In this document: positions 1-64,000 of the stretch, piece by piece | Layout of the letters: each line of letters begins with the position of its first letter | How positions within the stretch are numbered: position 1 is the stretch's first letter | DNA from: Ruminococcus sp. | GTDB taxonomy: Bacteria > Bacillota > Clostridia > Oscillospirales > Acutalibacteraceae | Direction: 5' to 3' | DNA: 64,000 bases | NCBI GenBank assembly: GCA_017458845.1 | Contig: JAFSZY010000014.1 | Coordinates: forward strand, 124,001 to 188,000 | Translations under genes and position numbers: made by a program | The notes under the pieces: generated by a model | What the model saw: only the letters and a program-made list of their open reading frames with translations | The model's database searches: none | What the model was told of the DNA's origin: nothing

Positions 1-767
1 CGATCATAATCACGTTTGATAACCCCGTTGACAGCAATGGAGATTGCGCCCGTTTCTTCGCTGACTACAACTACAACAGCATCGGAAACTTCGCTCATAC
101 CAATGGCGGCGCGATGACGTGTTCCGAGATTGATGTCGATATCCTTGTTCTTATCCGTAAGAGGAAGGATACATCCCGCGGCGAAAACTCTGCCCTCGCG
201 TATAATAACTGCGCCGTCGTGTAAGGGCGCTTTATTAAAGAAGATATTTCCCAAAAGCGCTACCGAGGGTTCTGAATTGACAACGGTACCTGTAGAAGCG
301 ATATCGGAAAGCTTTACATCACGCTCAAAAACAATCAGCGCGCCTGTCTTTGAACTCGAGAACAGGGTCGCGGTATCAGCTGTCGCGACGATAGCTTTTT
401 TAACAGCTTCGGATTCTTCGCTGTTTTTACCGTTTTTAATAAAATTAAAATATTTCCAGAAACCTGTCTTGCCCAGCCTTTCCAGAGCTTTTCTGATTTC
501 GGGCTGAAAAACTATCGCTACAATCAGAACAGAGAACTCGAACAACAGCCTCATAAGTCCAATCATCATAGTGAGACCGAACAACATTGAAATGATGTAC
601 ACAGCCAAAAGAATGATAACACCCTTTAAGAGCTGTTCGGCTCTTGTTTCGCGCACAAGTCTAAAGAGGCCGAAAACGATAACCGCTACGACAAGAATAT
701 CAATTACATCATTGAATCGAATTGTTTTAAAGACAGAAAGTATACTGTTAAACCATTCAGCAATCAT
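1..767 (-). CDS. cdaA: Diadenylate cyclase CdaA (3' end beyond window)
   Basis: Membrane-bound enzyme that joins two ATP into cyclic di-AMP, a second messenger for potassium, osmotic and cell-wall balance. The 255 visible codons show three hydrophobic segments in the first 90 residues, then the DAC domain with the DGA motif (about residues 184-186) and the GTRHRAA motif (about 215-221), both needed for ATP binding and catalysis in this family. The ATG is fixed by AGGAGG seven bases upstream. CdaA proteins are about 270 residues, so only the C-terminal tail lies outside the window. In related genomes ybbR and glmM follow; that cannot be seen here. The gene has its own strong promoter. Confidence 0.95.
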   Translation of the reverse strand, partial: MIAEWFNSILSVFKTIRFNDVIDILVVAVIVFGLFRLVRETRAEQLLKGVIILLAVYIISMLFGLTMMIGLMRLLFEFSVLIVAIVFQPEIRKALERLGKTGFWKYFNFIKNGKNSEESEAVKKAIVATADTATLFSSSKTGALIVFERDVKLSDIASTGTVVNSEPSVALLGNIFFNKAPLHDGAVIIREGRVFAAGCILPLTDKNKDIDINLGTRHRAAIGMSEVSDAVVVVVSEETGAISIAVNGVIKRDYD

Positions 768-801
768 CGAATTAACCTCCTTTTAGTTGCATTATAGAAT
801 T

Positions 802-830
802 ATTATAACACAATTACTCTTGAGGTTCAA
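802..830 (-). promoter_or_regulatory. SigA-type promoter of cdaA
   Basis: On the minus strand TTGAAC (825-830) and a perfect TATAAT (802-807) are separated by 17 bp, 35 bp before the cdaA ATG. The -35 box overlaps the stop codon of the upstream aminotransferase-like gene, so cdaA can be transcribed independently of it. Confidence 0.8.
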
Positions 831-1969
831 GTAATTATTTTATACAAAGCTGATATAAATCTGTAAATATCTTGTTTTGTTGTGAAAATTGATGGAACCG
901 CCCTTACTGTACCTCTGTCAAAAGTGTTCATACTTTTATGAGCCAGCGGCGCGCAGTGCAGTCCCGCTCTGACAGCGATATTGTATTTTTCACTAAGAAC
1001 ATCCGCAATTTCCTCGCAGTCTCTTCCCTTTGCGTTAAAAGAAATAACGGGAGCGTAACAGGCGTACTTGGGATAGTCTGTGTACAATTCAACTTTATCC
1101 ATTTCTTTTAGATTACTATACATTAACTGAACTAAATTCAGCTCATGTCTGTAAATATTGTTAACACCGCGTTTATTTATAAAATCAATTCCGGCACCCA
1201 GCCCCGCTATCCCGGGGCAGTTTACAGTACCGCTTTCAAACCTGTCAGGTAAAACCAGAGGCTGATTATAATCAGCGGAATTGCTTCCTGTACCGCCTTC
1301 CGTTAAACTGTCGGGAACAGTATCGCAGTTAATAATTAACACACCTGTACCCATAGGACCGTAAAGCCCTTTGTGCCCGGCAAGACAAAGATAGTCTATT
1401 GATGAAGCGGAAAGATTGAAGTCGAACACTCCCCCGCCTTGCGCCGCGTCAACACAAGTCAGTATTCCGTACTGATGACACAGCGCGCATATTCTTTCAA
1501 ACGGAGGTTTGATACCGAATACATTTGATGCCGCCGTACATATAACCAGTTTTGTATTTTCCTGTATACAATCTCTGAAATTATTAACAGTTTTTTCAGA
1601 ATCATTTTCTGCGACTTCCGCTATAGAAAAACTGACTCCGCTTTTTCTCAGTTTTTCAATAGGTCTGAGTACAGCGTTGTGTTCAAGCGACGAAATAATA
1701 ACATGATCGCCGCTCATTAAAACTCCTTTAATTACAGTATTAAGAGCGTTTGTGCAATTATTTGTAAAAATCACATTAGACGGGTCGCTGACTTTGAACA
1801 TTTCAGCGAGTTTAATTCTGGTGTTATATACAATCTCTGAGGCTTTAATAGCCATCTTATGACCGCCGCGCCCCGGGTTGGCGCTGAAATGTTTTAACAC
1901 GTTATTAACCTCGGTGACCACAGACGCGGGTTTAGGAAATGTTGTAGCTCCATTGTCAAGATATATCAA
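827..1969 (-). CDS. Cysteine desulfurase-like class V aminotransferase
   Basis: PLP-dependent enzyme of the NifS/Csd fold, 380 residues. The N-terminal DNGATT motif, the lysine expected to bind PLP in LAGHKG (K200) and a cysteine in RAGLHCAPL (C339) at the place of the persulfide-carrying cysteine are all present, so sulfur or selenium transfer from cysteine is plausible. It resembles the stand-alone subfamily often described as 'cysteine desulfurase family protein' rather than housekeeping IscS. The start is TTG, overlapping the TGA of the upstream DUF3343 gene as TTGA, with GGAGG seven bases before it; the two are clearly translationally coupled. The exact acceptor is unknown; the DUF3343 protein is the obvious candidate. 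Confidence 0.85.
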   Translation of the reverse strand: MIYLDNGATTFPKPASVVTEVNNVLKHFSANPGRGGHKMAIKASEIVYNTRIKLAEMFKVSDPSNVIFTNNCTNALNTVIKGVLMSGDHVIISSLEHNAVLRPIEKLRKSGVSFSIAEVAENDSEKTVNNFRDCIQENTKLVICTAASNVFGIKPPFERICALCHQYGILTCVDAAQGGGVFDFNLSASSIDYLCLAGHKGLYGPMGTGVLIINCDTVPDSLTEGGTGSNSADYNQPLVLPDRFESGTVNCPGIAGLGAGIDFINKRGVNNIYRHELNLVQLMYSNLKEMDKVELYTDYPKYACYAPVISFNAKGRDCEEIADVLSEKYNIAVRAGLHCAPLAHKSMNTFDRGTVRAVPSIFTTKQDIYRFISALYKIIT

Positions 1970-2190
1970 AGCAAGTCCTCCAAAGCTCGTCCGCTGACTT
2001 TAATATTGTTTTCTCGGAGGATACTTACCGCTTCTTGTATTTTATTATTTATTTTTAAACCGTAACTGCAGTTACCTTTCCCGCTAGATGACGGGATTCT
2101 TGTTACTTTAGAAAAAATTCCGTGATATTTTAGAATATCTTTAGCTCTCAGCGCAGATGTAAGTGACGAGAGCTTGACTAAATTGTCCAT
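1966..2190 (-). CDS. DUF3343 protein, putative Se/S carrier-like
   Basis: Small protein of 74 residues matching the DUF3343 family, described as putative Se/S carrier-like, with the conserved cysteine in GNCSYGL. The reading frame is open further upstream (to 2280), but that extension runs through an inverted repeat. The ATG at 2190 has a good TGAGGTG site just before it and gives the usual family length, so I chose it. It precedes and overlaps the cysteine desulfurase-like gene by 4 bases, which suggests that the two proteins work together, for example as sulfur donor and carrier. That role is inference; no partner proteins for it are visible. Confidence 0.8.
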   Translation of the reverse strand: MDNLVKLSSLTSALRAKDILKYHGIFSKVTRIPSSSGKGNCSYGLKINNKIQEAVSILRENNIKVSGRALEDLL

Positions 2191-2246
2191 AGCTTTCACC
2201 TCATTGTTACATAATATGAGAATAAAGCTGCAAACGTGAAAAAACA

Positions 2247-2388
2247 GGGGCTGACACAAAAAGTCAACTCCCGCTGTCATTCTGAGTGTTAGCGAAGAAT
2301 CTTAAACCGTATAAACCAAAGATTCTTCCTCGCGCTGCTCCTCAGAATGACACTAAGGGGTGGCTAAAACTTACTTTTGAGCCACCCC
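2247..2388. repeat. Array of three inverted repeats, REP/MITE-like
   Basis: Three palindromic units stand side by side between the Ig-like gene and the DUF3343 gene. Unit 1 (2247-2272) pairs GGGGCTGAC with GTCAACTCCC. Unit 2 (2275-2352) has perfect 12-base ends, TGTCATTCTGAG and CTCAGAATGACA, and a nested perfect pair GAAGAATCTT / AAGATTCTTC. Unit 3 (2357-2388) pairs GGGGTGGCT with AGCCACCCC. Unit 2 resembles short repeats that occur in many copies in clostridial genomes. The array could also end the Ig-gene transcript, although no long T run follows. Confidence 0.75.
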
Positions 2389-2413
2389 GGGAATATATTA
2401 GTTTAATTGAATT

Positions 2414-3430
2414 TTAAAATTTGGCAAAACCCATAGCTTTTAAGCCAAATCCTACTTTGTCATTAAGTAATGTGTTCCAGCATCTCATTGATGCTCTTAA
2501 GTCTATATTACCGAAGCTCTGAAGATTGCCGTCAACATCAGAACCGTTAGCAAGATCAAAGTATACACTCTGACTTAATGTATATGATGCGGGGTTAATT
2601 GATGCTGTCGCGCCCCAGTTAGTAGTATTTGTGGAGGATACAAAATTGAAATAGAACAAAGGAGCGTTTTTCGTGAGCTTATAAGGAATATTCATAATCA
2701 AGACATATGTATCATCGTCATATTCGCTGTCCGACTCGAACTGAAATTGTTTTTTTGACGAATCATAAGTTACAAAAACAGTATAATAATTTTCAGCGTT
2801 CTCATCATAGTATTTTTTTCCTATATAATAGTAACCGTCATTATCTATATTACCGTTTTTTATTATATAGTTTTTTAATACTGCGCAAGGGTCTTTAACT
2901 TTTGCGGTGATTTTATAAGTGTCTCCATATTTATCCTTGCAGGATATAACGGCTGAACCGACTTTATTAGCTGTAACAACACCCTTTGATGTAACAGTAG
3001 CAACAGATTTATTAGAGGATTTCCAGGAATTAGCCTTTAAAACCTTACTGCCGTTTTTAAGTTGAAGTGTTGTTTTTTGAGTTCTGCAAAGGCTGAAAGA
3101 TCCTTTTTTTATTGTTCTGCCCTTAACAGTAACCTTGCACTTATAGCTCTTGCCGTTGTACTTAGCTGTAATAGTAGCTTTACCTGCCTTTTTGCCGGTT
3201 ACCTTACCTTTGCTTACAGAAGCGACAGATTTCTTGGAAGATGACCACTTGACCTTTGATGCTGTAGCGTTTTTTAGTTTAAGCTTTACAGACTTTGTTC
3301 TTGTGATTGTAGCCTTCGTTTTGTTGAGCTTAGGTTTAGCCGCGGCTGACGCGCTCGCGGGGACCGCGAACACCGTGAAAATAATAATGCAGCTCAAGAC
3401 GTAAGCTAATAATTTTTTACCTTTAAGCAT
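2414..3430 (-). CDS. Secreted protein with bacterial Ig-like (BIG_2) domains
   Basis: 338 residues. A signal peptide (basic start, hydrophobic core, ASA-type cleavage near residue 29) is followed by two BIG_2-like repeats (about 33-103 and 106-178) with the typical 'S-x-V-A-x-V' and 'G-x-V-T/A-x-K/N-x-x-G-x-A' patterns. The Ig part is extremely rich in lysine, serine and threonine. The last 160 residues form a tyrosine- and aspartate-rich region I do not recognise, perhaps a ligand-binding domain. No LPXTG or membrane anchor is seen, so the protein is probably secreted or held by charge at the cell surface. Its function is unknown; adhesion or wall binding is only a guess. Confidence 0.8.
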   Translation of the reverse strand: MLKGKKLLAYVLSCIIIFTVFAVPASASAAAKPKLNKTKATITRTKSVKLKLKNATASKVKWSSSKKSVASVSKGKVTGKKAGKATITAKYNGKSYKCKVTVKGRTIKKGSFSLCRTQKTTLQLKNGSKVLKANSWKSSNKSVATVTSKGVVTANKVGSAVISCKDKYGDTYKITAKVKDPCAVLKNYIIKNGNIDNDGYYYIGKKYYDENAENYYTVFVTYDSSKKQFQFESDSEYDDDTYVLIMNIPYKLTKNAPLFYFNFVSSTNTTNWGATASINPASYTLSQSVYFDLANGSDVDGNLQSFGNIDLRASMRCWNTLLNDKVGFGLKAMGFAKF

Positions 3431-3475
3431 TTGTTACATTCCTCTTCCTTTAAATAATAATTAAATAATAATTTT

Positions 3476-3503
3476 ATTATATTTAAGTGAATAATGTCAT
3501 TAA
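3476..3503 (-). promoter_or_regulatory. Possible promoter of the Ig-like gene
   Basis: A perfect TATAAT (3476-3481) stands 45 bp before the ATG on the minus strand. The matching -35, TTAATG with a 16-bp spacer, is weak. The surrounding AT-rich sequence offers other possible -10 boxes. Confidence 0.35.
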
Positions 3504-3512
3504 TATGAGTAT

Positions 3513-4277
3513 TTAATTCAGCTTTTCGGACAACATCATACTCATATTATACATACCCGCATCCTTGTCTTTAAGGTATAAAGCGGCGTTGACGGCGCCT
3601 GTCGCGAAAAGCTCTTTTGACTGAGCCTGGTGCGAAATTGTTACTACCTCATCGTGCCCCGCAAAGATAACATCATGCTCGCCGACTATTGTTCCGCCTC
3701 TCACAGCGTGAAATCCAATTTCATTTTTTGAACGTTTTTTGCGATAGCTGTGTCGATCATAAACGTATTGCGGTTCATTATTGAGCTGAGATGATATGCC
3801 GTCGGCTATCATAAGAGCAGTTCCCGATGGAGCGTCAACCTTGAGGTTGTGGTGCTTCTCGATAATCTCTATATCAAAATCATTGCCGAGAACTTTTGTC
3901 GCCTGCTTGGCGAGCTCTATGAGAAGATTAACTCCGAGCGACATATTGCCCGAATAAAAGACAGGAATTGTATTGGCTGCGTTATTAATCTTTTCAACCT
4001 GCTCCTCGGAATAGCCTGTTGTGCAGATTACCGCGGGGACTTTATACTTAATTGCGTAATTCAATAGCCCGTCGAGAGTGGCGGGATTTGAAAAATCGAT
4101 GATTACATCCGCCTTTTTGTCAATTTGAGAAAAATCCGAGTATGTCGGAAACACATAATTATTTGTACCGAACGCGTCCACACCGCAGATAATTGAGCAT
4201 TTTTCATTATTCTCAACCGCCTGAGCTACAACATGTCCCATCTTTCCGTTGCAGCCGCATAAAATTATATCAGTCAT
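3513..4277 (-). CDS. dapB: 4-hydroxy-tetrahydrodipicolinate reductase
   Basis: Cytosolic NAD(P)H-dependent enzyme that makes tetrahydrodipicolinate, the branch to diaminopimelate for peptidoglycan and to lysine. The 254 residues include the nucleotide-binding GCNGKMG loop (8-14) and the family signature EKHHNLKVDAPSGTA (140-154) with the catalytic His pair and Lys146. It is the last gene of asd-dapA-dapB and has its own AAGGATG ribosome site. A hairpin with terminator features lies between dapA and dapB, so dapB may be made at a lower level than the two genes before it, or from an unseen promoter. Confidence 0.96.
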   Translation of the reverse strand: MTDIILCGCNGKMGHVVAQAVENNEKCSIICGVDAFGTNNYVFPTYSDFSQIDKKADVIIDFSNPATLDGLLNYAIKYKVPAVICTTGYSEEQVEKINNAANTIPVFYSGNMSLGVNLLIELAKQATKVLGNDFDIEIIEKHHNLKVDAPSGTALMIADGISSQLNNEPQYVYDRHSYRKKRSKNEIGFHAVRGGTIVGEHDVIFAGHDEVVTISHQAQSKELFATGAVNAALYLKDKDAGMYNMSMMLSEKLN

Positions 4278-4306
4278 ACTTATACATCCTTTATTTTCAA
4301 GTTAAA

Positions 4307-4327
4307 AAGGCGTACATGGTACGCCTT
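4307..4327 (-). terminator. Hairpin terminator between dapA and dapB
   Basis: A perfect 9-bp stem, AAGGCGTAC / GTACGCCTT with a 3-base loop, begins 5 bases after the dapA stop; read on the minus strand its 3' arm continues into a short T run. It lies inside the apparent operon and could partly stop transcription before dapB. Confidence 0.6.
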
Positions 4328-4331
4328 ATTT

Positions 4332-5246
4332 TTATGCTTTATATTCTTTATATTTGTTAATTAAGTTGTACTTTGACAGACAATCCTTAAGGTTGTGATA
4401 TCCGTTAGCGTTCATAGGAACGAGAGGCAGTCTGCACTCACCCGCTTCATATCCAAACAGGTTCATAGCAGTTTTTACAGGTATGGGGTTGACGTCGCTG
4501 AACATCATATTCATAAGCTCAATATAATGGAAGTGAAGCTTCTGAGCGCCAGCGAAATCATTATCAAGACAAAGCTGGCAGATGTCATGCATCTCCTGGG
4601 GGCAAATGTTAGCGAATACAGAGATTACGCCGAGAGCTCCGAGTGACATAAACGGAACTGTCTGGTCGTCATTACCTGAATAGATATCGAGCTTATCGCC
4701 GCACAAAGACCTGATTAAAGCAACCTGTGAGATATCTCCGCTGGCTTCTTTTACACCGATAATATTGGGGTGCTCGCTGAGCTCAAGACAAGTCTTAGGC
4801 TGAATATTACAGCCTGTACGTGAGGGCACGTTATAAAGAATAACGGGTAAATCGACAGCGTCCGCAATTGTTGTAAAGTGCTTTACAAGACCTGCCTGAG
4901 AGGTTTTGTTGTAATAAGGAGTAACACTAAGCAGCGCGTCTATTCCGCTTTTTTGGGCGGACTGAGAAAGCTCGATAGCCGTGCGCGTATCGTTGCTGCC
5001 TGTTCCTCCGATTACGGGAACACGGTGGTTTACCTTCTCGGCAACAAAGTTGAGAACCTCACAATGCTCTTTTTCAGTTAAAGTAGCCGCCTCGCCAGTT
5101 GTACCGCAGGCAATGATAGCGTCGGTGCCGTTGGCGATATGGAACTCCAAAAGCTCCTCCAAAGCGGGATAGTTAACGGTTAAATCAGAATTGAATGGTG
5201 TAATAAGGGCTACACCAGAGCCTGTAAAAATTGGCTTTGACATCAT
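4332..5246 (-). CDS. dapA: 4-hydroxy-tetrahydrodipicolinate synthase
   Basis: Class I aldolase that condenses aspartate semialdehyde with pyruvate, the committed step to diaminopimelate and lysine. The (beta/alpha)8-barrel signatures are present: GTTGEA (48-53), the catalytic tyrosine in LYNVPSRTG (Y138) and the Schiff-base lysine in GVKEASG (K166). The frame is open from a TTG at 5258, but that codon is part of the GGAGG ribosome site; ATG at 5246 (or the next ATG at 5243) is the sensible start. It lies 21 bases after asd. Feedback by lysine is usual in the family but cannot be judged from the sequence. Confidence 0.96.
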   Translation of the reverse strand: MMSKPIFTGSGVALITPFNSDLTVNYPALEELLEFHIANGTDAIIACGTTGEAATLTEKEHCEVLNFVAEKVNHRVPVIGGTGSNDTRTAIELSQSAQKSGIDALLSVTPYYNKTSQAGLVKHFTTIADAVDLPVILYNVPSRTGCNIQPKTCLELSEHPNIIGVKEASGDISQVALIRSLCGDKLDIYSGNDDQTVPFMSLGALGVISVFANICPQEMHDICQLCLDNDFAGAQKLHFHYIELMNMMFSDVNPIPVKTAMNLFGYEAGECRLPLVPMNANGYHNLKDCLSKYNLINKYKEYKA

Positions 5247-5267
5247 ATTAACCTCCAAATTAATATT

Positions 5268-6347
5268 TTAATCCATATAACCCTCGGCGCAAAGCAGTTC
5301 GGCAAGCAATACCGCGCCGCCCGCGGCTCCTCTGAGAGTATTATGTGACATACAAACAAATTTTAAATCATATTGGGTATCTTTTCTGAGTCTGCCCACA
5401 GATACAGCCATACCGCCTTCGATGTCGCGGGACTCTTTAATCTGAGGATGGTCAGGCTCTGTGAAGTAATGCAGAAAATGCTTGGGAGCGCTGGGAAGGT
5501 TCAATTCCTGAGCTCTGCCCTGATAGTTTTTCCATGTTTCTATAACTTCTTCAACTGAAGGAGCCTCGCCCTCAAAAGACATAAACACAGCTGCTGTGTG
5601 GCCGTCTGATACGGGGACTCTGAGACACTGAGAAGTAATTGCTATATCATAGTTATTGACAATCTCTCCGTTTTTAATATCACCCCAGATTTTAAGGGGC
5701 TCTTTCTCGGATTTTTCCTCTTCTCCGCCTATATACGGAATGAGGTTGTCAACCATCTCAGGCCAGGTTCTAAAGGTTTTGCCCGCACCTGAGATTGCCT
5801 GATATGTACAAGCGAGAACTTTATTAACGCCAAACTTCTTGAGCGGATGAATGGCGGGAACATAGCTCTGCAAAGAACAGTTAGACTTAACGGCTACAAA
5901 GCCTCGTTTAGTGCCGAGACGCTTTCGCTGGTCTTTAATAATTTTAATATGGTCAGCGTTAATCTCGGGAATAACCATAGGAACGTCGGGTGTGAAGCGA
6001 TTAGCGGAGTTGTTGGAAACTATGGGGCACTCAGCTTTTGCGTATTTTTCCTCAAGCGCTTTGATTTCGTCCTTGGGCATATTTACTGCGCAGAAGCAGA
6101 AATCTACTGTGGAAGCTACTTTTTCCACCTCGGCAGCGTCCATAACAACCATATCCTTTACAGACTCGGGCATCTCCTTATCGAGAAGCCAGCGACCGTC
6201 CATAAGGTCTCCGTATTTTTTGCCCGCGCTGCGTGAGCTTGCGGCTAAAGTTGTGATATTAAACCAGGGATGGTTATGAAGCAAAAGGATAAATCTCTGC
6301 CCTACCATACCTGTAGCGCCGATAATTCCGACATTAAATTTTTTCAT
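5268..6347 (-). CDS. asd: Aspartate-semialdehyde dehydrogenase, archaeal/fungal-type branch
   Basis: Reduces aspartyl phosphate to aspartate semialdehyde, the shared precursor of lysine, diaminopimelate, threonine and methionine. 359 residues with the NADP-binding GATGMVG loop (10-16), the catalytic cysteine in KSNCSLQ (C157) and the active-site histidine in SDGHTAAVF (H250). The length and the SNNSANR and SNCSLQ blocks fit the archaeal/fungal-type subfamily rather than the shorter enzyme of Bacillus or E. coli. First gene of asd-dapA-dapB, with a strong promoter of its own. The leader of about 95 bases is too short for a normal lysine riboswitch. Confidence 0.94.
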   Translation of the reverse strand: MKKFNVGIIGATGMVGQRFILLLHNHPWFNITTLAASSRSAGKKYGDLMDGRWLLDKEMPESVKDMVVMDAAEVEKVASTVDFCFCAVNMPKDEIKALEEKYAKAECPIVSNNSANRFTPDVPMVIPEINADHIKIIKDQRKRLGTKRGFVAVKSNCSLQSYVPAIHPLKKFGVNKVLACTYQAISGAGKTFRTWPEMVDNLIPYIGGEEEKSEKEPLKIWGDIKNGEIVNNYDIAITSQCLRVPVSDGHTAAVFMSFEGEAPSVEEVIETWKNYQGRAQELNLPSAPKHFLHYFTEPDHPQIKESRDIEGGMAVSVGRLRKDTQYDLKFVCMSHNTLRGAAGGAVLLAELLCAEGYMD

Positions 6348-6449
6348 TTTGATCCTCCATAATATTACAATTTCTTAAAAACAGTTGTAAGTTTTGATAA
6401 AATACGATATTATATACCTACTACTATATATTGTTATACTCTACCCTAT

Positions 6450-6478
6450 AATATACCATTATAGTGTATTATTGTCAA
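6450..6478 (-). promoter_or_regulatory. SigA-type promoter of asd-dapA-dapB
   Basis: On the minus strand a perfect TTGACA (6473-6478) and TATATT (6450-6455) are 17 bp apart. The divergent queA gene starts 45 bp away on the other side; a plus-strand promoter for queA must lie in the same AT-rich 175-bp region but only weak matches are seen. Confidence 0.75.
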
Positions 6479-6522
6479 TTACAAAATAGTAATAAAATTG
6501 TGCACAATTAAGAGGTTTTTTT

Positions 6523-7548
6523 ATGAAAACAAGCGATTTTTACTATGATTTGCCTAAGGAACTGATTGCTCAGACTCCTGTTGAACCGCGCGACTCGTCA
6601 AGACTTCTTGTGCTTGATAAAAACAGCGGTAAAATAACTCACAAGCATTTTTATGATATTATAGATTATCTTAACGAGGGTGACTACTTAATTGCTAATG
6701 ATTCCAGAGTGATTCCCGCGAGAATTTTCGGCGTAAAGGAAGAAACTGGCGCGCACGTTGAGTTCTTGCTGTTAAAACAAATTAGCGGGAACAGGTGGGA
6801 AACTCTCTGTAAACCCGGTAAGAAAGCGAAACAGGGTGTTAAATTCACATTCGGCGACGGATTGATGAACGCTACTGTGGTTGAAGTTAAAGAGGACGGA
6901 AACAGAATAGTTGACTTTGACTGTCACGAAAGCTTTTTCGCGACACTTGATAAAATCGGTCAGATGCCTCTTCCTCCTTATATTACCGCTAAGCTTGAAG
7001 ATAAAGAAAGATATCAGACCATTTACTCTAATGAGCTAGGCTCTGCCGCTGCGCCGACCGCGGGTCTGCACTTTACGCGGGAGCTTATGGAAAGAATCCG
7101 TGCAAAAGGGATAAAAATCGGTTATGTTACATTGCACGTTGGTTTGGGAACGTTCAGACCTGTCAAGGTTAACGATGTTACAAAACACAAAATGCACAGC
7201 GAGCACTATGAAATCCCCAAAAAAACCGCTGACATTATTAACGAAACCAAGAAAAACGGCGGTCGAGTTATAGCCGTCGGGACAACATCCTGCAGAACAT
7301 TGGAGAGTGTAGCGACAACTTACGGCGAAATTAAACCATGTGAAGGTTGGACGGATATTTTTATTTACCCGGGCTATGAATTCAAGTCAATGGATGGTTT
7401 GATAACAAATTTCCATCTGCCCGAAAGCACATTGATTATGCTTGTTTCAGCCTTTGCGGGTTATGATAACATAATGAACGCGTACAAAAACGCTGTAGAC
7501 AAAAAATACCGTTTCTTTAGCTTTGGCGACGCTATGGCTATACTATAA
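6523..7548 (+). CDS. queA: S-adenosylmethionine:tRNA ribosyltransferase-isomerase
   Basis: Transfers and rearranges the ribose of SAM onto the 7-aminomethyl-7-deazaguanine base of tRNA to give epoxyqueuosine, a late step in queuosine synthesis at the wobble position. 341 residues, normal length, with the family blocks [15 protein letters not shown] at the N-terminus, [20 protein letters not shown] and [12 protein letters not shown] ribosome site AAGAGG lies 7 bases before the ATG. It is followed after 11 bases by tgt, the enzyme acting before it in the pathway, so the two form a modification operon. The queCDEF precursor genes are not in this window. Confidence 0.97.
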
Positions 7549-7559
7549 AGGAGCTCGCT

Positions 7560-8690
7560 ATGTTTAATATTATTAAAAAAGAAGGAAAAGCGCGCCGCGG
7601 TGTAATCAACACCGTTCACGGCAAGGTTCAGACTCCCGCGTTTATGAATGTGGCTACAGCGGGAGCTATTAAAGGCGCTGTATCGGCGTTTGATTTAAAA
7701 GACGTAAAATGTCAGATAATGCTGAGCAATACATATCATCTGCATTTGAGACCCGGAGATGAAAACATAAAGATGTTGGACGGTCTTCATAAGTTCACAA
7801 AATGGAGCGGTCCCATACTTACAGACAGCGGCGGATTTCAGGTATTTTCGCTCGCGAAACTCAGAAATATAACTGAGGACGGGGTAACTTTTAACTCGCA
7901 TCTTGACGGGCACAAGATATTTATGACTCCCGAAAAGAGTATGCAGATTCAGTCTAACCTCGGCTCAACAATAGCTATGGCGTTTGACGAATGTGTCGAA
8001 AACCCTTCACCTTATGATTACACTAAGAAATCCGCGGCGTTAACTGCGCGCTGGCTCAAACGCTGCAAAAAAGAGATGGAGAGGTTAAACTCTCTTGATG
8101 ATACAATCAACAAAGAACAAAAGTTGTTTGGTATAAACCAAGGCGGTATATATAAGGACTTACGAGTTGATAATATGAAGGAAATCGCCGAGCTTGACCT
8201 TGCGGGTTACGCCATAGGCGGACTTGCCGTTGGAGAAGAAACCGAGGTTATGTACGAAATAATTGACGAGGTTATCCCCTATATGCCTGATAATAAACCG
8301 CGTTACCTTATGGGCGTGGGAACTCCTGTTAATATTATTGAAGCGGTTTCCAGAGGCGTTGATATGTTTGACTGCGTTATGCCGAGCCGCAACGCGCGCC
8401 ATGGACACCTCTTTACATGGAGCGGCATAAGAAACATATTTAACGCTAAATACGAATTAGACGAAAGCCCGATTGACGAAATGTGCGACTGTTCTGTATG
8501 CCGTAATTTCAGCAGAGCGTATATTAGGCATTTGTTGAAAGCGGGTGAAATGCTCGGAATGAGGCTTTGTGTTTTGCATAATCTTCACTTTTATAATACA
8601 CTTATGGAACGCATTCGTGAGGAAATAGACAATAATACTTTTGATAAATTCCACAAAACTTACAGAGATATCCTCGGTAATCGTATATAA
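7560..8690 (+). CDS. tgt: tRNA-guanine transglycosylase
   Basis: Exchanges guanine-34 of Asp, Asn, His and Tyr tRNAs for the preQ1 base. 376 residues, full length. The substrate-binding aspartate in DSGGFQVFS (D89), the nucleophilic aspartate in MFDCVMPSRNARHG (D271) and the zinc ligands CxCxxC plus a distant His (C309, C311, C314, H340) are all present, so the enzyme should be active. AAAGGAG stands before the ATG, 11 bases after the queA stop. No clear terminator follows; the yajC promoter starts 36 bases after the stop. Confidence 0.97.
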   Translation: MFNIIKKEGKARRGVINTVHGKVQTPAFMNVATAGAIKGAVSAFDLKDVKCQIMLSNTYHLHLRPGDENIKMLDGLHKFTKWSGPILTDSGGFQVFSLAKLRNITEDGVTFNSHLDGHKIFMTPEKSMQIQSNLGSTIAMAFDECVENPSPYDYTKKSAALTARWLKRCKKEMERLNSLDDTINKEQKLFGINQGGIYKDLRVDNMKEIAELDLAGYAIGGLAVGEETEVMYEIIDEVIPYMPDNKPRYLMGVGTPVNIIEAVSRGVDMFDCVMPSRNARHGHLFTWSGIRNIFNAKYELDESPIDEMCDCSVCRNFSRAYIRHLLKAGEMLGMRLCVLHNLHFYNTLMERIREEIDNNTFDKFHKTYRDILGNRI

Positions 8691-8725
8691 ATTCAATCAA
8701 ATGTAGAATATTTGGCGTTTTTTGC

Positions 8726-8754
8726 TTGCAACTCGGGGTTATTTCTGCTATACT
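8726..8754 (+). promoter_or_regulatory. SigA-type promoter of yajC
   Basis: TTGCAA (8726-8731) and TATACT (8749-8754) are 17 bp apart, 44 bp before the yajC ATG, in the gap after tgt. This separates yajC from the queA-tgt unit. Confidence 0.7.
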
Positions 8755-8798
8755 GTCTAGAGCATAAGGTTAAAAGACAATAAGAAAGGAAAATTATT

Positions 8799-9197
8799 AT
8801 GAACGGATATTTACATACTCTCGATCAGGCAGCAGGCGGTCAGGGTAACTTTTCAATGATTTTTATTATAATTATTTATGTCGCTATCTTCGGCGCTCTC
8901 TACTTTTTCCTCATCAGACCTAATTCAAAGAAGAAGAAAGAAGAAGCTGAGCTCAGAAACAGCATTGAAATCGGCGATGAAGTAACTACAATCGGCGGAA
9001 TTATGGGTCGTGTTGTAGCTGTTAAGGATGACGAGGATGTTATCATTATAGAAACAGGCTCCGACAGAAATAAAATGAAGATGAAAAAATGGTGTATTTC
9101 TTCTGTTGATACTCATGACGGAAATCCTGTTGTGAAGAATACAGAGAAGAAGGGACTCTTCTCAGGTTTATTTAAAAAGAAAGACAACCAGCAATAA
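8799..9197 (+). CDS. yajC: Preprotein translocase subunit YajC
   Basis: Small inner-membrane partner of the Sec/SecDF translocation machinery. 132 residues with one hydrophobic segment (about 20-42), the typical FLIRPNSKKKKEE junction, the short beta domain (IEIGDEVTTIGGIMGRV) and a long charged cytosolic tail ending in a lysine-rich stretch. AGAAAGGA precedes the ATG. yajC next to tgt and queA is a widespread arrangement, although here it has its own promoter and a strong terminator. secD and secF do not follow. Confidence 0.93.
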   Translation: MNGYLHTLDQAAGGQGNFSMIFIIIIYVAIFGALYFFLIRPNSKKKKEEAELRNSIEIGDEVTTIGGIMGRVVAVKDDEDVIIIETGSDRNKMKMKKWCISSVDTHDGNPVVKNTEKKGLFSGLFKKKDNQQ

Positions 9198-9213
9198 AGT
9201 AATAAAAAAGATT

Positions 9214-9256
9214 ATCCCCGAATATAATCATACAGATTATGTTCGGGGGATTTTTT
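9214..9256 (+). terminator. Strong terminator after yajC, carrying the next gene's RBS
   Basis: ATCCCCGAA pairs with TTCGGGGGAT (one bulged G) and an inner ATAATC pairs with GATTAT, followed by six T. The T run ends directly at the ATG of the next gene, and the only purine-rich ribosome-binding candidate of that gene, GGGGGA, is inside the 3' arm of the stem. Translation of read-through RNA would need the hairpin opened. Confidence 0.8.
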
Positions 9257-9673
9257 ATGAAAAAATTCATATCAGGCAAAAGCAAAGCATTTGACTCAAA
9301 ACTTATGAAAAGTATAGTGTTCGGAGTATTGTGCAGTATAGCGACTGTAACAATACTTACTGTTATATTCTCGTTTGTTTTAACGCTCACAAACAAGTAT
9401 CCGACTGATGCAATTAACTACATATCCTCAGCTTTTTTGGGTATAGGCGGACTTGTTGGCGGATATATTGCGGGCAGAATAAACCAAAAGGCAGGGCTTG
9501 CAGTAGGAGCTTTATCGGGTTTTATTGTTTTTGTTATTATATTTATCGTAGGACTCAGTCAGTCAGTCGGGACGATTACTATTCTTACATTGATTAAACT
9601 TATAGTGCTTGTAATATTCGGCGGATTAGGCGGAGTGCTTGGAGTTAACAAAAAGAAAAATATTAAAATATAA
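9257..9673 (+). CDS. Small membrane protein, TIGR04086 family
   Basis: 138 residues with four predicted transmembrane segments, two of them glycine-rich (GIGGLVGGYIAGR and GGLGGVLGV), and a lysine-rich C-terminal tail. Its position directly after yajC and its pattern match the TIGR04086 family of clostridial membrane proteins; the function is unknown. An upstream ATG at 9239 lies within the terminator stem, so I place the start at 9257. The ribosome site GGGGGA is part of the yajC terminator hairpin, so expression probably depends on read-through or an unseen promoter. Confidence 0.75.
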   Translation: MKKFISGKSKAFDSKLMKSIVFGVLCSIATVTILTVIFSFVLTLTNKYPTDAINYISSAFLGIGGLVGGYIAGRINQKAGLAVGALSGFIVFVIIFIVGLSQSVGTITILTLIKLIVLVIFGGLGGVLGVNKKKNIKI

Positions 9674-9674
9674 A

Positions 9675-9691
9675 GGAGCCGTTACGGCTCC
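9675..9691 (-). terminator. Terminator of the rluA-type gene
   Basis: A perfect stem GGAGCCG / CGGCTCC with a TTA loop, followed on the minus strand by a T-rich stretch. The loop is the stop codon of the minus-strand gene. On the plus strand, which ends the TIGR04086 gene one base earlier, the T run is poor. Confidence 0.65.
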
Positions 9692-10554
9692 TCAATTATT
9701 GTCAGAATATCTGCGGGGATTTCGGTTTTTATATTTATTGTTTTGTTTGTTATAGGATGAATAAGTTCAACAGCAGCGCAATGCAGCGCCTGACGGCTGA
9801 TGAATTCAAGTGAACCGCCGTACATATCATCTCCTGCTAACGGATATCCTATGCTCGCCATATGACAGCGGATTTGCTGTGTTCTTCCTGTTTCAAGGGT
9901 AATTTTTAGCATAGTATGAATACCGTCTGTCTTAAGCGGAGTATAATGCGTAACAGCAGGCTTCCCCTCCTTGATAACTGCGCGCTGGACTGTGTGTCCT
10001 TTGAGCAATCCGATTGGCTTGTCTATCGTCCCGCTGTTCTCGATATAACCTTCGCAAACAGCGATATAAGATTTATGGACATTGTTCTGCAAAGCTGTTG
10101 CGGTATATTTATCCTTGGCTATTAAGACTACACCCGAGGTATCTTTATCAAGTCGGTTGACTGCTCTGAAAGTATAGCTCTCCCCTTTTTTGTCCTGGAG
10201 ATATTTTAGTATATTTGCCAGTGTATCTTCCTGGTGCACCTTTGTGGGATGCACAGGCATACCAAAGGGCTTGTCTATAGCGATGATATACTCATCCTCA
10301 TAAATAATATTCAAATCACCCTCTATCGGGGTGATTTCGTTTTTATCCTCAGGAAGATTTAGAACAATCACATCACCGCTGTGAAGGATATCAATTGTCT
10401 TTAAGTTTTTTCCGTTCCTTAAAATTCCGCTTTTTTCTCGCTTGAGCAGTGTTATTATACGAGCGGAAACTTTGCATCGCTTTCTGAGAAAGGTTCGCGC
10501 TTTCATTCCGCCGCAGTCATCAGGAACAATAAATCTGAGTTGTTTAGCGGACAT
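9682..10554 (-). CDS. RluA-family pseudouridine synthase
   Basis: 290-residue RNA pseudouridine synthase. An S4-like RNA-binding region (about 15-70) is followed by the RluA catalytic domain with the motif NRLDKDTSG, whose aspartate (D136) is the catalytic one in this family, and the RTQQIRCHMASIG block near the C-terminus. It may modify 23S rRNA or tRNA; the exact target (RluC, RluD or other) cannot be decided from sequence alone. Its start overlaps the end of the DUF1294 gene by 11 bases, so the two form an operon. A hairpin terminator closes the gene. Confidence 0.9.
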   Translation of the reverse strand: MSAKQLRFIVPDDCGGMKARTFLRKRCKVSARIITLLKREKSGILRNGKNLKTIDILHSGDVIVLNLPEDKNEITPIEGDLNIIYEDEYIIAIDKPFGMPVHPTKVHQEDTLANILKYLQDKKGESYTFRAVNRLDKDTSGVVLIAKDKYTATALQNNVHKSYIAVCEGYIENSGTIDKPIGLLKGHTVQRAVIKEGKPAVTHYTPLKTDGIHTMLKITLETGRTQQIRCHMASIGYPLAGDDMYGGSLEFISRQALHCAAVELIHPITNKTINIKTEIPADILTIIEEP

Positions 10555-10819
10555 AATTGAGTACCAAAAGAACTATTATCAGTTCTAAAACTATAATTAA
10601 CGGTATCCCCAGCATAAATTTAAGCTTTTGGGTTTTGTGGCGGATAATGAGCATTGTCGTGTACATAGCAACACCACCGCCGAGCGCGGATATTATAAGC
10701 AAGGCGGATTCGCTGACTCTCCACTTATGATGAATCGCTTTGTATTTGTCCGTAATTGTTACGATAACGGCGGTTAAACTGATAATTAGAAAGTATAAAA
10801 TAATAAAATTTATAAACAT
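10544..10819 (-). CDS. DUF1294 membrane protein
   Basis: 91 residues from the ATG at 10819 (a TTG at 10828 is an alternative start). Two or three hydrophobic segments and the motifs TDKYKAIHHKWRVSE, GG-G-Y and HKTQKLKF identify the DUF1294 family of small membrane proteins of unknown function. The gene ends inside the start of the pseudouridine synthase gene, which suggests coupled translation. It starts only 10 bases from the divergent glycosidase gene, so its promoter must lie inside that gene. No clear Shine-Dalgarno site is visible. Confidence 0.75.
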   Translation of the reverse strand: MFINFIILYFLIISLTAVIVTITDKYKAIHHKWRVSESALLIISALGGGVAMYTTMLIIRHKTQKLKFMLGIPLIIVLELIIVLLVLNYVR

Positions 10820-10829
10820 AGAGGTCAAA

Positions 10830-12020
10830 ATGAAAAGAAAAATAATAAATAATCTTCCGATAATTTTATCTGTTTGTATACTTATTGCGCTAGTGGCTTT
10901 GACAAACGTAAATCGCGAGCCGATTGCAAAAGTTGAGAAGCATAAAACCGCTGAGGTCGTATCGATACCCGAAGAAGAAATGCGCGGGCTTTGGGTTACA
11001 TATATAGATTTGAATATGAGCGATACAGACTATACATATAAAAGCTTTAAAGAAAAGTTTAACAATATAGCCGATACAGCGAAAAAGGATAAATTCAACA
11101 CTTTGATTGTGCACGTCAGACCGTTCTCGGACGCGTTGTACCGTTCGGAATATTTCCCCTGCTCACACATTTTATCTGGCGAGCAAGGCAAAAGCGTGGA
11201 GTATGACGCGCTCAAATATATGACTGAATACGCTCATAAGATTGGGTTAAAGCTTCACGCGTGGATTAACCCTTACAGAGTAAAGAACAAAGGCGACTTG
11301 AAATTGTCAAAGGATAATCCCTATATCAAAGACAAAAGTCTCGGAGTAAAAGTTAACGGCGGAATATACCTCAACCCCGCATTATCAAATGTCAGAACTC
11401 TGATAGAAAACGGAATTGAAGAAATAGTAAAGAACTACGACGTTGACGGAGTGCAATTTGACGACTACTTCTACCCTACAGACAAAAAGAGCTTTGACAA
11501 TAAGCAGTACCAAAGCTATAAGAAAAAATTAAAAACTAACGCTTTGCCTCTGGACGAATGGCGTATGGCGAACGTTAATGTTCTTGTGGCGGATTGCTTT
11601 AATATCTGCCATAAATACGGCAAGCTGTTCGGAATTTCGCCACAGGGAAATATAGATAACGACTACGACATGTATGCCGACGTAAAAAGCTGGTGCGCAA
11701 GCTGCGGCTATCTTGACTATATCTGCCCTCAGCTGTATTACAGCCTTGAGAACCCCGCGCTTACATTCAAAAACGCGCTCAAAGAGTGGCGGTCATTGGA
11801 TTTCGATAAGTCGGTCACGTTATATATCGGATTGGCTGGTTACAAAACAGGTACAGACAGCGATTCCGGCACTTGGAATAACAAAACTGATATTCTAAAA
11901 AAGGAATTAAATCTGATTAGAAAAAATAAACTGAAAGGTTTTATGTTTTACAGTTTTGCCGACCTTATCAGAAATGAAGCTGTAAAAGAAGTAAGTAACC
12001 TCGTAAAAGAGTTAAACTAA
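10830..12020 (+). CDS. GHL10-type glycoside hydrolase-like protein, membrane-anchored
   Basis: 396 residues. A hydrophobic N-terminal segment (about 9-28) acts as signal or anchor, followed by a family-10-like glycosidase domain (GHL10, DUF187) beginning EMRGLWVTYIDLN. Typical barrel blocks are HAWINPYRV, DGVQFDDYFYP, FGISPQGN and DYICPQLYYS. Proteins of this family act outside the cell and are thought to process polysaccharide or peptidoglycan-like glycans; the substrate here is unknown. The start at 10830 follows GAGGT; the frame is open further upstream only because it overlaps the DUF1294 gene. The stop overlaps the end of convergent mtaB by 9 bases. Confidence 0.85.
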   Translation: MKRKIINNLPIILSVCILIALVALTNVNREPIAKVEKHKTAEVVSIPEEEMRGLWVTYIDLNMSDTDYTYKSFKEKFNNIADTAKKDKFNTLIVHVRPFSDALYRSEYFPCSHILSGEQGKSVEYDALKYMTEYAHKIGLKLHAWINPYRVKNKGDLKLSKDNPYIKDKSLGVKVNGGIYLNPALSNVRTLIENGIEEIVKNYDVDGVQFDDYFYPTDKKSFDNKQYQSYKKKLKTNALPLDEWRMANVNVLVADCFNICHKYGKLFGISPQGNIDNDYDMYADVKSWCASCGYLDYICPQLYYSLENPALTFKNALKEWRSLDFDKSVTLYIGLAGYKTGTDSDSGTWNNKTDILKKELNLIRKNKLKGFMFYSFADLIRNEAVKEVSNLVKELN

Positions 12021-13304
12021 CTCACCAATGCAGTAATCATCAAAGGCTTTTGTGATTTTCACATCAACAATATCCCCCGTGAGGTTTTTGTCTGAATAGG
12101 CTCTTACCGGTGTGTAGTTCATCGTATATCCCTCATAGTACTCATTGTTTCTCAGTCTTTCTATGAGAACAGGTTCAAGACGTCCAACCTGAGATTCAAG
12201 AAAAGCCTTGCGGAGTTTGTCGCACTCCTCAATCATTTTCTTGGAACGGATATCTTTAATCCCGGGGTCTATATGATTGTCAAGCTTATCGGCTAAAGTG
12301 CCTTTACGGCGCGAATAAGGGAAAACGTGCACCTTCGAAAAACCGACCATTTTTACAAATTCAAGGCTTTCATTGAATTCTTCCTCAGTTTCCCCCGCGA
12401 AGCCAACCATAACGTCGGTAGTAATTGACGGGTTGTCAAAATGCTTACGCAGGGAATTTACAATCTGCATATATTCATCCTGATTATACTGCCTACGCAT
12501 ACGTTTGAGTGTGGCGTTGCAGCCGCTTTGTAAAGATAAATGGAATTGAGGACAGAACTTTTCCTGCTTTGAAAAACGCTGTATAAGCTCCTTATACATC
12601 ATCTCGGGCTCAAAAGAACCGAGACGGACACGTTTTATTTCATCAAATGAGCATACGATATCCACGGCGTCGGCGAGGTCGAAATCCTCTCCCTGGCCGT
12701 AAACAGAAAGGTTAATACCGACAAGTACAATTTCCTTGTAGCCCTTTTTAGATAAAGCATCAATTTCTTTCTTTAGATCCTCGGGTTTCTTGCTCCTGAC
12801 CCTTCCTCTGGCGTAAGGAATGATACAATATGAGCAAAAGCGGTTGCACCCGTCCTCGATTTTAACAAAAGCGCGGGTGTGACCGTCAAAGTTTTTGACT
12901 GTAACGCTCTCGTATTCAGCGTCTTTATTATCGTGCTCCTCAATATCAATAATATGATGATGAGTAGTCAGGAACTCGTTTATAGCTTCGACGAGCTTTT
13001 TGCGGCGCTTGTTGCCGAGGACAATGTCGCACCCTTCAAAGTCGCTGATTCTGTCAGGAAAAGCCTGTGGCATACAGCCTGTAAGCACAACAATACCGTT
13101 TGGATTGTTGCGGCGTACTTTATGAAGGATTTTTCTGTTTTTAGCGTCAGTTACAGAGGTAACCGTGCAAGTGTTAATGATTGTTATATCGGCTGTGTCC
13201 TTATTGTCAGATAAAGTAAAGCCGTTTGAGCGTAAAAGCTCTGACATTACCTGGCTTTCATACTGATTAACTTTGCAGCCGAGTGTAATTATATTAAAAT
13301 TCAT
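12012..13304 (-). CDS. mtaB: tRNA t6A37 methylthiotransferase MtaB
   Basis: Radical-SAM enzyme that converts t6A at position 37 of ANN-decoding tRNAs to ms2t6A. 430 residues: an N-terminal MTTase domain with three cluster cysteines (LGCKVNQYE, INTCTVT, LTGCMPQ), the radical-SAM motif CNRFCSYC in the middle and a C-terminal TRAM domain. The frame is open to a GTG at 13331, but that part lies in a terminator hairpin, so I chose the ATG at 13304, where the family sequence begins. No Shine-Dalgarno site precedes it and the his terminator ends about 10 bases away, so how it is expressed is unclear. Confidence 0.93.
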   Translation of the reverse strand: MNFNIITLGCKVNQYESQVMSELLRSNGFTLSDNKDTADITIINTCTVTSVTDAKNRKILHKVRRNNPNGIVVLTGCMPQAFPDRISDFEGCDIVLGNKRRKKLVEAINEFLTTHHHIIDIEEHDNKDAEYESVTVKNFDGHTRAFVKIEDGCNRFCSYCIIPYARGRVRSKKPEDLKKEIDALSKKGYKEIVLVGINLSVYGQGEDFDLADAVDIVCSFDEIKRVRLGSFEPEMMYKELIQRFSKQEKFCPQFHLSLQSGCNATLKRMRRQYNQDEYMQIVNSLRKHFDNPSITTDVMVGFAGETEEEFNESLEFVKMVGFSKVHVFPYSRRKGTLADKLDNHIDPGIKDIRSKKMIEECDKLRKAFLESQVGRLEPVLIERLRNNEYYEGYTMNYTPVRAYSDKNLTGDIVDVKITKAFDDYCIGELV

Positions 13305-13313
13305 AGCAAATGT

Positions 13314-13344
13314 AAAAAATCGGGCGGGCACAGAGACCCGCCCC
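13314..13344 (-). terminator. Terminator of the his operon, GC-rich palindrome
   Basis: On the minus strand GGGCGGG, an 8-base loop, CCCGCCC and then GATTTTTT. The core, GTAGGGGCGGG...CCCGCCCG, resembles a palindrome found in many copies in intestinal Clostridia, so it may be a mobile repeat used as a terminator. It directly abuts the start of mtaB. Confidence 0.8.
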
Positions 13345-13356
13345 TACGCGTTATTA

Positions 13357-13686
13357 TTAGGTGTTTTTATCTACTTCGTGAAATTTTTTGAGATTACCTG
13401 TCTTTTCACTCCGACTGTCTAGTTCTTTGAGCACCTCATCTAATGAAATTCCCTGCTCTACCATCATTACCATAAGGTGATAGATAAGGTCGGAAATCTC
13501 GTAGACAGTCTCGCTGTTGTCGTTGTTCTTTGCGGCGATAATTGTTTCACTGCATTCCTCGCCGACTTTCTTTAGAATTTTGTCGAGACCTTTTTCAAAC
13601 AGATAACAGGTATAAGAACCCTCTTGTTTATTCTCTTTACGGCTGAGCACTGTATTGTACAGAGCCTCTAAAACTTTATCATCCAT
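13357..13686 (-). CDS. hisE: Phosphoribosyl-ATP pyrophosphatase
   Basis: Second step of histidine synthesis: hydrolyses phosphoribosyl-ATP to phosphoribosyl-AMP. 109 residues with the MazG-like helical core, including [16 protein letters not shown] and the E-x-x-D segment [15 protein letters not shown]. It is a separate protein here, not fused to HisI as in many enteric bacteria. Last gene of the operon, 9 bases after hisI, followed by a strong terminator. Confidence 0.95.
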
Positions 13687-13695
13687 AAGCTTACC

Positions 13696-14016
13696 TCAGA
13701 ACTCCTTTATTTTTGTATAGAAACAGGAGTGATTACCCGTATGGCACGCGGCACCTGTCTGCTCAACGGTTATGAGCAATGTGTCGTCGTCGCAATCGGA
13801 GAAGATTTCAATTGCTTTCTGAAAATGTCCCGATGTAGCGCCTTTGTTCCAGAGCTCCTGACGGCTGCGTGAATAAAACCAGGTAAAGCCTGTTTCCAAA
13901 GTTTTCTGCATTGATTCACGGTTCATATACGCGAGCATAAGAACCTCGCCTGTTGATTTTTCCTGAACTATAGCAGGAATTAAATCCGATTTTACAAAGT
14001 ATTTATCCAAATCCAT
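13696..14016 (-). CDS. hisI: Phosphoribosyl-AMP cyclohydrolase
   Basis: Third step of histidine synthesis: opens the adenine ring of phosphoribosyl-AMP. 106 residues with the zinc-binding cysteines in [12 protein letters not shown] near the C-terminus and the metal-site block FSDCDDDT. The frame is open to 14094, but that overlap lies inside hisA; the ATG at 14016 is one base after the hisA stop, uses AGGTAAG as ribosome site and gives the normal family length. hisF, which usually sits between hisA and hisI, is absent. Confidence 0.95.
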
Positions 14017-14017
14017 A

Positions 14018-14734
14018 TCACTTACCTGCCAACTGAATTGCCTGAGCCAAATCAAGGTCGCCCGTATATATGGCTTTACCTGTAATAGCTCCATAAATAT
14101 TTAGTGCTTTGAGATTCAGTATATCTTTGATATTTGACACACCGCCACTGGCTATTACGTCACAGTCAATACTGCCCGCCAGCTTATCGAGCTGATTAAG
14201 ATTAGGGCCAGACAAAGTGCCGTCTTGGTCAATATCGGTAAATATAATAGTCTTTACGCCGATACTTTCCATCTGCTTAGCAAGACTGAGATAATCTATT
14301 TCGGACTTATCAGTCCAGCCCTGAGCGCGGACAATGCCGTCCTTGGCGTCGATACCTACGGCAATCTGAGAATCATAGTTATTGACAGCGTCAATTACAA
14401 ATTGCTGGTTGTTAACAGCGGCAGAACCGAGAATAACACGGGATACACCGTTATCAAGATAATGCTCGATTCTGTCCATATTTCTGATACCGCCGCCGAC
14501 TTCAACTTTAATATTGAAAGATTTGGCGATGTCAATAATAAGGTCGGAATTAATCAGCTTACCGTCCTTAGCGCCGTCGAGATCCACCATATGCATCCAC
14601 TCAGCGCCCGCGTCAACAAAGCTCTGAGCGACTTCATACGGGTCGTCGGCTACTCTGGAGACTGTTGAATAATCCCCCTTAAAAAGTCGAACACAATTGC
14701 CGTCTATAATATCAATGGCAGGCAAAATAATCAT
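14018..14734 (-). CDS. hisA: ProFAR isomerase HisA
   Basis: Fourth step of histidine synthesis, an Amadori rearrangement of ProFAR. 238 residues forming a (beta/alpha)8 barrel; the first catalytic aspartate is in [13 protein letters not shown] (D8) and the second in [13 protein letters not shown]. These blocks identify HisA rather than its relative HisF. Its ATG overlaps the hisB stop (TGATG), so translation is coupled. Normally hisH stands before it and hisF after it; neither is present. Confidence 0.95.
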
Positions 14735-15312
14735 CAGAGTACTCCTTTTGTGGATAAAACTTCACCCGAATCATTGTTTTTAACAGCAAGACGCATTGCG
14801 TGAGCAACAGCCTTGTATATTGATTCGACAATGTGGTGAGAATTAGAACCGTATAGATTTTTAACGTGAAGAGTTATCTCCGCGTTAAAGGCTAAAGCTC
14901 GCATAAACTCTACCGTTAAAGCAGAGGTATAATCACCGCATTTTTCCTGCGGGAACTCTGCGTCAAACACCAGAAAAGGTCTGCCGCTTACATCAACAGA
15001 GGCGAACGAAAGAGCTTCGTCCATAGGAACATAAAAGCTTCCGAAGCGTTCGATTGAGCTTTTGTCGCCGAGAGTTTCTTTGAAAGCTTTGCCCAGAACA
15101 ATACCCGTGTCCTCAACTGTGTGGTGGTCGTCAACATTCAGGTCGCCGTTTACATTGACGTCTAACCCGAACCCACCGTGAGCAGCGAAAGAATTCAGCA
15201 TATGGTCAAAGAAACCAATGCCTGTATTGACGTTGACTTTTCCGCCGTCGAGATTAAGGCTGAGTTCGATATCGGTTTCCTTTGTTTGTCTTGAAATTTT
15301 AGCTTCTCGCAT
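14734..15312 (-). CDS. hisB: Imidazoleglycerol-phosphate dehydratase
   Basis: Sixth step of histidine synthesis: removes water from imidazole glycerol phosphate. 192 residues, the single-function form without a phosphatase domain. Both manganese-binding HHxxE motifs are present (DDHHTVEDTG and NSHHIVESIYKA). It overlaps hisC by 14 bases and hisA by one. A separate histidinol-phosphate phosphatase would be needed and is not in the window. Confidence 0.96.
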   Translation of the reverse strand: MREAKISRQTKETDIELSLNLDGGKVNVNTGIGFFDHMLNSFAAHGGFGLDVNVNGDLNVDDHHTVEDTGIVLGKAFKETLGDKSSIERFGSFYVPMDEALSFASVDVSGRPFLVFDAEFPQEKCGDYTSALTVEFMRALAFNAEITLHVKNLYGSNSHHIVESIYKAVAHAMRLAVKNNDSGEVLSTKGVL

Positions 15313-16375
15313 AGTTTTTCTCCAAAATAAATTGTTTTATTGTTTTTATAACTATTGTATTCTCTTCTTTTGTTCCTGAAGTGATACGAATATAATCACC
15401 CATATATCTTATGGCAATTGAATTATTTTTCAGATAATCCCAAAGCTCTTTTCCAAAAGGTGTTTTAACAAATACAAAATTTGTTTTAGTAGGATACACT
15501 GTGAAGTCATCAATATTTTTGCCGATTGCAACAAGTTCATTATAGAGCAGTTTAGTGTTTTCGACAATAGTATTGATACGTTCTTTTAATAGTGACTTAT
15601 TTTTGTACAGTTGAGCGCCGATAGCTTGAGATAAGGAATTTACGTTATAAGGCGATTTTACAGCGGCAATAGCATTTGAAATAGTCGTATTGGATACAGC
15701 AAAACCAAGCCTGAGAGCCGCCGAGCCCAAAGCCTTTGAAGCGGTACGAAATACAATGAGATTATCGTAATCGTTTATATCCTTTAAAAGGCTTTCGCTT
15801 TCATCCCAGAAGTCCATATACGCTTCATCAAGGACTACAAGAGCGTTAACATTTCTTATTAGCTTTATACATTCGTCTTTTCTTATCCCCTGCCCTGTAG
15901 GATTGCACGGATTGGAAAAAATCAAAAGCTTGATATCTTCCTTATTCACGGAATCTATTAAAGCGTCTACGTTTATATTCAACTCATAATTCTTTAAAAA
16001 TCTAACGCAAGGGTTTTCAGTAATGCTCGAGTAAAACTCATACATACTGAAGTCGGGAGCGGTAACGAGCATCTTATCTCCCTTTTTGAGAAACGCTGAT
16101 TCTATCAGGAAGATAAGCTCGTCCGAACCGTTGCCAACAGTGACATTCTTATAATCCAGACCGTAGAAATCAGCGAAAGATTTTCTCAGTTCAGTACAAG
16201 TTGGATCGGGATATCGGTTGAAATTAAGGTTATCCACAATATTATGAACCATACCGAGCATTTCTTCCGTGTAATTCAACGTGCACTCGTTTGCGTCAAG
16301 GCGAATGCTGTAATCACCTGAAATCGGCTCGTATGGCACAAGATTTATAATTTTATCGTTTAATTCGTAGGACAT
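15299..16375 (-). CDS. hisC: Histidinol-phosphate aminotransferase
   Basis: PLP enzyme that converts imidazole acetol phosphate and glutamate to histidinol phosphate. 358 residues, fold type I, with the PLP lysine in RTASKALGSAALRLG (K214), the NPCNPTG block and the SDELI segment. The start shares one base with the hisD stop (TAATG). Position between hisD and hisB is the normal order. Confidence 0.95.
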   Translation of the reverse strand: MSYELNDKIINLVPYEPISGDYSIRLDANECTLNYTEEMLGMVHNIVDNLNFNRYPDPTCTELRKSFADFYGLDYKNVTVGNGSDELIFLIESAFLKKGDKMLVTAPDFSMYEFYSSITENPCVRFLKNYELNINVDALIDSVNKEDIKLLIFSNPCNPTGQGIRKDECIKLIRNVNALVVLDEAYMDFWDESESLLKDINDYDNLIVFRTASKALGSAALRLGFAVSNTTISNAIAAVKSPYNVNSLSQAIGAQLYKNKSLLKERINTIVENTKLLYNELVAIGKNIDDFTVYPTKTNFVFVKTPFGKELWDYLKNNSIAIRYMGDYIRITSGTKEENTIVIKTIKQFILEKNYARS

Positions 16376-17667
16376 TATTCTTCCTCAAATCTAACTTTAA
16401 TTGAATTAGCGTGCGCTGTCAGTCCCTCAATATCAGCAAATCTTATTATATCCTCGCTGTCAGTTTTCAACGCGTCCTCTGTATAATAAATGAAGCTGGA
16501 CTTTTTGACAAAGCTGTCAACTGACAAAGGACTGAAGAATCTTGCGGTACCGCTTGTGGGCAAAACGTGGTTAGGACCAGCAAAATAATCCCCAAGAGGC
16601 TCGGGACTGTAATTGCCGAGGAATACAGAGCCCGCGTTATCGAGCTTTCCTATATATTCCATAGCGTCTGCGCAGCATACTTCAAGGTGCTCGGGAGCAA
16701 GCTCGTTGGCGAAATCAACTGCCTGATTGAGATCTGAACATACTATAATTGCTCCGTAGTTTTTAAGGCTTTCGGTAATTATATCTTTTCTTTCAAGCGC
16801 GGCAACCTGACGCTTAAGCTCAGATTTCACACTATCGGCAAGTTTCTGTGAATTTGTGAGCAATATTGAACTCGCGAGTTTATCGTGTTCAGCCTGGCTC
16901 ATCAAGTCAGCCGCCAAGAACTTAGGATTGGCGGTTTCGTCAGCAATAATAAGTATCTCGCTGGGTCCCGCTATCATATCGATATCTACAACGCCGTATA
17001 AAAGCTTTTTGGCTGTCGCTACAAAGATATTGCCGGGACCTACGATTTTATCCACTTTAGGAACAAGCTTGGTGCCGTAAGCCAAAGCGGCTACAGCCTG
17101 AGCTCCTCCCATAAGAAATATGCGGTCAACACCCGCTATCTTTGCCGCGGCGATAATGTCGGGATTAGGCGTTCCGTCTTTTGAAGGCGGTGTTGTCATA
17201 ACTATTTCTTTACATCCCGCAAGCTTGGCGGGAATAGCGTTCATAAGTACAGACGACGGATACGCCGCAGTACCGCCGGGTACATATAGTCCTACCCTAT
17301 GTAAACCTCTGACGCGCTGTCCCATAATAACGCCGTTATCCTTGGTGGTCAGCCACGACTGAGTAATTTGTCTTTTATGGAAATCTTCTATATTAGCCGC
17401 GGCTTTCTTTAATGTTTCGATATAATCCTTGTCGCAGTTTGAAATTATTTCATCAATTTCTTCTTTTGAAATTTCAACTTTCTCGGGAGCTTTTCCGTCG
17501 AATTTAACCGTATAATCAAATACAGCTTTGTCACCGTTCAGTTTTACATTATCGAGAATATCCTTGACAATTAAACTAACGTCTTTAGCTCCGCTTTGTG
17601 AGCGCTCCTTTAATGTGTTTATAAAGCTGTATTCGTCTTTGCCGTTAGCTATTACTGTTGTTATCAT
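16375..17667 (-). CDS. hisD: Histidinol dehydrogenase
   Basis: Zinc enzyme that makes the last two oxidations from histidinol to histidine, using NAD. 430 residues, full length. The conserved blocks GPGNIFVATAKKL, IAGPSEILIIADE, the zinc-site SQAEHD and AGPNHVLPTSGTARF are intact. It starts 23 bases inside the end of hisG, an overlap typical of this operon. Confidence 0.96.
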   Translation of the reverse strand: MITTVIANGKDEYSFINTLKERSQSGAKDVSLIVKDILDNVKLNGDKAVFDYTVKFDGKAPEKVEISKEEIDEIISNCDKDYIETLKKAAANIEDFHKRQITQSWLTTKDNGVIMGQRVRGLHRVGLYVPGGTAAYPSSVLMNAIPAKLAGCKEIVMTTPPSKDGTPNPDIIAAAKIAGVDRIFLMGGAQAVAALAYGTKLVPKVDKIVGPGNIFVATAKKLLYGVVDIDMIAGPSEILIIADETANPKFLAADLMSQAEHDKLASSILLTNSQKLADSVKSELKRQVAALERKDIITESLKNYGAIIVCSDLNQAVDFANELAPEHLEVCCADAMEYIGKLDNAGSVFLGNYSPEPLGDYFAGPNHVLPTSGTARFFSPLSVDSFVKKSSFIYYTEDALKTDSEDIIRFADIEGLTAHANSIKVRFEEE

Positions 17668-18295
17668 TTATAGTTACAGCCTCCATTTTACTGACTAAAT
17701 CTTCTATCTCGTTTTTTCTTAATTTTAAGCTTGCCGTATTGGCGATTAACCTAGCGGAAATATCGGTAACATAATCCTTGACCTCTAGATTATTTGCTTT
17801 TAATGTTGAACCGGTCTCGACAATATCGACAATTCCGTCCGATAAGCCTACAAGCGGAGCAAGCTCAACAGAACCCTCAATCTTAATAACACGAACATCC
17901 ATATTCTTGCTTTCAAAGAATTTGCGTGTAACATTGGGGTATTTTGTAGCGACAGTCTTAGAACCGTAGCCGTGATAAAAGTCTACGTTCTTCCTGCCCG
18001 CTAAAGCAAATCTGCATTTACCAAAGCCTAAATCCAGCAATTCGTAGAATGATGAGCCGTTCTCGAGGATTGTATCTTTGCCTACCACACCTAAATCACA
18101 CACGCCATGCTCGACATATGTTATAACATCAGCGGCTTTGGCAAGAACGACCTCAAACTCGCCGTCACCGATATTCATAATCAGCTTTCTGCCCTTGTTA
18201 TGAACCTCGTCGCAGTTGTAACCGAGCTTTTCAAACAATTCAATTGTTTTCTTTTCAAGTCTGCCCTTTGTCAGGGCTATTCTAAGCGGTTTCAT
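17645..18295 (-). CDS. hisG: ATP phosphoribosyltransferase, short catalytic form
   Basis: First committed step of histidine synthesis: ATP plus PRPP to phosphoribosyl-ATP. 216 residues, lacking the C-terminal regulatory domain of the long form; such HisG(S) proteins are active and histidine-sensitive only in complex with HisZ, encoded directly upstream with an ATGA overlap. The blocks RIALTKGRLEKKTIELFEK, DLGVVGKD and the PRPP-site segment DGIVDIVETGSTL are clear. Confidence 0.96.
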   Translation of the reverse strand: MKPLRIALTKGRLEKKTIELFEKLGYNCDEVHNKGRKLIMNIGDGEFEVVLAKAADVITYVEHGVCDLGVVGKDTILENGSSFYELLDLGFGKCRFALAGRKNVDFYHGYGSKTVATKYPNVTRKFFESKNMDVRVIKIEGSVELAPLVGLSDGIVDIVETGSTLKANNLEVKDYVTDISARLIANTASLKLRKNEIEDLVSKMEAVTINDNNSNS

Positions 18296-19452
18296 ATTAT
18301 CTCAAACTCTTTTATTCCTAATTTTTCGGCAAATTCTCTGGCTTCCTTCTCATCAGATAAATCAGAAAACTGCGCTTTAACGCCTTCTTTAACAAGCTTT
18401 GCCGTATACTCAACAGCCTTCATCACGCTGTCGTCGGACTTAGCGAAAACAAGAACCTCGGGAAGGTTTTTGCGGGATTTATATCTTGCCTTTTCAGCGA
18501 TATGATTGATATTGATAGCAAAACCCGCGGCGCCCATAGGTATATCGGTCTTGTCAAAAATCTTGTCGTAACGACCTCCCGAGAGAACAGCGTCGCCGTA
18601 TCCGAGAATGTACCCGGAAAATACTATTCCGCTGTAATACTCGTTGCGCTGAACCAGACCCAAATCCAAGCTGAGCTTATCTCCGAGATTAAGACTCTGA
18701 AGCATTTGATAAAGTGATTTTAAATAGTCGATAGCCTGTAACGATTTCTTGGATTTTATAATATTTTCGGCTTTTTCAAAAACTTCATCTCCGCCGAAAA
18801 GCGACGGTAAACTGCGGATTGCCGCAGTAATTTCATTTTGATGAAGCTTATCAAGACAGTCATTGAGAGCGGAATAGTTTTTGTTCTCAATATACGTTTT
18901 AATCTGTTCCTTCTGGTTTTCGTCGGCTTCCAGCTCATCAGACAAAGCGTTAAAAATTTGAGAGTGACCGATTTCAAGCCTGAAATTATCAGATACTGCG
19001 GACATACTTTCTACCGCGGTAGTAATAACCTCAATGTCCGCCCTCTTGCCTGTGGAACCAATGAGCTCAACACCGAGCTGAATTATCTCATTGGATCGAC
19101 CTGTAAGTCCCGGATTATTACGATAAACAGGCTGATTATAGTATAGCCTTACGGGAAAAACCTCGTTTTGAAGCCTTGTAGTAACCAAGCGCGCGATTGG
19201 CAAGGTGGAATCGGGACGTACAACTACTATCCTGCCTGAGTTATCGCTCGTTTTAAACATACTTTCCTGAGAGATACCGCTTGACTCTGCTGAAAATAAA
19301 TCAAAGAATTCCAGCCCCGGTGTAATAACCTGATGGAATTGATGATTAATGAAAATCTTTTCAATTTTTTTACAAACATAATTCACCGCGGTACATTCTT
19401 TGAATAAATAATCCTTTGTACCTTCGGGTGTGATTCTTAAATTATAGTTCAA
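18292..19452 (-). CDS. hisZ: ATP phosphoribosyltransferase regulatory subunit
   Basis: Catalytically inactive paralogue of histidyl-tRNA synthetase that binds histidine and controls HisG. 386 residues with class II synthetase motifs (VVRPDSTLPIARL, VYRNNPGLTGRSNE) and no anticodon-binding domain, which separates it from HisS. The start is TTG at 19452 with AAAGGTGAT upstream. It is the first gene of the operon, with a strong promoter 32 bases upstream and a small dyad between promoter and start. The 5' leader of roughly 25 bases is too short for a T-box. Confidence 0.92.
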   Translation of the reverse strand: MNYNLRITPEGTKDYLFKECTAVNYVCKKIEKIFINHQFHQVITPGLEFFDLFSAESSGISQESMFKTSDNSGRIVVVRPDSTLPIARLVTTRLQNEVFPVRLYYNQPVYRNNPGLTGRSNEIIQLGVELIGSTGKRADIEVITTAVESMSAVSDNFRLEIGHSQIFNALSDELEADENQKEQIKTYIENKNYSALNDCLDKLHQNEITAAIRSLPSLFGGDEVFEKAENIIKSKKSLQAIDYLKSLYQMLQSLNLGDKLSLDLGLVQRNEYYSGIVFSGYILGYGDAVLSGGRYDKIFDKTDIPMGAAGFAININHIAEKARYKSRKNLPEVLVFAKSDDSVMKAVEYTAKLVKEGVKAQFSDLSDEKEAREFAEKLGIKEFEII

Positions 19453-19470
19453 AAAATATCACCTTTCGCT

Positions 19471-19482
19471 TTAGCGTGCTAA
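19471..19482. promoter_or_regulatory. Dyad TTAGC-GT-GCTAA, possible his operator
   Basis: A perfect 5-bp inverted repeat with a 2-base centre lies one base downstream of the -10 box and over the expected start of the hisZ transcript. A repressor bound here would block transcription. A TrpR-like HisR/YerC regulator has been predicted for his operons in Firmicutes, but I cannot confirm that this is its site. Confidence 0.45.
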
Positions 19483-19483
19483 C

Positions 19484-19512
19484 ATATTAACACATAAAAG
19501 TGACAATGTCAA
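19484..19512 (-). promoter_or_regulatory. SigA-type promoter of the his operon
   Basis: On the minus strand a perfect TTGACA (19507-19512) and TAATAT (19484-19489) are 17 bp apart. The -35 box overlaps the last codons and stop of the upstream transporter gene. Confidence 0.85.
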
Positions 19513-20828
19513 GTTTTCTCTTTTTCTTCTTCGGTTAAAGCTTCGGTATCAGGTGTTTCGTCGTTGCTTTCAATTTCTTCAATCAATTCTTCTTTTCCTT
19601 TGAGTTCATCATCAATTGTCGAATTTTTGCGTGACTTTTTTGCCTTAACATTGGTCAGTTTATTTGAATTTATAACGTTCATACTGATTACACGTTCAGC
19701 GTTATCACCCTTCATAGCAATCCTCTTGCGGGTTTTTCTGCCTATTAATGTATAAATCGAAGCGAATATCGGTGTGCCTAGTATCATTCCGGGAATACCG
19801 AATAACGCTCCCGCCACCATCACCGAGAACAATGACCAGAATCCGATTAATCCAACTGAAGAACCGACAATCTTGGGGTTTATAAGATTTCCGTCAATCT
19901 GCTGAATAACAAATATCATAGCAATAAAAATCAAGGAATCCCACGGAGAAACAAGTAAAAGCAGAAACGCGCTTGGTATAGCTCCGATAAAAGGTCCAAA
20001 GAACGGGATAATATTGCATATTGCGATGATTACGCTAATCAGCGGAGCATACGGGAGATTGACAATAACCATACATACAAAGCACATTATTCCGACAATA
20101 GCGGAATCCAGAATCTTGCCAACCAGGAATTTACCGCATTTTTCATCAGATACATTTATGATCTCGTAAATTGTCGGCATCCATTTTGTAGGTAAAAAAG
20201 CCGCGCCCAAACGCTTGAACTGATTAAAGAGAAATTCTTTGTTAACGAGCATATAAATCGATAATACAAGCGCCATAATCCAGTTATAGAATACAGTAAT
20301 CGTACCTGAAACAGCCGAAAAAACCTTTCCGACATTATCCATACTCGCCATCTCTTTGGCTTTTGAGATAAGAAAACTATTAAAGTTATCAAAAATAGAC
20401 AAATCCAGACCGAGGTGCTCCTTTATCCACGCACCAAGGTCCTTAGTGTATATTTCAAAAGAGTTCATATAACTCGGGATATTCTTAACAAGATTATTTA
20501 AGTTTTTGCTGAGCTGAGGCACCAAAAGGGAAATCAAAAACGTGATTAATCCGAACACGATAATGTACGCTACAACAAGGGAAACGCCCTTGTTAATCTT
20601 TTGGAACCACGTTGCCTTTATCCTTCCGAACACTTTTTTGCGGAAAAACCTATACGGAAAATTCATTATATAAGCAATACCGAAGGCATATATAAACGGT
20701 GTAAGTATCGCAAATAATGTGCCTACACCAGAAAAGATATAGCCCATATTGTCTTTGAGATAAAGCAATAATACCGCAAATACAATACAGATTAACCAAC
20801 CGGCAAGTTTATTGAATTGCTTTTTCAT
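19509..20828 (-). CDS. AI-2E family transporter (TqsA/YhhQ-like permease family)
   Basis: 439 residues with about eight hydrophobic segments and the family block LISVIIAICNIIPFFGPFIGAIPSAFLLLL with its following GNLINPKIVG motif. Members of the AI-2E (PF01594) family include proteins that export autoinducer-2 and Na+/H+ antiporters, so the substrate here is not known. The last 60 residues form a strongly acidic glutamate-rich cytosolic tail. It follows polC by 14 bases with AAGGAATG as ribosome site, so it is probably read from the polC unit. No terminator separates it from the his promoter. Confidence 0.85.
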   Translation of the reverse strand: MKKQFNKLAGWLICIVFAVLLLYLKDNMGYIFSGVGTLFAILTPFIYAFGIAYIMNFPYRFFRKKVFGRIKATWFQKINKGVSLVVAYIIVFGLITFLISLLVPQLSKNLNNLVKNIPSYMNSFEIYTKDLGAWIKEHLGLDLSIFDNFNSFLISKAKEMASMDNVGKVFSAVSGTITVFYNWIMALVLSIYMLVNKEFLFNQFKRLGAAFLPTKWMPTIYEIINVSDEKCGKFLVGKILDSAIVGIMCFVCMVIVNLPYAPLISVIIAICNIIPFFGPFIGAIPSAFLLLLVSPWDSLIFIAMIFVIQQIDGNLINPKIVGSSVGLIGFWSLFSVMVAGALFGIPGMILGTPIFASIYTLIGRKTRKRIAMKGDNAERVISMNVINSNKLTNVKAKKSRKNSTIDDELKGKEELIEEIESNDETPDTEALTEEEKEKT

Positions 20829-20842
20829 ATGCTCATTCCTTT

Positions 20843-23800
20843 CTACATTCCGAAAAGCGACATCTGAGCGCTTTCATCCATTCCGTCCAACGCCCCGCAT
20901 TCGCGTAAAGTTTCGATTACGGATTTAGACGCTTTGGTCTTTAGCTGCATATCCTCAATTGAAAGATATTCATACTTTTTACCCGCTTCAGCAAGCGCCT
21001 CGGCGGCGGATTCGCCTACTCCGTCCAAAGCGCAGAACGGGATTCTGATTTTACCATCCTCTACTTTAAACATTTTGGCTTCGGATTTGTATATATCAAC
21101 AGGCAAGACCTCAATACCGCGCGCCATCATCTCGTTTATAATCTGGAGAACGGCGTGCTCGGCGTTTTCCTTTGCGCTGGCTTCGTAGCCTTTCTGTTTG
21201 ATATCTTTCATTTTTGCCTCAACGGCAGCTCTCCCCTTCATTACCGTTGAACCGTCAAAATTATCGTTTCGAACAGTGAAATAGGCTGCATAGTACTCAA
21301 TTGGCTTGTGAACCTTGTACCAACCGAGCCTCAAAGCCGCAATCATATATGCTGCGGCGTGAGCCTTGGGAAACATATACTTGATTTTAAGGCAGGAATC
21401 TATGTACCACTGAGGAACATTATTTTCTTTAAAAGCATTATAATGTTCTTCGTTAAAGAGCTTTGAGGCGTTGCCCTTACGGGTGATTTCCATTATTTTG
21501 AACGCCATACTCGGCTCTAAGCCCTTGTGAAGCAGATACGTCATAATGGAATCTCGCGTACCTATAACATCGGAGATGGTACAGATACCGTCCTTTATGA
21601 GCTCCTGAGCGTTTCCGAGCCATACGTCAGTACCGTGAGACAAGCCCGAAATCTGCAATAAATCTGAGAATGTTTTGGGTTTAGCTTCTATGAGCATTCC
21701 TCTGACAAAGCTTGTCCCGCATTCAGGCAATGAAAGCGTGCCTGTCTCACAGGCTATATCGGCTTCGGTAACTCCTAGCGCTTTCGGTGAAGTGAACAGC
21801 GACATAACGTCGGGGTCGCTCATACTCACATCCATTACGGGAATTCCTGTGAATTCTTCAAGATAGTGGTAGATTGACGGAACATCGTGTCCGAGCTCAT
21901 CGAGCTTTGTTATTGTATCATGAATTGAATGGAAATCAAAGTGAGTGGTTATATTGTCTGAGTTAACATCATTGGCGGGGTGCTGAACAGGGCAAAAATC
22001 ATAAATCTCGTAATCCCTTGGAACAACAACCATTCCGCCGGGGTGCTGACCTGTTGTTCGTTTGATATCAGTACAGCCGATTGCGAGGCGGTTTTCCTCT
22101 GCCTTATGGAAAACCTTGCCGTTTTCCTCGGCGAACTTGCGAACAAATCCGATAGCTGTCTTATCGGCGACTGTCGAAATTGTACCCGCCTTGAAAACGT
22201 GGTCTCTGCCGAACAACTCCTCTGTGTATCTGTGAGCCTTGGACTGATATTCGCCGCTGAAATTGAGGTCGATATCGGGAACCTTGTCTCCTTTAAAACC
22301 GAGGAAGGTTTCAAAAGGGATTTCGTGACCGTCACGGTCCATTGAGGTACCGCATTCGGGGCAATCCTTGGCGGGCATATCAAAGCCGGAACCGTACTCA
22401 CCGCGCTCAAAGAATTCGCTATGCTTACATTTGGGGCAAACATAGTGCGGACATAGCGGATTCACCTCTGAGATACCCGACATAGTAGCAACGAATGAGG
22501 AGCCTACACTGCCTCGGGAGCCTACCAGATATCCGTGCGCCTCACTGTCAGCTACAAGCTTCTGAGCTGTCATATACAATACTGAATAACCGTATTTATT
22601 GATTGCGTCGAGCTCCTTTTTTAGACGGGCTTCTACAATCGGCGGCAAAGGATCGCCGTAACGGGCTTTAGTCCTCTCCCACGTAATCTGATTAAGCTGT
22701 TCCTCCGCTCCCTCGATAAACGGCGGATAGTTGCCGTCGGGAATCGGTTGAATCGATTCAATGCTGTCGGCAATTTTATTGGTGTTTTCTACAACAATCT
22801 CGTATGCTTTTTCTTCACCGAGATAGCTGAATTCTTCAAGCATTTCCTTAGTTGTTCTGTAATAGAGGGGAGCCTGATTCTGAGCGTCGGAATAACCCTG
22901 TCCCGCCTGAAGAATCATTCGGAAGTCAGCGTCGGTCGGGTCCATAAAGTGTACGTCACAAGTAGCTACGACGGGAATATTCAGTTCTTCGCCAAGCTTT
23001 ACAATCTGTCGGTTAAGGTCTTGCAGGTCAGTTTCGCTTTTACAAACACCGCTTCTTAGCAAAAATTCGTTGTTAGCGGTGGGCTGAACTTCAAGGTAAT
23101 CGTGGAATTTAGCGATTTTACGGATTTCATCCTTTGGTTTACCGCCGATAATCGCTCTCATCAGCTGTCCCGCTTCACAGGCGGAGCCGATAAGCAACCC
23201 TTCCCTGTGCTTTACAAGCAGGGATTTGGGAATTCTGGGTTTTTTATAGAAATAATCAAGATGGCTGTATGAAATTAATTTATATAGGTTTTTAAGACCC
23301 GTGAGGTTTTTAACAAGGATAATCTGGTGATATGTTGGGAGCTTCTTGTAATCTCCGCCCTCAATCTTTGTATTGATATCCTTAACGTCAAAAATCTTAT
23401 AATCTTCTTTGAGCCTGCGGCAAAGCTCGATAAAAATATTGGAGAGCATTTCCGCGTCGTCTGTGGCTCTGTGGTGATTAAAGTCGCCTAAACGAAGATA
23501 TTTAGCTACAGTATCAAGCTTGCAATTCTTTATATCCTTGAGAATAGAGCGGCATATAACAACCGTATCAATAGATGTGAGGTTGTATCCCACACCCATA
23601 TTCTCGCACGCGGCTCGTATGAAGCTTGTATCAAAAGGAGCGTTGTGCGCTACAAGGATATTATCTCCCGCGAAATCAAGGAAAGCCATTACTGCATCCG
23701 CCTGTGACGGAGCGTCCTTAACCATTGAATCAGTGATACCCGTTAGCTGTGTAATCTTTGACGGGATAGGCATTTCGGGATTGGCGAATGTGGAGAAAGT

Positions 23801-25210
23801 ATCGGTAATCTTGCCGTTTTCAATTTTAACAGCGCCGATTTCCGTTATTTTATCGTTCTTTGCCGAAAGTCCCGTTGTCTCTATGTCAAAGCATATAAAA
23901 GTGCCGTCAAGACTGCCTGAGGCGAAGCCCGAAACAGAGTCTACAAGGTCATCTATAAAATAGGCTTCTGTCCCGTAAAGAATTTTAATCTTTTGTTCTT
24001 CTTTATTTATTCTCTTAGCGGCGTTCATTGCGTCAGGGAAAGCTTGAGCTACGCCGTGGTCGGTTATAGCAATAGCCGTATGTCCCCATGAAGCCGCTCG
24101 GTTAATCAAATCACTCGCTGAGTTCATTCCGTCCATCTGCGACATATTGGTATGCAGATGCAGTTCTACGCGCTTTTTAGGCGCATTATCGGTAACCTTA
24201 ACCTTTTGAACAGTTCCTATGGAACGAGCGTTAATAACAATACCGCCTGCGTATTTATCAAATTCAACATCGCCGTTTACAACTATAGCGTTACCTTTTT
24301 TTATCTGCTCTACAACAGCAGTCTGATTAATAGGACCAAAAACTTTAACAGTGATGGAGTTCGTATAATCGGTTATATCAATTGTAAAAATGTTCTTATC
24401 GCCTGTGCGCGTAACCTTCTTTGTGGTCTCGATTACATCGCCCCATACGCATACTTTACCCGAGTCATACTCAACCATATCTATAGGGATGAGCTTACCT
24501 CTAATCATTTTACCATAAAGCGGGCGTATAGACTTTTTAATAATCTGAGGCTTTAAGAAATCACCTTTACGAACCTCAATCTCCTGAGCAGCATCATCAG
24601 CGCGATTTTGAGCATTTTGTTTGAAAGCTTCTTTCTCATCCTCGAGTATTTCGGCGTATTTTTCAAGGCTTTCACGTCTAATCTTTTCCTCGGTGTTCTG
24701 CTGAAATTCCTGATAATCCTCGCTGTCTCCGTCAACTTCGGTAACTCCGCTGTAGGTAACGCGAATGATTAATCCAAATTCATTCATAACAAGTCGCGAA
24801 AGCTCGGCTTTGAAATTGACGCTGTCAAGCAGAGCTTTGCCGCCGTTTTTGAGAGTGATGTTTAAAACTTCGCCGTCAAAATCTGTATCGCAATTGCCAA
24901 AAGTACCATTAATTCTCGGAATTGAGATTTTAAGCTCCTCAACAAGCTCGGTGAAATACTCGGGACTAAAAAGCTCTTTCTTGAATCTCGGTTTAATCTC
25001 AGCTTTAGCAAGCGCAAGCTTGGACTTTTTTAAAGCGTTTTCCGCGTTATGTAAATCTTTACGCGGTACAAGCTTGTCCAACTCAATATATACAGCCGCT
25101 GTTCTGAGAGCGGCGTTAGTATCGGCTTTTATAATTTTGGCGTCAAGAATTGAGGGATTTATTAAATTTTCATCTACAAAATTATTGAATACTTCCCTGA
25201 ATTTTACCAT
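20843..25210 (-). CDS. polC: DNA polymerase III, PolC type
   Basis: Replicative polymerase of Firmicutes, 1455 residues, full length. In order: N-terminal domain, OB fold (about 235-330), PHP domain starting VELHLHTNMSQMDG (about 347), proofreading exonuclease with FDIETTGLS (about 442) inserted in the PHP domain, a four-cysteine zinc finger (CPKCKH...CPECG, about 925) and the catalytic palm with PDIDLNFSG (about 980), ending in a short SLFGM that resembles a clamp-binding peptide. The start follows ispG by one base with only a weak purine-rich site, suggesting coupling. proS, often between ispG and polC, is absent. Confidence 0.97.
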   Translation of the reverse strand: MVKFREVFNNFVDENLINPSILDAKIIKADTNAALRTAAVYIELDKLVPRKDLHNAENALKKSKLALAKAEIKPRFKKELFSPEYFTELVEELKISIPRINGTFGNCDTDFDGEVLNITLKNGGKALLDSVNFKAELSRLVMNEFGLIIRVTYSGVTEVDGDSEDYQEFQQNTEEKIRRESLEKYAEILEDEKEAFKQNAQNRADDAAQEIEVRKGDFLKPQIIKKSIRPLYGKMIRGKLIPIDMVEYDSGKVCVWGDVIETTKKVTRTGDKNIFTIDITDYTNSITVKVFGPINQTAVVEQIKKGNAIVVNGDVEFDKYAGGIVINARSIGTVQKVKVTDNAPKKRVELHLHTNMSQMDGMNSASDLINRAASWGHTAIAITDHGVAQAFPDAMNAAKRINKEEQKIKILYGTEAYFIDDLVDSVSGFASGSLDGTFICFDIETTGLSAKNDKITEIGAVKIENGKITDTFSTFANPEMPIPSKITQLTGITDSMVKDAPSQADAVMAFLDFAGDNILVAHNAPFDTSFIRAACENMGVGYNLTSIDTVVICRSILKDIKNCKLDTVAKYLRLGDFNHHRATDDAEMLSNIFIELCRRLKEDYKIFDVKDINTKIEGGDYKKLPTYHQIILVKNLTGLKNLYKLISYSHLDYFYKKPRIPKSLLVKHREGLLIGSACEAGQLMRAIIGGKPKDEIRKIAKFHDYLEVQPTANNEFLLRSGVCKSETDLQDLNRQIVKLGEELNIPVVATCDVHFMDPTDADFRMILQAGQGYSDAQNQAPLYYRTTKEMLEEFSYLGEEKAYEIVVENTNKIADSIESIQPIPDGNYPPFIEGAEEQLNQITWERTKARYGDPLPPIVEARLKKELDAINKYGYSVLYMTAQKLVADSEAHGYLVGSRGSVGSSFVATMSGISEVNPLCPHYVCPKCKHSEFFERGEYGSGFDMPAKDCPECGTSMDRDGHEIPFETFLGFKGDKVPDIDLNFSGEYQSKAHRYTEELFGRDHVFKAGTISTVADKTAIGFVRKFAEENGKVFHKAEENRLAIGCTDIKRTTGQHPGGMVVVPRDYEIYDFCPVQHPANDVNSDNITTHFDFHSIHDTITKLDELGHDVPSIYHYLEEFTGIPVMDVSMSDPDVMSLFTSPKALGVTEADIACETGTLSLPECGTSFVRGMLIEAKPKTFSDLLQISGLSHGTDVWLGNAQELIKDGICTISDVIGTRDSIMTYLLHKGLEPSMAFKIMEITRKGNASKLFNEEHYNAFKENNVPQWYIDSCLKIKYMFPKAHAAAYMIAALRLGWYKVHKPIEYYAAYFTVRNDNFDGSTVMKGRAAVEAKMKDIKQKGYEASAKENAEHAVLQIINEMMARGIEVLPVDIYKSEAKMFKVEDGKIRIPFCALDGVGESAAEALAEAGKKYEYLSIEDMQLKTKASKSVIETLRECGALDGMDESAQMSLFGM

Positions 25211-25211
25211 T

Positions 25212-26258
25212 TTAACTATCTTTCTCTATTTCTTCAATCAAAGCGTCAACGAGTTTATCCTCGGGTACTTTGTATAATATTTCTCCCTTTTTAAATACAA
25301 GACCGTTTCCGTCGCCGCCAGCTATGCCGTAGTCAGCTTCTCTGGCTTCGCCCGGACCGTTCACAACACAACCCATAACAGCGACTTTAATATTCTTTTT
25401 GCAATCCTTAAGGCGTTCCTGAACCTCATTGGCAAGTGAGATAAGGTCTATTTTTGTTCTGCCGCAGGTGGGACAGGAAACAAACTGGACCCCGCCTTTC
25501 TCGATATCGAGAGCTTTTAAGATGTCGCGCGCGGCGTAAATCTCACGAACGGGGTCGGCTGTTAAGGATACTCTGATTGTATCGCCTATACCCCTGAGCA
25601 GGAGTGAACCAATACCCGCCGCGGACTTAATGAGTCCCATTCTCTCAGTCCCTGCTTCGGTAACACCGAGATGGAGCGGATAGTCACTGCGCTCGTTAGC
25701 TATTTCATAAGCTTTTATCATAGACGATACTGTAGAACTCTTCATTGAAAGCACAATATCGTCAAAGTCAAACTTTTCGAGCAAAGAAGCGTGATAAAGC
25801 GCGCTCTCTACCAAAGCTTCAGGCGTAGGTGAACCGTATTTAGCAAGAATCTCTTTCTCAACTGAGCCGCTGTTCACGCCTATTCTGATAGGAATATTGT
25901 TAGCCTTACAGGCGTCGGCAACAGCCTTTACTCTATCGTCTGAGCCAATGTTACCGGGGTTGATACGGATTTTATCAATACCCGCGGCAACTGACTCCAG
26001 CGCTAGCTTATAATCAAAATGAATATCCGCGACAAGCGGAGTGTTAACTGCTTCTTTTAAAGCGGGAATGAGCTTTACCGCATTCATATTAGGAATAGCG
26101 GCTCTTATAATATCGCATCCAGCGTCTTCTAGCGCTTTAGCTTGTTTTACGCTGTTTTCAATATCATCGGCGGGAATGTTGAGCATAGATTGAACTGCTA
26201 TGCGGTTGTTTCCGCCTATTTGTAAATTGCCTACTTTTACAATGTTTTTACTGCTCAT
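25212..26258 (-). CDS. ispG: HMBPP synthase IspG (GcpE)
   Basis: Iron-sulfur enzyme of the non-mevalonate isoprenoid pathway: reduces methylerythritol cyclodiphosphate to HMBPP. 348 residues, the two-domain bacterial form, with the three cluster cysteines in CPTCGRTK and GCVVNGPGEA and the TIM-barrel block IRINPGNIG. It lies between rseP and polC, 11 bases from rseP. dxr is two genes upstream and dxs, ispA are at 57-60 kb, so most of the pathway, apart from ispD, E, F and H, is represented in the window. Confidence 0.97.
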   Translation of the reverse strand: MSSKNIVKVGNLQIGGNNRIAVQSMLNIPADDIENSVKQAKALEDAGCDIIRAAIPNMNAVKLIPALKEAVNTPLVADIHFDYKLALESVAAGIDKIRINPGNIGSDDRVKAVADACKANNIPIRIGVNSGSVEKEILAKYGSPTPEALVESALYHASLLEKFDFDDIVLSMKSSTVSSMIKAYEIANERSDYPLHLGVTEAGTERMGLIKSAAGIGSLLLRGIGDTIRVSLTADPVREIYAARDILKALDIEKGGVQFVSCPTCGRTKIDLISLANEVQERLKDCKKNIKVAVMGCVVNGPGEAREADYGIAGGDGNGLVFKKGEILYKVPEDKLVDALIEEIEKDS

Positions 26259-26269
26259 AACGTCCTCCG

Positions 26270-27640
26270 TTATTTACCAAAAGGCGTAAGCTGCCAGATA
26301 TCCTTAAATGTTATTATTGCCATAAATGTCAGCAGAATTATAAGACCAACCGCGTTAACTATTTTCTCTACTTTACGCGGGATAGGCTTATGGAAAATAG
26401 CTTCAATCAACAAGAACAAAAAACGTCCGCCGTCAAGCGCGGGGAAAGGAAGCATATTAAATATTCCGAGGTTAACGGTAATTATCATCATTACATAAAG
26501 AATGTTGTTTACAGCGTCGCCGAAGCTTGATTTTAATCCCTCGGACGCTACCTGTGTAATTGCGGAAGCCGCTCCGACAGGTCCTGAAATATCCTTAAAC
26601 GAAAACTGCCCCTGCACAAGTCCTACAATTGACGACCATACCATACGAATCGTACTCACTGTCTGAGCTCCCGTCTGTTCCAAAACTGTACCGAAGGTCT
26701 TTTGTATGGGCTCTACATAGAAGTCTATAGAAACCGAAGGATCCTCCGCGTCTTTGCTTTTAAGATAAGTGTAAAACTCAAGGTTTTTAAGTTCAACTTG
26801 CTTACCGTCGCGAATAACTTCGGCGTCTGTTATAAATCTTTGGCGTGTCTTTTTCTCTATAATTTCGGGAATATTATAGTCGCTGATTCCCGCGGCTATC
26901 TCCATTTTATCGTAATATTCGTTATATACTTTTTTGGCTTCGGATTTTGATTTTGTCTCGTTGATTTTAGGAACGCCTTCTTTTAACAGCGCGTAAATTT
27001 TATTGAGTTGTTTGGTCTTTTTACCGAATTCTTTGTCGTTATACAGTTCACTGTATAATTCACATAAATATAGCGAGCAATCCTCTTTATAAATTGACAG
27101 CGATGAACCGTCAACTGTTTTACACTTTATAGTCGCTATAGCAAAGGACATATCCTGCGCTGTGACTATTGAATAATCGTTGATTTTTACAAATGTGTCT
27201 CCTTTTTGAAGTCCGCTGTTCGCGGAAAAAGCGACCTCGGAAAAGCCTGAAACGGTTGTTGAGTTGTATTCGGGGCTCTGAATAACAATTGTGAACATCA
27301 TAATAAAGCCCAAAAGAATATTCATAACCGCGCCCGCTATGATTATAATCATTCTTTTCCATACCTTGGCGTTATTAAAAGCGCGGGGATTATCGCTGTC
27401 CTCGTCTTCCCCCTCCATAGCGCAATAACCGCCAATAGGCAGCAGCCTCAGGGAATATTGTGTTTCACCTTTTTTGAAGCTGATAATCTTCGGACCCATA
27501 CCGAGGGAAAATTCATTCACCTGAACTCCGCTCTTTTTCGCGGCGATGAAATGACCGCCCTCGTGGAAAAATATTATAAGCATAAACAGCAGTACGCCTA
27601 TAACAATTAACCCTATGGTCGTTAGAATTGATAAAAACAT
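26270..27640 (-). CDS. rseP: Site-2 protease RseP/RasP, with enlarged PDZ region
   Basis: Intramembrane zinc metalloprotease that cuts anti-sigma factors and leftover signal peptides. 456 residues with HEGGH (26-30) in the first membrane helix, a PDZ region from about residue 128 and the third zinc ligand in LDGGR (402-406). The usual length is about 350-430; the extra length is a charged, helical stretch (about 178-272) inserted within the PDZ region, rich in Lys, Glu and Tyr, with two cysteines near its start. Sits in the standard order cdsA-dxr-rseP-ispG. Confidence 0.93.
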   Translation of the reverse strand: MFLSILTTIGLIVIGVLLFMLIIFFHEGGHFIAAKKSGVQVNEFSLGMGPKIISFKKGETQYSLRLLPIGGYCAMEGEDEDSDNPRAFNNAKVWKRMIIIIAGAVMNILLGFIMMFTIVIQSPEYNSTTVSGFSEVAFSANSGLQKGDTFVKINDYSIVTAQDMSFAIATIKCKTVDGSSLSIYKEDCSLYLCELYSELYNDKEFGKKTKQLNKIYALLKEGVPKINETKSKSEAKKVYNEYYDKMEIAAGISDYNIPEIIEKKTRQRFITDAEVIRDGKQVELKNLEFYTYLKSKDAEDPSVSIDFYVEPIQKTFGTVLEQTGAQTVSTIRMVWSSIVGLVQGQFSFKDISGPVGAASAITQVASEGLKSSFGDAVNNILYVMMIITVNLGIFNMLPFPALDGGRFLFLLIEAIFHKPIPRKVEKIVNAVGLIILLTFMAIITFKDIWQLTPFGK

Positions 27641-27659
27641 ATATAATTACTCCAATATA

Positions 27660-28805
27660 TCAGATATTACAGATAACAAAGTCACGCGCGGTTTTATCCG
27701 CGGCGAGAACATCCTCAACCGATTGAGCTTCTACATTATCCTGTCTTAGCATAGCGTCCATAACCAAATCGCCGATATCGAGGAAGGATATCTTACCATC
27801 ACGGAAGAGCTTGTTGGCAACTTCATTGGCGCCGTTAGCGGCAGCCGCGCACAGCCCTCCCCTGTCTATCGCCTGTTTGCAGGCTCTGAGGCATTTAAAC
27901 GCGTCATAGTCAGGCTCAAAAAATGTCAGCTTACCGTAATCCGTAAGATTAAGCTGCTTTACGGGCGACGGGAAACGTTTGGGATATGTAATCGCGTATT
28001 GAATAGGAATACGCATATCGGGCACGCCGAGCTGAGCGATAACAGAATTATCTGTGTATTCAATCATAGAATGAATAACGCTCTCACGATGAACTACTAC
28101 GTCGATTTTATTAGCGGGCATATCAAAAAGCCACGACGCCTCAATAATTTCAAGTCCTTTGTTCATCATTGTAGCAGAGTCTATGGTGATTTTTGCTCCC
28201 ATATCCCAGTTGGGATGATTTAGCGCCTGCTCAACTGTAACATCCTTTAACTCGTCAGCAGTCTTTCCGAAAAAAGGACCTCCCGACGCGGTGAGAATAA
28301 GACGTTTTAATGATTTGTTATCAGAACAGCCCTGCAAACACTGGAAAATAGCTGAATGCTCGCTATCCACAGGGTAAAGCGATACACCGTTTTCTTTGAT
28401 AGCATTCATAACTAAGCTTCCGCCTGCTACAAGGGTTTCCTTGTTGGCGAGCGCGATATTCTTTTTTGCGTTAGCGGCGGCAATAGTGGGCATTAAGCCG
28501 ACCATACCAACTACGGAATTGAGTATTAAATCAGCGTTTTCTATTGTTGCCGCCTCAATTAACCCGTCCATTCCGCAGGATACCTTTGTGTTTGTGTCGG
28601 CTAAATTTGACTTGAACTGAGTATATTTACTCTCGTCAAAAACAACCGCGAGAGCAGGCTCGTATTTGCGCACCTGCTCTTCGAGAACTTTGATATTTGT
28701 ATTGGCGGTAATCGCCTCTACATTTAAATTTAAATTATCAGCAACATCCAGAGCCTGAGTTCCTATTGAACCCGTTGACCCCAGGATACTAATATTATTA
28801 ACCAT
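27660..28805 (-). CDS. dxr: 1-deoxy-D-xylulose 5-phosphate reductoisomerase
   Basis: Second step of the non-mevalonate isoprenoid pathway; target of fosmidomycin in other bacteria. 381 residues with the NADPH-binding GSTGSIGTQ loop (9-17), the substrate/metal block PVDSEHSAIFQCL and NHPNWDMGAKITIDSATMMNKGLE. All usual active-site segments are intact. AAAGGTG precedes the ATG; 9 bases after cdsA. Confidence 0.97.
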   Translation of the reverse strand: MVNNISILGSTGSIGTQALDVADNLNLNVEAITANTNIKVLEEQVRKYEPALAVVFDESKYTQFKSNLADTNTKVSCGMDGLIEAATIENADLILNSVVGMVGLMPTIAAANAKKNIALANKETLVAGGSLVMNAIKENGVSLYPVDSEHSAIFQCLQGCSDNKSLKRLILTASGGPFFGKTADELKDVTVEQALNHPNWDMGAKITIDSATMMNKGLEIIEASWLFDMPANKIDVVVHRESVIHSMIEYTDNSVIAQLGVPDMRIPIQYAITYPKRFPSPVKQLNLTDYGKLTFFEPDYDAFKCLRACKQAIDRGGLCAAAANGANEVANKLFRDGKISFLDIGDLVMDAMLRQDNVEAQSVEDVLAADKTARDFVICNI

Positions 28806-28814
28806 ATTACACCT

Positions 28815-29642
28815 TTAAATTATAAACAGAGGTAAAAACTTCACCATAAAGTATACAATAGGGGCTGTAAAAATAACACTGTCGAAGCGATCGAGCACTC
28901 CTCCGTGACCGGGGAAAAATGAACCGAAATCTTTGATATCGCATGAACGTTTCACAAGTGAAAATGACAAATCACCCACAACAGCAACAATAGTGACAAC
29001 CGCGCCTAAAAGAATCATAAGCCCGACATTTAGTTTTGCGGTGTGTGATATAGCATTAAAAACTAAAGCGATAGCTAGAGCGCATATGATTCCTGTTACT
29101 ATACCGCCCGCGAATCCTTCAATTGTCTTTTTGGGGCTGATATTGGTACAAAGCTTGTGTTTGCCGAGAAAAACGCCTGTAAAGTACGCTCCTCCATCGG
29201 AAAACCACGGGATAGTCAGTGTGATTACAATGAAAAGGCTGAAATATCCGTGAAGTGAATTCGGGACAATCAGCATTGATGTCATTCCAAAAACAATAAT
29301 TATTGTACCCAGTATGGCAAAAGCCGCGTCAGAGAAACTTATTTCATCATGAAAGATTATCATCATTACAAAAATAGCCAGTATAAATAAGTAAGGGGTC
29401 AGCATTCCCAGCTTAAAATGGAACAAAGTTGGTTGTACAAACGCGTAGAGTACGCAGGGAATGAAAACCTTCATATTTTTCTGTAATTTTTTAGCGGCGA
29501 GAAATTCCACAATCATTATCGCGCATAACGCGCCGACAACAATAAAAATTAATCCGTGGAAGAACTCGCCCAGCAGCAAAAGCAGAATTCCAGCGGGAAT
29601 ACCGATAGCCGCCGTTAAAAGACGCGGTTTCATTGAGTCCAT
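28815..29642 (-). CDS. cdsA: Phosphatidate cytidylyltransferase
   Basis: Integral membrane enzyme that makes CDP-diacylglycerol from phosphatidic acid and CTP, feeding all phospholipid synthesis. 275 residues with about seven or eight membrane segments and the C-terminal signature SLVKRSCDIKDFG followed by PGHGGVLDRFDS. The start with AGAGG eight bases upstream is well supported. Normal place between uppS and dxr. Confidence 0.96.
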   Translation of the reverse strand: MDSMKPRLLTAAIGIPAGILLLLLGEFFHGLIFIVVGALCAIMIVEFLAAKKLQKNMKVFIPCVLYAFVQPTLFHFKLGMLTPYLFILAIFVMMIIFHDEISFSDAAFAILGTIIIVFGMTSMLIVPNSLHGYFSLFIVITLTIPWFSDGGAYFTGVFLGKHKLCTNISPKKTIEGFAGGIVTGIICALAIALVFNAISHTAKLNVGLMILLGAVVTIVAVVGDLSFSLVKRSCDIKDFGSFFPGHGGVLDRFDSVIFTAPIVYFMVKFLPLFII

Positions 29643-29662
29643 AATATCAACCTCTTTATTAG

Positions 29663-30406
29663 TTATACACCGCCGAATCTACGATTGCGGTTGTTGAAAA
29701 TTTTAATTGCTTCGTCAAGGTCGTCGGTTGTAAAGTCAGGCCAAAGCTTGTTCATTATTACAAACTCAGTATATGCGGCTTGCCAAAGCATAAAATTTGA
29801 AATTCTGTATTCACCCGAAGGACGGATTATAAGGTCGGGGTCAGGCTGTCCCGCGGTGTACAGGTTATCGGAAATAAGCTTTTCGTCTATACTGTCAACA
29901 CTAAGCTTATTGTTTTTCACGTCATTTGAAATTGACTTAACAGCTCTTACAATCTCGTCGCGGCTGCCATAATTCATAGCGATGTTAAGCACCATTCCGT
30001 CACGGTCTTTAGAGCCTTCCTCATTTTCTATCATTAAAGCTTTAAGCTCATCGCTGAAGTGCGTTTTGTCACCGATAAAGCGCACAACAATACTGTCGTC
30101 CTTAAAATCCATCAAAGCTTCCTCGAGATAGTCTTTAAAAAGCTTCATCAAAGCGTTGATTTCTTCCTCGGGACGTTTCCAGTTTTCTGTAGAAAAAGCG
30201 TAGACTGTAAGATACTTTATGCCTATATCCGAGCAATAGCGGGAAATAGTACGAAAAACCTTGCCTCCCGCGTTATGACCGGCGGAACGCGGGAGCTTGC
30301 GCTTTTTTGCCCAGCGTCCGTTTCCGTCCATAATAATGCCGATGTGCTCTGGCAGTACTATTTCCTCGGATAATTGTTGATGTTTTTTCTTTTTGAAGAA
30401 AGCCAT
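29663..30406 (-). CDS. uppS: Undecaprenyl diphosphate synthase
   Basis: cis-Prenyltransferase that extends farnesyl diphosphate with isopentenyl units to make the C55 lipid carrier for cell-wall polymers. 247 residues with the catalytic IIMDGNGRWAKKR block (D27), the NIAMNYGSRDEI segment and the C-terminal DPDLIIRPSGEYRISNFMLWQ signature. It starts 2 bases after the frr stop. Its substrate is the product of IspA, encoded at 59.5 kb. Confidence 0.97.
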   Translation of the reverse strand: MAFFKKKKHQQLSEEIVLPEHIGIIMDGNGRWAKKRKLPRSAGHNAGGKVFRTISRYCSDIGIKYLTVYAFSTENWKRPEEEINALMKLFKDYLEEALMDFKDDSIVVRFIGDKTHFSDELKALMIENEEGSKDRDGMVLNIAMNYGSRDEIVRAVKSISNDVKNNKLSVDSIDEKLISDNLYTAGQPDPDLIIRPSGEYRISNFMLWQAAYTEFVIMNKLWPDFTTDDLDEAIKIFNNRNRRFGGV

Positions 30407-30408
30407 TT

Positions 30409-30963
30409 TTACATTTCCATAATTTCTTTCTGCTTGTCTTTGCAGATTGAATCAGCTTTTTTGATGTACTTATCAGTTAATTCCTGAACATCTTCCTCGC
30501 CGTCTTTAAGGTCATCCTCAGTGAGGTCGCCGTTCTTCTTGAGCTTTTTGAGGTCGTCAATGGCGTCGCGGCGTACGTTCCTGATTTGAACCTTAGTACC
30601 CTCGGCAATCTTGGAAACGTCCTTAACGATTTCCTTACGTCTGTCCTCTGTGAGAGGCGGAAAGTTAAGGCGAATTACTTTGCCGTCATTCTGGGGATTG
30701 ATTCCGATTTCAGAAGCCTGGATAGCCTTATTAATCGTTTTAAGAATTGAACCGTCCCAGGGTTGAATAACGATTGTTCTTGCTTCAGGAACCGAAACAG
30801 AAGCCACCTGGTTGATGGGAGTAGGTGTTCCGTAATAATCAACCTTAATTTTGTCGAGAATCGAGGGATTAGCGCGGCCTGCTCTTATTGATTTATATTC
30901 TTCAACAAGGTGGTCAATTCTTCTGCCCATTCTTTCTTCCGCTCTTTTAAGTGTATCTTTCAT
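30409..30963 (-). CDS. frr: Ribosome recycling factor
   Basis: Splits post-termination ribosomes together with EF-G. 184 residues, the standard length, mostly long helices; the blocks SIRAGRANPSILDKIKVDYYG, IQPWDGSILKTI and NFPPLTEDRRKEIVK are typical. A consensus AGGAGG lies before the ATG. It follows pyrH by 23 bases in the standard order pyrH-frr-uppS-cdsA. Confidence 0.98.
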   Translation of the reverse strand: MKDTLKRAEERMGRRIDHLVEEYKSIRAGRANPSILDKIKVDYYGTPTPINQVASVSVPEARTIVIQPWDGSILKTINKAIQASEIGINPQNDGKVIRLNFPPLTEDRRKEIVKDVSKIAEGTKVQIRNVRRDAIDDLKKLKKNGDLTEDDLKDGEEDVQELTDKYIKKADSICKDKQKEIMEM

Positions 30964-30986
30964 AGTTGTGTCCTCCTAAATCTTGA

Positions 30987-31694
30987 TTAATACACGAGAG
31001 TGCCTATAGGCTCTCCTTTAACTGCCTTATAAATGTTATCGGGTTTATCTATGCTGAAAACAATCAGCCCGATATCGTTATCCTTACAAAGTGAAGCCGC
31101 CGTGCTGTCCATAACGCCTAAATCTTTGTTAAGTACATCGAAGAATGAAAGCTTGTCATACTTAACAGCGCCGGGATTAGTCTTGGGATCGCTGTCATAT
31201 ACGCCGTCAACGAGCGTAGCCTTGAGGATGATATCGGCTTCGATTTCCGCGGCTCTTAAAGCGGCGGCTGTATCGGTGCTGAAGAACGGGTTGCCTGTGC
31301 CGCAGCCAAACACTACGACTCTTCCCTTTTCAAGGTGTCTGATAGCCTTGCCTCTGATATACGGCTCAGCAACCTGACGCATTGAAATAGCTGTCTGAAC
31401 TCTTACGTCTACACCGAGCGCCTCGAGTGAATCCGCAACGCCTAGAGCGTTAATAGCCGTTGCGAGCATACCAATGTGGTCGGCTCTTGTTCTGTCCATA
31501 GAACCCGAGCTTCTGCCACGCCAGAAGTTGCCGCCGCCGACAACGATGGCAATTTCCGCGCCCTCGTCATTTAAACGTTTGATAGGTTCAACAATCTTTG
31601 TCACCGTGTCAAAGTCGATGCCTTGTTTTTTGTCCCCCGCGAGTGATTCGCCTGATAATTTGAGTAATACTCTTTTATATTTTATATCGCTCAT
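30987..31694 (-). CDS. pyrH: UMP kinase
   Basis: Phosphorylates UMP to UDP, feeding pyrimidine nucleotides and UDP-sugars; hexameric amino-acid-kinase fold, GTP-activated in most bacteria. 235 residues with [20 protein letters not shown] and the [20 protein letters not shown] block. An upstream ATG at 31703 touches the GGAG site directly, so the ATG at 31694, at proper spacing, is the better start. Between tsf and this gene there is a strong terminator; a TATAAT about 60 bases before the ATG could be its -10 box but lacks a good -35. Confidence 0.95.
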
Positions 31695-31802
31695 TTTGCT
31701 CATCTCCGATTACATATTTATACTTATAATAATTTTACTCTAATACGCAGTTATTATAACGCTGTAAAGGAATTATAACCCAAATATAAGATACAGTTTT
31801 GT

Positions 31803-31836
31803 AATAAAAAAGGGATGTTCAATTCCGAACATCCCT
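31803..31836 (-). terminator. Terminator of rpsB-tsf
   Basis: On the minus strand a perfect 10-bp stem AGGGATGTTC / GAACATCCCT with a 6-base loop, followed by six T. It starts 9 bases after the tsf stop and separates rpsB-tsf from pyrH. Confidence 0.88.
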
Positions 31837-31845
31837 CAACACTTT

Positions 31846-32754
31846 TTATTTTGTCATTGAAGCAACTTCAGCAGCGAAGTCGTCCTGACGCTTTTCAATT
31901 CCCTCGCCCTTTTCAAAGCGTGTGAATTCTTTGATCGTGATTGTTCCGCCGAGTGACTTGGCAACGGAATCAATGTACTTTTTAACTGTCTGCTTGTTGT
32001 CCTTAACGAATTCCTGGTCAACAAGGCAGTTTTCCTTATAGTACTTATTGATTTTGCCCATAACAATCTTGTCAGCGATAGCCTCGGGCTTACCTGCGTT
32101 GATAACCTCAGCGCGCATAATCTCTTTTTCGTGCTCGATTACGTCAGCGGGTACATCGTCGCGTGTGAGATACTGTGTGCCGAGAGCGGCAATCTGCATA
32201 GCAACATCCTTGCCAGCTGTGATGAATTCGGGCTTGTCGGCTACGTCTGTGTCAAAGTTAACGAGAACGCCGATTTTGCCGCCTGCGTGTACATAAGATA
32301 CACAGTTGCCCTCGTAACGTACGAAACGACGAATCTTGATGTTCTCGCCGATAACCTGAATCTTCTCTGTGAGAAGCTCGTCGACTGTCATTTCTGTGCA
32401 GCAAGCCTTGCAACCCATAAGAGCCTCAACGTCAGCGGGAGCCTCTTTCATAATTGTCTTGGCTACTGTCTCAACAAATGACATAAAGTCAGCGTTCTTA
32501 GCAACGAAGTCTGTCTCAGCGTTAACCTCAACAACAACGCCGATTTTGTTATCTTCGGAAGTAGTAGCGAAAGCTACACCCTCAGCGGCAATTCTGGAAG
32601 CCTTTTTGGCGGCCTTAGCAAGACCCTGCTCACGAAGAATATCAACAGCCTTGTCCATATCTCCGTCAGTCTCAACGAGAGCCTTTTTGCAGTCCATCAT
32701 ACCGCAGCCTGTCTTTTCTCTTAACGCCTTAACGTCCTGAGCTGTAAAATTCAT
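31846..32754 (-). CDS. tsf: Translation elongation factor Ts
   Basis: Exchanges GDP for GTP on EF-Tu. 302 residues: an N-terminal UBA-like domain with the signature LREKTGCGMMDCKKALVE, the EF-Tu-contacting DFVAKNADF block and a duplicated core. Follows rpsB after 31 bases, the universal pair. The first domain contains three extra cysteines (GCKACC, about 117-122), unusual but not in a known functional site. Confidence 0.98.
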   Translation of the reverse strand: MNFTAQDVKALREKTGCGMMDCKKALVETDGDMDKAVDILREQGLAKAAKKASRIAAEGVAFATTSEDNKIGVVVEVNAETDFVAKNADFMSFVETVAKTIMKEAPADVEALMGCKACCTEMTVDELLTEKIQVIGENIKIRRFVRYEGNCVSYVHAGGKIGVLVNFDTDVADKPEFITAGKDVAMQIAALGTQYLTRDDVPADVIEHEKEIMRAEVINAGKPEAIADKIVMGKINKYYKENCLVDQEFVKDNKQTVKKYIDSVAKSLGGTITIKEFTRFEKGEGIEKRQDDFAAEVASMTK

Positions 32755-32785
32755 TTATATGTCAATCCTTTCGATAATTACTAAA

Positions 32786-33529
32786 TTATTCCTCGGAAGC
32801 TTCTTCAGCCTCGTCAGCGTCGTCTTCTACTGCCGCGGCGCCCATCTGACCCTCGCGACCTTCGATAATAGCGTCAGCCATTGCGCCCGCGATAAGCTTA
32901 ACCGCGCGGATAGCGTCATCGTTACCGGGGATTACAAAATCGACCTCGTCGGGGTCGCAGTTTGTATCAACGATAGCAACAACAGGGATACCAAGCTTTT
33001 TAGCTTCGGCAACAGCGATTTTTTCTTTTCTGGGGTCAACAACAAAGAGAGCTCCGGGCATCTCAGACATATCCTTAATACCGCCCAAAAATTTCTCGAG
33101 TCTGTCAATCTCAAGGTTGAGCTTGATAACTTCCTTCTTGGGAAGAAGATCAAATGTACCGTCTTCCTGCATAACTCTGAGCTGTTTAAGACGGGCGATT
33201 CTCTTGCGAATTGTTGAGAAGTTTGTGAGCATACCGCCGAGCCATCTTGCGTTTACAAAGTAAGCGCCTGCTCTCTCAGCCTCTTCCTTAATGGAATCCT
33301 GAGCCTGCTTTTTTGTTCCTACGAAAAGAATGTTCTTGCCGTCCATAGCAAGTTCTTTGATGAAGTTATAAGCCTCATCAAGCTTTTTAACGGTCTTCTG
33401 CAAGTCAATGATGTAGATACCGTTACGTTCGGTGAAGATATACTCCGCCATTTTAGGGTTCCAGCGCCTTGTCTGATGTCCGAAATGAACGCCTGCCTCA
33501 AGAAGCTGTTTCATGGATACTGTTGACAT
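32786..33529 (-). CDS. rpsB: 30S ribosomal protein S2
   Basis: Ribosomal protein of the small subunit, needed to bind S1 and to start translation. 247 residues: begins [27 protein letters not shown], ends in an acidic glutamate- and aspartate-rich tail of about 20 residues. AAGGAGG precedes the ATG. A structured leader and strong promoter lie upstream, so S2 probably controls its own mRNA. Confidence 0.98.
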
Positions 33530-33559
33530 AATTAATTCCTCCTTAGGTTAAAACCTCCG

Positions 33560-33630
33560 TTCAGTCTTGATTCTTATCGGTTCAAACGAGGGATGTATCC
33601 TTCCCTCGGCACCTCACCGATAGACTTGAA
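33560..33630 (-). ncRNA. Structured rpsB leader, possible S2-binding autoregulatory element
   Basis: In the 5' leader of rpsB, read on the minus strand, an inner stem CGAGGG / CCCTCG with a 10-base loop sits inside a longer helix in which TATCGGT pairs with ACCGATA and TTCAAGTCT pairs roughly with AGACTGAA. The element lies between the promoter and the ribosome site. Firmicute rpsB leaders are known to carry S2-responsive structures; identity with that family is inferred from position and shape only. Confidence 0.65.
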
Positions 33631-33648
33631 CGTGCGAAATGCCTGTAT

Positions 33649-33676
33649 ATTATACCACAAATTCAGGAAAAATCAA
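33649..33676 (-). promoter_or_regulatory. SigA-type promoter of rpsB-tsf
   Basis: On the minus strand TTGATT (33671-33676) and a perfect TATAAT (33649-33654) with a 16-bp spacer. It gives a leader of about 110 bases that contains the structured element. Confidence 0.8.
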
Positions 33677-33696
33677 GCTTTTTTCAAAAAACGGTA

Positions 33697-33720
33697 AATA
33701 AAAAGCTCCCTTTCGGGAGC
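33697..33720 (-). terminator. Terminator of the SleB-like gene
   Basis: Perfect stem GCTCCC / GGGAGC with a 4-base loop, followed on the minus strand by five T and further T-rich sequence; begins 8 bases after the stop codon. Confidence 0.88.
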
Positions 33721-33728
33721 GATTTTAA

Positions 33729-34487
33729 TTAAGCTTTGTCAAAGAATCTGATATTTCCGCAGGATGTTACAAAAACCTGGCTTTCGTGCCAATCGCTGGA
33801 TACCATATCCGAAGCGTAGAAATAAAGGATTCTGTGATCAACTGCGCGTCCGTCGCTGTCAAAAATAAATGATACAGCCTGTTTAGCGGCAGATGAAGGT
33901 GTGTTGTACATTGAAGCGTCGTATTGATACATCGACGCAATACTTTCAACAGAAGTTGTACCGGACTCAACCATACTATCGTGGATAGCCTGAGCTACAA
34001 GAGCACAGCCCTCATAACCTAATCCGCCTGCCTCACCCATTACAAGTCCCTCAAGAAGAGTTCTGTCGTAATCGCTGAGCTCAATGTGAGTACCTGAAGC
34101 ACTGCTTTCCTGCTGAGGTTCTGTTTCCTCAACAACAGCCTCTGTCTCCTGCTCTGTAACAGGCTCAGTGGGAGCTTCTGTTTGAGGTTCGGTTTCTTTT
34201 TTGGTCACGGACTCTGTAGCCTTTGTTGTTTCGGGCTCAGTATCGGCAACGATAGCGTTGTCAAGAACATCCGAGTCGCCTACATTAACGGTGGACTTCT
34301 GTTCACCTGATACCGCGGCAACGTTCTGTACAAGGCTTATGCTCGGAATAACGATAGCTGACATAACAATAAAAGATGTTATTATAATTGAACCGATTTT
34401 TGAAATCTTCTTTACCTTGTTGACAGGTTGCGCGTGTTTTGCTTTTGAATCATTTGTTTTTAAATGCTTATAATTTGAACTTCTCAA
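33729..34487 (-). CDS. Exported SleB-like cell-wall hydrolase
   Basis: 252 residues. A basic N-terminus and one membrane segment (about 31-56) are followed by a linker rich in Thr, Glu and Pro with repeated TEP/TEAP units (about 82-130), then a domain like the SleB/Hydrolase_2 family: LLEGLVMGEAGGLGYEGCALVAQAIHDSM, where the glutamate in GEAGG matches the expected catalytic residue of these lytic transglycosylases. SleB proteins degrade spore cortex, but relatives act in growing cells, so the role is open. The start is TTG with a perfect AGGAGG eight bases before. Monocistronic, with its own promoter and terminator. Confidence 0.82.
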   Translation of the reverse strand: MRSSNYKHLKTNDSKAKHAQPVNKVKKISKIGSIIITSFIVMSAIVIPSISLVQNVAAVSGEQKSTVNVGDSDVLDNAIVADTEPETTKATESVTKKETEPQTEAPTEPVTEQETEAVVEETEPQQESSASGTHIELSDYDRTLLEGLVMGEAGGLGYEGCALVAQAIHDSMVESGTTSVESIASMYQYDASMYNTPSSAAKQAVSFIFDSDGRAVDHRILYFYASDMVSSDWHESQVFVTSCGNIRFFDKA

Positions 34488-34580
34488 AATCTTTTCCTCC
34501 TATCGAGTACGCTCTAAATCAATACGCAGTCTTTAGTAAGCAAGTGTATTTGATTGGTTCACACAATTTTCATTGGCGCT

Positions 34581-34609
34581 ATTAAAACACACTTTTTTTA
34601 AAAAATCAA
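34581..34609 (-). promoter_or_regulatory. SigA-type promoter of the SleB-like gene
   Basis: On the minus strand TTGATT (34604-34609) and TTTAAT (34581-34586) with a 17-bp spacer; the leader would be about 85 bases. The SigA-like match suggests expression in growing cells rather than only in the forespore. Confidence 0.65.
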
Positions 34610-34713
34610 GTCGGAATGCGGGTTTGAGCGGTTAAATTCGGTTACAACGGTAACATTCTGTAATTTTATTTCTTTAAAAGGAATATAAACTTATACACAA
34701 TAAACAAAAAGAA

Positions 34714-34746
34714 CTACCCTTGTATAAAAATTTTTTGAACAAGGCA
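34714..34746 (-). terminator. Terminator of the ylmC-type gene
   Basis: On the minus strand CTGCCTTGT pairs with ACAAGGGTAG (one bulge, one G-T pair) around an AT-rich loop, followed by TTCTTTTTG. Confidence 0.6.
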
Positions 34747-34761
34747 GAAATGGTATTTTTT

Positions 34762-35049
34762 TTAAAATTTATTAAAAAAACGGCGTTTTTTACCGCCAGG
34801 ACGGCGAAATTCTCCCTCTGAACCTACAAGTATTGTATCCTCCCCGATCAGCTCAATCTGATCCCAAGGGATAACGCAATCATCCTTTCTGCCAAGCAAG
34901 CCCCATAGCTTAAGCCTGCCGTAAATGATAAGAGCGCATACCCTCGCGCTTTTGGTATTCACCTCCAAATCGTCAACATATCCTATCCTGCATCCGTTGC
35001 GGCTGTTTATTACCTCTTTGTTCCTTAGTTGGGAAAGACTGCAATTCAT
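34762..35049 (-). CDS. YlmC/YmxH-family sporulation protein, PRC-barrel
   Basis: 95 residues forming a single PRC-barrel domain (LRNKEVINSRNGCRIGYVDDLEV ... CVIPWDQIELIGEDTILV) with a basic C-terminal tail. The family is recorded as sporulation protein YlmC/YmxH; a clear biochemical role is not known. GGTAGTGAT precedes the ATG. It is monocistronic and divergent from degV; the promoter must lie in the 90-bp AT-rich gap, but no convincing SigA match is seen on this strand, which would fit a sporulation sigma factor. Confidence 0.85.
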   Translation of the reverse strand: MNCSLSQLRNKEVINSRNGCRIGYVDDLEVNTKSARVCALIIYGRLKLWGLLGRKDDCVIPWDQIELIGEDTILVGSEGEFRRPGGKKRRFFNKF

Positions 35050-35069
35050 AAAATATCACTACCTTTTTA

Positions 35070-35098
35070 TTGACAATTAATAGCGTATTTATTATAAT
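35070..35098 (+). promoter_or_regulatory. Consensus SigA promoter of degV
   Basis: Perfect TTGACA (35070-35075), 17-bp spacer, perfect TATAAT (35093-35098), 42 bp before the degV ATG. This is the best promoter match in the window and predicts high constitutive expression. Confidence 0.9.
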
Positions 35099-35139
35099 TT
35101 ATATGTAATATACATTATATATATTACCAGGAGGTTAAT

Positions 35140-36027
35140 ATGAGTAATTACGGCGAATATGTTCTTTTTACCGACTCAACCTGTGATCTGCCCAACGAAA
35201 CAGCGGAGGAGTTTGATATTAAAATCCTTCCTATGGTTTTTCTTATGCAGGAACAGGCATACAATCATTTTTTAGACGCGAGAGAAATGAGTCTTGATGA
35301 GTTTTATACCAAGCTCAATGCAGGTGTCCAGTCTCAGACAACTCAGATTGCGTTTGACAGTTACGCTGAGTATTTTGAGCCATATCTTAAAGAAGGCAAG
35401 GATATCCTTTATATTGCTTTTTCATCAGCTCTAAGCGGTACATACAACACCAGTAAAATAGCCGCAAGAGAATTACTTGAAAAATATCCCGATAGGAAAA
35501 TAATCATAGTTGACTCCGCTTGCGCGAGCGCGGGTCAAGGCGCTCTTATGTATTATCTCGGCAAAAAGTACAAGGACGATAAACCGAGATTCGAAGATTT
35601 AGCCGAATATGCCGAAAGACTTAAGCTGAAAATATGCCACTGGTTTGTAGTTGACGATATCGACCAGCTCAAACGCGGAGGAAGAATCTCATCCGTTACA
35701 GCTACATTTGCCAAAGCGCTTCAAATCAAACCTGTTCTCAGCGTTGATAATGAAGGAAAGCTTGTTAACGTAGGAAAAATCAGAGGCGCAAACGGCATTA
35801 ACCAGCTGCTCATAAACAAAATGAAGCGCGACGGCGCTTTCTACAAACAGCAGACTGTGTTTGTTGCTCATGCAGATAATATTGAGGGCGCAAAACAACT
35901 CAGAAAACAGATAAAGGGACTGGTTAAGGACGTTAAGATATTCGATATTGGTCCTGTTATAGGAACTCATGTGGGTTCGGGTATGCTGGCGCTGGTATTT
36001 GTAGGCAAAAGAAATCTTGAAATGTAA
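35140..36027 (+). CDS. DegV-family fatty-acid-binding protein
   Basis: 295 residues. DegV (FakB-like) proteins bind a fatty acid and present it to the kinase FakA for phosphorylation. The two sequence marks are present: FTDSTCDLP near the N-terminus and SSALSGTYN around residue 95, whose Ser/Thr residues hold the carboxylate. A perfect AGGAGG precedes the ATG. Single-gene unit with a consensus promoter and a strong terminator. Which fatty acid it binds, and whether FakA exists in this genome, cannot be told here. Confidence 0.93.
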   Translation: MSNYGEYVLFTDSTCDLPNETAEEFDIKILPMVFLMQEQAYNHFLDAREMSLDEFYTKLNAGVQSQTTQIAFDSYAEYFEPYLKEGKDILYIAFSSALSGTYNTSKIAARELLEKYPDRKIIIVDSACASAGQGALMYYLGKKYKDDKPRFEDLAEYAERLKLKICHWFVVDDIDQLKRGGRISSVTATFAKALQIKPVLSVDNEGKLVNVGKIRGANGINQLLINKMKRDGAFYKQQTVFVAHADNIEGAKQLRKQIKGLVKDVKIFDIGPVIGTHVGSGMLALVFVGKRNLEM

Positions 36028-36056
36028 AAAATCGGCTTGATAACAAGCCGATTTTT
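36027..36056. terminator. Bidirectional terminator between degV and small ORF
   Basis: Perfect stem AAATCGGCTTG / CAAGCCGATTT with an ATAA loop and runs of T on both strands, so it can end degV on the plus strand and the two small minus-strand ORFs. Confidence 0.88.
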
Positions 36057-36058
36057 AC

Positions 36059-36199
36059 TTATTGGAGTTTATTTTCTATTTGCTCTACCTTTTCACTTGT
36101 AAATTTCAACGCTTTATCTGCCAAATCATTGATAATATCTATCGCGGAATGCTCTTTGTGTTCCGCGTTTTTGTTTGATGTCTTGTCTTTTTTATTCAT
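36059..36199 (-). CDS. Small ORF, 46 residues, charged helix
   Basis: Encodes a 46-residue, lysine- and glutamate-rich peptide starting MNKKDKTSNKNAEHKEHSAI; the second half (AIDIINDLADKALKF and VEQIENKLQ) looks like an amphipathic helix. GAGGT four bases before the ATG is a good ribosome site and overlaps the stop of the 27-residue ORF just upstream, so the two look like a tiny operon ending at the bidirectional terminator. No family recognised. The supportive signs are the ribosome site, the coupling and the terminator; it lies directly upstream of spoIIGA on the other strand. Confidence 0.5.
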   Translation of the reverse strand: MNKKDKTSNKNAEHKEHSAIDIINDLADKALKFTSEKVEQIENKLQ

Positions 36200-36206
36200 A
36201 CTTACC

Positions 36207-36290
36207 TCAATTGTGATAATTTATCATTGCCATTGTGCCCACTCCGATAAAGACACCTATAAAAACTCCCGAAATTACATTAAAGAACAT
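36207..36290 (-). CDS. Tiny membrane ORF, 27 residues, DUF3789-like
   Basis: Encodes a 27-residue peptide that is almost entirely one hydrophobic helix with repeated glycines (GVFIGVFIGVG), beginning MFFN and ending MINYHN. Length and glycine pattern resemble the DUF3789 family of very short membrane peptides; function unknown. GGGGAG lies 6 bases before the ATG, and its stop overlaps the ribosome site of the following 46-residue ORF. A promoter was not identified; the upstream sequence is shared with the divergent spoIIGA promoter. Confidence 0.5.
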   Translation of the reverse strand: MFFNVISGVFIGVFIGVGTMAMINYHN

Positions 36291-36306
36291 TTTGCACTCC
36301 CCTATT

Positions 36307-36339
36307 TTGACAGAGTATTCAACCTATAAATGAGATAAT
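36307..36339 (+). promoter_or_regulatory. spoIIG-like promoter with 21-bp spacer and possible 0A box
   Basis: TTGACA (36307-36312) and GATAAT (36334-36339) are 21 bp apart, too far for normal SigA promoters but close to the 22-bp spacing known for the Spo0A-activated spoIIG promoter of B. subtilis. The overlapping TTTGACA differs in one base from the 0A-box form TTCGACA. A TATAAA lies in the spacer but is only 12 bp from the -35. Confidence 0.55.
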
Positions 36340-36355
36340 AAACACGGTGGATAAT

Positions 36356-37147
36356 TTGAAAACAGTGTATGTAGACGTGATGATATTCACAAATATATTT
36401 GAGGACTTTTTATTGCTCTGCGCGGTCAAGTATATTTTAAGGATAAAAACCAAGTATTACAGACTAGTTTTGGGAAGTCTGGCAGGCGGAATAATGAGCG
36501 TATTATCACTTATTAATTTGAACTTTATCATAAGTGTTTTACTCAAAATTTTGTCTGCTTTATTATTGATACTTATTGCGTTCGGTTTCAAAGACAAAAA
36601 GCTGTTTATAAAATCATCCTCAACACTTATTGTAATCACTTTTCTTGTAAACGGAGCGATAATATGCTTTTACATTGCGCTAAAGCCAAACGGAATGTTA
36701 ATAATAAACGACAGCGTATATTTTGATATATCTCCTCTCTTGCTTATTATTCTTACCCTTGTTGTTTATATTATTCTGTTTTTGTATAAAAAGCTTTTTA
36801 AAAACCACGCCAAAACAAATCTGGTAAAAGATGTTGAAATAAAACTAAATAATTCAGCATTCATAATCAAATGCAAAGTTGACAGCGGATTGAACGCAAA
36901 GGAGCCGTTTTCAGGCAGTAGTGTAATTATTGTAGAAAAAAGCGTATTCAATGAAAGCGTTAACGAAAAAAATTTAAGAGTAATACCGTTTAAAAGTCTG
37001 GGCGGAGAAGGAATAATATACGGATTTAAAGCAGAAAATGTGATAATTGACAGAAAAACAATTAATGAAGAAATATATATAGGAATGTACGAAGGAAAGT
37101 TCAACAACGAGATAAAAGGGCTTTTGCCTGAAAGTATAGGAGAATAA
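36356..37147 (+). CDS. spoIIGA: Sigma-E processing peptidase SpoIIGA
   Basis: Membrane aspartic protease that activates pro-sigma-E in the mother cell after a signal from the forespore. 263 residues: five membrane segments in the N-terminal half and a cytosolic protease domain. The catalytic motif, usually DTGN or DSGN, reads DSGLN here (Asp about 176), so an inserted or replaced residue follows the glycine. I chose the TTG at 36356, five bases after GGTGG, because it gives the typical start MKTVYVDV; the GTG at 36347 has no ribosome site. Followed after 2 bases by sigE, its substrate. Confidence 0.88.
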
Positions 37148-37149
37148 CT

Positions 37150-37845
37150 ATGAAACTTTTTAAAATATTAATATCAAGATTTTTAATCACCGATAACGAG
37201 ATTTATTATATTAACGGAAGTGAAACTTTGCCTCCGCCTTTAAGCAAAGAACGTGAAAATGCTGTTATTGAATCAATACGTTCGGGTGATGAAAGCGGAA
37301 AAGAAATACTTATTGTACACAACCTCAGGCTTGTTGTATATATAGCTAAAAGATTTGAAAGCGCGGGCGCAAATATTGAGGATTTAATTTCAATTGGGAC
37401 AATCGGGTTAATTAAAGCTGTAAACACATTTAATCCGGACAAAAACATAAAACTCGCTACATACGCGTCAAGATGTATAGAAAATGAAATACTTATGTTC
37501 CTGAGAAAAAGCAGTCAGCTGAAAAATGAAGTAAGTATCGATGAACCTCTGAACACCGATTGGGACGGCAACGAGCTGTTATTGTGCGATGTTCTTGGCT
37601 CAGACCCCGATATTATTAACAGGAATATTGAAACAGAGTTAGAATGCAGTCAGCTGCATCAGGCTGTCTCAAGGTTAAACAAACGTGAAAGCGCAATAAT
37701 GGAGCTGCGTTTTGGACTTAACGGTCAAAAAGAACATACCCAAAAGGAAGTAGCCGATTGTCTTGGAATATCTCAGTCGTATATTTCCAGACTGGAGAAG
37801 AAAATAATTAAGAAACTAAAAAACGATTTAGAAAAAGTGGTATAA
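37150..37845 (+). CDS. sigE: Sporulation sigma factor SigE (pro-form)
   Basis: Mother-cell sigma factor controlling early sporulation genes, made inactive with an N-terminal pro-sequence that SpoIIGA removes. 231 residues: the pro-sequence (residues 1 to about 19) leads to [13 protein letters not shown], then regions 2 ([30 protein letters not shown]), 3 and 4 ([34 protein letters not shown]). The pro-sequence is about eight residues shorter than in B. subtilis SigE. sigG, usually the next gene, is missing; a terminator follows. Confidence 0.95.
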
Positions 37846-37874
37846 AAAAACGTCTCGTAATGAGACGTTTTTAA
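37844..37874. terminator. Bidirectional terminator of sigE and the lipoprotein gene
   Basis: Perfect stem AAACGTCTC / GAGACGTTT with a 5-base loop, A run before and T run after, serving both convergent genes. Confidence 0.88.
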
Positions 37875-38083
37875 TCTTGGCTGACATTTCCGTTGTCATT
37901 AGTTTCATTCGTGATATCGCCGTCGCTGTTATCCATCATATCGCTTGCGGCTTCGGATATACTTTCGGATGCGTCTGTAACAAGCCCTTCGGCTTCCTTG
38001 GCGGCATCTCCTACGTTGCCGCAGCCAGCAAATGAAAACAACGCGATTAACGCTGTCATAATAATAGCTATTATCTTTTTCAT
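37871..38083 (-). CDS. Small lipoprotein of unknown function
   Basis: 70 residues. The signal peptide ends in a lipobox-like FAGC (Cys 21), so the mature protein would be a lipid-anchored, acidic peptide rich in Asp, Glu, Asn and Ser with helix-like A-x-x-A spacing. No family recognised. AAGGTGAT precedes the ATG. A hairpin upstream separates it from the MORN-repeat gene. Confidence 0.7.
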   Translation of the reverse strand: MKKIIAIIMTALIALFSFAGCGNVGDAAKEAEGLVTDASESISEAASDMMDNSDGDITNETNDNGNVSQD

Positions 38084-38105
38084 AAAATCACCTTAAATAT
38101 AATAA

Positions 38106-38130
38106 ATTACCGTCCCATTGGAACGGTAAT
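38106..38130 (-). terminator. Hairpin after the MORN-repeat gene
   Basis: ATTACCGT pairs perfectly with ACGGTAAT around a 9-base loop, 23 bases after the stop. The following TTATTATATTT is only partly T-rich, so termination may be incomplete and reach the lipoprotein gene. Confidence 0.5.
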
Positions 38131-38152
38131 ATTATTTGAATTTATAATGATT

Positions 38153-39436
38153 TTATTCATCTTTGGCATTATTTAACAAATCATCAATCTTATATGATGA
38201 AATCACCTTATCATCCTTGAATACAGATACTATGAAAGAACCGTCGTCATCAAGAGAAATACCTTTCCCCTGCTTTTTGCCGTATAAATAGTTTCCAAGG
38301 AAAATGAATTTGCCGTCTTTATCAAAGCGGGCTCCTATTCCGTCGGGCTGATTATTATCCCATTTACCGATATGAGCGGAGCCGTCAGAGCCTCTGAAAC
38401 CAACGCCAAAGCCGTTTCGAGAGTTCTTAACCCAATTGCCTACATAGTTAATCCTGCCGTCTTTAAAATAGAAAGCGCCGAAACCGTCACGCTTATCGTT
38501 CTTATATCCGCCTTCATACGCTGTTATGCCCTCGCCGGTAACAGTTCTGCCGTAGCCGTCGCGCATATGAGCGTCATTGAGCTGACCATAGTAACGATAG
38601 GTTTCGCCCGAACTTTCAATAGTAGTATCAGGTTCTTCGATTTCTTCATCATAAACTTTGACATCTACGTCGTCAGACTTTTCATCAAACTCGTTTTTGA
38701 CTTCGTTAAACGGAGCGTTTGTATCTATGTGAACGGGATTACCGTTCTCCTCAGTTAAATACTCAGCTTTATTGATATCAAAGGTTTTGTTGAGGTTTCG
38801 GTTCAGGTTAAAATCAACGGGGTCAAAGTCAAACCCGCCCAAATTACTAACCGAGGAATCATGAATAAGAGTTTTGGTGATGAATTTATCGTTTGGAACA
38901 GAATTAAAATATATAAACCCCTTGTCCGAGAAAGCGAGCAGAGAATAATCGCCGTTATCAGGCATTTCTGTTTTGGGATAAAGGTAGGATTTCACATTAG
39001 ATTCATATGCGTTGTGAATCTTTACAATAACAGGCTTATCGTCTATAAAGGAAGGATACAACACATATTCGGGATAATCGCCCGCTGTAGAGAGATACTC
39101 CGACTTGAGCCAGATATGCTCATAATTGAAGTATTCTCGCTTAAAGATTTTTCCGTTTTTATTATATGTATTTACTCTGTAGGAGTCGGAATTTACAACC
39201 TCAGCGTTCTGATATAGCTCGTCATTCTTCATAGACTTCCAGCTAAGCGGAGAACCGTTAGATATAGTGTACATAAAGAAATACTTGTTTTCGCCAATAT
39301 ACTGCACACAGCGGTCGGATTGAGTCTCTAAACTGCTGTTAAAGAAATTAGCCCTTACGCCCGCTAAAAAATCATCCGTAAAGTCAAGAATATCAAATTT
39401 TTCAAAAGTTGTTCCAAAATATAAATAATTATCCAT
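38153..39436 (-). CDS. MORN-repeat protein
   Basis: 427 residues without signal peptide. The C-terminal part (about 285-405) has at least five MORN-type repeats of about 23 residues with the pattern Y-x-G-x-x-x-x-G-x-G (for example DGYGRT, RDGFGAFYF, RNGFGVGF, PDGIGARF). The N-terminal 250 residues are rich in Tyr, Asp and Phe and not recognised; a Glu- and Asp-rich linker (about 245-280) joins the two. MORN repeats often bind lipids or proteins, but no function can be given. AGGTATAAT precedes the ATG. Confidence 0.75.
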   Translation of the reverse strand: MDNYLYFGTTFEKFDILDFTDDFLAGVRANFFNSSLETQSDRCVQYIGENKYFFMYTISNGSPLSWKSMKNDELYQNAEVVNSDSYRVNTYNKNGKIFKREYFNYEHIWLKSEYLSTAGDYPEYVLYPSFIDDKPVIVKIHNAYESNVKSYLYPKTEMPDNGDYSLLAFSDKGFIYFNSVPNDKFITKTLIHDSSVSNLGGFDFDPVDFNLNRNLNKTFDINKAEYLTEENGNPVHIDTNAPFNEVKNEFDEKSDDVDVKVYDEEIEEPDTTIESSGETYRYYGQLNDAHMRDGYGRTVTGEGITAYEGGYKNDKRDGFGAFYFKDGRINYVGNWVKNSRNGFGVGFRGSDGSAHIGKWDNNQPDGIGARFDKDGKFIFLGNYLYGKKQGKGISLDDDGSFIVSVFKDDKVISSYKIDDLLNNAKDE

Positions 39437-39457
39437 ATTATACCTGCTCTAATAATA

Positions 39458-39482
39458 AAGGATTAAGCTTGACTTAATCCTT
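39458..39482 (-). terminator. Terminator of pfkA
   Basis: Perfect 10-bp stem AAGGATTAAG / CTTAATCCTT with a 5-base loop, followed on the minus strand by TTATTATTAG; 12 bases after the pfkA stop. Confidence 0.75.
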
Positions 39483-39493
39483 TTTATATATTA

Positions 39494-40462
39494 TTAAATT
39501 GATATCGTCTTTGCTATTTTATATAAGTCCTTGTTAAACTTTCGCGGCATTTCGAGCGCTTCGGTAATATCGTAATCAACGATTTCACCTTTATTCATAG
39601 CTACAACTCGATTGCCCTTGCCCTCATCAAGAAGCTCAACGGCTCTGTGTCCCATCATAGAAGCGACAACACGGTCACGAAGCGTCGGAGAACCGCCGCG
39701 CTGAACATGTCCGAGGATTGTAGCTCTGGTCTCGATACCCAAGCGTTGTTCAATATACTTCGCCATATCAACAACACCGCCTACGCCCTCGGCAACGATA
39801 ATGATAAAGTGCTGTTTGCCTGTCTTTTGTGTATCGAGAATACGCTCGATCACGTCTATTTCAATATTATACTTTTCCTCGGGAACAAGGATAGCTGTAG
39901 CTCCGCAGGCTATACCAACCTGTAATGCGATATCACCGCATCGTCTGCCCATGACTTCTACAATAGAACAGCGGTCATGAGACTGCGCTGTGTCACGGAT
40001 TTTATCTATCATCTGTATAGCGGTATTCATAGCTGTATCAAAGCCGATAGTATACTCGGAGCAAGCGATATCATTATCGATAGTACCCGGAACGCCTATA
40101 CAGTTGACGCCCGCGTTTGTAAGAGCTCTGGCGCCGGCGAATGAACCGTCGCCGCCGATTACAACAACGCCCGAAATACCAAGGTCCTGACAATGCTTGG
40201 CTGCTTTCTTCTGACCTTCAAGAGTTTTGAACTCTTCGCTGCGGGCAGTGTAAAGCATAGTTCCGCCGTTGCCGATAATATCGGAAACCGAACGAAGATT
40301 CATTTGCTCCACATCGCCGTTCAAAAGGCCGTTATATCCTCTGTATACGCCGTAGATGTCCATTCCTTTGGAAATAGCGGAACGTACGACAGCGCGTACA
40401 GCAGCGTTCATTCCAGGAGCGTCGCCTCCGCTTGTTAAAACCGCAATCTTCTTTTTGCTCAT
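39494..40462 (-). CDS. pfkA: ATP-dependent 6-phosphofructokinase
   Basis: Main control point of glycolysis: fructose 6-phosphate plus ATP to fructose 1,6-bisphosphate. 322 residues, with GGDAPGMNAAVR at the start, GGDGSFAGA (glycine at the position that marks ATP rather than pyrophosphate use), VPGTIDNDI with catalytic Asp and glycine instead of lysine, and TIGFDTA. The usual allosteric-site arginines appear in GHVQRGGSPTLRDR. A perfect AAGGAGG ribosome site and a SigA promoter lie upstream; monocistronic. Confidence 0.97.
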   Translation of the reverse strand: MSKKKIAVLTSGGDAPGMNAAVRAVVRSAISKGMDIYGVYRGYNGLLNGDVEQMNLRSVSDIIGNGGTMLYTARSEEFKTLEGQKKAAKHCQDLGISGVVVIGGDGSFAGARALTNAGVNCIGVPGTIDNDIACSEYTIGFDTAMNTAIQMIDKIRDTAQSHDRCSIVEVMGRRCGDIALQVGIACGATAILVPEEKYNIEIDVIERILDTQKTGKQHFIIIVAEGVGGVVDMAKYIEQRLGIETRATILGHVQRGGSPTLRDRVVASMMGHRAVELLDEGKGNRVVAMNKGEIVDYDITEALEMPRKFNKDLYKIAKTISI

Positions 40463-40499
40463 AATATAGCCCTCCTTAGGAAAACTTTATAACGGTATA

Positions 40500-40528
40500 A
40501 TTATAATACAATTCGACAATAAATACAA
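40500..40528 (-). promoter_or_regulatory. SigA-type promoter of pfkA
   Basis: On the minus strand TTGTAT (40523-40528) and a perfect TATAAT (40500-40505) with a 17-bp spacer; 37 bp before the ATG. Confidence 0.7.
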
Positions 40529-40543
40529 TAGAATTATAAAAAA

Positions 40544-41665
40544 TTATTGCTTAAAATACATATAAACCTGACAATTAAGCATACCGTTGTATAACTTGCG
40601 CCGTTTATCCGCCCTTCTGCCGAAAACTTTCTCAAAATCGTCGTCGGGACAAATTATTGTATAAGACTTGCCCTTATCTCTGATAAATTTTTCACCCATT
40701 ATCTTATACAGTTTTTCAGCTTCATCAATGTCAAGAAGTCTTTCGCCGTAGGGCGGGTTGACAATTACAGTCTCATATTCATTATCAAAGGTGAAATCTT
40801 TAATATCCCTATGCTTAAAGCTGATTCTGTCGGCAACACCGGCAATTTCAGCGTTGTTCTTCGCGACTTCCAAGACATCGTTATCAATATCATAACCAAT
40901 CGCTTTAAAAGTACAATCGCGGTTTATTAAGGCAGAGGCTTTCTCTCTTTCCTCTTTCCAAATAATCTCAGGAATTTGCGACCATTTTTCCGCAGCAAAG
41001 CTTCTGTTTAGCCCCGGGGCGATTTTTAAAGCTTTCATAGCGGATTCAATGAGAAGCGTACCGCTGCCGCACATCGGGTCCACGACAAAGTGATTAGGAC
41101 GCACGCGCGCTAATTCAGCTAAAGCGGCAGCAAGGGTTTCTTTAATCGGAGCGTCGTTAGCGTTCGACCTATACCCTCTCTTATACAGTCCGTCGCCCGA
41201 AGTATCGAGCATAACGCTTACTTTGTTTTTTATCAGCAAGAATTTGATTTGATGTAGCGATCCGCTTTCCTCAAACCACTTTATTCCGTATTTTTCTGAC
41301 AAACGCTCTACAACAGCTTTTTTGATTATTTTCTGGCAATCGGAAACAGACTGGAGCTGAGAATCAAGGCAGCTTCCCTGAACGGGAAAAGCGTCTGTTT
41401 TATTTATCCATTTTTCCCATTCTATACTTTTGATTCCTTCAAATAGCTCATCGAAGCTTTTTGCCTCAAACTCATCAAGCAGTATCATTATTCTCTCGGC
41501 GTAACGAGACAATATATTAGCCGCGGCTAAATCATTGAAATCGCCCGTAAACAATACCCTGCCGTTCTCAGCGGTAACGTTATTAAATCCGTTGAATTTC
41601 AACTCATTGGCGCATAAACCCTCGAGTCCGAAAAGACACGGAGCGGCAAATCTAAATTCATTCAT
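40544..41665 (-). CDS. THUMP-domain class I RNA methyltransferase (RlmL-N/YpsC-like)
   Basis: 373 residues. A THUMP RNA-binding region (about 50-155) is followed by a SAM-dependent methyltransferase domain with DPMCGSGTLLIE (196-207) and the N-methylation motif NPPYGERL (303-310). It matches the half of RlmL that methylates guanine N2 of 23S rRNA, as seen in B. subtilis YpsC; the exact nucleotide is inferred. It lies between the S1 gene terminator and pfkA; no separate promoter was identified. Confidence 0.9.
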   Translation of the reverse strand: MNEFRFAAPCLFGLEGLCANELKFNGFNNVTAENGRVLFTGDFNDLAAANILSRYAERIMILLDEFEAKSFDELFEGIKSIEWEKWINKTDAFPVQGSCLDSQLQSVSDCQKIIKKAVVERLSEKYGIKWFEESGSLHQIKFLLIKNKVSVMLDTSGDGLYKRGYRSNANDAPIKETLAAALAELARVRPNHFVVDPMCGSGTLLIESAMKALKIAPGLNRSFAAEKWSQIPEIIWKEEREKASALINRDCTFKAIGYDIDNDVLEVAKNNAEIAGVADRISFKHRDIKDFTFDNEYETVIVNPPYGERLLDIDEAEKLYKIMGEKFIRDKGKSYTIICPDDDFEKVFGRRADKRRKLYNGMLNCQVYMYFKQ

Positions 41666-41699
41666 ACAATACTCCAGTAATACTATCTTATTTAATAAA

Positions 41700-41721
41700 A
41701 GCTGCCGCGAAAGCGACAGCT
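41700..41721 (-). terminator. Terminator of the divIC-S1 unit
   Basis: On the minus strand AGCTGTCGC pairs with GCGGCAGCT (one G-T pair), TTTC loop, then TTTATT; starts 7 bases after the S1 gene stop. Confidence 0.75.
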
Positions 41722-41728
41722 GATTAAT

Positions 41729-42205
41729 TTACTTTTTGGAACCGTGACCCCGGCGGCTGTAACCGCGGGATTCACCAGAAGAACGTTTTAAATCAGAGAA
41801 CTTGTCCTCACTTCTCCTTTTGAATGAAGACATCATATCCTCAAAGGATGACGGTCCTGTTTTGAGCTCGTTCTGCCATTCATAATCTCCGGGACTTGTA
41901 ACGGGTTCAGCGGAAATATAAGGCTGTCTTTTTGGCTTTGGTTTGGACTTGCGCTCGGGTTTAGGCTGTGCCTGTTTAATCGAAAGCGACACCTTACCGT
42001 TCTCAACGGAAATTACTTTAACCTTTACTTCATCGCCGATTTTAAGTATATCGTTGATATCATTTATATATGTATGAGAAACCTCGGAAATGTGGACAAG
42101 ACCTGTTTGTCCGTTTTGCATCTCAATAAAAGCTCCGAACTTTGTAATCCCCGAAACCTTACCTTCTACAATTGAATTAACTTCTAAAATGTTTTCGTTA
42201 CCCAT
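41729..42205 (-). CDS. S1 RNA-binding domain protein (YabR-like)
   Basis: 158 residues with one S1 domain (about 8-77: VNSIVEGKVSGITKFGAFIEM ... VKVKVISVENGKVSLSIKQ) and a basic, Arg/Lys/Ser-rich disordered tail ending in GYSRRGHGSKK. Similar to YabR of Bacillus, which stands at the same place after divIC. RNA binding is likely; the target is unknown. It begins 2 bases after the divIC stop and ends the unit before a terminator. In Bacillus spoIIE comes next; here it does not. Confidence 0.88.
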   Translation of the reverse strand: MGNENILEVNSIVEGKVSGITKFGAFIEMQNGQTGLVHISEVSHTYINDINDILKIGDEVKVKVISVENGKVSLSIKQAQPKPERKSKPKPKRQPYISAEPVTSPGDYEWQNELKTGPSSFEDMMSSFKRRSEDKFSDLKRSSGESRGYSRRGHGSKK

Positions 42206-42207
42206 TA

Positions 42208-42570
42208 TTAATCTCCGGAGATATTAACAAATACTCTTTCTCCGTTCTTCACATAGTCAAGATCCTCGCGAGCAATATTCTCTATATACTCGCTCAAATC
42301 ATCATCTTTATAATTCTTTACCGTTTCGAGATAGTCGTTTTGAATTTCGACAATCTCTATTTGATGATTTAAGGAATCCAGCTCCTCGCGTCTTGAATTC
42401 AGTTCAACGCTCTGACTGATAATTGTGTAAGAAGCGTATACCAAAAATACAAAACCCGCAATATATAAAAGAAGAAACTTTTTGTTAAGCTTTTTCTTTT
42501 TTGTTTTTACTTCTTTTATGTTCCCGTGTTCCGACTTGGTATCGGGAACCTTTTTCTTTCTTCCAAACAT
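42208..42570 (-). CDS. divIC: Septum formation initiator, DivIC/FtsB family
   Basis: Cell-division protein that forms a complex with FtsL and DivIB at the septum. 120 residues: lysine-rich cytosolic start, one membrane segment (about 32-50), then a coiled coil (ISQSVELNSRREELDSLNHQIEIVE) and a short conserved end (IARE DLDYVKNGERVF). The ATG follows AAGGTAATGA and lies 86 bases inside the end of yabQ in another frame; no later start codon would keep the membrane segment complete. Same order as yabP-yabQ-divIC-yabR of Bacillus. Confidence 0.88.
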   Translation of the reverse strand: MFGRKKKVPDTKSEHGNIKEVKTKKKKLNKKFLLLYIAGFVFLVYASYTIISQSVELNSRREELDSLNHQIEIVEIQNDYLETVKNYKDDDLSEYIENIAREDLDYVKNGERVFVNISGD

Positions 42571-42988
42571 TATTCATTACCTTACTTTTTACCAATCTAT
42601 ACATATTACCACTTATACTGTATACATTATACATTACTTTTCGTGTTATTTTCAATAGTCTAAACGCAAATTTTTTTGAAATTTTAATAATCGGATTGTA
42701 AATTCTGTCCAAAACAGGGCGAACAATTATATAAAACAGAGTAAAGCCCAGTATTTCACCGATTATTACAAATAATCTCACACTGCCTTCCAAAAGCACA
42801 AGACAAAAGAAATACGTCAGAACAGCAAAAATTATCATATAGAAAAAATCACTGATAAAATAGTGAATTGGTTTTGAAAAGCCTATTTTATGAAAAATTC
42901 TGAAAGGCTCATATACAACAGCTAATATCAAACCAAACAAAAGAGAAAAGCCAAAGGCAGTGATTAAATCAAAGAGTGTAAACTCCAT
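42485..42988 (-). CDS. yabQ: Spore cortex biosynthesis protein YabQ
   Basis: Mother-cell membrane protein needed for spore cortex formation in Bacillus. 167 residues with four hydrophobic segments in the first 115 residues and the early motif FGLILAVVYEPFRIFHKIG, then a basic tail of about 50 residues. Translation is coupled to yabP (TAATG overlap). The last 86 bases also encode the start of divIC. Confidence 0.9.
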   Translation of the reverse strand: MEFTLFDLITAFGFSLLFGLILAVVYEPFRIFHKIGFSKPIHYFISDFFYMIIFAVLTYFFCLVLLEGSVRLFVIIGEILGFTLFYIIVRPVLDRIYNPIIKISKKFAFRLLKITRKVMYNVYSISGNMYRLVKSKVMNNVWKKEKGSRYQVGTREHKRSKNKKEKA

Positions 42989-43254
42989 TATTTAAAGAGC
43001 CTTTGCATTAGGGATTTTGATGATTTAGCCTCTGTATATTGTAAAGAATTAATTGCGCCCTCAATCTCGACCTCGCCTGTTTCAAGACTAAGCTTGTTTA
43101 TATGAAGCGAAGAACCTCTGACAATGAGATTGCCGAGTGATGTATTTACATTAACAGTCTCTTCATTAAATCCTAGAACATCATCTGCTCCCGTAATACA
43201 AAGCTTCTTACGGTTATCGAGTATAATGCTGTGCTGCTTACTGTTTTCTATCAT
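42988..43254 (-). CDS. yabP: Sporulation protein YabP
   Basis: 88 residues, small beta-rich YabP/YqfC family, with HSIILDNRKKLCITGADDVLGFNEE and LGNLIVRGSSLHINKLSLETGEVEIEG. In Bacillus it is needed for cortex formation and is read by SigE. The frame is open to 43275, but GGAGGG at the right distance shows that the ATG at 43254 is the start. A 12-bp tandem repeat lies just upstream, between this gene and hslR. Confidence 0.9.
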   Translation of the reverse strand: MIENSKQHSIILDNRKKLCITGADDVLGFNEETVNVNTSLGNLIVRGSSLHINKLSLETGEVEIEGAINSLQYTEAKSSKSLMQRLFK

Positions 43255-43300
43255 AATTATTCCCTCCGAATTCATTTAATTATATGGAGGAAATTAAAAT

Positions 43301-43346
43301 ATTATGTTGTATATTATGTTGTATATTATGTTGTATATTATGTTGT
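43301..43346. repeat. 12-bp tandem repeat, 3.8 copies, at the hslR stop
   Basis: The unit ATTATGTTGTAT is repeated at 43301, 43313, 43325 and 43337 (last copy 10 of 12 bases) without mismatch. Read on the minus strand each unit is TAT ACA ACA TAA, so each carries an in-frame stop for the hslR-type gene, whose stop codon is in the first unit reached. Perfect copies suggest recent expansion by slippage. Confidence 0.9.
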
Positions 43347-43580
43347 TGTGGTATACATTTCAGCGGCGTTATCTTTAGTAGCGTGCTCGTTGAGCTTTGT
43401 AACTTTGATTTTTAAATCACGAGTACCGAAGTTGATAACAATAATATCGTCTACATTTACATTATATGACGCTCTTGCGACCTTGCCGTTTACTATAACT
43501 CTGCCCGCGTCGCAAGCTTCGTTCGCGACAGTTCTGCGTTTAATAATTCTCGATACTTTTAAATACTTGTCAAGTCTCAT
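43338..43580 (-). CDS. S4-domain RNA-binding protein (HslR/YabO/RqcP-like)
   Basis: 80 residues, a single S4 domain (MRLDKYLKVSRIIKRRTVANEACDAGRVIVNGKVA). Proteins of this type bind ribosomes with stalled nascent chains; the Bacillus relative, YabO/RqcP, works in ribosome-associated quality control with RqcH. Position between hup/mazG and yabP agrees with YabO. The C-terminus reads YTTTT and runs into the tandem repeat that supplies the stop. Confidence 0.88.
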   Translation of the reverse strand: MRLDKYLKVSRIIKRRTVANEACDAGRVIVNGKVARASYNVNVDDIIVINFGTRDLKIKVTKLNEHATKDNAAEMYTTTT

Positions 43581-43596
43581 ATAATCACCTGCTTAA

Positions 43597-43626
43597 AGTA
43601 AAAGAGCTGTTCAAAAAGAACAGCTC
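43597..43626 (-). terminator. Terminator of hup
   Basis: On the minus strand a perfect 9-bp stem GAGCTGTTC / GAACAGCTC with a 5-T loop, then TTTTACTTT. It lies between hup and the S4-domain gene. Confidence 0.8.
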
Positions 43627-43642
43627 CAAAGAATAAATATAA

Positions 43643-43918
43643 TTATTTGTTAACAGCGTCCTTGAAAGCTTTACCTGCTTTAAAAGCGGGAACCTTAGAA
43701 GCGGCAATCTCAATCTTGTTGCCTGTTCTGGGATCTACACCTGTGCGAGCGTTTCTCTGACGCTGCTCAAATGTACCAAAGCCAACGAGCTGAACCTTGT
43801 CGCCCTTAGCGATAGCGTCAACAATTGTATCAACTGTAGCGGATACTGCCTTTTCGGCGTCTTTCTTAGAAATACCTGTAGCGTCTGCAACTGCAGCAAT
43901 TAATTCTGTTTTGTTCAT
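43643..43918 (-). CDS. hup: HU-family DNA-binding protein
   Basis: Histone-like protein that bends and compacts DNA. 91 residues: [25 protein letters not shown], the [24 protein letters not shown] arm signature and a lysine-containing end. GGAGGAAT precedes the ATG. Located 21 bases after mazG, an insertion into the mazG-yabO order of Bacillus that is common in Clostridia. No promoter is visible in the short gap. Confidence 0.97.
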
Positions 43919-43939
43919 AGTTTTATTCCTCCAAAAAAT

Positions 43940-44725
43940 TTATTTAACTTCATCCCATAGGGAATTAAGTTCATCAATATCAGCAGATTTAATATCTATA
44001 TGTCTGCTTTGCGCTAATGCCTCAAGGGCTTTAAACCGATTTGTAAACTTATCACAAGCGTCATATAGAGCCTTCTCGCTGTCAACATTCAAAAATCTGG
44101 ATACATTAACTACCGAGAAAAGTAAGTCGCCGAGTTCCTCTGAAATATTATCTTGGGCACCTTGAACAACCGCCTGCTTCAGCTCAGAAAACTCCTCGGG
44201 AAGCTTTTCCATAGCGTCCTCCGCCCTTTCCCAATCAAAACCGACCTTAGCGGCTTTTTTCTGAATCTTTTCAGCTCTCATCAAGGACGGCAGAGCTTTG
44301 GAAACACTGTCCATAGCTTCGCTCTGGCTCTTTTGTGATTTAGTTTTCATTTTTACGTCATCCCAGCTTTTTAACGCTTCTTCGCTGTTCTCGGCTTTTA
44401 CATCGCCGAAAACATGAGGATGACGAATGACTAGCTTTTTGCAGACATCATTGATTACGTCGTTAATGTCAAAAGCGTCCTCCTCTGCTGCCATCTCGCT
44501 GTGAAATACAACCTGGAGCAGAACGTCTCCGAGCTCTTCCTTCATCAATTCATTATCTTTGTTATCGATAGCCTCGATAACCTCGTAAGTTTCCTCGATG
44601 AAATTAGAACGAATACTGTCGTGCGTCTGCACTCTGTCCCAAGGGCAACCGTCTGGAGCTCTGAGAAATTTCATAATCTCAATTAAATCATCAAAATCGT
44701 AAGATTTTTTGTTTATGAAATCCAC
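43940..44725 (-). CDS. mazG: Nucleoside triphosphate pyrophosphohydrolase MazG
   Basis: Removes non-canonical or excess nucleoside triphosphates by hydrolysis to monophosphates. 261 residues with two MazG domains: the first around FLRAPDGCPWDRVQTHDSI and EETYEVIEAID, the second around FDWERAEDAMEKL and EELGDLLFSVVNVSRF, both with the metal-binding ExxE/ED pattern. The start is GTG with GAGGTGAT upstream. The tetrapyrrole methylase domain that is fused to it in Bacillus YabN is absent. Confidence 0.94.
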   Translation of the reverse strand: MDFINKKSYDFDDLIEIMKFLRAPDGCPWDRVQTHDSIRSNFIEETYEVIEAIDNKDNELMKEELGDVLLQVVFHSEMAAEEDAFDINDVINDVCKKLVIRHPHVFGDVKAENSEEALKSWDDVKMKTKSQKSQSEAMDSVSKALPSLMRAEKIQKKAAKVGFDWERAEDAMEKLPEEFSELKQAVVQGAQDNISEELGDLLFSVVNVSRFLNVDSEKALYDACDKFTNRFKALEALAQSRHIDIKSADIDELNSLWDEVK

Positions 44726-44773
44726 TTGAAAATCACCTCATAAACTCTGTATCGCCCATCAGCATTGAGTATT

Positions 44774-46576
44774 TTACCTTATAAGATGGTATTTTTCAAG
44801 TATAGTTACAATTTTTTCACCTTTTGGCAGGAATTTAAGCTCATTTCTTGTAAATGTCTTTAAAATTAACAAGAATGTAATATATATAATTCCCGCAAGT
44901 AAAATTGAAACCATTGTAGCCAATATCATATGCATATATTTTGAGACAAAAATATAGCAGAAATAAGCTCCGGCAGCGCTCAAAGCAGCGGCAATCGCGG
45001 GTTTTATAACCGTGGATACAAAGTCAGGCATAACCTTTGAATGTTTAACCAGCAGATATATAGCCGTGATTAAAATAAACAAATGAGATACAAGAGAGCC
45101 TACGGAACCGCCCTGAATGTTTATGGACGGAATCCTTACAAACAGGAACGTAGAAACGACCTTTATTACAATTCCAACAGTGAAAAGATAAAGCGGAATT
45201 CTCACTTTGCCTATCCCCTGAAGCATTGAGCATATAGGTGTTACGCAAGCGATTACCAGCGCGGCAAAGCCCATTACCTTGAGCACCTGAGCGCCGATAA
45301 CAGCCTGGGTATTGCTGACATAAACAATATCCATTATGGGATTGGCAAGAGCTACCAATCCAAACGACGCGGGAAGCGCGAACATCATTGTCAGCCTGAT
45401 TACAGTTTCAATTGAAGTTTTGAGCTCGGTCTTATTGCCTTTAGTCCATGCGCTGGTGACGTTAGGCATAGCCGAAGTGCCGAATACCTGTGTAACGGCG
45501 GTAACAAGCTGCATTAGCGGCGTCGCGGCTCCGTAACAGCCCCACAAAGTGGTGTGAATAGTATCCTGCTTTAGCGATTCAGACAAATCAACGCCCATAG
45601 CCTTGTATTGATCAACAATCTCCTGACCGTTGGTCTGCGCCAGACTATGTAATACATTCTGGATAATCAGAGAATCAAAGAATGTTCCGATATTCATAGC
45701 CAGAGCAGTTAAGCCTATCGGGATAGCTGTTTTTACGATTGTAATAAAAATCTCTTTTTTACTGCGAGCGTCAATGGACTGTTCCAGATACTCCTTAGGA
45801 ATACCGTCACCGCCGACTTTGTAACGGATAATCAGATAAATAAGAGAAGCTAAACTCCCGAGTACGATTCCCGCTATCGCTCCCGCGACGGAAAACGCCA
45901 TAATGGTGTTGTAGGCTTCTTCCCTTCCGCCGTTTTCAAAAGTCATCCCAAATACGGAGCCTGTAGTTTCGTACTGGTCCTTTCCTATCTTGAGCACCAA
46001 GAAAGCGATAAGAAGTCCGAACACAAGCTTTCCGCCCGCCTCGAATATCTCGGATACAGCGGTCGGAACCATATTGCGCTGACCCTCAAAATAACCTCTG
46101 TAAATTGACACAAAGCAACCTACAAGGATAGAGGGCGACAACATAAGCATAGCGTACAAGGAGTAAGGAGATTTAATTGTCTGAACATACAAAAAGCTTC
46201 CGCCAAACATTATGAGGAAGCATAACGTTCCCATTACAGCAAAGAACGGTATGCTTACCTTGTAAATCTGTTTGACGTCTTTATAACGCTTTTCGGAAAT
46301 GCTCTCTGAAATTAATCTGGAGATAGCGATAGGAAAACCCGCAGTCGCAACGGTAAAAATAGGGATATATATTTCATACGCGTTGTTGTACAAACCTGTG
46401 CCGAAAGCGGCGTAGCTGTCGCCGAAATACGAGAAAAGGTTGCTCAGCAGTATTTTATCGACAAATCCAAAGATTTTAACAATAACCATACTGACAGTCA
46501 ACACCGCGGCGCCCTTTAAAAATGTAGCGGACGCGTCGCTTTTGGCGTTTTCTATCGCGTTAAACTTTTTAGCCAA
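44774..46576 (-). CDS. Polysaccharide/lipid flippase, SpoVB/YabM-like (MOP family)
   Basis: 600 residues with about fourteen membrane segments, opening AATFLKGAAVLTVSMVIVKIFGFVDKI, typical of the SpoVB/YabM group of putative lipid II or polysaccharide flippases. Position before mazG agrees with YabM. At 600 residues it is longer than the 520-540 usual for SpoVB; two extra loops (about 175-215 and 300-330) hold most of the excess. The start is TTG with CAGGTGAT upstream, 15 bases after the zinc-ribbon gene. Confidence 0.85.
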   Translation of the reverse strand: MAKKFNAIENAKSDASATFLKGAAVLTVSMVIVKIFGFVDKILLSNLFSYFGDSYAAFGTGLYNNAYEIYIPIFTVATAGFPIAISRLISESISEKRYKDVKQIYKVSIPFFAVMGTLCFLIMFGGSFLYVQTIKSPYSLYAMLMLSPSILVGCFVSIYRGYFEGQRNMVPTAVSEIFEAGGKLVFGLLIAFLVLKIGKDQYETTGSVFGMTFENGGREEAYNTIMAFSVAGAIAGIVLGSLASLIYLIIRYKVGGDGIPKEYLEQSIDARSKKEIFITIVKTAIPIGLTALAMNIGTFFDSLIIQNVLHSLAQTNGQEIVDQYKAMGVDLSESLKQDTIHTTLWGCYGAATPLMQLVTAVTQVFGTSAMPNVTSAWTKGNKTELKTSIETVIRLTMMFALPASFGLVALANPIMDIVYVSNTQAVIGAQVLKVMGFAALVIACVTPICSMLQGIGKVRIPLYLFTVGIVIKVVSTFLFVRIPSINIQGGSVGSLVSHLFILITAIYLLVKHSKVMPDFVSTVIKPAIAAALSAAGAYFCYIFVSKYMHMILATMVSILLAGIIYITFLLILKTFTRNELKFLPKGEKIVTILEKYHLIR

Positions 46577-46591
46577 GCTAAATCACCTGTA

Positions 46592-47062
46592 TTACTCTTC
46601 AGTCTTTTCTTCGGTCTTTTCTTCAGCTTTTTCCTCAGCTTTTGCTCCGCATTTATAGCAGAAAGCAGCCCCGTTAACTAATTCGGCTCCGCATTTAGCG
46701 CAAGCAGCTTTGGGCTCCTTGGGGATTTCAGCGCCGCAAGTATAACAAAAAGCTGCGTTTTTGTTGAGCTTTTGTCCGCACTGAGGGCACTTAACCGTAT
46801 TGCGTGAAGCGAGCAAAATCTTCTCGACTTCAAGAATATTCTGCTTAGTCTCAGTAATTTCAGATTTAATTGCCTCAATCTCCTCTTCGGGAGCTTCGTT
46901 AAAAACAGCCTCGCCTAATGACTGATATAACTTGCCGAGATCCGAACGAAGGCTGGCGAGTGTAATGCGGAGCTTGCTTAAATCATAAAGCTCTCCCGCC
47001 TTTTTAGATACTGCCGAAGCAGCGTATTTTGCGTTAACTACTACATCGTCAAAAATTGCCAT
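46592..47062 (-). CDS. Protein with two zinc ribbons and a Glu-rich repeat tail
   Basis: 156 residues. A helical N-terminal half (about 1-85, coiled-coil-like) is followed by two zinc-ribbon motifs, CPQCGQKL...FCYTCGAEI and CAKCGAEL...FCYKCGAKA, and a tail of four-residue repeats (AEEK, AEEK, TEEK, TEE) from a 12-bp repeating DNA unit. No specific function is known; such proteins occur widely in Clostridia. GAAAGGAAG precedes the ATG. It is the first gene of the unit that continues with the flippase and mazG. Confidence 0.78.
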   Translation of the reverse strand: MAIFDDVVVNAKYAASAVSKKAGELYDLSKLRITLASLRSDLGKLYQSLGEAVFNEAPEEEIEAIKSEITETKQNILEVEKILLASRNTVKCPQCGQKLNKNAAFCYTCGAEIPKEPKAACAKCGAELVNGAAFCYKCGAKAEEKAEEKTEEKTEE

Positions 47063-47092
47063 AGTAATAACTTCCTTTCGTAATTTTTTATA

Positions 47093-47121
47093 ATTATATC
47101 ATCATGATATTAAAATATCAA
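47093..47121 (-). promoter_or_regulatory. SigA-type promoter of the zinc-ribbon-flippase-mazG unit
   Basis: On the minus strand TTGATA (47116-47121) and a perfect TATAAT (47093-47098) with a 17-bp spacer, placed 3 bases after the hemZ stop. Confidence 0.8.
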
Positions 47122-47124
47122 TCA

Positions 47125-48558
47125 TCAATTGTCGTAAAATGTACAGATGGATTTCTTCCTGTTGAGGATTTCATCAAATCTGTCAATGTATTCATACGCG
47201 TATTTAAAGTTGAATATACGCTCAAGATATGTGGTTCCAAAGCGTTTAAGCTTTGTTACAGCTCCCGCGCCGCACCCTAGAATGGTGTGGGTTTCATCCA
47301 TAACAAATATATTATAGAGGCTTTCGAAGCCTTTCTTTGACCAGCCTGTATTCTCAAGGTTACCTACCATCCTGCTTTGGCGATACAGATAATACGGTAA
47401 ATAATCATTAGCTATAAGTTTATCGTTTGAATAAGACAACATCTCAGCAGTTTTTACAGCGTCCTCACGGTTGATTGTTGAACCGTTTTGAGTTAGTGAA
47501 GCGCTGCGTTTCATAGATAAAGTATGAATAGTGATGCATTCAGGATTGAGCTCAATTATTCTATTCAAAGTAGATTTAAAACTGTCTACAGAATCTTTGG
47601 GCAAGCCCGCAATCAAGTCAGTATTAATGTTTTTAAAACCGACTTTTCCGGCAAGCTTAAAAGCCTCAACGGTCTGCTCCGCCGTATGATGTCTGCCGAT
47701 AGCTTCAAGAACACTGTCATTCAAGGTTTGCGGATTTATAGAAATTCTATCCACATTATTTTCTAAAATAGAATTAAGTTTATCCAAGGTTATAGTGTCG
47801 GGTCTGCCCGCTTCGACAGTGAACTCACGGCACGTTGACATATCAAAGCTGTTATTTACAGTTGACAATACCTTATCCATCTGTTCGGGCGAAAGAGTTG
47901 TGGGCGTTCCGCCACCCATATATACTGTTTCAAGGCGTAGGTTTAAGTCGGACGCTATTTTCGCGGTGTGCTTTATTTCCTCGCACAAAAGCTTTACATA
48001 AGGCTCTACAAGGTGCTTGGAGCGTTCTATTGAGCTTTGAACAAAAGAACAATAGTGACAGCATGTGGGACAAAAAGGAATAGCTATATATAAACTGAAA
48101 GATTCTTTTCGCGATAGGTCGATAAACTTCTTTTCGATTTTTTCGGTTATTTGAGTAAGCTTAAGCTTTTCGTCATTTACAAAAAGCTTTTCCTTAAAAT
48201 ATTCGTCAGCGTAATCTTTACCGCCTGAGTTAAGCAGATTACGATATAGCTTTACAGGACGAACTCCTGTGATCATCCCCCACGGCGGAGTAACTTCCGT
48301 CAGTTTGCAGAGGATTTTGTATAGGAGCTCACATAGCATTCGCTCGTCTTCCGCATCATCTGATACGTTAGCCGATGAACTCTCAACGAAATTTCCGCAT
48401 TTTACCTCTACAAAAAGGTTTTCGCTTCTGAGAGCTTTGATATACGGCTCCTCAAAAGCTTTGGAATCTTTTATAACAGTTATCTTTTCGTTGGGGTAAA
48501 AGAGTCTTGTGAGATTCTCAAGCTCATAATGAAACGCGTGATTTATATACAAATTCAT
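47125..48558 (-). CDS. hemZ: Radical SAM coproporphyrinogen dehydrogenase-like HemZ
   Basis: 477 residues of the oxygen-independent coproporphyrinogen III oxidase-like family. The radical-SAM cluster motif is CPTCCHYC (CxxxCxxC, about residues 167-174), followed by the SAM site YMGGGTPTTL, and the N-terminal 150 residues are the extra domain typical of HemZ. Whether it makes heme is doubtful, since no other heme gene is near and many Clostridia with HemZ lack the rest of the pathway. Last gene of the long unit, one base after the metallo-hydrolase. Confidence 0.88.
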   Translation of the reverse strand: MNLYINHAFHYELENLTRLFYPNEKITVIKDSKAFEEPYIKALRSENLFVEVKCGNFVESSSANVSDDAEDERMLCELLYKILCKLTEVTPPWGMITGVRPVKLYRNLLNSGGKDYADEYFKEKLFVNDEKLKLTQITEKIEKKFIDLSRKESFSLYIAIPFCPTCCHYCSFVQSSIERSKHLVEPYVKLLCEEIKHTAKIASDLNLRLETVYMGGGTPTTLSPEQMDKVLSTVNNSFDMSTCREFTVEAGRPDTITLDKLNSILENNVDRISINPQTLNDSVLEAIGRHHTAEQTVEAFKLAGKVGFKNINTDLIAGLPKDSVDSFKSTLNRIIELNPECITIHTLSMKRSASLTQNGSTINREDAVKTAEMLSYSNDKLIANDYLPYYLYRQSRMVGNLENTGWSKKGFESLYNIFVMDETHTILGCGAGAVTKLKRFGTTYLERIFNFKYAYEYIDRFDEILNRKKSICTFYDN

Positions 48559-48559
48559 A

Positions 48560-49192
48560 TTAAACCCTGCTCATTAAAGGATTATACTTTCTTTCACGGT
48601 CAAGATTTGTCATATATCCGTGTCCCGGGAAAACATTGTAATCTCCGTCAAGATTTTTTAATCTTCTCATTGATTCAATCATCTGAGCGTCGTCACCTGT
48701 AGGCAGGTCTGTACGACCATAGCTGTCTCTAAATAGCGTATCCCCGGCGATAATACTTTCATCAAATATATAACAGCCCGAGTCAATTGTGTGCCCGGGG
48801 GTGTATAAATACTTAATCTCGGTTTCGCCTAGATTAAAAGTTTCTCCGTCACTGAGAAGAATATCGCCGCTGAACGGCTCGATATCGGGAATATCGGGAT
48901 GAAACGCTGAATGATTCAGATAATTATCATTTAAAAACTTATCTGTTTTCTTTCCGCATATTATTTTTGCCGAAAACATTTCGGCAAGCTGTCTGGCGTA
49001 ACCTATATGGTCATAATGTCCATGAGTGAGAATCACATACTTTAATTCTCCTGAAGAATTTTTAATCTCTTTAATAAGAGCATTGCTCTTATCCCCCGGG
49101 TCAACTACAGCCATATCACCTGTAGCTTCATCAGTCAGGAGAAAACAATTGGTCATAACAGGACCGACAGTAACGCATTTGATATCAATCAT
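48560..49192 (-). CDS. Metallo-beta-lactamase-fold hydrolase, glyoxalase II-like
   Basis: 210 residues with the two-metal motif THGHYDHIG, the later ligands in TPGHTIDSGC, AGDTLF and VFPGHGYMT. Similar to the glyoxalase II-like hydrolases encoded after dtd in many Clostridia; the substrate is unknown. It overlaps the end of dtd by 4 bases (ATGA). Confidence 0.9.
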   Translation of the reverse strand: MIDIKCVTVGPVMTNCFLLTDEATGDMAVVDPGDKSNALIKEIKNSSGELKYVILTHGHYDHIGYARQLAEMFSAKIICGKKTDKFLNDNYLNHSAFHPDIPDIEPFSGDILLSDGETFNLGETEIKYLYTPGHTIDSGCYIFDESIIAGDTLFRDSYGRTDLPTGDDAQMIESMRRLKNLDGDYNVFPGHGYMTNLDRERKYNPLMSRV

Positions 49193-49638
49193 TTCAAGTC
49201 CTCCGAATCAAGCACCAGAGTTACGGGACCGTCATTGCAAAGGTTCACCTGCATATCAGCGCCGAATACACCTGTCTGAACATCAACTCCGTTTTTTCGC
49301 ATTTCGTCACAGAAAAACTCATATAAAGGTTCAGAAACATCGGGACGCGCTGCGTTTATGAAGCTCGGACGTCTGCCGTGCGAACAGTCGGCGTATAAGG
49401 TGAAGTTAGAAACAACAATCACAGTACCGCCAACGTCGCTCAAAGACAGGTTCATCTTATCGTTATCATCAGTAAAAATCCTGAGACCGGAAATCTTTTT
49501 GACAAGCTTTAAGACTTCGGCTTCTGTGTCACCGTTTTTTACTCCAAGCAACAGTAAAAAGCCTTTTTCAATAGACGCGGCAGTCTTGTTGTTAATATCT
49601 ACAGTACAGTTATTTACAAGCTGTAAAACTACTCTCAT
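49189..49638 (-). CDS. dtd: D-aminoacyl-tRNA deacylase
   Basis: Removes D-amino acids wrongly attached to tRNA. 149 residues, standard length, beginning MRVVLQLVNNCTVDINNKTAASIEKGFLLLLGV; the catalytic SxFTL motif reads VVSNFTLYAD, with asparagine where most family members have glutamine, and the Gly-cisPro motif is in NDGPVTLVLDS. Follows rel after 10 bases, the usual rel-dtd pair. Confidence 0.94.
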   Translation of the reverse strand: MRVVLQLVNNCTVDINNKTAASIEKGFLLLLGVKNGDTEAEVLKLVKKISGLRIFTDDNDKMNLSLSDVGGTVIVVSNFTLYADCSHGRRPSFINAARPDVSEPLYEFFCDEMRKNGVDVQTGVFGADMQVNLCNDGPVTLVLDSEDLK

Positions 49639-49648
49639 ATATTCCTCA

Positions 49649-51856
49649 CTAAAATCTTCTTATTGAAATTACGTCCCTGATAGCCTCAAGGCGTTTTATC
49701 ACAGTATCGAGGTGCTCGCGGTTCTGTACTTCAATTGTCGCGGTAACAACAGCCTGACCGTTGTTTATCTGGCGCGAGTTGAGCGTGTGAATAAAAATTC
49801 TCATTGATGACAATGCGATTGTGACGTCCGCAAGCAGACCAGTTCTGTCTACACAGATAATTTCAAGCGTAGAATGGAAGCTGTCTTGAACCTCGTCCTC
49901 CCAGCGCACGTTTACATAACGCTCGGGCTCTTCCGCATTTGAAATATCGACAGGAATATTGGGACAATTGCGTTTGTGGATAGACACGCCGAATCCTCTT
50001 GTGATATATCCGATTATTTCATCACCGGGAAGCGGATTACAGCAATGTGAGAATTTAATAAGGCAATCTTCCATCCCCTCGACAACAACACCCGACTTAA
50101 TACTGCTCTTTCTGTGCTGAGGTTTATTTGCCGCGGTCGCGGGAGCTTCGTCCTCATCCTTGAACTTGGTATTGTACTCCTCACGGATACGCGGCATAAC
50201 TTTCCAAAGCTGAATTCCGCCGTAACCTATTGACGCATACAAATCCTCTACGGTATTGAACTTGTTTTTCTTAAGCATAAACTTGAGCAATTCTTCAAGC
50301 TGTTTGTCATCAAGTACAATATTGCTGTGCTTTAGCTCGCGCTCAAGCATAGTTTTGCCTTCGATGATATTCTCGTCGCGCTTTTCACGTTTAAACCACT
50401 GTCTTATTTTTGAGCGAGCGGAAGATGTTTTACAAATCTCTATCCAATCACGCCTGGGGTGGCTGTCCTTCTGAGTCAGGATTTCACAGATTTCACCCGT
50501 GTTTAGCTTATAATCTATCGGAACAATACGCTTGTCTACCTTAGCGCCAACCATATGGTTGCCGACTTCGGTATGAATAAGGTACGCTAAGTCAATAACT
50601 GTACCGCCTTCGGGAAGATTAAATACATCGCCTTTAGGAGAGAAAACATATACTTCACGCTGAGCGAAGTCATTTCTGATATTTCTGATAATATCGGTAT
50701 TATCGTCAGTATCAATCTGAGCCGCGAGAACGTCTTTGATTCTGTTGATATTCTCGTCAAGCTCGCGCGCCTTTTTGTTATTAAGAATTTTAGTAAAACC
50801 GAGCTTATACTTCCAGTGCGCGGCAATTCCGTTCTCGGCGGTATTGTGCATTTCCCACGTTCTGATTTGCACTTCAAACGGAATACCCTCGTTATCAATT
50901 ACCGTAGTATGCAGAGATTGATACATATTAGGCTTTGGAGTAGAGATATAATCCTTGAACCTGTTTGGAATAGGGGTGTACAAATCGTGAATTACACCGA
51001 GGATATTATAGCAGTCCTTGATTTCATCAACAATTATTCTCAAAGCGAAGAAATCATAAATCTGGTCAATGGTTTTGTTTCTCAGGTAAGTCTTTCGATA
51101 AATGCTGTTTATGCTCTTTACTCTTCCATACACAGAAATCTTGTTATGGTTCATCTTTGAGGCTTTGACGATCTCCTTCTTTTTTCGCTCAATAAACTTG
51201 TCTCTTTCGCCCTCTTTAAGCAACAAAGTCTGCTCTATTTCGTTGTAAGCGACAGGGTCAAGATATCTCAGCGATAAGTCCTCGAGCTCCTCTTTGACCG
51301 CTGTCATACCTAGGCGATGAGCTATGGGAGCGAAAACCTCCATATTTTCACGGGATTTGTCACGACGTTTTTGCTCGGGCATACACTCGATTGTACGCAT
51401 ATTATGCAGGCGGTCGGCGAGCTTAACAATAATTACGCGGATATCGTTAGACATAGCTATAAGCATTTTCCTGACGTTTTCCGCCTGTTGCTCTTCACGG
51501 CTGTATAGCTTAATCTTAGAAATTTTAGTAACGCCGTCAACTATATTAGCGACATCTTTGCTGAACTCTTTACGCACAAAGTCGGTTGTGTAGTCGGTAT
51601 CCTCTACAACATCGTGCAAAATCGCGGCAAGAATAGAGTCGGTATCCATTCCCCACCCGGCTATAATACAAGCTACCGAGGTTGGATGAAGGATAAAAGG
51701 TATACCGGAAATACGGCGCTGGTCACCGTGAGCTTTTTCGGCTATATTATATGCCTTCTGGATTTTTTTGAGGTCATAGTTATTATTGCTCTTTTTGATG
51801 ATTTCCATCAATTCATCAAAATCCTGATAGTGAACGACTTCATCATATTTACTCAT
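49649..51856 (-). CDS. rel: Bifunctional (p)ppGpp synthetase/hydrolase (Rel)
   Basis: Makes and breaks the stringent-response alarmone. 735 residues: HD hydrolase domain (ISGIPFILHPTSVA, LHDVVEDTDYTT, around 45-180), synthetase domain (YGRVKSINSIYRKTYLRN, MYQSLHTTV, about 240-350), TGS domain (VFSPKGDVFNLPEGGTVIDLAYLIHTEVG), a zinc-finger-like stretch (HCCNPLPGDEIIGYITRG) and a C-terminal ACT domain. AGGAGG precedes the ATG, which overlaps the recJ stop by 8 bases. Both active sites look intact. Confidence 0.97.
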   Translation of the reverse strand: MSKYDEVVHYQDFDELMEIIKKSNNNYDLKKIQKAYNIAEKAHGDQRRISGIPFILHPTSVACIIAGWGMDTDSILAAILHDVVEDTDYTTDFVRKEFSKDVANIVDGVTKISKIKLYSREEQQAENVRKMLIAMSNDIRVIIVKLADRLHNMRTIECMPEQKRRDKSRENMEVFAPIAHRLGMTAVKEELEDLSLRYLDPVAYNEIEQTLLLKEGERDKFIERKKKEIVKASKMNHNKISVYGRVKSINSIYRKTYLRNKTIDQIYDFFALRIIVDEIKDCYNILGVIHDLYTPIPNRFKDYISTPKPNMYQSLHTTVIDNEGIPFEVQIRTWEMHNTAENGIAAHWKYKLGFTKILNNKKARELDENINRIKDVLAAQIDTDDNTDIIRNIRNDFAQREVYVFSPKGDVFNLPEGGTVIDLAYLIHTEVGNHMVGAKVDKRIVPIDYKLNTGEICEILTQKDSHPRRDWIEICKTSSARSKIRQWFKREKRDENIIEGKTMLERELKHSNIVLDDKQLEELLKFMLKKNKFNTVEDLYASIGYGGIQLWKVMPRIREEYNTKFKDEDEAPATAANKPQHRKSSIKSGVVVEGMEDCLIKFSHCCNPLPGDEIIGYITRGFGVSIHKRNCPNIPVDISNAEEPERYVNVRWEDEVQDSFHSTLEIICVDRTGLLADVTIALSSMRIFIHTLNSRQINNGQAVVTATIEVQNREHLDTVIKRLEAIRDVISIRRF

Positions 51857-53906
51857 TCCGATACACCTCCTTTAAGCTCTTGATTATTTCCGCGTCGTCA
51901 AGGTTCACCTTGGTATTTACGTTTAACAGTTTAAGCGAACATTTTTTAGTGTCCTCATAAAAAGCTATAAGTCCTAAATCGTTCATAGCCTCGAGTATTA
52001 CTCTTACTTTTCCGTATGTAACATTACCCTTAAGATTGTGAGTAAAAACATCCAAAGAAATATTATCGGAATTAGCAAGGCTTTTTAACGCTCTGTATAC
52101 AATCGCAAAGTCACCGCGGTTGGGAATGATTGTATTCAAGTCATTATCAGAAACAAATTCTCCTCTGCAAAAGCTTTCAAAAATCCTGTTGCTGTTTATA
52201 TATTCGGTATAATCCAAATCCGAGAATTTAATATCCTTGATTATGATTGAAAGGTTTTGGCTGCCGTTATATTCATTAGTGTCAAGTGTAACGGCAACAT
52301 CAACAACATCACCGATTTTGTAAGGAAACTCCCCGGAAGAACATTTAAATTTTATCGCGTTGATATATTTACCCTTAACAAAAAATGATATTCTTAAGTG
52401 AGAGTCGTTTTTTATAGGAGTAATTGAAGAAATACTGAGGTTGCTTAACTGAAAAACAGGAGTCTGGTTACCCGCTCCGAACGGCGCAAGCGCACTGAGG
52501 TCACGCGCTACGTCTAAATCAACATATTGCGGATTTAGCTTGCAGTCTATCTTAAGCTTGTTATAAGGCATAGAATCAAGATTTGCCGCGTATTCGTTTA
52601 CACGCCTGCGGAAAACATCTATATTTTCACTTTCGAGTCCTAATCCGCACGCCATAGTATGACCGCCGAAATGCGTGAGAATATCAGAACATGAGTTAAC
52701 GGCAGACCAAAGGTCAAACCCTTCAACAGACCTGCCTGAACCGTTAGCTTCATTTCCATCGCGTGAGATTATTATACAAGGCTTTCCGTATATCTCCTTT
52801 ATTCTGGAGCTTACTATTCCAACTACGCCTTTTTTCCAGCCTTCGCCGTCAATTACAATTACTCTGTCCTGAACAAGCGAAGGATTCTTGCCTACGGTTT
52901 TGTTAATCTGATATAAAATATCCTTTTCTATTTTTTGTCGCTGAGAATTGTCATCTGACAATTTTTGAGCAATCTCTAAAGCTTCTTCATAATCCTCGGT
53001 CAACAGCAAAGCGACACTGTCCTTTGAAAGCCCGAGGCGTCCGACAGCATTAATTCTGGGTACCAATGTGAAACTAACGCTGCCTGAGGTAACCTCTTTA
53101 TCCTTAAGTCCCGAAACCTCAATCAGAGCGCGTATTCCCGGGCGGTCAGCGTTGTTGATAATATCAAGACCGCGTTTAACAAAAACACGGTTCTCGTCAA
53201 CAAGAGGCACAATGTCGCCAATTGTACCGATACAAACAAGGTCTGAATAATTATCAAGCAGCATATCTATGTCGGCATATTCTCCCTCGATAGCGCAGAC
53301 CAGCTTGAAAGCTACACCCACGCCTGAGATTTGCTTGAATCTGCTGCCGCAATCAGCACGATGAGGATTAACAACAGCGCAAGCGTCGGGTAAGCTTGAG
53401 TCGCCGAGAACATGATGGTCAGTTACAACTGTATCAATACCGAGCTTTTGGGCGTATTCTATCTCCTCAACAGCAGAAATGCCCGTATCAACTGAGATAA
53501 TTAATTCTACTTCTTCAGAGTTCAAGACATCTATCGCGCTTTTATGAATACCATACCCCTCACTCTCGCGGTCGGGTATATAATACATAACATTTGAACC
53601 AAGTGTTTCAAGATAGGAGTATAAAAGAGCCGTAGCGGTAACTCCGTCAGCGTCAAAATCTCCGTAGACGCAGATTTTTTCACCGTTTTCGACAGCCGTT
53701 AAAATACGTTCAACAGCCCTATCCATATCCTTGAGCTCAAACGGGTTATCTATCGAGCTATTTTCATACAGGAAATTCTGTACATCATGCTCAGAAGTGA
53801 TACCTCTGATATCGAGCAAAGCTGACACTATAGGAGATAAACCGTATTGTTCCCCAAGATATTTGGCGTTATCCTTATTCAGTTTTTCAACTGACCATTG
53901 TTTCAT
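51849..53906 (-). CDS. recJ: Single-strand-specific exonuclease RecJ
   Basis: 5'-3' exonuclease of recombination and mismatch repair. 685 residues: DHH domain with DFDADGVTA (83-91) and VTDHHVLGD (161-169), DHHA1 domain with GSGRSVEGFDLW and FGGHTMACGLG, an OB fold and a C-terminal extension of about 120 residues, as common in Firmicutes. Eleven bases after recN. In many Clostridia recJ stands next to rel, as here. Confidence 0.95.
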   Translation of the reverse strand: MKQWSVEKLNKDNAKYLGEQYGLSPIVSALLDIRGITSEHDVQNFLYENSSIDNPFELKDMDRAVERILTAVENGEKICVYGDFDADGVTATALLYSYLETLGSNVMYYIPDRESEGYGIHKSAIDVLNSEEVELIISVDTGISAVEEIEYAQKLGIDTVVTDHHVLGDSSLPDACAVVNPHRADCGSRFKQISGVGVAFKLVCAIEGEYADIDMLLDNYSDLVCIGTIGDIVPLVDENRVFVKRGLDIINNADRPGIRALIEVSGLKDKEVTSGSVSFTLVPRINAVGRLGLSKDSVALLLTEDYEEALEIAQKLSDDNSQRQKIEKDILYQINKTVGKNPSLVQDRVIVIDGEGWKKGVVGIVSSRIKEIYGKPCIIISRDGNEANGSGRSVEGFDLWSAVNSCSDILTHFGGHTMACGLGLESENIDVFRRRVNEYAANLDSMPYNKLKIDCKLNPQYVDLDVARDLSALAPFGAGNQTPVFQLSNLSISSITPIKNDSHLRISFFVKGKYINAIKFKCSSGEFPYKIGDVVDVAVTLDTNEYNGSQNLSIIIKDIKFSDLDYTEYINSNRIFESFCRGEFVSDNDLNTIIPNRGDFAIVYRALKSLANSDNISLDVFTHNLKGNVTYGKVRVILEAMNDLGLIAFYEDTKKCSLKLLNVNTKVNLDDAEIIKSLKEVYRNE

Positions 53907-53917
53907 TTATTTCAATC

Positions 53918-55579
53918 CTATTTATTATAATCCATAAGTTTTTGAGCGTGAGCCAATGCCGTATCAGTAACGGTGACACCGTCAAGAATTCGGGCAAGCT
54001 CACTGAGACGTCCGCTTGTATCGAGCAGCTTAATCTCGGTAAACGTTCTTGAATCGCGCACATTCTTTTCAATAAGAAAATGACTGTCAGCTAGCGCAGC
54101 TATCTGAGCCTGATGTGTTACACAGATAACCTGGCGGGACTTAGAAACCTCTTTAAGCTTAAGCCCGACCTTCTGAGCCGCGGAGCCCGAAACTCCCGTG
54201 TCAACTTCATCAAAAATAAGCGTATCTATCACATCTGTTGACGCAAGAACAGTTTTAATTGCAAGCATCATACGGGAGAGCTCTCCGCCCGAGGCAATTT
54301 TAGCAACGGGTTTCGGTGATTCACCGGGGTTCGCTGAGATGAGCAATTCGATCCGGTCCTGTCCGTTATCCTTGAGCTCGGTTTTTTTCTGTGAAACTAC
54401 AAGCTCAACGCCCGGCATATCAAGGAAATTCATCTCGGTCTTTACTCTGGCTTCAAAATCCCTAGCCGTATCAGTCCTGCTCTTTGTAAGTTTATCCGCG
54501 GCAGCCTGAGCTTCAGCTTTAGCTTCAATACACTTTTGCTTTAATTCGCTTGCATTTTCGTCAAACTTTTGCAATTTTTCAAGCTCCGTTACGGCGTTGT
54601 CGAGAAAAGCGAGCATATCTTCCTCGGTTTTTCCATATTTTCGGGAAAGCTTGTTTAAAAGGTCAAGCCTCTCCTCTATTTCTTCGAGTCTATACGGATT
54701 CTCTTCGCTTTCATCGATTGCCTGAGCAATATCATTGCCGACATCCTGAACCTCATAGTATAAATCATTCAGTCTGTTGAATATCACTTCAAACTCAGGA
54801 TTTAAATCACTGGCTTTTTGAAGTGAAGTTACAGCGTCATCGAGAATATCCACAGCACCCGCGCCGGTGTTGCCGTCAAGATGTTCCTTCGCTTTGTGTA
54901 AAGCTGAGGTAATCTTTTCGGCGTTCATAAGCACGCGTCTCTCGTCACTAAGCGCCTCGCTCTCACCTACTGAGATACCGGCTTGTTCAAGCTCGTTAAC
55001 CTGATAGGATAGCAAATCTATTCTCTGTTCTCTGTTTTCCTCGCTTTTAATAAACGCATCATATTCTTCGGAGAGCCTTTTGTATTCAATATATTTAGCT
55101 TTATATTCGGAAAGCAGCGCGCAATTATCAGCTAAATTATCGATATATGTAATGTGTGTATCAGGAGAAAAAAGCTCATAGCTCTCGTGTTGTCCGTGAA
55201 TGTTTATAAGATTCAATCCAAGTTCACGCAGTAGAGAAACATTCGCAGGTTTGCCGTTAATACGGCAGGTATTCTTGCCCGTCTGCGAAAGTGTTCGGCT
55301 GATAACAAGCTCGTCGTCCTCGAGAGTGTAGCCGCTTTCCGATAATTTATTTTTTACAATATCATTTATATCGCTGAAGGTCGCAAAAACAGTGGCGTTA
55401 TCAGCGCCGTTACGGATAATCTCCTTACTGGTACGATGTCCCATAACCGCGTTGATAGCGTCAATAACAATACTTTTACCCGCTCCTGTCTCACCTGTGA
55501 GAATATTAAGCCCCGGGTAAAGCTCTATATCCGTCTTTTCGATTACAGCAATATTTTCAATATATAGTGAATTAAGCAT
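53918..55579 (-). CDS. recN: DNA repair protein RecN
   Basis: SMC-like ATPase that acts early at double-strand breaks. 553 residues: Walker A GETGAGKS (29-36) in the N-terminal head, two coiled-coil arms (about 150-380), the ABC signature ASGGELSRMMLAIK and Walker B TLIFDEVDTGVSG near the C-terminus. It follows argR by 8 bases, the conserved argR-recN pair. Confidence 0.97.
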   Translation of the reverse strand: MLNSLYIENIAVIEKTDIELYPGLNILTGETGAGKSIVIDAINAVMGHRTSKEIIRNGADNATVFATFSDINDIVKNKLSESGYTLEDDELVISRTLSQTGKNTCRINGKPANVSLLRELGLNLINIHGQHESYELFSPDTHITYIDNLADNCALLSEYKAKYIEYKRLSEEYDAFIKSEENREQRIDLLSYQVNELEQAGISVGESEALSDERRVLMNAEKITSALHKAKEHLDGNTGAGAVDILDDAVTSLQKASDLNPEFEVIFNRLNDLYYEVQDVGNDIAQAIDESEENPYRLEEIEERLDLLNKLSRKYGKTEEDMLAFLDNAVTELEKLQKFDENASELKQKCIEAKAEAQAAADKLTKSRTDTARDFEARVKTEMNFLDMPGVELVVSQKKTELKDNGQDRIELLISANPGESPKPVAKIASGGELSRMMLAIKTVLASTDVIDTLIFDEVDTGVSGSAAQKVGLKLKEVSKSRQVICVTHQAQIAALADSHFLIEKNVRDSRTFTEIKLLDTSGRLSELARILDGVTVTDTALAHAQKLMDYNK

Positions 55580-55587
55580 AGTTTTCC

Positions 55588-56034
55588 TTACAAATATTTA
55601 TGTATTTCAAATACAAATTCATCAGCCTGTTCGCTGTCTGAACAAACTATGAAAATAGTGTCGTCACCAGCGATTGTACCAACAATACCTTTATAATCAT
55701 AGGAGTCGATTGAAGCGCAAATCGCGTTTGCCATACCGGCTAAAGTCTTTATAACAACCATATTCTGAGCGGCTTTAACAGAAATAACGGAGCTGTTTAT
55801 AAAACCGCTTATACTGCTGTTTTTATCAACAGAGCTTTTTTTATAGGAAGTATATCTGTATTTTCCGTCACTTGACAGAGTCTTTAAGAGTCTGAGCTCC
55901 TTTATATCTCGCGATACTGTCGCCTGAGTAACGTTATAGCCCTTTTCCTTTAATCGGGTAAGTAGCTCCTCCTGGGTTTCTATGGAATAATCATTTATTA
56001 ATTCAAGAATAGTAGCTTGTCTGCGGGTTTTCAT
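55588..56034 (-). CDS. argR: Arginine repressor ArgR/AhrC
   Basis: Arginine-dependent hexameric regulator of arginine synthesis and breakdown. 148 residues: winged-helix domain with SIETQEELLTRLKEKGYNVTQATVSRDIKELRL and a C-terminal arginine-binding domain with GTIAGDDTIFIVC. It shares one base with nadK. In this position (nadK-argR-recN) it is typical of Firmicutes. Confidence 0.96.
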   Translation of the reverse strand: MKTRRQATILELINDYSIETQEELLTRLKEKGYNVTQATVSRDIKELRLLKTLSSDGKYRYTSYKKSSVDKNSSISGFINSSVISVKAAQNMVVIKTLAGMANAICASIDSYDYKGIVGTIAGDDTIFIVCSDSEQADEFVFEIHKYL

Positions 56035-56849
56035 CAGGATTTTCTCTCCTTTAGTTTTTCGTTAAGACGCTGATAAAAATTACGGTCATAAAGTGTAATG
56101 AGTTTTAAACTCTTATCGGATTTTTTAATTGTTATCAAATCATCGGGACGGATATTGATGTTTTGCTCACCGTCAATAGAAAGCAGCGCGGGAGAATTAT
56201 CGTTGATTTTTACCTTGGCTGTCAAAACAGCGTTCCCGTCAAAAACGACGGAACGTGAAATCAAAGAATGAGGACATATAGGCGTAAGCAGGATACAATC
56301 CATTTCGGGATAAATTACAGGTCCGCCCGCCGATAAAGAATAAGCTGTAGAACCCGTAGGAGTAGAAAAGAGAATTCCGTCCGCCATATATGTGGAAATC
56401 GGGGAATTATCAAGAGATACAAAAATATCAATTATACGTGACAGCTGACCGCGTGATAGTGTAGCGTCATTGACGGCAAGATAGTTTTCAACTTCACCGT
56501 TGATGTGTTTAACTGTTACGTCAAGCAGCATACGGTTTTGAATTTTATAGTCTTTATCCAAAATACGCTTTAAGTCGGAAATATTATCGGGCTCGACTTC
56601 AGCGGCAAAGCCCAGTCTTCCGACGTTAACGCCAATCATAGGTTTGGAATACTTTGCGGCGTGCTTGGCTGAGTGAATAATTGTGCCGTCACCGCCGACG
56701 GTAATCGCCGCGTCACATTCCTTAAAAAGCTCGTCATGCACTTTATTAACTATTATTTCCGCGCCGCATTCAGTAAGTAATTTTGAAATTTTAGAGGCGA
56801 GGAATACAGCTTTTTCCTTATCTTTATTTACAATTAAAGCGATTTTCAT
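56034..56849 (-). CDS. nadK: NAD kinase
   Basis: Phosphorylates NAD to NADP. 271 residues with the GGDGT motif (52-56), the substrate block LAVNDATLSRG (124-134) and the glycine-rich STPTGSTAYSLSAGGP segment. It lies 2 bases after the TlyA-family gene. Confidence 0.97.
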   Translation of the reverse strand: MKIALIVNKDKEKAVFLASKISKLLTECGAEIIVNKVHDELFKECDAAITVGGDGTIIHSAKHAAKYSKPMIGVNVGRLGFAAEVEPDNISDLKRILDKDYKIQNRMLLDVTVKHINGEVENYLAVNDATLSRGQLSRIIDIFVSLDNSPISTYMADGILFSTPTGSTAYSLSAGGPVIYPEMDCILLTPICPHSLISRSVVFDGNAVLTAKVKINDNSPALLSIDGEQNINIRPDDLITIKKSDKSLKLITLYDRNFYQRLNEKLKERKS

Positions 56850-56851
56850 TA

Positions 56852-57655
56852 TTATCTGTCCAGTTCCAAATGTGATTTTTTTACCAGCTCTTCAGGAGTA
56901 AAATTAATAAATGACTGAGGATTATCAGACTTTTTTAAATAGATAAGATATTCAATATTACCCTCAGGTCCCTTTATAGGTGAAAAGTCAAGTCCTAAAA
57001 CGCTGAAGCCGTTATCAAGACAAAAATTATAAATACCCTCAACGACTTCAATATGTACAGCGGAGTCTCTGACGACGCCCTTTTTTCCGACTTTATCTCT
57101 GCCTGCCTCAAACTGAGGTTTAATCAGGCACACGGCCTCGGCATTTTCAGCTAAAAGCTTATATGCTACAGGCAAAAGGAGTTTTAGTGAAATAAAACTG
57201 ACGTCAATTGAGAAGAAATCAATTCTATCCGGCACTTTTTCTTCTGTGACGTTACGCATATTGGTGCGTTCCAGGTTGATTACACGGCTGTCATTGCGCA
57301 ATTTCCACGCAAGCTGACCGTAACCTACATCGATGGAATATACCTTTTCAGCCCCGTTTTGAAGCATACAATCGGTAAATCCGCCCGTAGAGGCTCCTAT
57401 GTCCATAGTCGTCTTGCCGCTTAATTCAATATCAAATTGCACAATGGCTTTTTCGAGCTTAAGACCGCCTCGACTGACATATTTCAATTTTTTACCGCGA
57501 AATTCAATGTTAACGTTTTCCTCATACGACTGTCCCGCCTTATCGGCTTTTTGATTATTAACATATATTTCGCCCGCCATTATGACGGCTTTAGCCTTTT
57601 CACGGCTTTCGGTTATACCATGCTCTGTTACAAGGATATCTAATCTTTTTTTCAT
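56852..57655 (-). CDS. TlyA-family rRNA 2'-O-methyltransferase
   Basis: 267 residues: an N-terminal S4 domain (KKRLDILVTEHGITESREKAKAVIMAGEIYVN) and an FtsJ-like methyltransferase domain with the SAM-binding DIGASTGGFTDCML (85-98). TlyA of mycobacteria methylates 16S and 23S rRNA and is linked to capreomycin sensitivity; activity here is inferred. Formerly called hemolysin. It overlaps dxs by 4 bases. Confidence 0.93.
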   Translation of the reverse strand: MKKRLDILVTEHGITESREKAKAVIMAGEIYVNNQKADKAGQSYEENVNIEFRGKKLKYVSRGGLKLEKAIVQFDIELSGKTTMDIGASTGGFTDCMLQNGAEKVYSIDVGYGQLAWKLRNDSRVINLERTNMRNVTEEKVPDRIDFFSIDVSFISLKLLLPVAYKLLAENAEAVCLIKPQFEAGRDKVGKKGVVRDSAVHIEVVEGIYNFCLDNGFSVLGLDFSPIKGPEGNIEYLIYLKKSDNPQSFINFTPEELVKKSHLELDR

Positions 57656-59508
57656 ATGTTTTCCTTAATAATTTTTGCCATTCCCTTATCGTCCAACTCC
57701 AACTCACTCAAAGCTTCAAGCACTGTTTCGTGACGAACAAATTGGTCTTTAATACCGTGAATCTTATAAAAGAATGTTTTACCCGTCTTTTTGAGCTCAT
57801 AGGCAAAGGACTCGCCGATTCCTCCCGCTACAAGGCTTTCCTCAAAGAAGAATATTCTTTTGCTCATAGACGCTAGCTCAACAGCTTTTGGATCTATGGG
57901 TTTAATTCTGCAAAGTTTAAGAATGTTTATATTAATTCCATCTTCGGCAAGCGCCTCCTTAGCTTTGCAGGCAAAGGAGAATAAACGACCGTATGTAACG
58001 AGAGTAATTCCCGCGTTTTCATCGCCGTAAAGGTCAAAATCAATACTCTGATTAGTGTAATCTTCTGGAATATAGAGCTCTCCGCCGCGAGGATATCTTA
58101 CTGACACCAAGCCCTTGCACATATACGCCGCGGCGTTGAGCGAATGTTTAAGCTCGTTAAAATAGCAGGGTGAAAAAATGGTAGTATTCGGGATAGTGTT
58201 AAGCATACTTACATCAAAAGTTCCCTGATGAGTTTCTCCATCATCTCCCACAATACCCGCACGGTCAACAGCGAGAATAATATGAAGGTTTTGAATTGCC
58301 GCGTCGTGAATGAGTTGATCAAATCCGCGTTGTAAAAATGTGGAATACACGGCAAAGAACGGAATAATACCTTTTGTAGCAAGCCCGCAGGCAAATGTAA
58401 TCGCGTGTTCCTCGGCGATTCCCACGTCAAAAAATCTATTTTTAAACTTTTTGGAGAACTCCGACAAGCCTGTACCGAGCGTCATTGCCGCTGTGATTGC
58501 GACAATCTTTTTGTCTTCCTTAGCCATACCGCAAAGCTCCTCGGCAAACACAGCAGAGAAACCCTGCTGACTCGAGAGAGGTTCGCCTGTATTGATATCA
58601 AATTTACCGATACCGTGGAATTCCTTGGGGTGCAGCTCCGCGGGTTCATATCCTTTGCCCTTCTTGGTTACTACGTGAACAAGTACAGGCTCAGTTATCT
58701 TTTTTGCCAGAAGCAGAGCGTTGCTGAGCTCGTCCATATCGTGACCGTCAACAGGTCCGAGATAGGTATAACCGAGTACATCAAACAATGTATTCTTATA
58801 AATCAGGTTTTTAAGCTTTGATTTACTGCGTTTAAGTATCTTTTTGAAAAGCTTTCCTAAAAGAGGAATATGGGACAGAATCTTCTCGGTTCTTCTCTTA
58901 GCGCGGATATAAGCGGGTTTAATTCTCATATGAGAAAGGTGTTTCGCAACAGCGCCTACGTTGTTGGAAATAGACATCTTATTATCATTAAGAATAACAA
59001 TAAAATTTTTTTTGAATCTTCCCGCGTTATTAAGTCCCTCATAAGCCAGTCCGCCAGTCATAGAGCCGTCGCCGATTACCGCTACGGTATATGACTGTTC
59101 GCCCTTGAGCTGTTTAGCTTTTGCTATTCCGTAAGCAGCGGAAATTGAAGTTGAGGAATGACCCGCGTTAAAAGCGTCACAATCGCTCTCGCTGCGCTTC
59201 GGAAAACCAGCTAAACCGTCCTTTTTACGGATTGTATCAATCTCATCATAACGTCCAGTCAGCATCTTATGTACATAGCTCTGGTGTCCTACGTCCCAAA
59301 CAATACTGTCTTTTGGAGAGTTAAAACACTTGTGGAGCATAACTGTGAGTTCCACAATTCCAAGGTTGGAAGCCAAGTGTCCGCCGTTTAAAGACACAAC
59401 TTCTATCAGTTTTTCACGAATTTCCTCGCAAAGAGTCGATAGCTCATCGTCACTGAGCTTTTTGATATCGGAAGGAGATTTAATTGTCGAAAGGATTTTA
59501 TATTCCAT
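57652..59508 (-). CDS. dxs: 1-deoxy-D-xylulose-5-phosphate synthase
   Basis: Thiamine-diphosphate enzyme that joins pyruvate and glyceraldehyde 3-phosphate in the first step of the non-mevalonate isoprenoid pathway. 618 residues: SNLGIVELTVMLH and the thiamine motif GDGSMTGGLAYEGLNNAG in the first domain, HVVTKKGKGYEPAE and the transketolase pyrimidine domain with DVGIAEEHAITFACGLA, then the C-terminal domain. It follows ispA by 15 bases. Confidence 0.97.
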   Translation of the reverse strand: MEYKILSTIKSPSDIKKLSDDELSTLCEEIREKLIEVVSLNGGHLASNLGIVELTVMLHKCFNSPKDSIVWDVGHQSYVHKMLTGRYDEIDTIRKKDGLAGFPKRSESDCDAFNAGHSSTSISAAYGIAKAKQLKGEQSYTVAVIGDGSMTGGLAYEGLNNAGRFKKNFIVILNDNKMSISNNVGAVAKHLSHMRIKPAYIRAKRRTEKILSHIPLLGKLFKKILKRSKSKLKNLIYKNTLFDVLGYTYLGPVDGHDMDELSNALLLAKKITEPVLVHVVTKKGKGYEPAELHPKEFHGIGKFDINTGEPLSSQQGFSAVFAEELCGMAKEDKKIVAITAAMTLGTGLSEFSKKFKNRFFDVGIAEEHAITFACGLATKGIIPFFAVYSTFLQRGFDQLIHDAAIQNLHIILAVDRAGIVGDDGETHQGTFDVSMLNTIPNTTIFSPCYFNELKHSLNAAAYMCKGLVSVRYPRGGELYIPEDYTNQSIDFDLYGDENAGITLVTYGRLFSFACKAKEALAEDGININILKLCRIKPIDPKAVELASMSKRIFFFEESLVAGGIGESFAYELKKTGKTFFYKIHGIKDQFVRHETVLEALSELELDDKGMAKIIKENI

Positions 59509-59523
59509 AAATCCTTACCCCTT

Positions 59524-60411
59524 TTATTTTTTTCGGTTCGCCAAACTTAACGCAAGCTCCTTAAGCGCTGATTTATCCGCGCTAAAACAGTCCAAAGCTT
59601 TAATAGCTTCGTCTGTTAGTTCATTAACCATTTGTCTGCATTTTTCAATTCCGAATAATGATACATAGGTTGTTTTGTTATTCTCCAAATCCGAACCGAC
59701 AGGTTTGCCGAGTTCCTCATTTGTTGATGTTATATCCAAAATATCATCCATAATTTGGAAAGAAATCCCTATGCATTTTCCGTAAGTTTCAGCCATTTTA
59801 ACCTGACTGTCATCAGCTCCGCCGAGAATAGCGCCCATAACGCAGGCGGCTTTAATAAGTCCGCCTGTTTTAAGGTCGTCGCACTCAAGCACTTCCTTGT
59901 ATTTAGCGGATTTCTTTTCATTCTCGAGGTCAATCACCTGACCGCCAACCATACCCTTAGCTCCGCAAAAGTTCGCAAGAGTGTTGATACAGCGTACAGA
60001 TTTATACGCTCCCGCGTTTTTAACGGTTTCAGGCGCGGACATAATCTCAAAGGCAAGGCTTTGAAGCGCGTCACCCGCGAGTAAAGCGGTATCTTCAGCG
60101 TAAACAATATGGTTTGACGGTTTGCCGCGTCGCATATCGTCGTCATCCATACAAGGCAAGTCGTCGTGAATAAGTGAATATGTATGGATATACTCCAACG
60201 CGCAGGCAAAAGGCAAAGCAGTTAAATCATCGCCGCCGCAAAGCCTGGAGAATTCAAGCACCAATCTGGGACGAATTCGTTTTCCGCCCGCGTCAACACT
60301 GTACCGCATCGAATCAAAAAGCTTTTTAATGAGCTTGTTATCATTATTAAGATAAAAGTATAACGCGTCCTCGATTAATTTGATATCATTCTTCAAAGAG
60401 CTCACCTTCAT
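59524..60411 (-). CDS. ispA: Polyprenyl synthetase (geranylgeranyl/farnesyl diphosphate synthase)
   Basis: Condenses isopentenyl and dimethylallyl units to farnesyl diphosphate, the primer for UppS. 295 residues with both aspartate-rich motifs: DDLPCMDDDDMRRG (83-96) and DDILD (222-226). The ATG at 60411 lies 26 bases inside xseB, but the AGGTGAG site falls after it; a TTG at 60396 has proper spacing and may be the real start. Neighbours xseB and dxs are in the usual order. Confidence 0.95.
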   Translation of the reverse strand: MKVSSLKNDIKLIEDALYFYLNNDNKLIKKLFDSMRYSVDAGGKRIRPRLVLEFSRLCGGDDLTALPFACALEYIHTYSLIHDDLPCMDDDDMRRGKPSNHIVYAEDTALLAGDALQSLAFEIMSAPETVKNAGAYKSVRCINTLANFCGAKGMVGGQVIDLENEKKSAKYKEVLECDDLKTGGLIKAACVMGAILGGADDSQVKMAETYGKCIGISFQIMDDILDITSTNEELGKPVGSDLENNKTTYVSLFGIEKCRQMVNELTDEAIKALDCFSADKSALKELALSLANRKK

Positions 60412-60613
60412 TCGCTATAGCTTCTAAATGTTCATTAATACTAATAATCCTTTTTTGGCTGTCGTTGAGCTGTTTAAAACAGAATTCAAAAAGACGAAAC
60501 GCCTCTTCATAGTTTTTCATAGCCTCTTCCAGAGTAAGCCCTTCTATTTCCATTTTATTTAAAACTTCATCAAGTCGTTCATTCGCTTTTTCAAATGTCA
60601 GGTTTTCATCCAT
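60386..60613 (-). CDS. xseB: Exodeoxyribonuclease VII small subunit
   Basis: Helical subunit that binds the large subunit XseA; together they degrade single-stranded DNA. 75 residues with the family core TFEKANERLDEVLNKMEIEGLTLEEAMKNYEEAFRL. It overlaps the ends of whiA (8 bases) and ispA. The large-subunit gene xseA, normally directly upstream, is not there. Confidence 0.93.
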   Translation of the reverse strand: MDENLTFEKANERLDEVLNKMEIEGLTLEEAMKNYEEAFRLFEFCFKQLNDSQKRIISINEHLEAIANEGELFEE

Positions 60614-61538
60614 TTTTCTTATCCTCCGTTAATTTTTCGGCATATTTATATAATCGCTCTATTCTGTGATTCGCTCCGCTTCGGGATATTCCGAGGCGCT
60701 CAGACAATTCTTTTAATGACATTTCAGGATAAGCCAGCCTTATTTCGGCTAATTCTTTGAGTTCCGCGGGAATACTGTCAAGCCCAACAGAATTAGAAAT
60801 CTTATTAATTGCTCTGATTTGTTTAGCTGAAGCGTCAGCGAGCTTCCTGATGTTAGACAGCTCTGAGTTTTGCCTTCTGTTCAAATCATTTTTGAGGTCT
60901 TTATAGGCTGTAGTCTCGATAATCCTCATCACGGAATTACCCGCTCCTATATAGCCGAGGAAATCACATATATTGTTGCTTCCCTTTATGTAAACAAGGT
61001 AATTACCCTTTCGGGGAGTTACTCGCGGATTAATCGAAAAGACCTCTATCTCCCCTATGAAATGCAATAAATTGTCAGACAAAGTCTTATGTCTTACCAT
61101 CATTTCAAGATGATAACCCTTTTTTGGATCGGTAACCGAACCGCAGCTCATAAATACGCCTCTCAAAAAAGCGATGTATAAATCATCATTTTCAAGATTG
61201 GCACGATTGATTTTCAGGTTAATATCAAAATGATTATGACCGAAAAACTCATATACAGCCGCGCACTCGTCTGGAACAATCATCATAATCTTATATAATC
61301 CTGTGGCTTTATTAGCAGGATTTAAGTCGGATTGTTTCTCTATTATAGGGCTGAAAAGCTCAATTAAAAGCTGTTCAAAAACATCAGCCGCGTAACGGTT
61401 CTCCGTCTTGAAAACTATTTCACGTGATGTAAAACGACTCGCGAACAAAAGCATACCATAAAGCTCGGCATACTTTTGCTCTTTGGATTTTAAAACAATT
61501 TTAGACAGTTCCAGTTTTACATCAGAAGAAAAAGACAT
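60606..61538 (-). CDS. whiA: DNA-binding protein WhiA
   Basis: 310 residues: an N-terminal LAGLIDADG-homing-endonuclease-like domain without expected nuclease activity, and a C-terminal helix-turn-helix (MSLKELSERLGISRSGANHRIERL). In Streptomyces it controls sporulation division genes; in Bacillus it affects chromosome segregation and division. It follows rapZ by 2 bases. Confidence 0.95.
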   Translation of the reverse strand: MSFSSDVKLELSKIVLKSKEQKYAELYGMLLFASRFTSREIVFKTENRYAADVFEQLLIELFSPIIEKQSDLNPANKATGLYKIMMIVPDECAAVYEFFGHNHFDINLKINRANLENDDLYIAFLRGVFMSCGSVTDPKKGYHLEMMVRHKTLSDNLLHFIGEIEVFSINPRVTPRKGNYLVYIKGSNNICDFLGYIGAGNSVMRIIETTAYKDLKNDLNRRQNSELSNIRKLADASAKQIRAINKISNSVGLDSIPAELKELAEIRLAYPEMSLKELSERLGISRSGANHRIERLYKYAEKLTEDKKNG

Positions 61539-61540
61539 AA

Positions 61541-62404
61541 TTATTTGTTAATATCCCTGTGATATACAGAGGATTTATATCCCTTTTTAGCAAAATACTT
61601 TTTAAGATGTTCAGCGATTGCGACAGAACGGTGTTTCCCGCCCGTACAGCCTACTCCGACAACAAGCTCAACCTTTCCCTCTTTAACATACAGAGGTACA
61701 GCACAGTCTAAAAAGCTGAGAAGCTTGTTTAAAAATTCGGTTGTGTCATCGGAGTTGAACACATAGTCGCGAACATCACTGTCGTTGCCTGTTTTATCCT
61801 TAAGTTCGGGTATGTAATAAGGATTAGGCAAACAGCGAACATCAATAATTGAATCGCAGTCGTTCGGAGCTCCGTGCTTAAACCCGAACGACATAAATGT
61901 TAAAATTAAACTCTTTTCGTTAGAGCCGAGGAAAAACTGAGTAATCCTCTCTTTTAGCTGTTTAGTATTTATATCGGTAGTGTTTATTGAATAATCAGCA
62001 ATTTTTTTGAAAGGTTCAAGATATGAGCTCTCGAGTAAAATAGCGCTCTCAATCGAATTATCGGGAACAGCGTCCGCCAAAGGATGGCGGCGTCGAGTTT
62101 CCTTGAACCTTCGCAGTAAAACTTCTTCGCTCGCGTCAAGGAAAATCAAAGTGAAAGGTTTTCTCTGTTCCTTAAGCTCTTTTAAGTCGGAATATAAATC
62201 ATTGAGCTTTTTACCTCCGCGCGCGTCAATTACTACAGCAATGCGCTTCATCGAGTCATCAGTGGAGGTTTCGCAGAGATTATAGAACGTATTCAGGAGT
62301 TTGCTCGGAAGATTATCCACGCAGTAAAACCCTATATCCTCAAGCGCGTGTAGCGCGGAGGTCTTGCCAGCTCCCGACAATCCTGTAATAACTACAAATT
62401 CCAT
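61541..62404 (-). CDS. rapZ: RNase adapter/nucleotide-binding protein RapZ (YvcJ)
   Basis: 287 residues with Walker A GLSGAGKT (8-15), the DARGG segment and a C-terminal domain with GCTGGKHRSVAIAEHL. In E. coli RapZ guides RNase E to the GlmZ RNA; in Firmicutes the relative YvcJ hydrolyses nucleotides and its role is less clear. The usual next gene yvcK is missing; whiA follows directly. Confidence 0.94.
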   Translation of the reverse strand: MEFVVITGLSGAGKTSALHALEDIGFYCVDNLPSKLLNTFYNLCETSTDDSMKRIAVVIDARGGKKLNDLYSDLKELKEQRKPFTLIFLDASEEVLLRRFKETRRRHPLADAVPDNSIESAILLESSYLEPFKKIADYSINTTDINTKQLKERITQFFLGSNEKSLILTFMSFGFKHGAPNDCDSIIDVRCLPNPYYIPELKDKTGNDSDVRDYVFNSDDTTEFLNKLLSFLDCAVPLYVKEGKVELVVGVGCTGGKHRSVAIAEHLKKYFAKKGYKSSVYHRDINK

Positions 62405-62419
62405 AATCTCACCCTTTCA

Positions 62420-63328
62420 TTAATCGAGATAAATTATCTCCCGCTTTAAATAATAACCTGTTTCGGACTGAACAGTATCCTGAATGAGCTTTACGAGCTC
62501 TTTGACATCCGTAGCCGTAGCGCCACCGATATTGACTATGAAACCCGCGTGCTTGGGAGAAACCTGCGCCCCGCCTATGGTCTTGCCTTTAAGTCCGCAC
62601 TTTTCAATTAAAGCACCCGCGTAATTACCCTCAGGTCTGCGAAATACAGAACCCGCCGATGGGAATTCAAGCGGCTGTTTATCCTTCCTGCGAGACATAT
62701 AATCATCCATACGGTTGCGGATTTCATTGCGGTTATCAAGCTTAAGCTTGAAAGTCGCTCCAATTATTGTAAAACCGTTTTCCTTGTATACGCTGTGACG
62801 GTATCCGAAATCTAAGTCGTCAGACTTGATAGTGCCGATTTTACCTTCCTTATCGATATGCGTAACAGAAAACACAGTGTCTTTCATTTCGCCGCCGTAA
62901 GCGCCCGCGTTCATATATACCGCGCCGCCTACAGAACCGGGGATGCCCCAAGCAAATTCAAGCCCCGAAAGGCTGTTATTCTCAACTTCACGGCAAAGTC
63001 CTGCAAGAGACAAGCCCGCCCCGCAGTGGAATGTGTAATCATCAAGCCTTGTAACTTTAGCAAGATCACCCGTAAGCTTTATAACGAGCATATCGAGACC
63101 GTCGTCATTAGCGACTATATTGCTTCCTTTTCCGATAACTATGTATTTTATTCCCAAATCGTTACATATCGTTATCAATTTGCTGACATGAGAGGAATTC
63201 TCAGCCTCAGCGTACATACGGCAGTTGCCGCCGATTTTAAAGGTTGTAAGGGAGCTTAAAGGCACATCATATTTAGCCTTAATCCCAAGCTCATCACAGT
63301 ACTTAAATAATTTCTGATATTTATCCAT
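62420..63328 (-). CDS. murB: UDP-N-acetylenolpyruvoylglucosamine reductase
   Basis: Flavoprotein that makes UDP-MurNAc in peptidoglycan precursor synthesis. 302 residues, type II, with FAD-binding IGKGSNIVAND and GIPGSVGGAVYMNAGAYGGEM, the catalytic serine in PSAGSVFRRP and the end block VSPKHAGFIVN. It follows hprK by 19 bases, as in many Firmicutes. Confidence 0.97.
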   Translation of the reverse strand: MDKYQKLFKYCDELGIKAKYDVPLSSLTTFKIGGNCRMYAEAENSSHVSKLITICNDLGIKYIVIGKGSNIVANDDGLDMLVIKLTGDLAKVTRLDDYTFHCGAGLSLAGLCREVENNSLSGLEFAWGIPGSVGGAVYMNAGAYGGEMKDTVFSVTHIDKEGKIGTIKSDDLDFGYRHSVYKENGFTIIGATFKLKLDNRNEIRNRMDDYMSRRKDKQPLEFPSAGSVFRRPEGNYAGALIEKCGLKGKTIGGAQVSPKHAGFIVNIGGATATDVKELVKLIQDTVQSETGYYLKREIIYLD

Positions 63329-63347
63329 AAATTTATCCTTAAAAATA

Positions 63348-64000
63348 TTATTCCCAGTTATTGATTACGCGCTTTTCGACCATATCTTCATCAATTTCCA
63401 TACCGAGACTGGTAAGCAAATCCTCAGCCGCGTTATAACCCATCTTCTTCTGCCGGTTATTCATTGCGGCGACTTCGATGATATTGGATAGGTTTCGACC
63501 CGGTTTTACGGGGATAGTCATAATCGGGATATCAATTCCCATTATATCCAGATACTCATTTTCCAGTCCCATACGGTCGTAGGCTTTGCTCTTATCCCAG
63601 ATTTCAAGGTTTATAACCATATCTATTTTTTCGCTAAGCTTAATCGCGCCCATACCGAATAAGTTCCTGGCGTTGATAATACCTACGCCTCTCAGCTCTA
63701 CGAAATGGCGAATGTTCTGTGGGGACTGACCTATCAATGTGCGTGTGTTAATTTTTCTAATCTCCACGGCGTCGTCGGCTATAAGACGGTGTCCGCGTTT
63801 GATAAGCTCTATGGCCGTCTCACTCTTACCGACTCCGCTGTCGCCGATAATAAGGCAACCTTCACCATATACCTCAACAAGCACACCGTGCCTTGTAATA
63901 CGCGGAGCGAGCTCTGAATTAAGAAAGGTAACAAGACTGGCTACAACTCCCGATGTGATGTCATCGGAAACCATTATGGGTATCTTGTGTTTCTCCGCAG
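63348..64000 (-). CDS. hprK: HPr kinase/phosphorylase (5' end beyond window)
   Basis: Phosphorylates and dephosphorylates HPr at serine 46 to control sugar use and carbon catabolite repression. The window holds the last 216 codons; the frame continues past the edge as AEKHKIPI before the first ATG, so the N-terminal domain of about 90 residues is outside. Visible are the P-loop GDSGVGKS and the HPrK signature EIWDKSKAYDRMGLENEY with the IMTIPVKPGRNLSNIIEVAA segment. Confidence 0.95.
   Translation of the reverse strand, partial: AEKHKIPIMVSDDITSGVVASLVTFLNSELAPRITRHGVLVEVYGEGCLIIGDSGVGKSETAIELIKRGHRLIADDAVEIRKINTRTLIGQSPQNIRHFVELRGVGIINARNLFGMGAIKLSEKIDMVINLEIWDKSKAYDRMGLENEYLDIMGIDIPIMTIPVKPGRNLSNIIEVAAMNNRQKKMGYNAAEDLLTSLGMEIDEDMVEKRVINNWE

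Follow-up and report, generated by a model that had tools for sequence, protein, structure and literature searches.

Among the proteases that activate sporulation sigma factors, SpoIVFB is controlled by BofA and other small membrane proteins. Is a comparable peptide known for SpoIIGA, the protease that processes pro-sigma-E? A search of the literature on SpoIIGA together with small membrane or divergently encoded proteins found no such peptide, an absence from print that holds only for the literature searched. In a 2026 paper, SpoIIGA is described as having five N-terminal membrane segments, and its activation by SpoIIR is called poorly understood (PMC13174948). The promoter of spoIIGA has been mapped in C. 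difficile, for which two papers give GTGACA and TATAAT boxes and low-affinity binding of Spo0A to the promoter region (PMC3789822, PMC3485338); G2, C4 and G5 of the box TGTCGAA are listed there as Spo0A contacts (PMC3485338).

Genetic organisation of the spoIIGA locus

The window analysed here is a stretch of 64,000 nt from Ruminococcus sp., and all coordinates refer to it. spoIIGA lies at 36347-37147 on the plus strand (PF03419, 145.8 bits; 114.2 bits with the TIGR02854 equivalog model, under its cut-off of 209.55). The gene directly 3' of it, at 37150-37845 on the plus strand, is presumably a sigE-like sigma factor gene, a name given by recognition of its sequence and not by a family match. 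The same genome encodes both Spo0A and SpoIIR, and the sporulation setting is therefore sound. On the upstream side, a DegV-family gene (35140-36027, plus strand; PF02645, 238.8 bits) is the convergent outer neighbour, and the gap between it and spoIIGA measures 319 bp (36028-36346), not the 290 bp of an earlier sequence-only reading of this DNA. The DegV gene is itself preceded by a perfect 12/12 sigma-70 type promoter (TTGACA-17-TATAAT; 35070-35098, plus strand), and on its far side lies a PRC-barrel gene of the YlmC type (PF05239; 34762-35049, minus strand).

Two small open reading frames occupy the minus strand of this gap. ORF1 (36207-36290) encodes a 27-residue putative DUF3789-like membrane micropeptide, MFFNVISGVFIGVFIGVGTMAMINYHN, and is preceded by the ribosome-binding site AGGGGAG (36297-36303, minus strand). 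ORF2 (36059-36199) encodes 46 residues that would form a charged amphipathic helix, and its Shine-Dalgarno-like GAGGT (36204-36208, minus strand) overlaps the stop codon of ORF1 (36207-36209). The sequence thus bears out the positions and the stop-to-ribosome-site overlap described in the earlier reading. A likely bidirectional terminator lies between ORF2 and DegV, as had been proposed: the sequence at about 36024-36058, flanked by a T run on each side, can form a stable hairpin in either orientation, with folding energies of -18.5 kcal/mol (z -8.1) for the minus strand and -17.7 kcal/mol (z -6.6) for the plus strand.

Distribution of ORF1 at spoIIGA

How widely is ORF1 found beside spoIIGA? 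When SpoIIGA was used to locate the same place in related genomes, 142 places were found in 141 of 161 genus genomes; 110 of these were retrieved, 107 with sufficient upstream sequence. A profile built from 18 seeds detected ORF1 opposite spoIIGA in 85 of the 107 regions, the lowest at 17.6 bits, and nothing above 10 bits on the other strand (0/107), in shuffled DNA (0/107) or in distal DNA (0/99). The conservation upstream of spoIIGA in related genomes to which the sequence-only reading had looked therefore stands against zero in three controls. The seeds are included among the 85 positives; with the seeds set aside, ORF1 was recovered in 67 of the 89 other regions. The distance from the ORF1 start to spoIIGA is narrowly distributed, with a median of 63 nt and a central 80% of 56-73 nt.

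A whole-genome search found ORF1 adjoining spoIIGA in six of the 32 remaining places, a poorer yield than in the 107 analysed regions, and the total is at least 91 of 139. ORF1 is missing from 22 of the 107 spoIIGA loci, two of which belong to the same subclade as the window; its absence there, together with the low count in the remaining places, indicates that ORF1 is not essential to SpoIIGA. On a tree of SpoIIGA with 95 rows, 19 of them without ORF1, the presence of ORF1 is explained by five changes (shuffled mean 17.7).

Does ORF1 travel with spoIIGA or with the gene on its other side? Of the 79 ORF1 loci for which 900 nt or more of upstream sequence was available, 44 have DegV as their outer gene and 33 have another gene (some 16 clusters); in two the outer gene is uncalled. 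The other genes include a sodium:neurotransmitter symporter (PF00209, L075) and V-ATPase operons; in L073, L082 and L086, the direct outer neighbour is related to the PRC-barrel gene of the window. Where ORF1 is absent (22 loci), the gene in this position belongs to a subunit-H-like cluster in 15, is DegV in two and is something else in five. ORF1 thus stays with spoIIGA and not with its outer neighbour, although a conserved arrangement of genes may by itself be due to interlocked promoters instead of function.

Outside the genus the association was not found in the genomes sampled. The upstream regions of 60 sister-genus spoIIGA genes yielded no ORF1 (0/60, best score 6.4 bits). Among 245 sampled genomes of the order, peptide matches occur in 20 others, and spoIIGA lies in none of their 3-kb loci. 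Of the 20 genus genomes without spoIIGA, only three have listed hits: two of these score 32-35 bits, and the third is truncated at the end of its contig. One of the former, L211, is inside a mobile element. A scan of genome contigs gave two loci, one from a genus member (L141) and one distant. In the whole-genome search, few genomes had an ORF1 of the full-length kind anywhere but beside spoIIGA.

ORF1 as a probable membrane micropeptide of the DUF3789 kind

The conservation of ORF1 is that of a protein. G12 is invariant (84/84 rows), and M1, G8, F10, G16 and M20 are nearly so. All four glycine codons are used at G12 (GGC 34, GGA 29, GGT 13, GGG 8), and it is thus the protein that selection keeps. 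Close relatives (23 pairs) give a pS of 0.387 and a pN of 0.056 (pN/pS 0.15, with pN below pS in 23/23), as against ratios of 1.46 and 1.85 in the two other frames. The ratio rises to 0.30 when all 801 pairs that diverge by less than 35% are taken and to 0.47 for the 3451 pairs under 60%, with 1.09 and 1.45 in the other frames. That ORF1 is a real protein is virtually certain.

The earlier description of ORF1 as a glycine-patterned membrane peptide has been strengthened by this comparison. G8, G12 and G16 are all glycine in 79 of 84 rows, forming a GxxxGxxxG motif; a charge occurs within residues 1-20 in only one of 84 rows, and K or R is found past residue 20 in 70 of 84. This charge pattern suggests a membrane helix with its C-terminus probably inside. 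To judge from sequence, ORF1 would be a single-pass membrane micropeptide, mostly of 27-30 residues, whose glycine face appears suited to helix packing.

Searches of Pfam and NCBIfam with the window's own ORF1 and ORF2 gave nothing useful, and DUF3789 (PF12664) becomes visible only through relatives: 69 of the 85 ORF1 rows match it at E values up to 1 (best 2.7e-10), and the window's own row does not. Relative to the gathering score of 22 bits, L032 (22.4) and L100 (40.2) are above and L033 (19.2) is below. The ORF1 group therefore appears to be of the DUF3789 kind through its relatives, although the window's copy alone fails the family match. No paper naming DUF3789 was found in the literature searched. 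Elsewhere in these genomes, most of the other DUF3789-type peptides (L203-L214) lie beside relaxase-, recombinase-, ParA/ParB- or methylase-like genes; in L208 and L213 the peptide is chromosomal, between SPFH-like and metK-like genes (all names by recognition).

Origin of ORF2

ORF2 has a much narrower distribution. A profile from 13 seeds, which are counted among its positives, found it in 18 of the 107 genus regions, each time together with ORF1, and in none of the controls (other strand 0/107, shuffled 0/107). Its start lies 2-26 nt past the ORF1 stop in the 17 loci where a ribosome site was recognised. Its seven close pairs have a pS of 0.612 and a pN of 0.132 (ratio 0.22; other frames 1.18 and 2.03), and 85 wider pairs have a ratio of 0.50 (other frames 0.95 and 1.31). 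AlphaFold predicts one helix over residues 4-45 (mean pLDDT 75, pTM 0.37). On the SpoIIGA tree, with 13 rows carrying ORF2, its presence is explained by three changes (shuffled mean 12.4), and none of 500 shuffles was as low as observed for either ORF. ORF2 is confined to one clade of 16 rows (support 97). It is a genuine selected protein of one subclade, and most ORF1 loci are consequently without it.

The view that the gap holds two genuine small proteins is thus upheld by their recurrence in profile searches with empty controls and by the codon-level purifying selection present in both. Other parts of the sequence-only reading fared less evenly. Stops or frameshifts in close relatives would have told against it; in the closest relatives both frames are open, and yet within the ORF2 clade the two ORFs are missing from L018 and L028, as is ORF2 from L025. 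In the DegV-spoIIGA gap of L028, several similar hairpin-forming repeats are found instead. The tie of ORF1 to the spoIIGA locus holds in most sampled members; the idea of ORF2 as its fixed partner does not, given its restricted occurrence and its probable ancestry in a V-ATPase stalk.

This ancestry is suggested by the outer neighbours. In L220 (genome G177), where ORF1 is present, a full V-ATPase operon is divergent from spoIIGA, in the order H-like, I (PF01496, 85.2 bits), K (PF00137), E (PF01991, 40.6 bits), C (PF01992), F (PF01990, 78.5 bits), A and B, followed by a further gene that we take to be subunit D. The same order, assigned by eye except for F, is found in the ORF1-less genome G074 (L219), where K falls in a stretch outside the ORF list used, and in the sister-genus genome G278 (L221). 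Since the operon is divergent from spoIIGA in both the genus and a sister genus, the arrangement predates the genus. Pfam does not pick up subunit I of L033 from its first 301 residues; the full L220 gene passes.

A degraded form of this operon is found in L021 and L023. Here ORF1 is followed by an ORF2 of 100-102 residues, by an ORF of 117-122 residues whose similarity to subunit E is weak (18.9 bits at best, far under the cut-off; BLAST E 5e-4) and by a subunit F gene (35.3 and 37.0 bits against a Pfam cut-off of 23.5), with no A, B, C, I or K between ORF1 and DegV. The long ORF2s score 40.3 and 34.9 bits with a genus subunit-H profile, for which the best of 1000 shuffles reached 13.6 bits and the best reversed sequence 15.9. 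With TIGR02926 (cut-off 48.5) they score 22.1 and 19.0 bits, and the genus subunit H itself scores 28.5 and 23.0. A profile of the short ORF2s, built without the long ones, scores these at 45.5 and 43.5 bits.

The direct comparison of short ORF2s with subunit H is far weaker. The window's ORF2 scores 7.4 bits with the genus subunit-H profile and has no NCBIfam match, the short-ORF2 profile scores subunit H at about 1 bit, and profile-profile alignment by hhalign is weak (P 0.0055, probability 2.8). Pairwise BLAST matches ORF2 to subunits H and E alike, with no separation. Of the 18 ORF2 loci, L021 and L023 alone retain E-like and F genes; in the window, the stretch from ORF2 to DegV holds no V-ATPase gene, whether E, F or another. 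Descent of ORF2 from V-ATPase subunit H is nevertheless the probable, though not assured, explanation. The operon divergent from spoIIGA would have been mostly deleted in the subclade, leaving a shortened subunit H as ORF2, which may have been retained under selection in the form of a soluble, amphipathic helix whose translation follows that of ORF1.

The spoIIGA promoter and a possible shared control of ORF1

The spoIIGA promoter of the window reads TTTTGACA-N21-GATAAT. Its -35 element, which is also a Spo0A-box-like site, lies at 36305-36312 on the plus strand and reads TGTCAAAA on the minus strand; the -10 element, GATAAT at 36334-36339 on the plus strand, was assigned by pattern and is preceded by TG (extended -10). 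The pattern GACA-N19..23-NATA(A/C)T is found in 100 of 107 genus loci, with a spacing of 21 nt in 99 and 19 nt in one, and 93 of these 100 have TG ahead of the -10. Shuffled controls gave a mean of 1.24 per 107 and at most seven. The pattern is also present in 48 of 60 sister-genus regions, with a spacing of 19-22 nt overall and of 21 or 22 nt in 47, and at 15 genus loci without ORF1. The spoIIG promoter of B. subtilis has a spacing of 22 nt. Compared with TGTCGAA, the window's minus-strand box keeps G2 and C4 and does not keep G5. This conserved promoter resembles a Spo0A-controlled spoIIGA promoter, and its sequence would be consistent with binding of Spo0A.

The ribosome site of ORF1 abuts the -35/Spo0A-like box, and the ORF1 transcript must consequently start inside or beyond the spoIIGA promoter. 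A sigma-A promoter for ORF1 on the minus strand could not be told apart from shuffled sequence (score 8.28 against 8.01). A minus-strand -10-like hexamer overlaps the spoIIGA -10 in 85/85, an overlap that is largely forced by the sequence of that element. No second 0A box was found at a common position within ORF1, with up to one mismatch allowed.

What is the function of ORF1?

One answer, which we put forward tentatively, is that ORF1 acts at SpoIIGA or elsewhere in early sporulation. A DUF3789-type micropeptide would have become established next to spoIIGA in this genus, and its glycine-zipper helix might pack against the N-terminal membrane helices of SpoIIGA, or against itself beside them, and so tune the timing of pro-sigma-E cleavage. 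With its membrane segments, SpoIIGA would be a natural partner. Because the Spo0A-box-like site is just upstream of the ORF1 ribosome site, expression of the two genes could be coupled, either with both switched by Spo0A or with ORF1 made first and then shut off by Spo0A. The more specific proposal, that a DUF3789 peptide from a mobile element has become a dedicated SpoIIGA partner, determines when or at what threshold pro-sigma-E is cleaved and shares a Spo0A control region with spoIIGA, is rather unlikely as it stands. Other DUF3789-type peptides in these genomes, in mobile elements and other places, have no link to sporulation, which counts against such a role.

Alternatively, ORF1 might be a general DUF3789-type membrane micropeptide that serves in vegetative growth or under stress and may have come from a mobile element; it would then be held in place by promoters so interlocked that separating them does damage, and Spo0A would switch it off. 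This is a serious contender, if short of an even chance. It would account for the DUF3789 matches of most ORF1 rows, for the company of relaxase-, recombinase- and ParA/ParB-like genes at other such loci, and for the ORF1 ribosome site lying adjacent to the -35 box. However, interlocking is evidently not compulsory, since the spoIIGA promoter is kept where ORF1 is absent, both in the sister genera and at genus loci. A peptide of general use would also have to be reconciled with the scarcity of the full-length kind away from spoIIGA.

The V-ATPase operons raise a different possibility: ORF1 could be a V-type ATPase accessory peptide, and both ORFs remnants of an operon divergent from spoIIGA. 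Complete operons in this position, with ORF1 (L220) or without it (L219 and the sister genus, L221), fit the idea, as do L033-L036, in which ORF1 precedes subunit H. Yet 15 of the 19 spoIIGA loci with a subunit-H neighbour have no ORF1, and ORF1 is next to spoIIGA in all eight spoIIGA-bearing genomes without a V_ATPase_I match; among these, G161 has a subunit-H-like neighbour and may be incomplete, and G059 is a single contig. An accessory role is made unlikely by these eight genomes, and we regard it as improbable.

Type I toxin peptides have the size and hydrophobicity of ORF1, which could on this basis be a toxin-like peptide kept together with an antisense RNA. DUF3789-type genes do occur in mobile elements, and a terminator-like hairpin with a T run is predicted by folding on the plus strand, antisense to ORF2 (36143-36167). 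Comparably strong hairpins, with different stem letters, occur at this position in the nearest relatives L011 and L012, but the hairpin is clear in only three of 18 ORF2 loci and unclear in the other 15, and an Rfam search of 34500-38500 gave no match. Retention of one place over much of the genus and the conserved glycine pattern also speak against a toxin, and such a role is even less probable than one in the V-ATPase; the plus-strand hairpin may instead insulate spoIIGA from DegV read-through. Chance ORFs in the gap are hardly credible: short ORFs are common (87 of at least 20 residues overlap 33000-39500), and this reading is rejected by the conservation relative to controls, the synonymous change beneath the invariant glycine and the low pN/pS in the true frame only.

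Comparison with known systems

For ORF1, the case is now stronger than the sequence-only reading had claimed; the ORF1-ORF2 pair is limited to a subclade, and the probable ancestry of ORF2 was unexpected. A micropeptide gene conserved at the spoIIGA promoter is a concrete new candidate at the SpoIIR-SpoIIGA switch step, and DUF3789, a family without an assigned function, gains a chromosomal place at which a phenotype can be sought. ORF2 suggests that a stalk subunit may dwindle to a tiny gene while selection persists, and the operons of L219-L221 show that the genes of an ion pump have long been neighbours of a sporulation operon.

Similar to DUF3789, the ORF1 group consists of short, predicted single-helix membrane proteins with the same G-x-F-x-G core; it differs in being fixed beside spoIIGA, whereas most other DUF3789-type loci examined are in mobile elements. 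The genus promoter matches that of C. difficile spoIIGA in its GACA-type -35/0A box, its NATAAT element and its wide spacing. The long ORF2s of L021 and L023 resemble AhaH (TIGR02926) in their match to the genus H profile and in the H/E-like/F gene order of the intact operon; the window's ORF2, by contrast, has 46 residues instead of about 102. If ORF1 does act on SpoIIGA, BofA would be its closest functional analogue, as a small membrane protein that controls a sigma-activating protease; the analogy implies no sequence similarity, and SpoIVFB is not the same protease as SpoIIGA.
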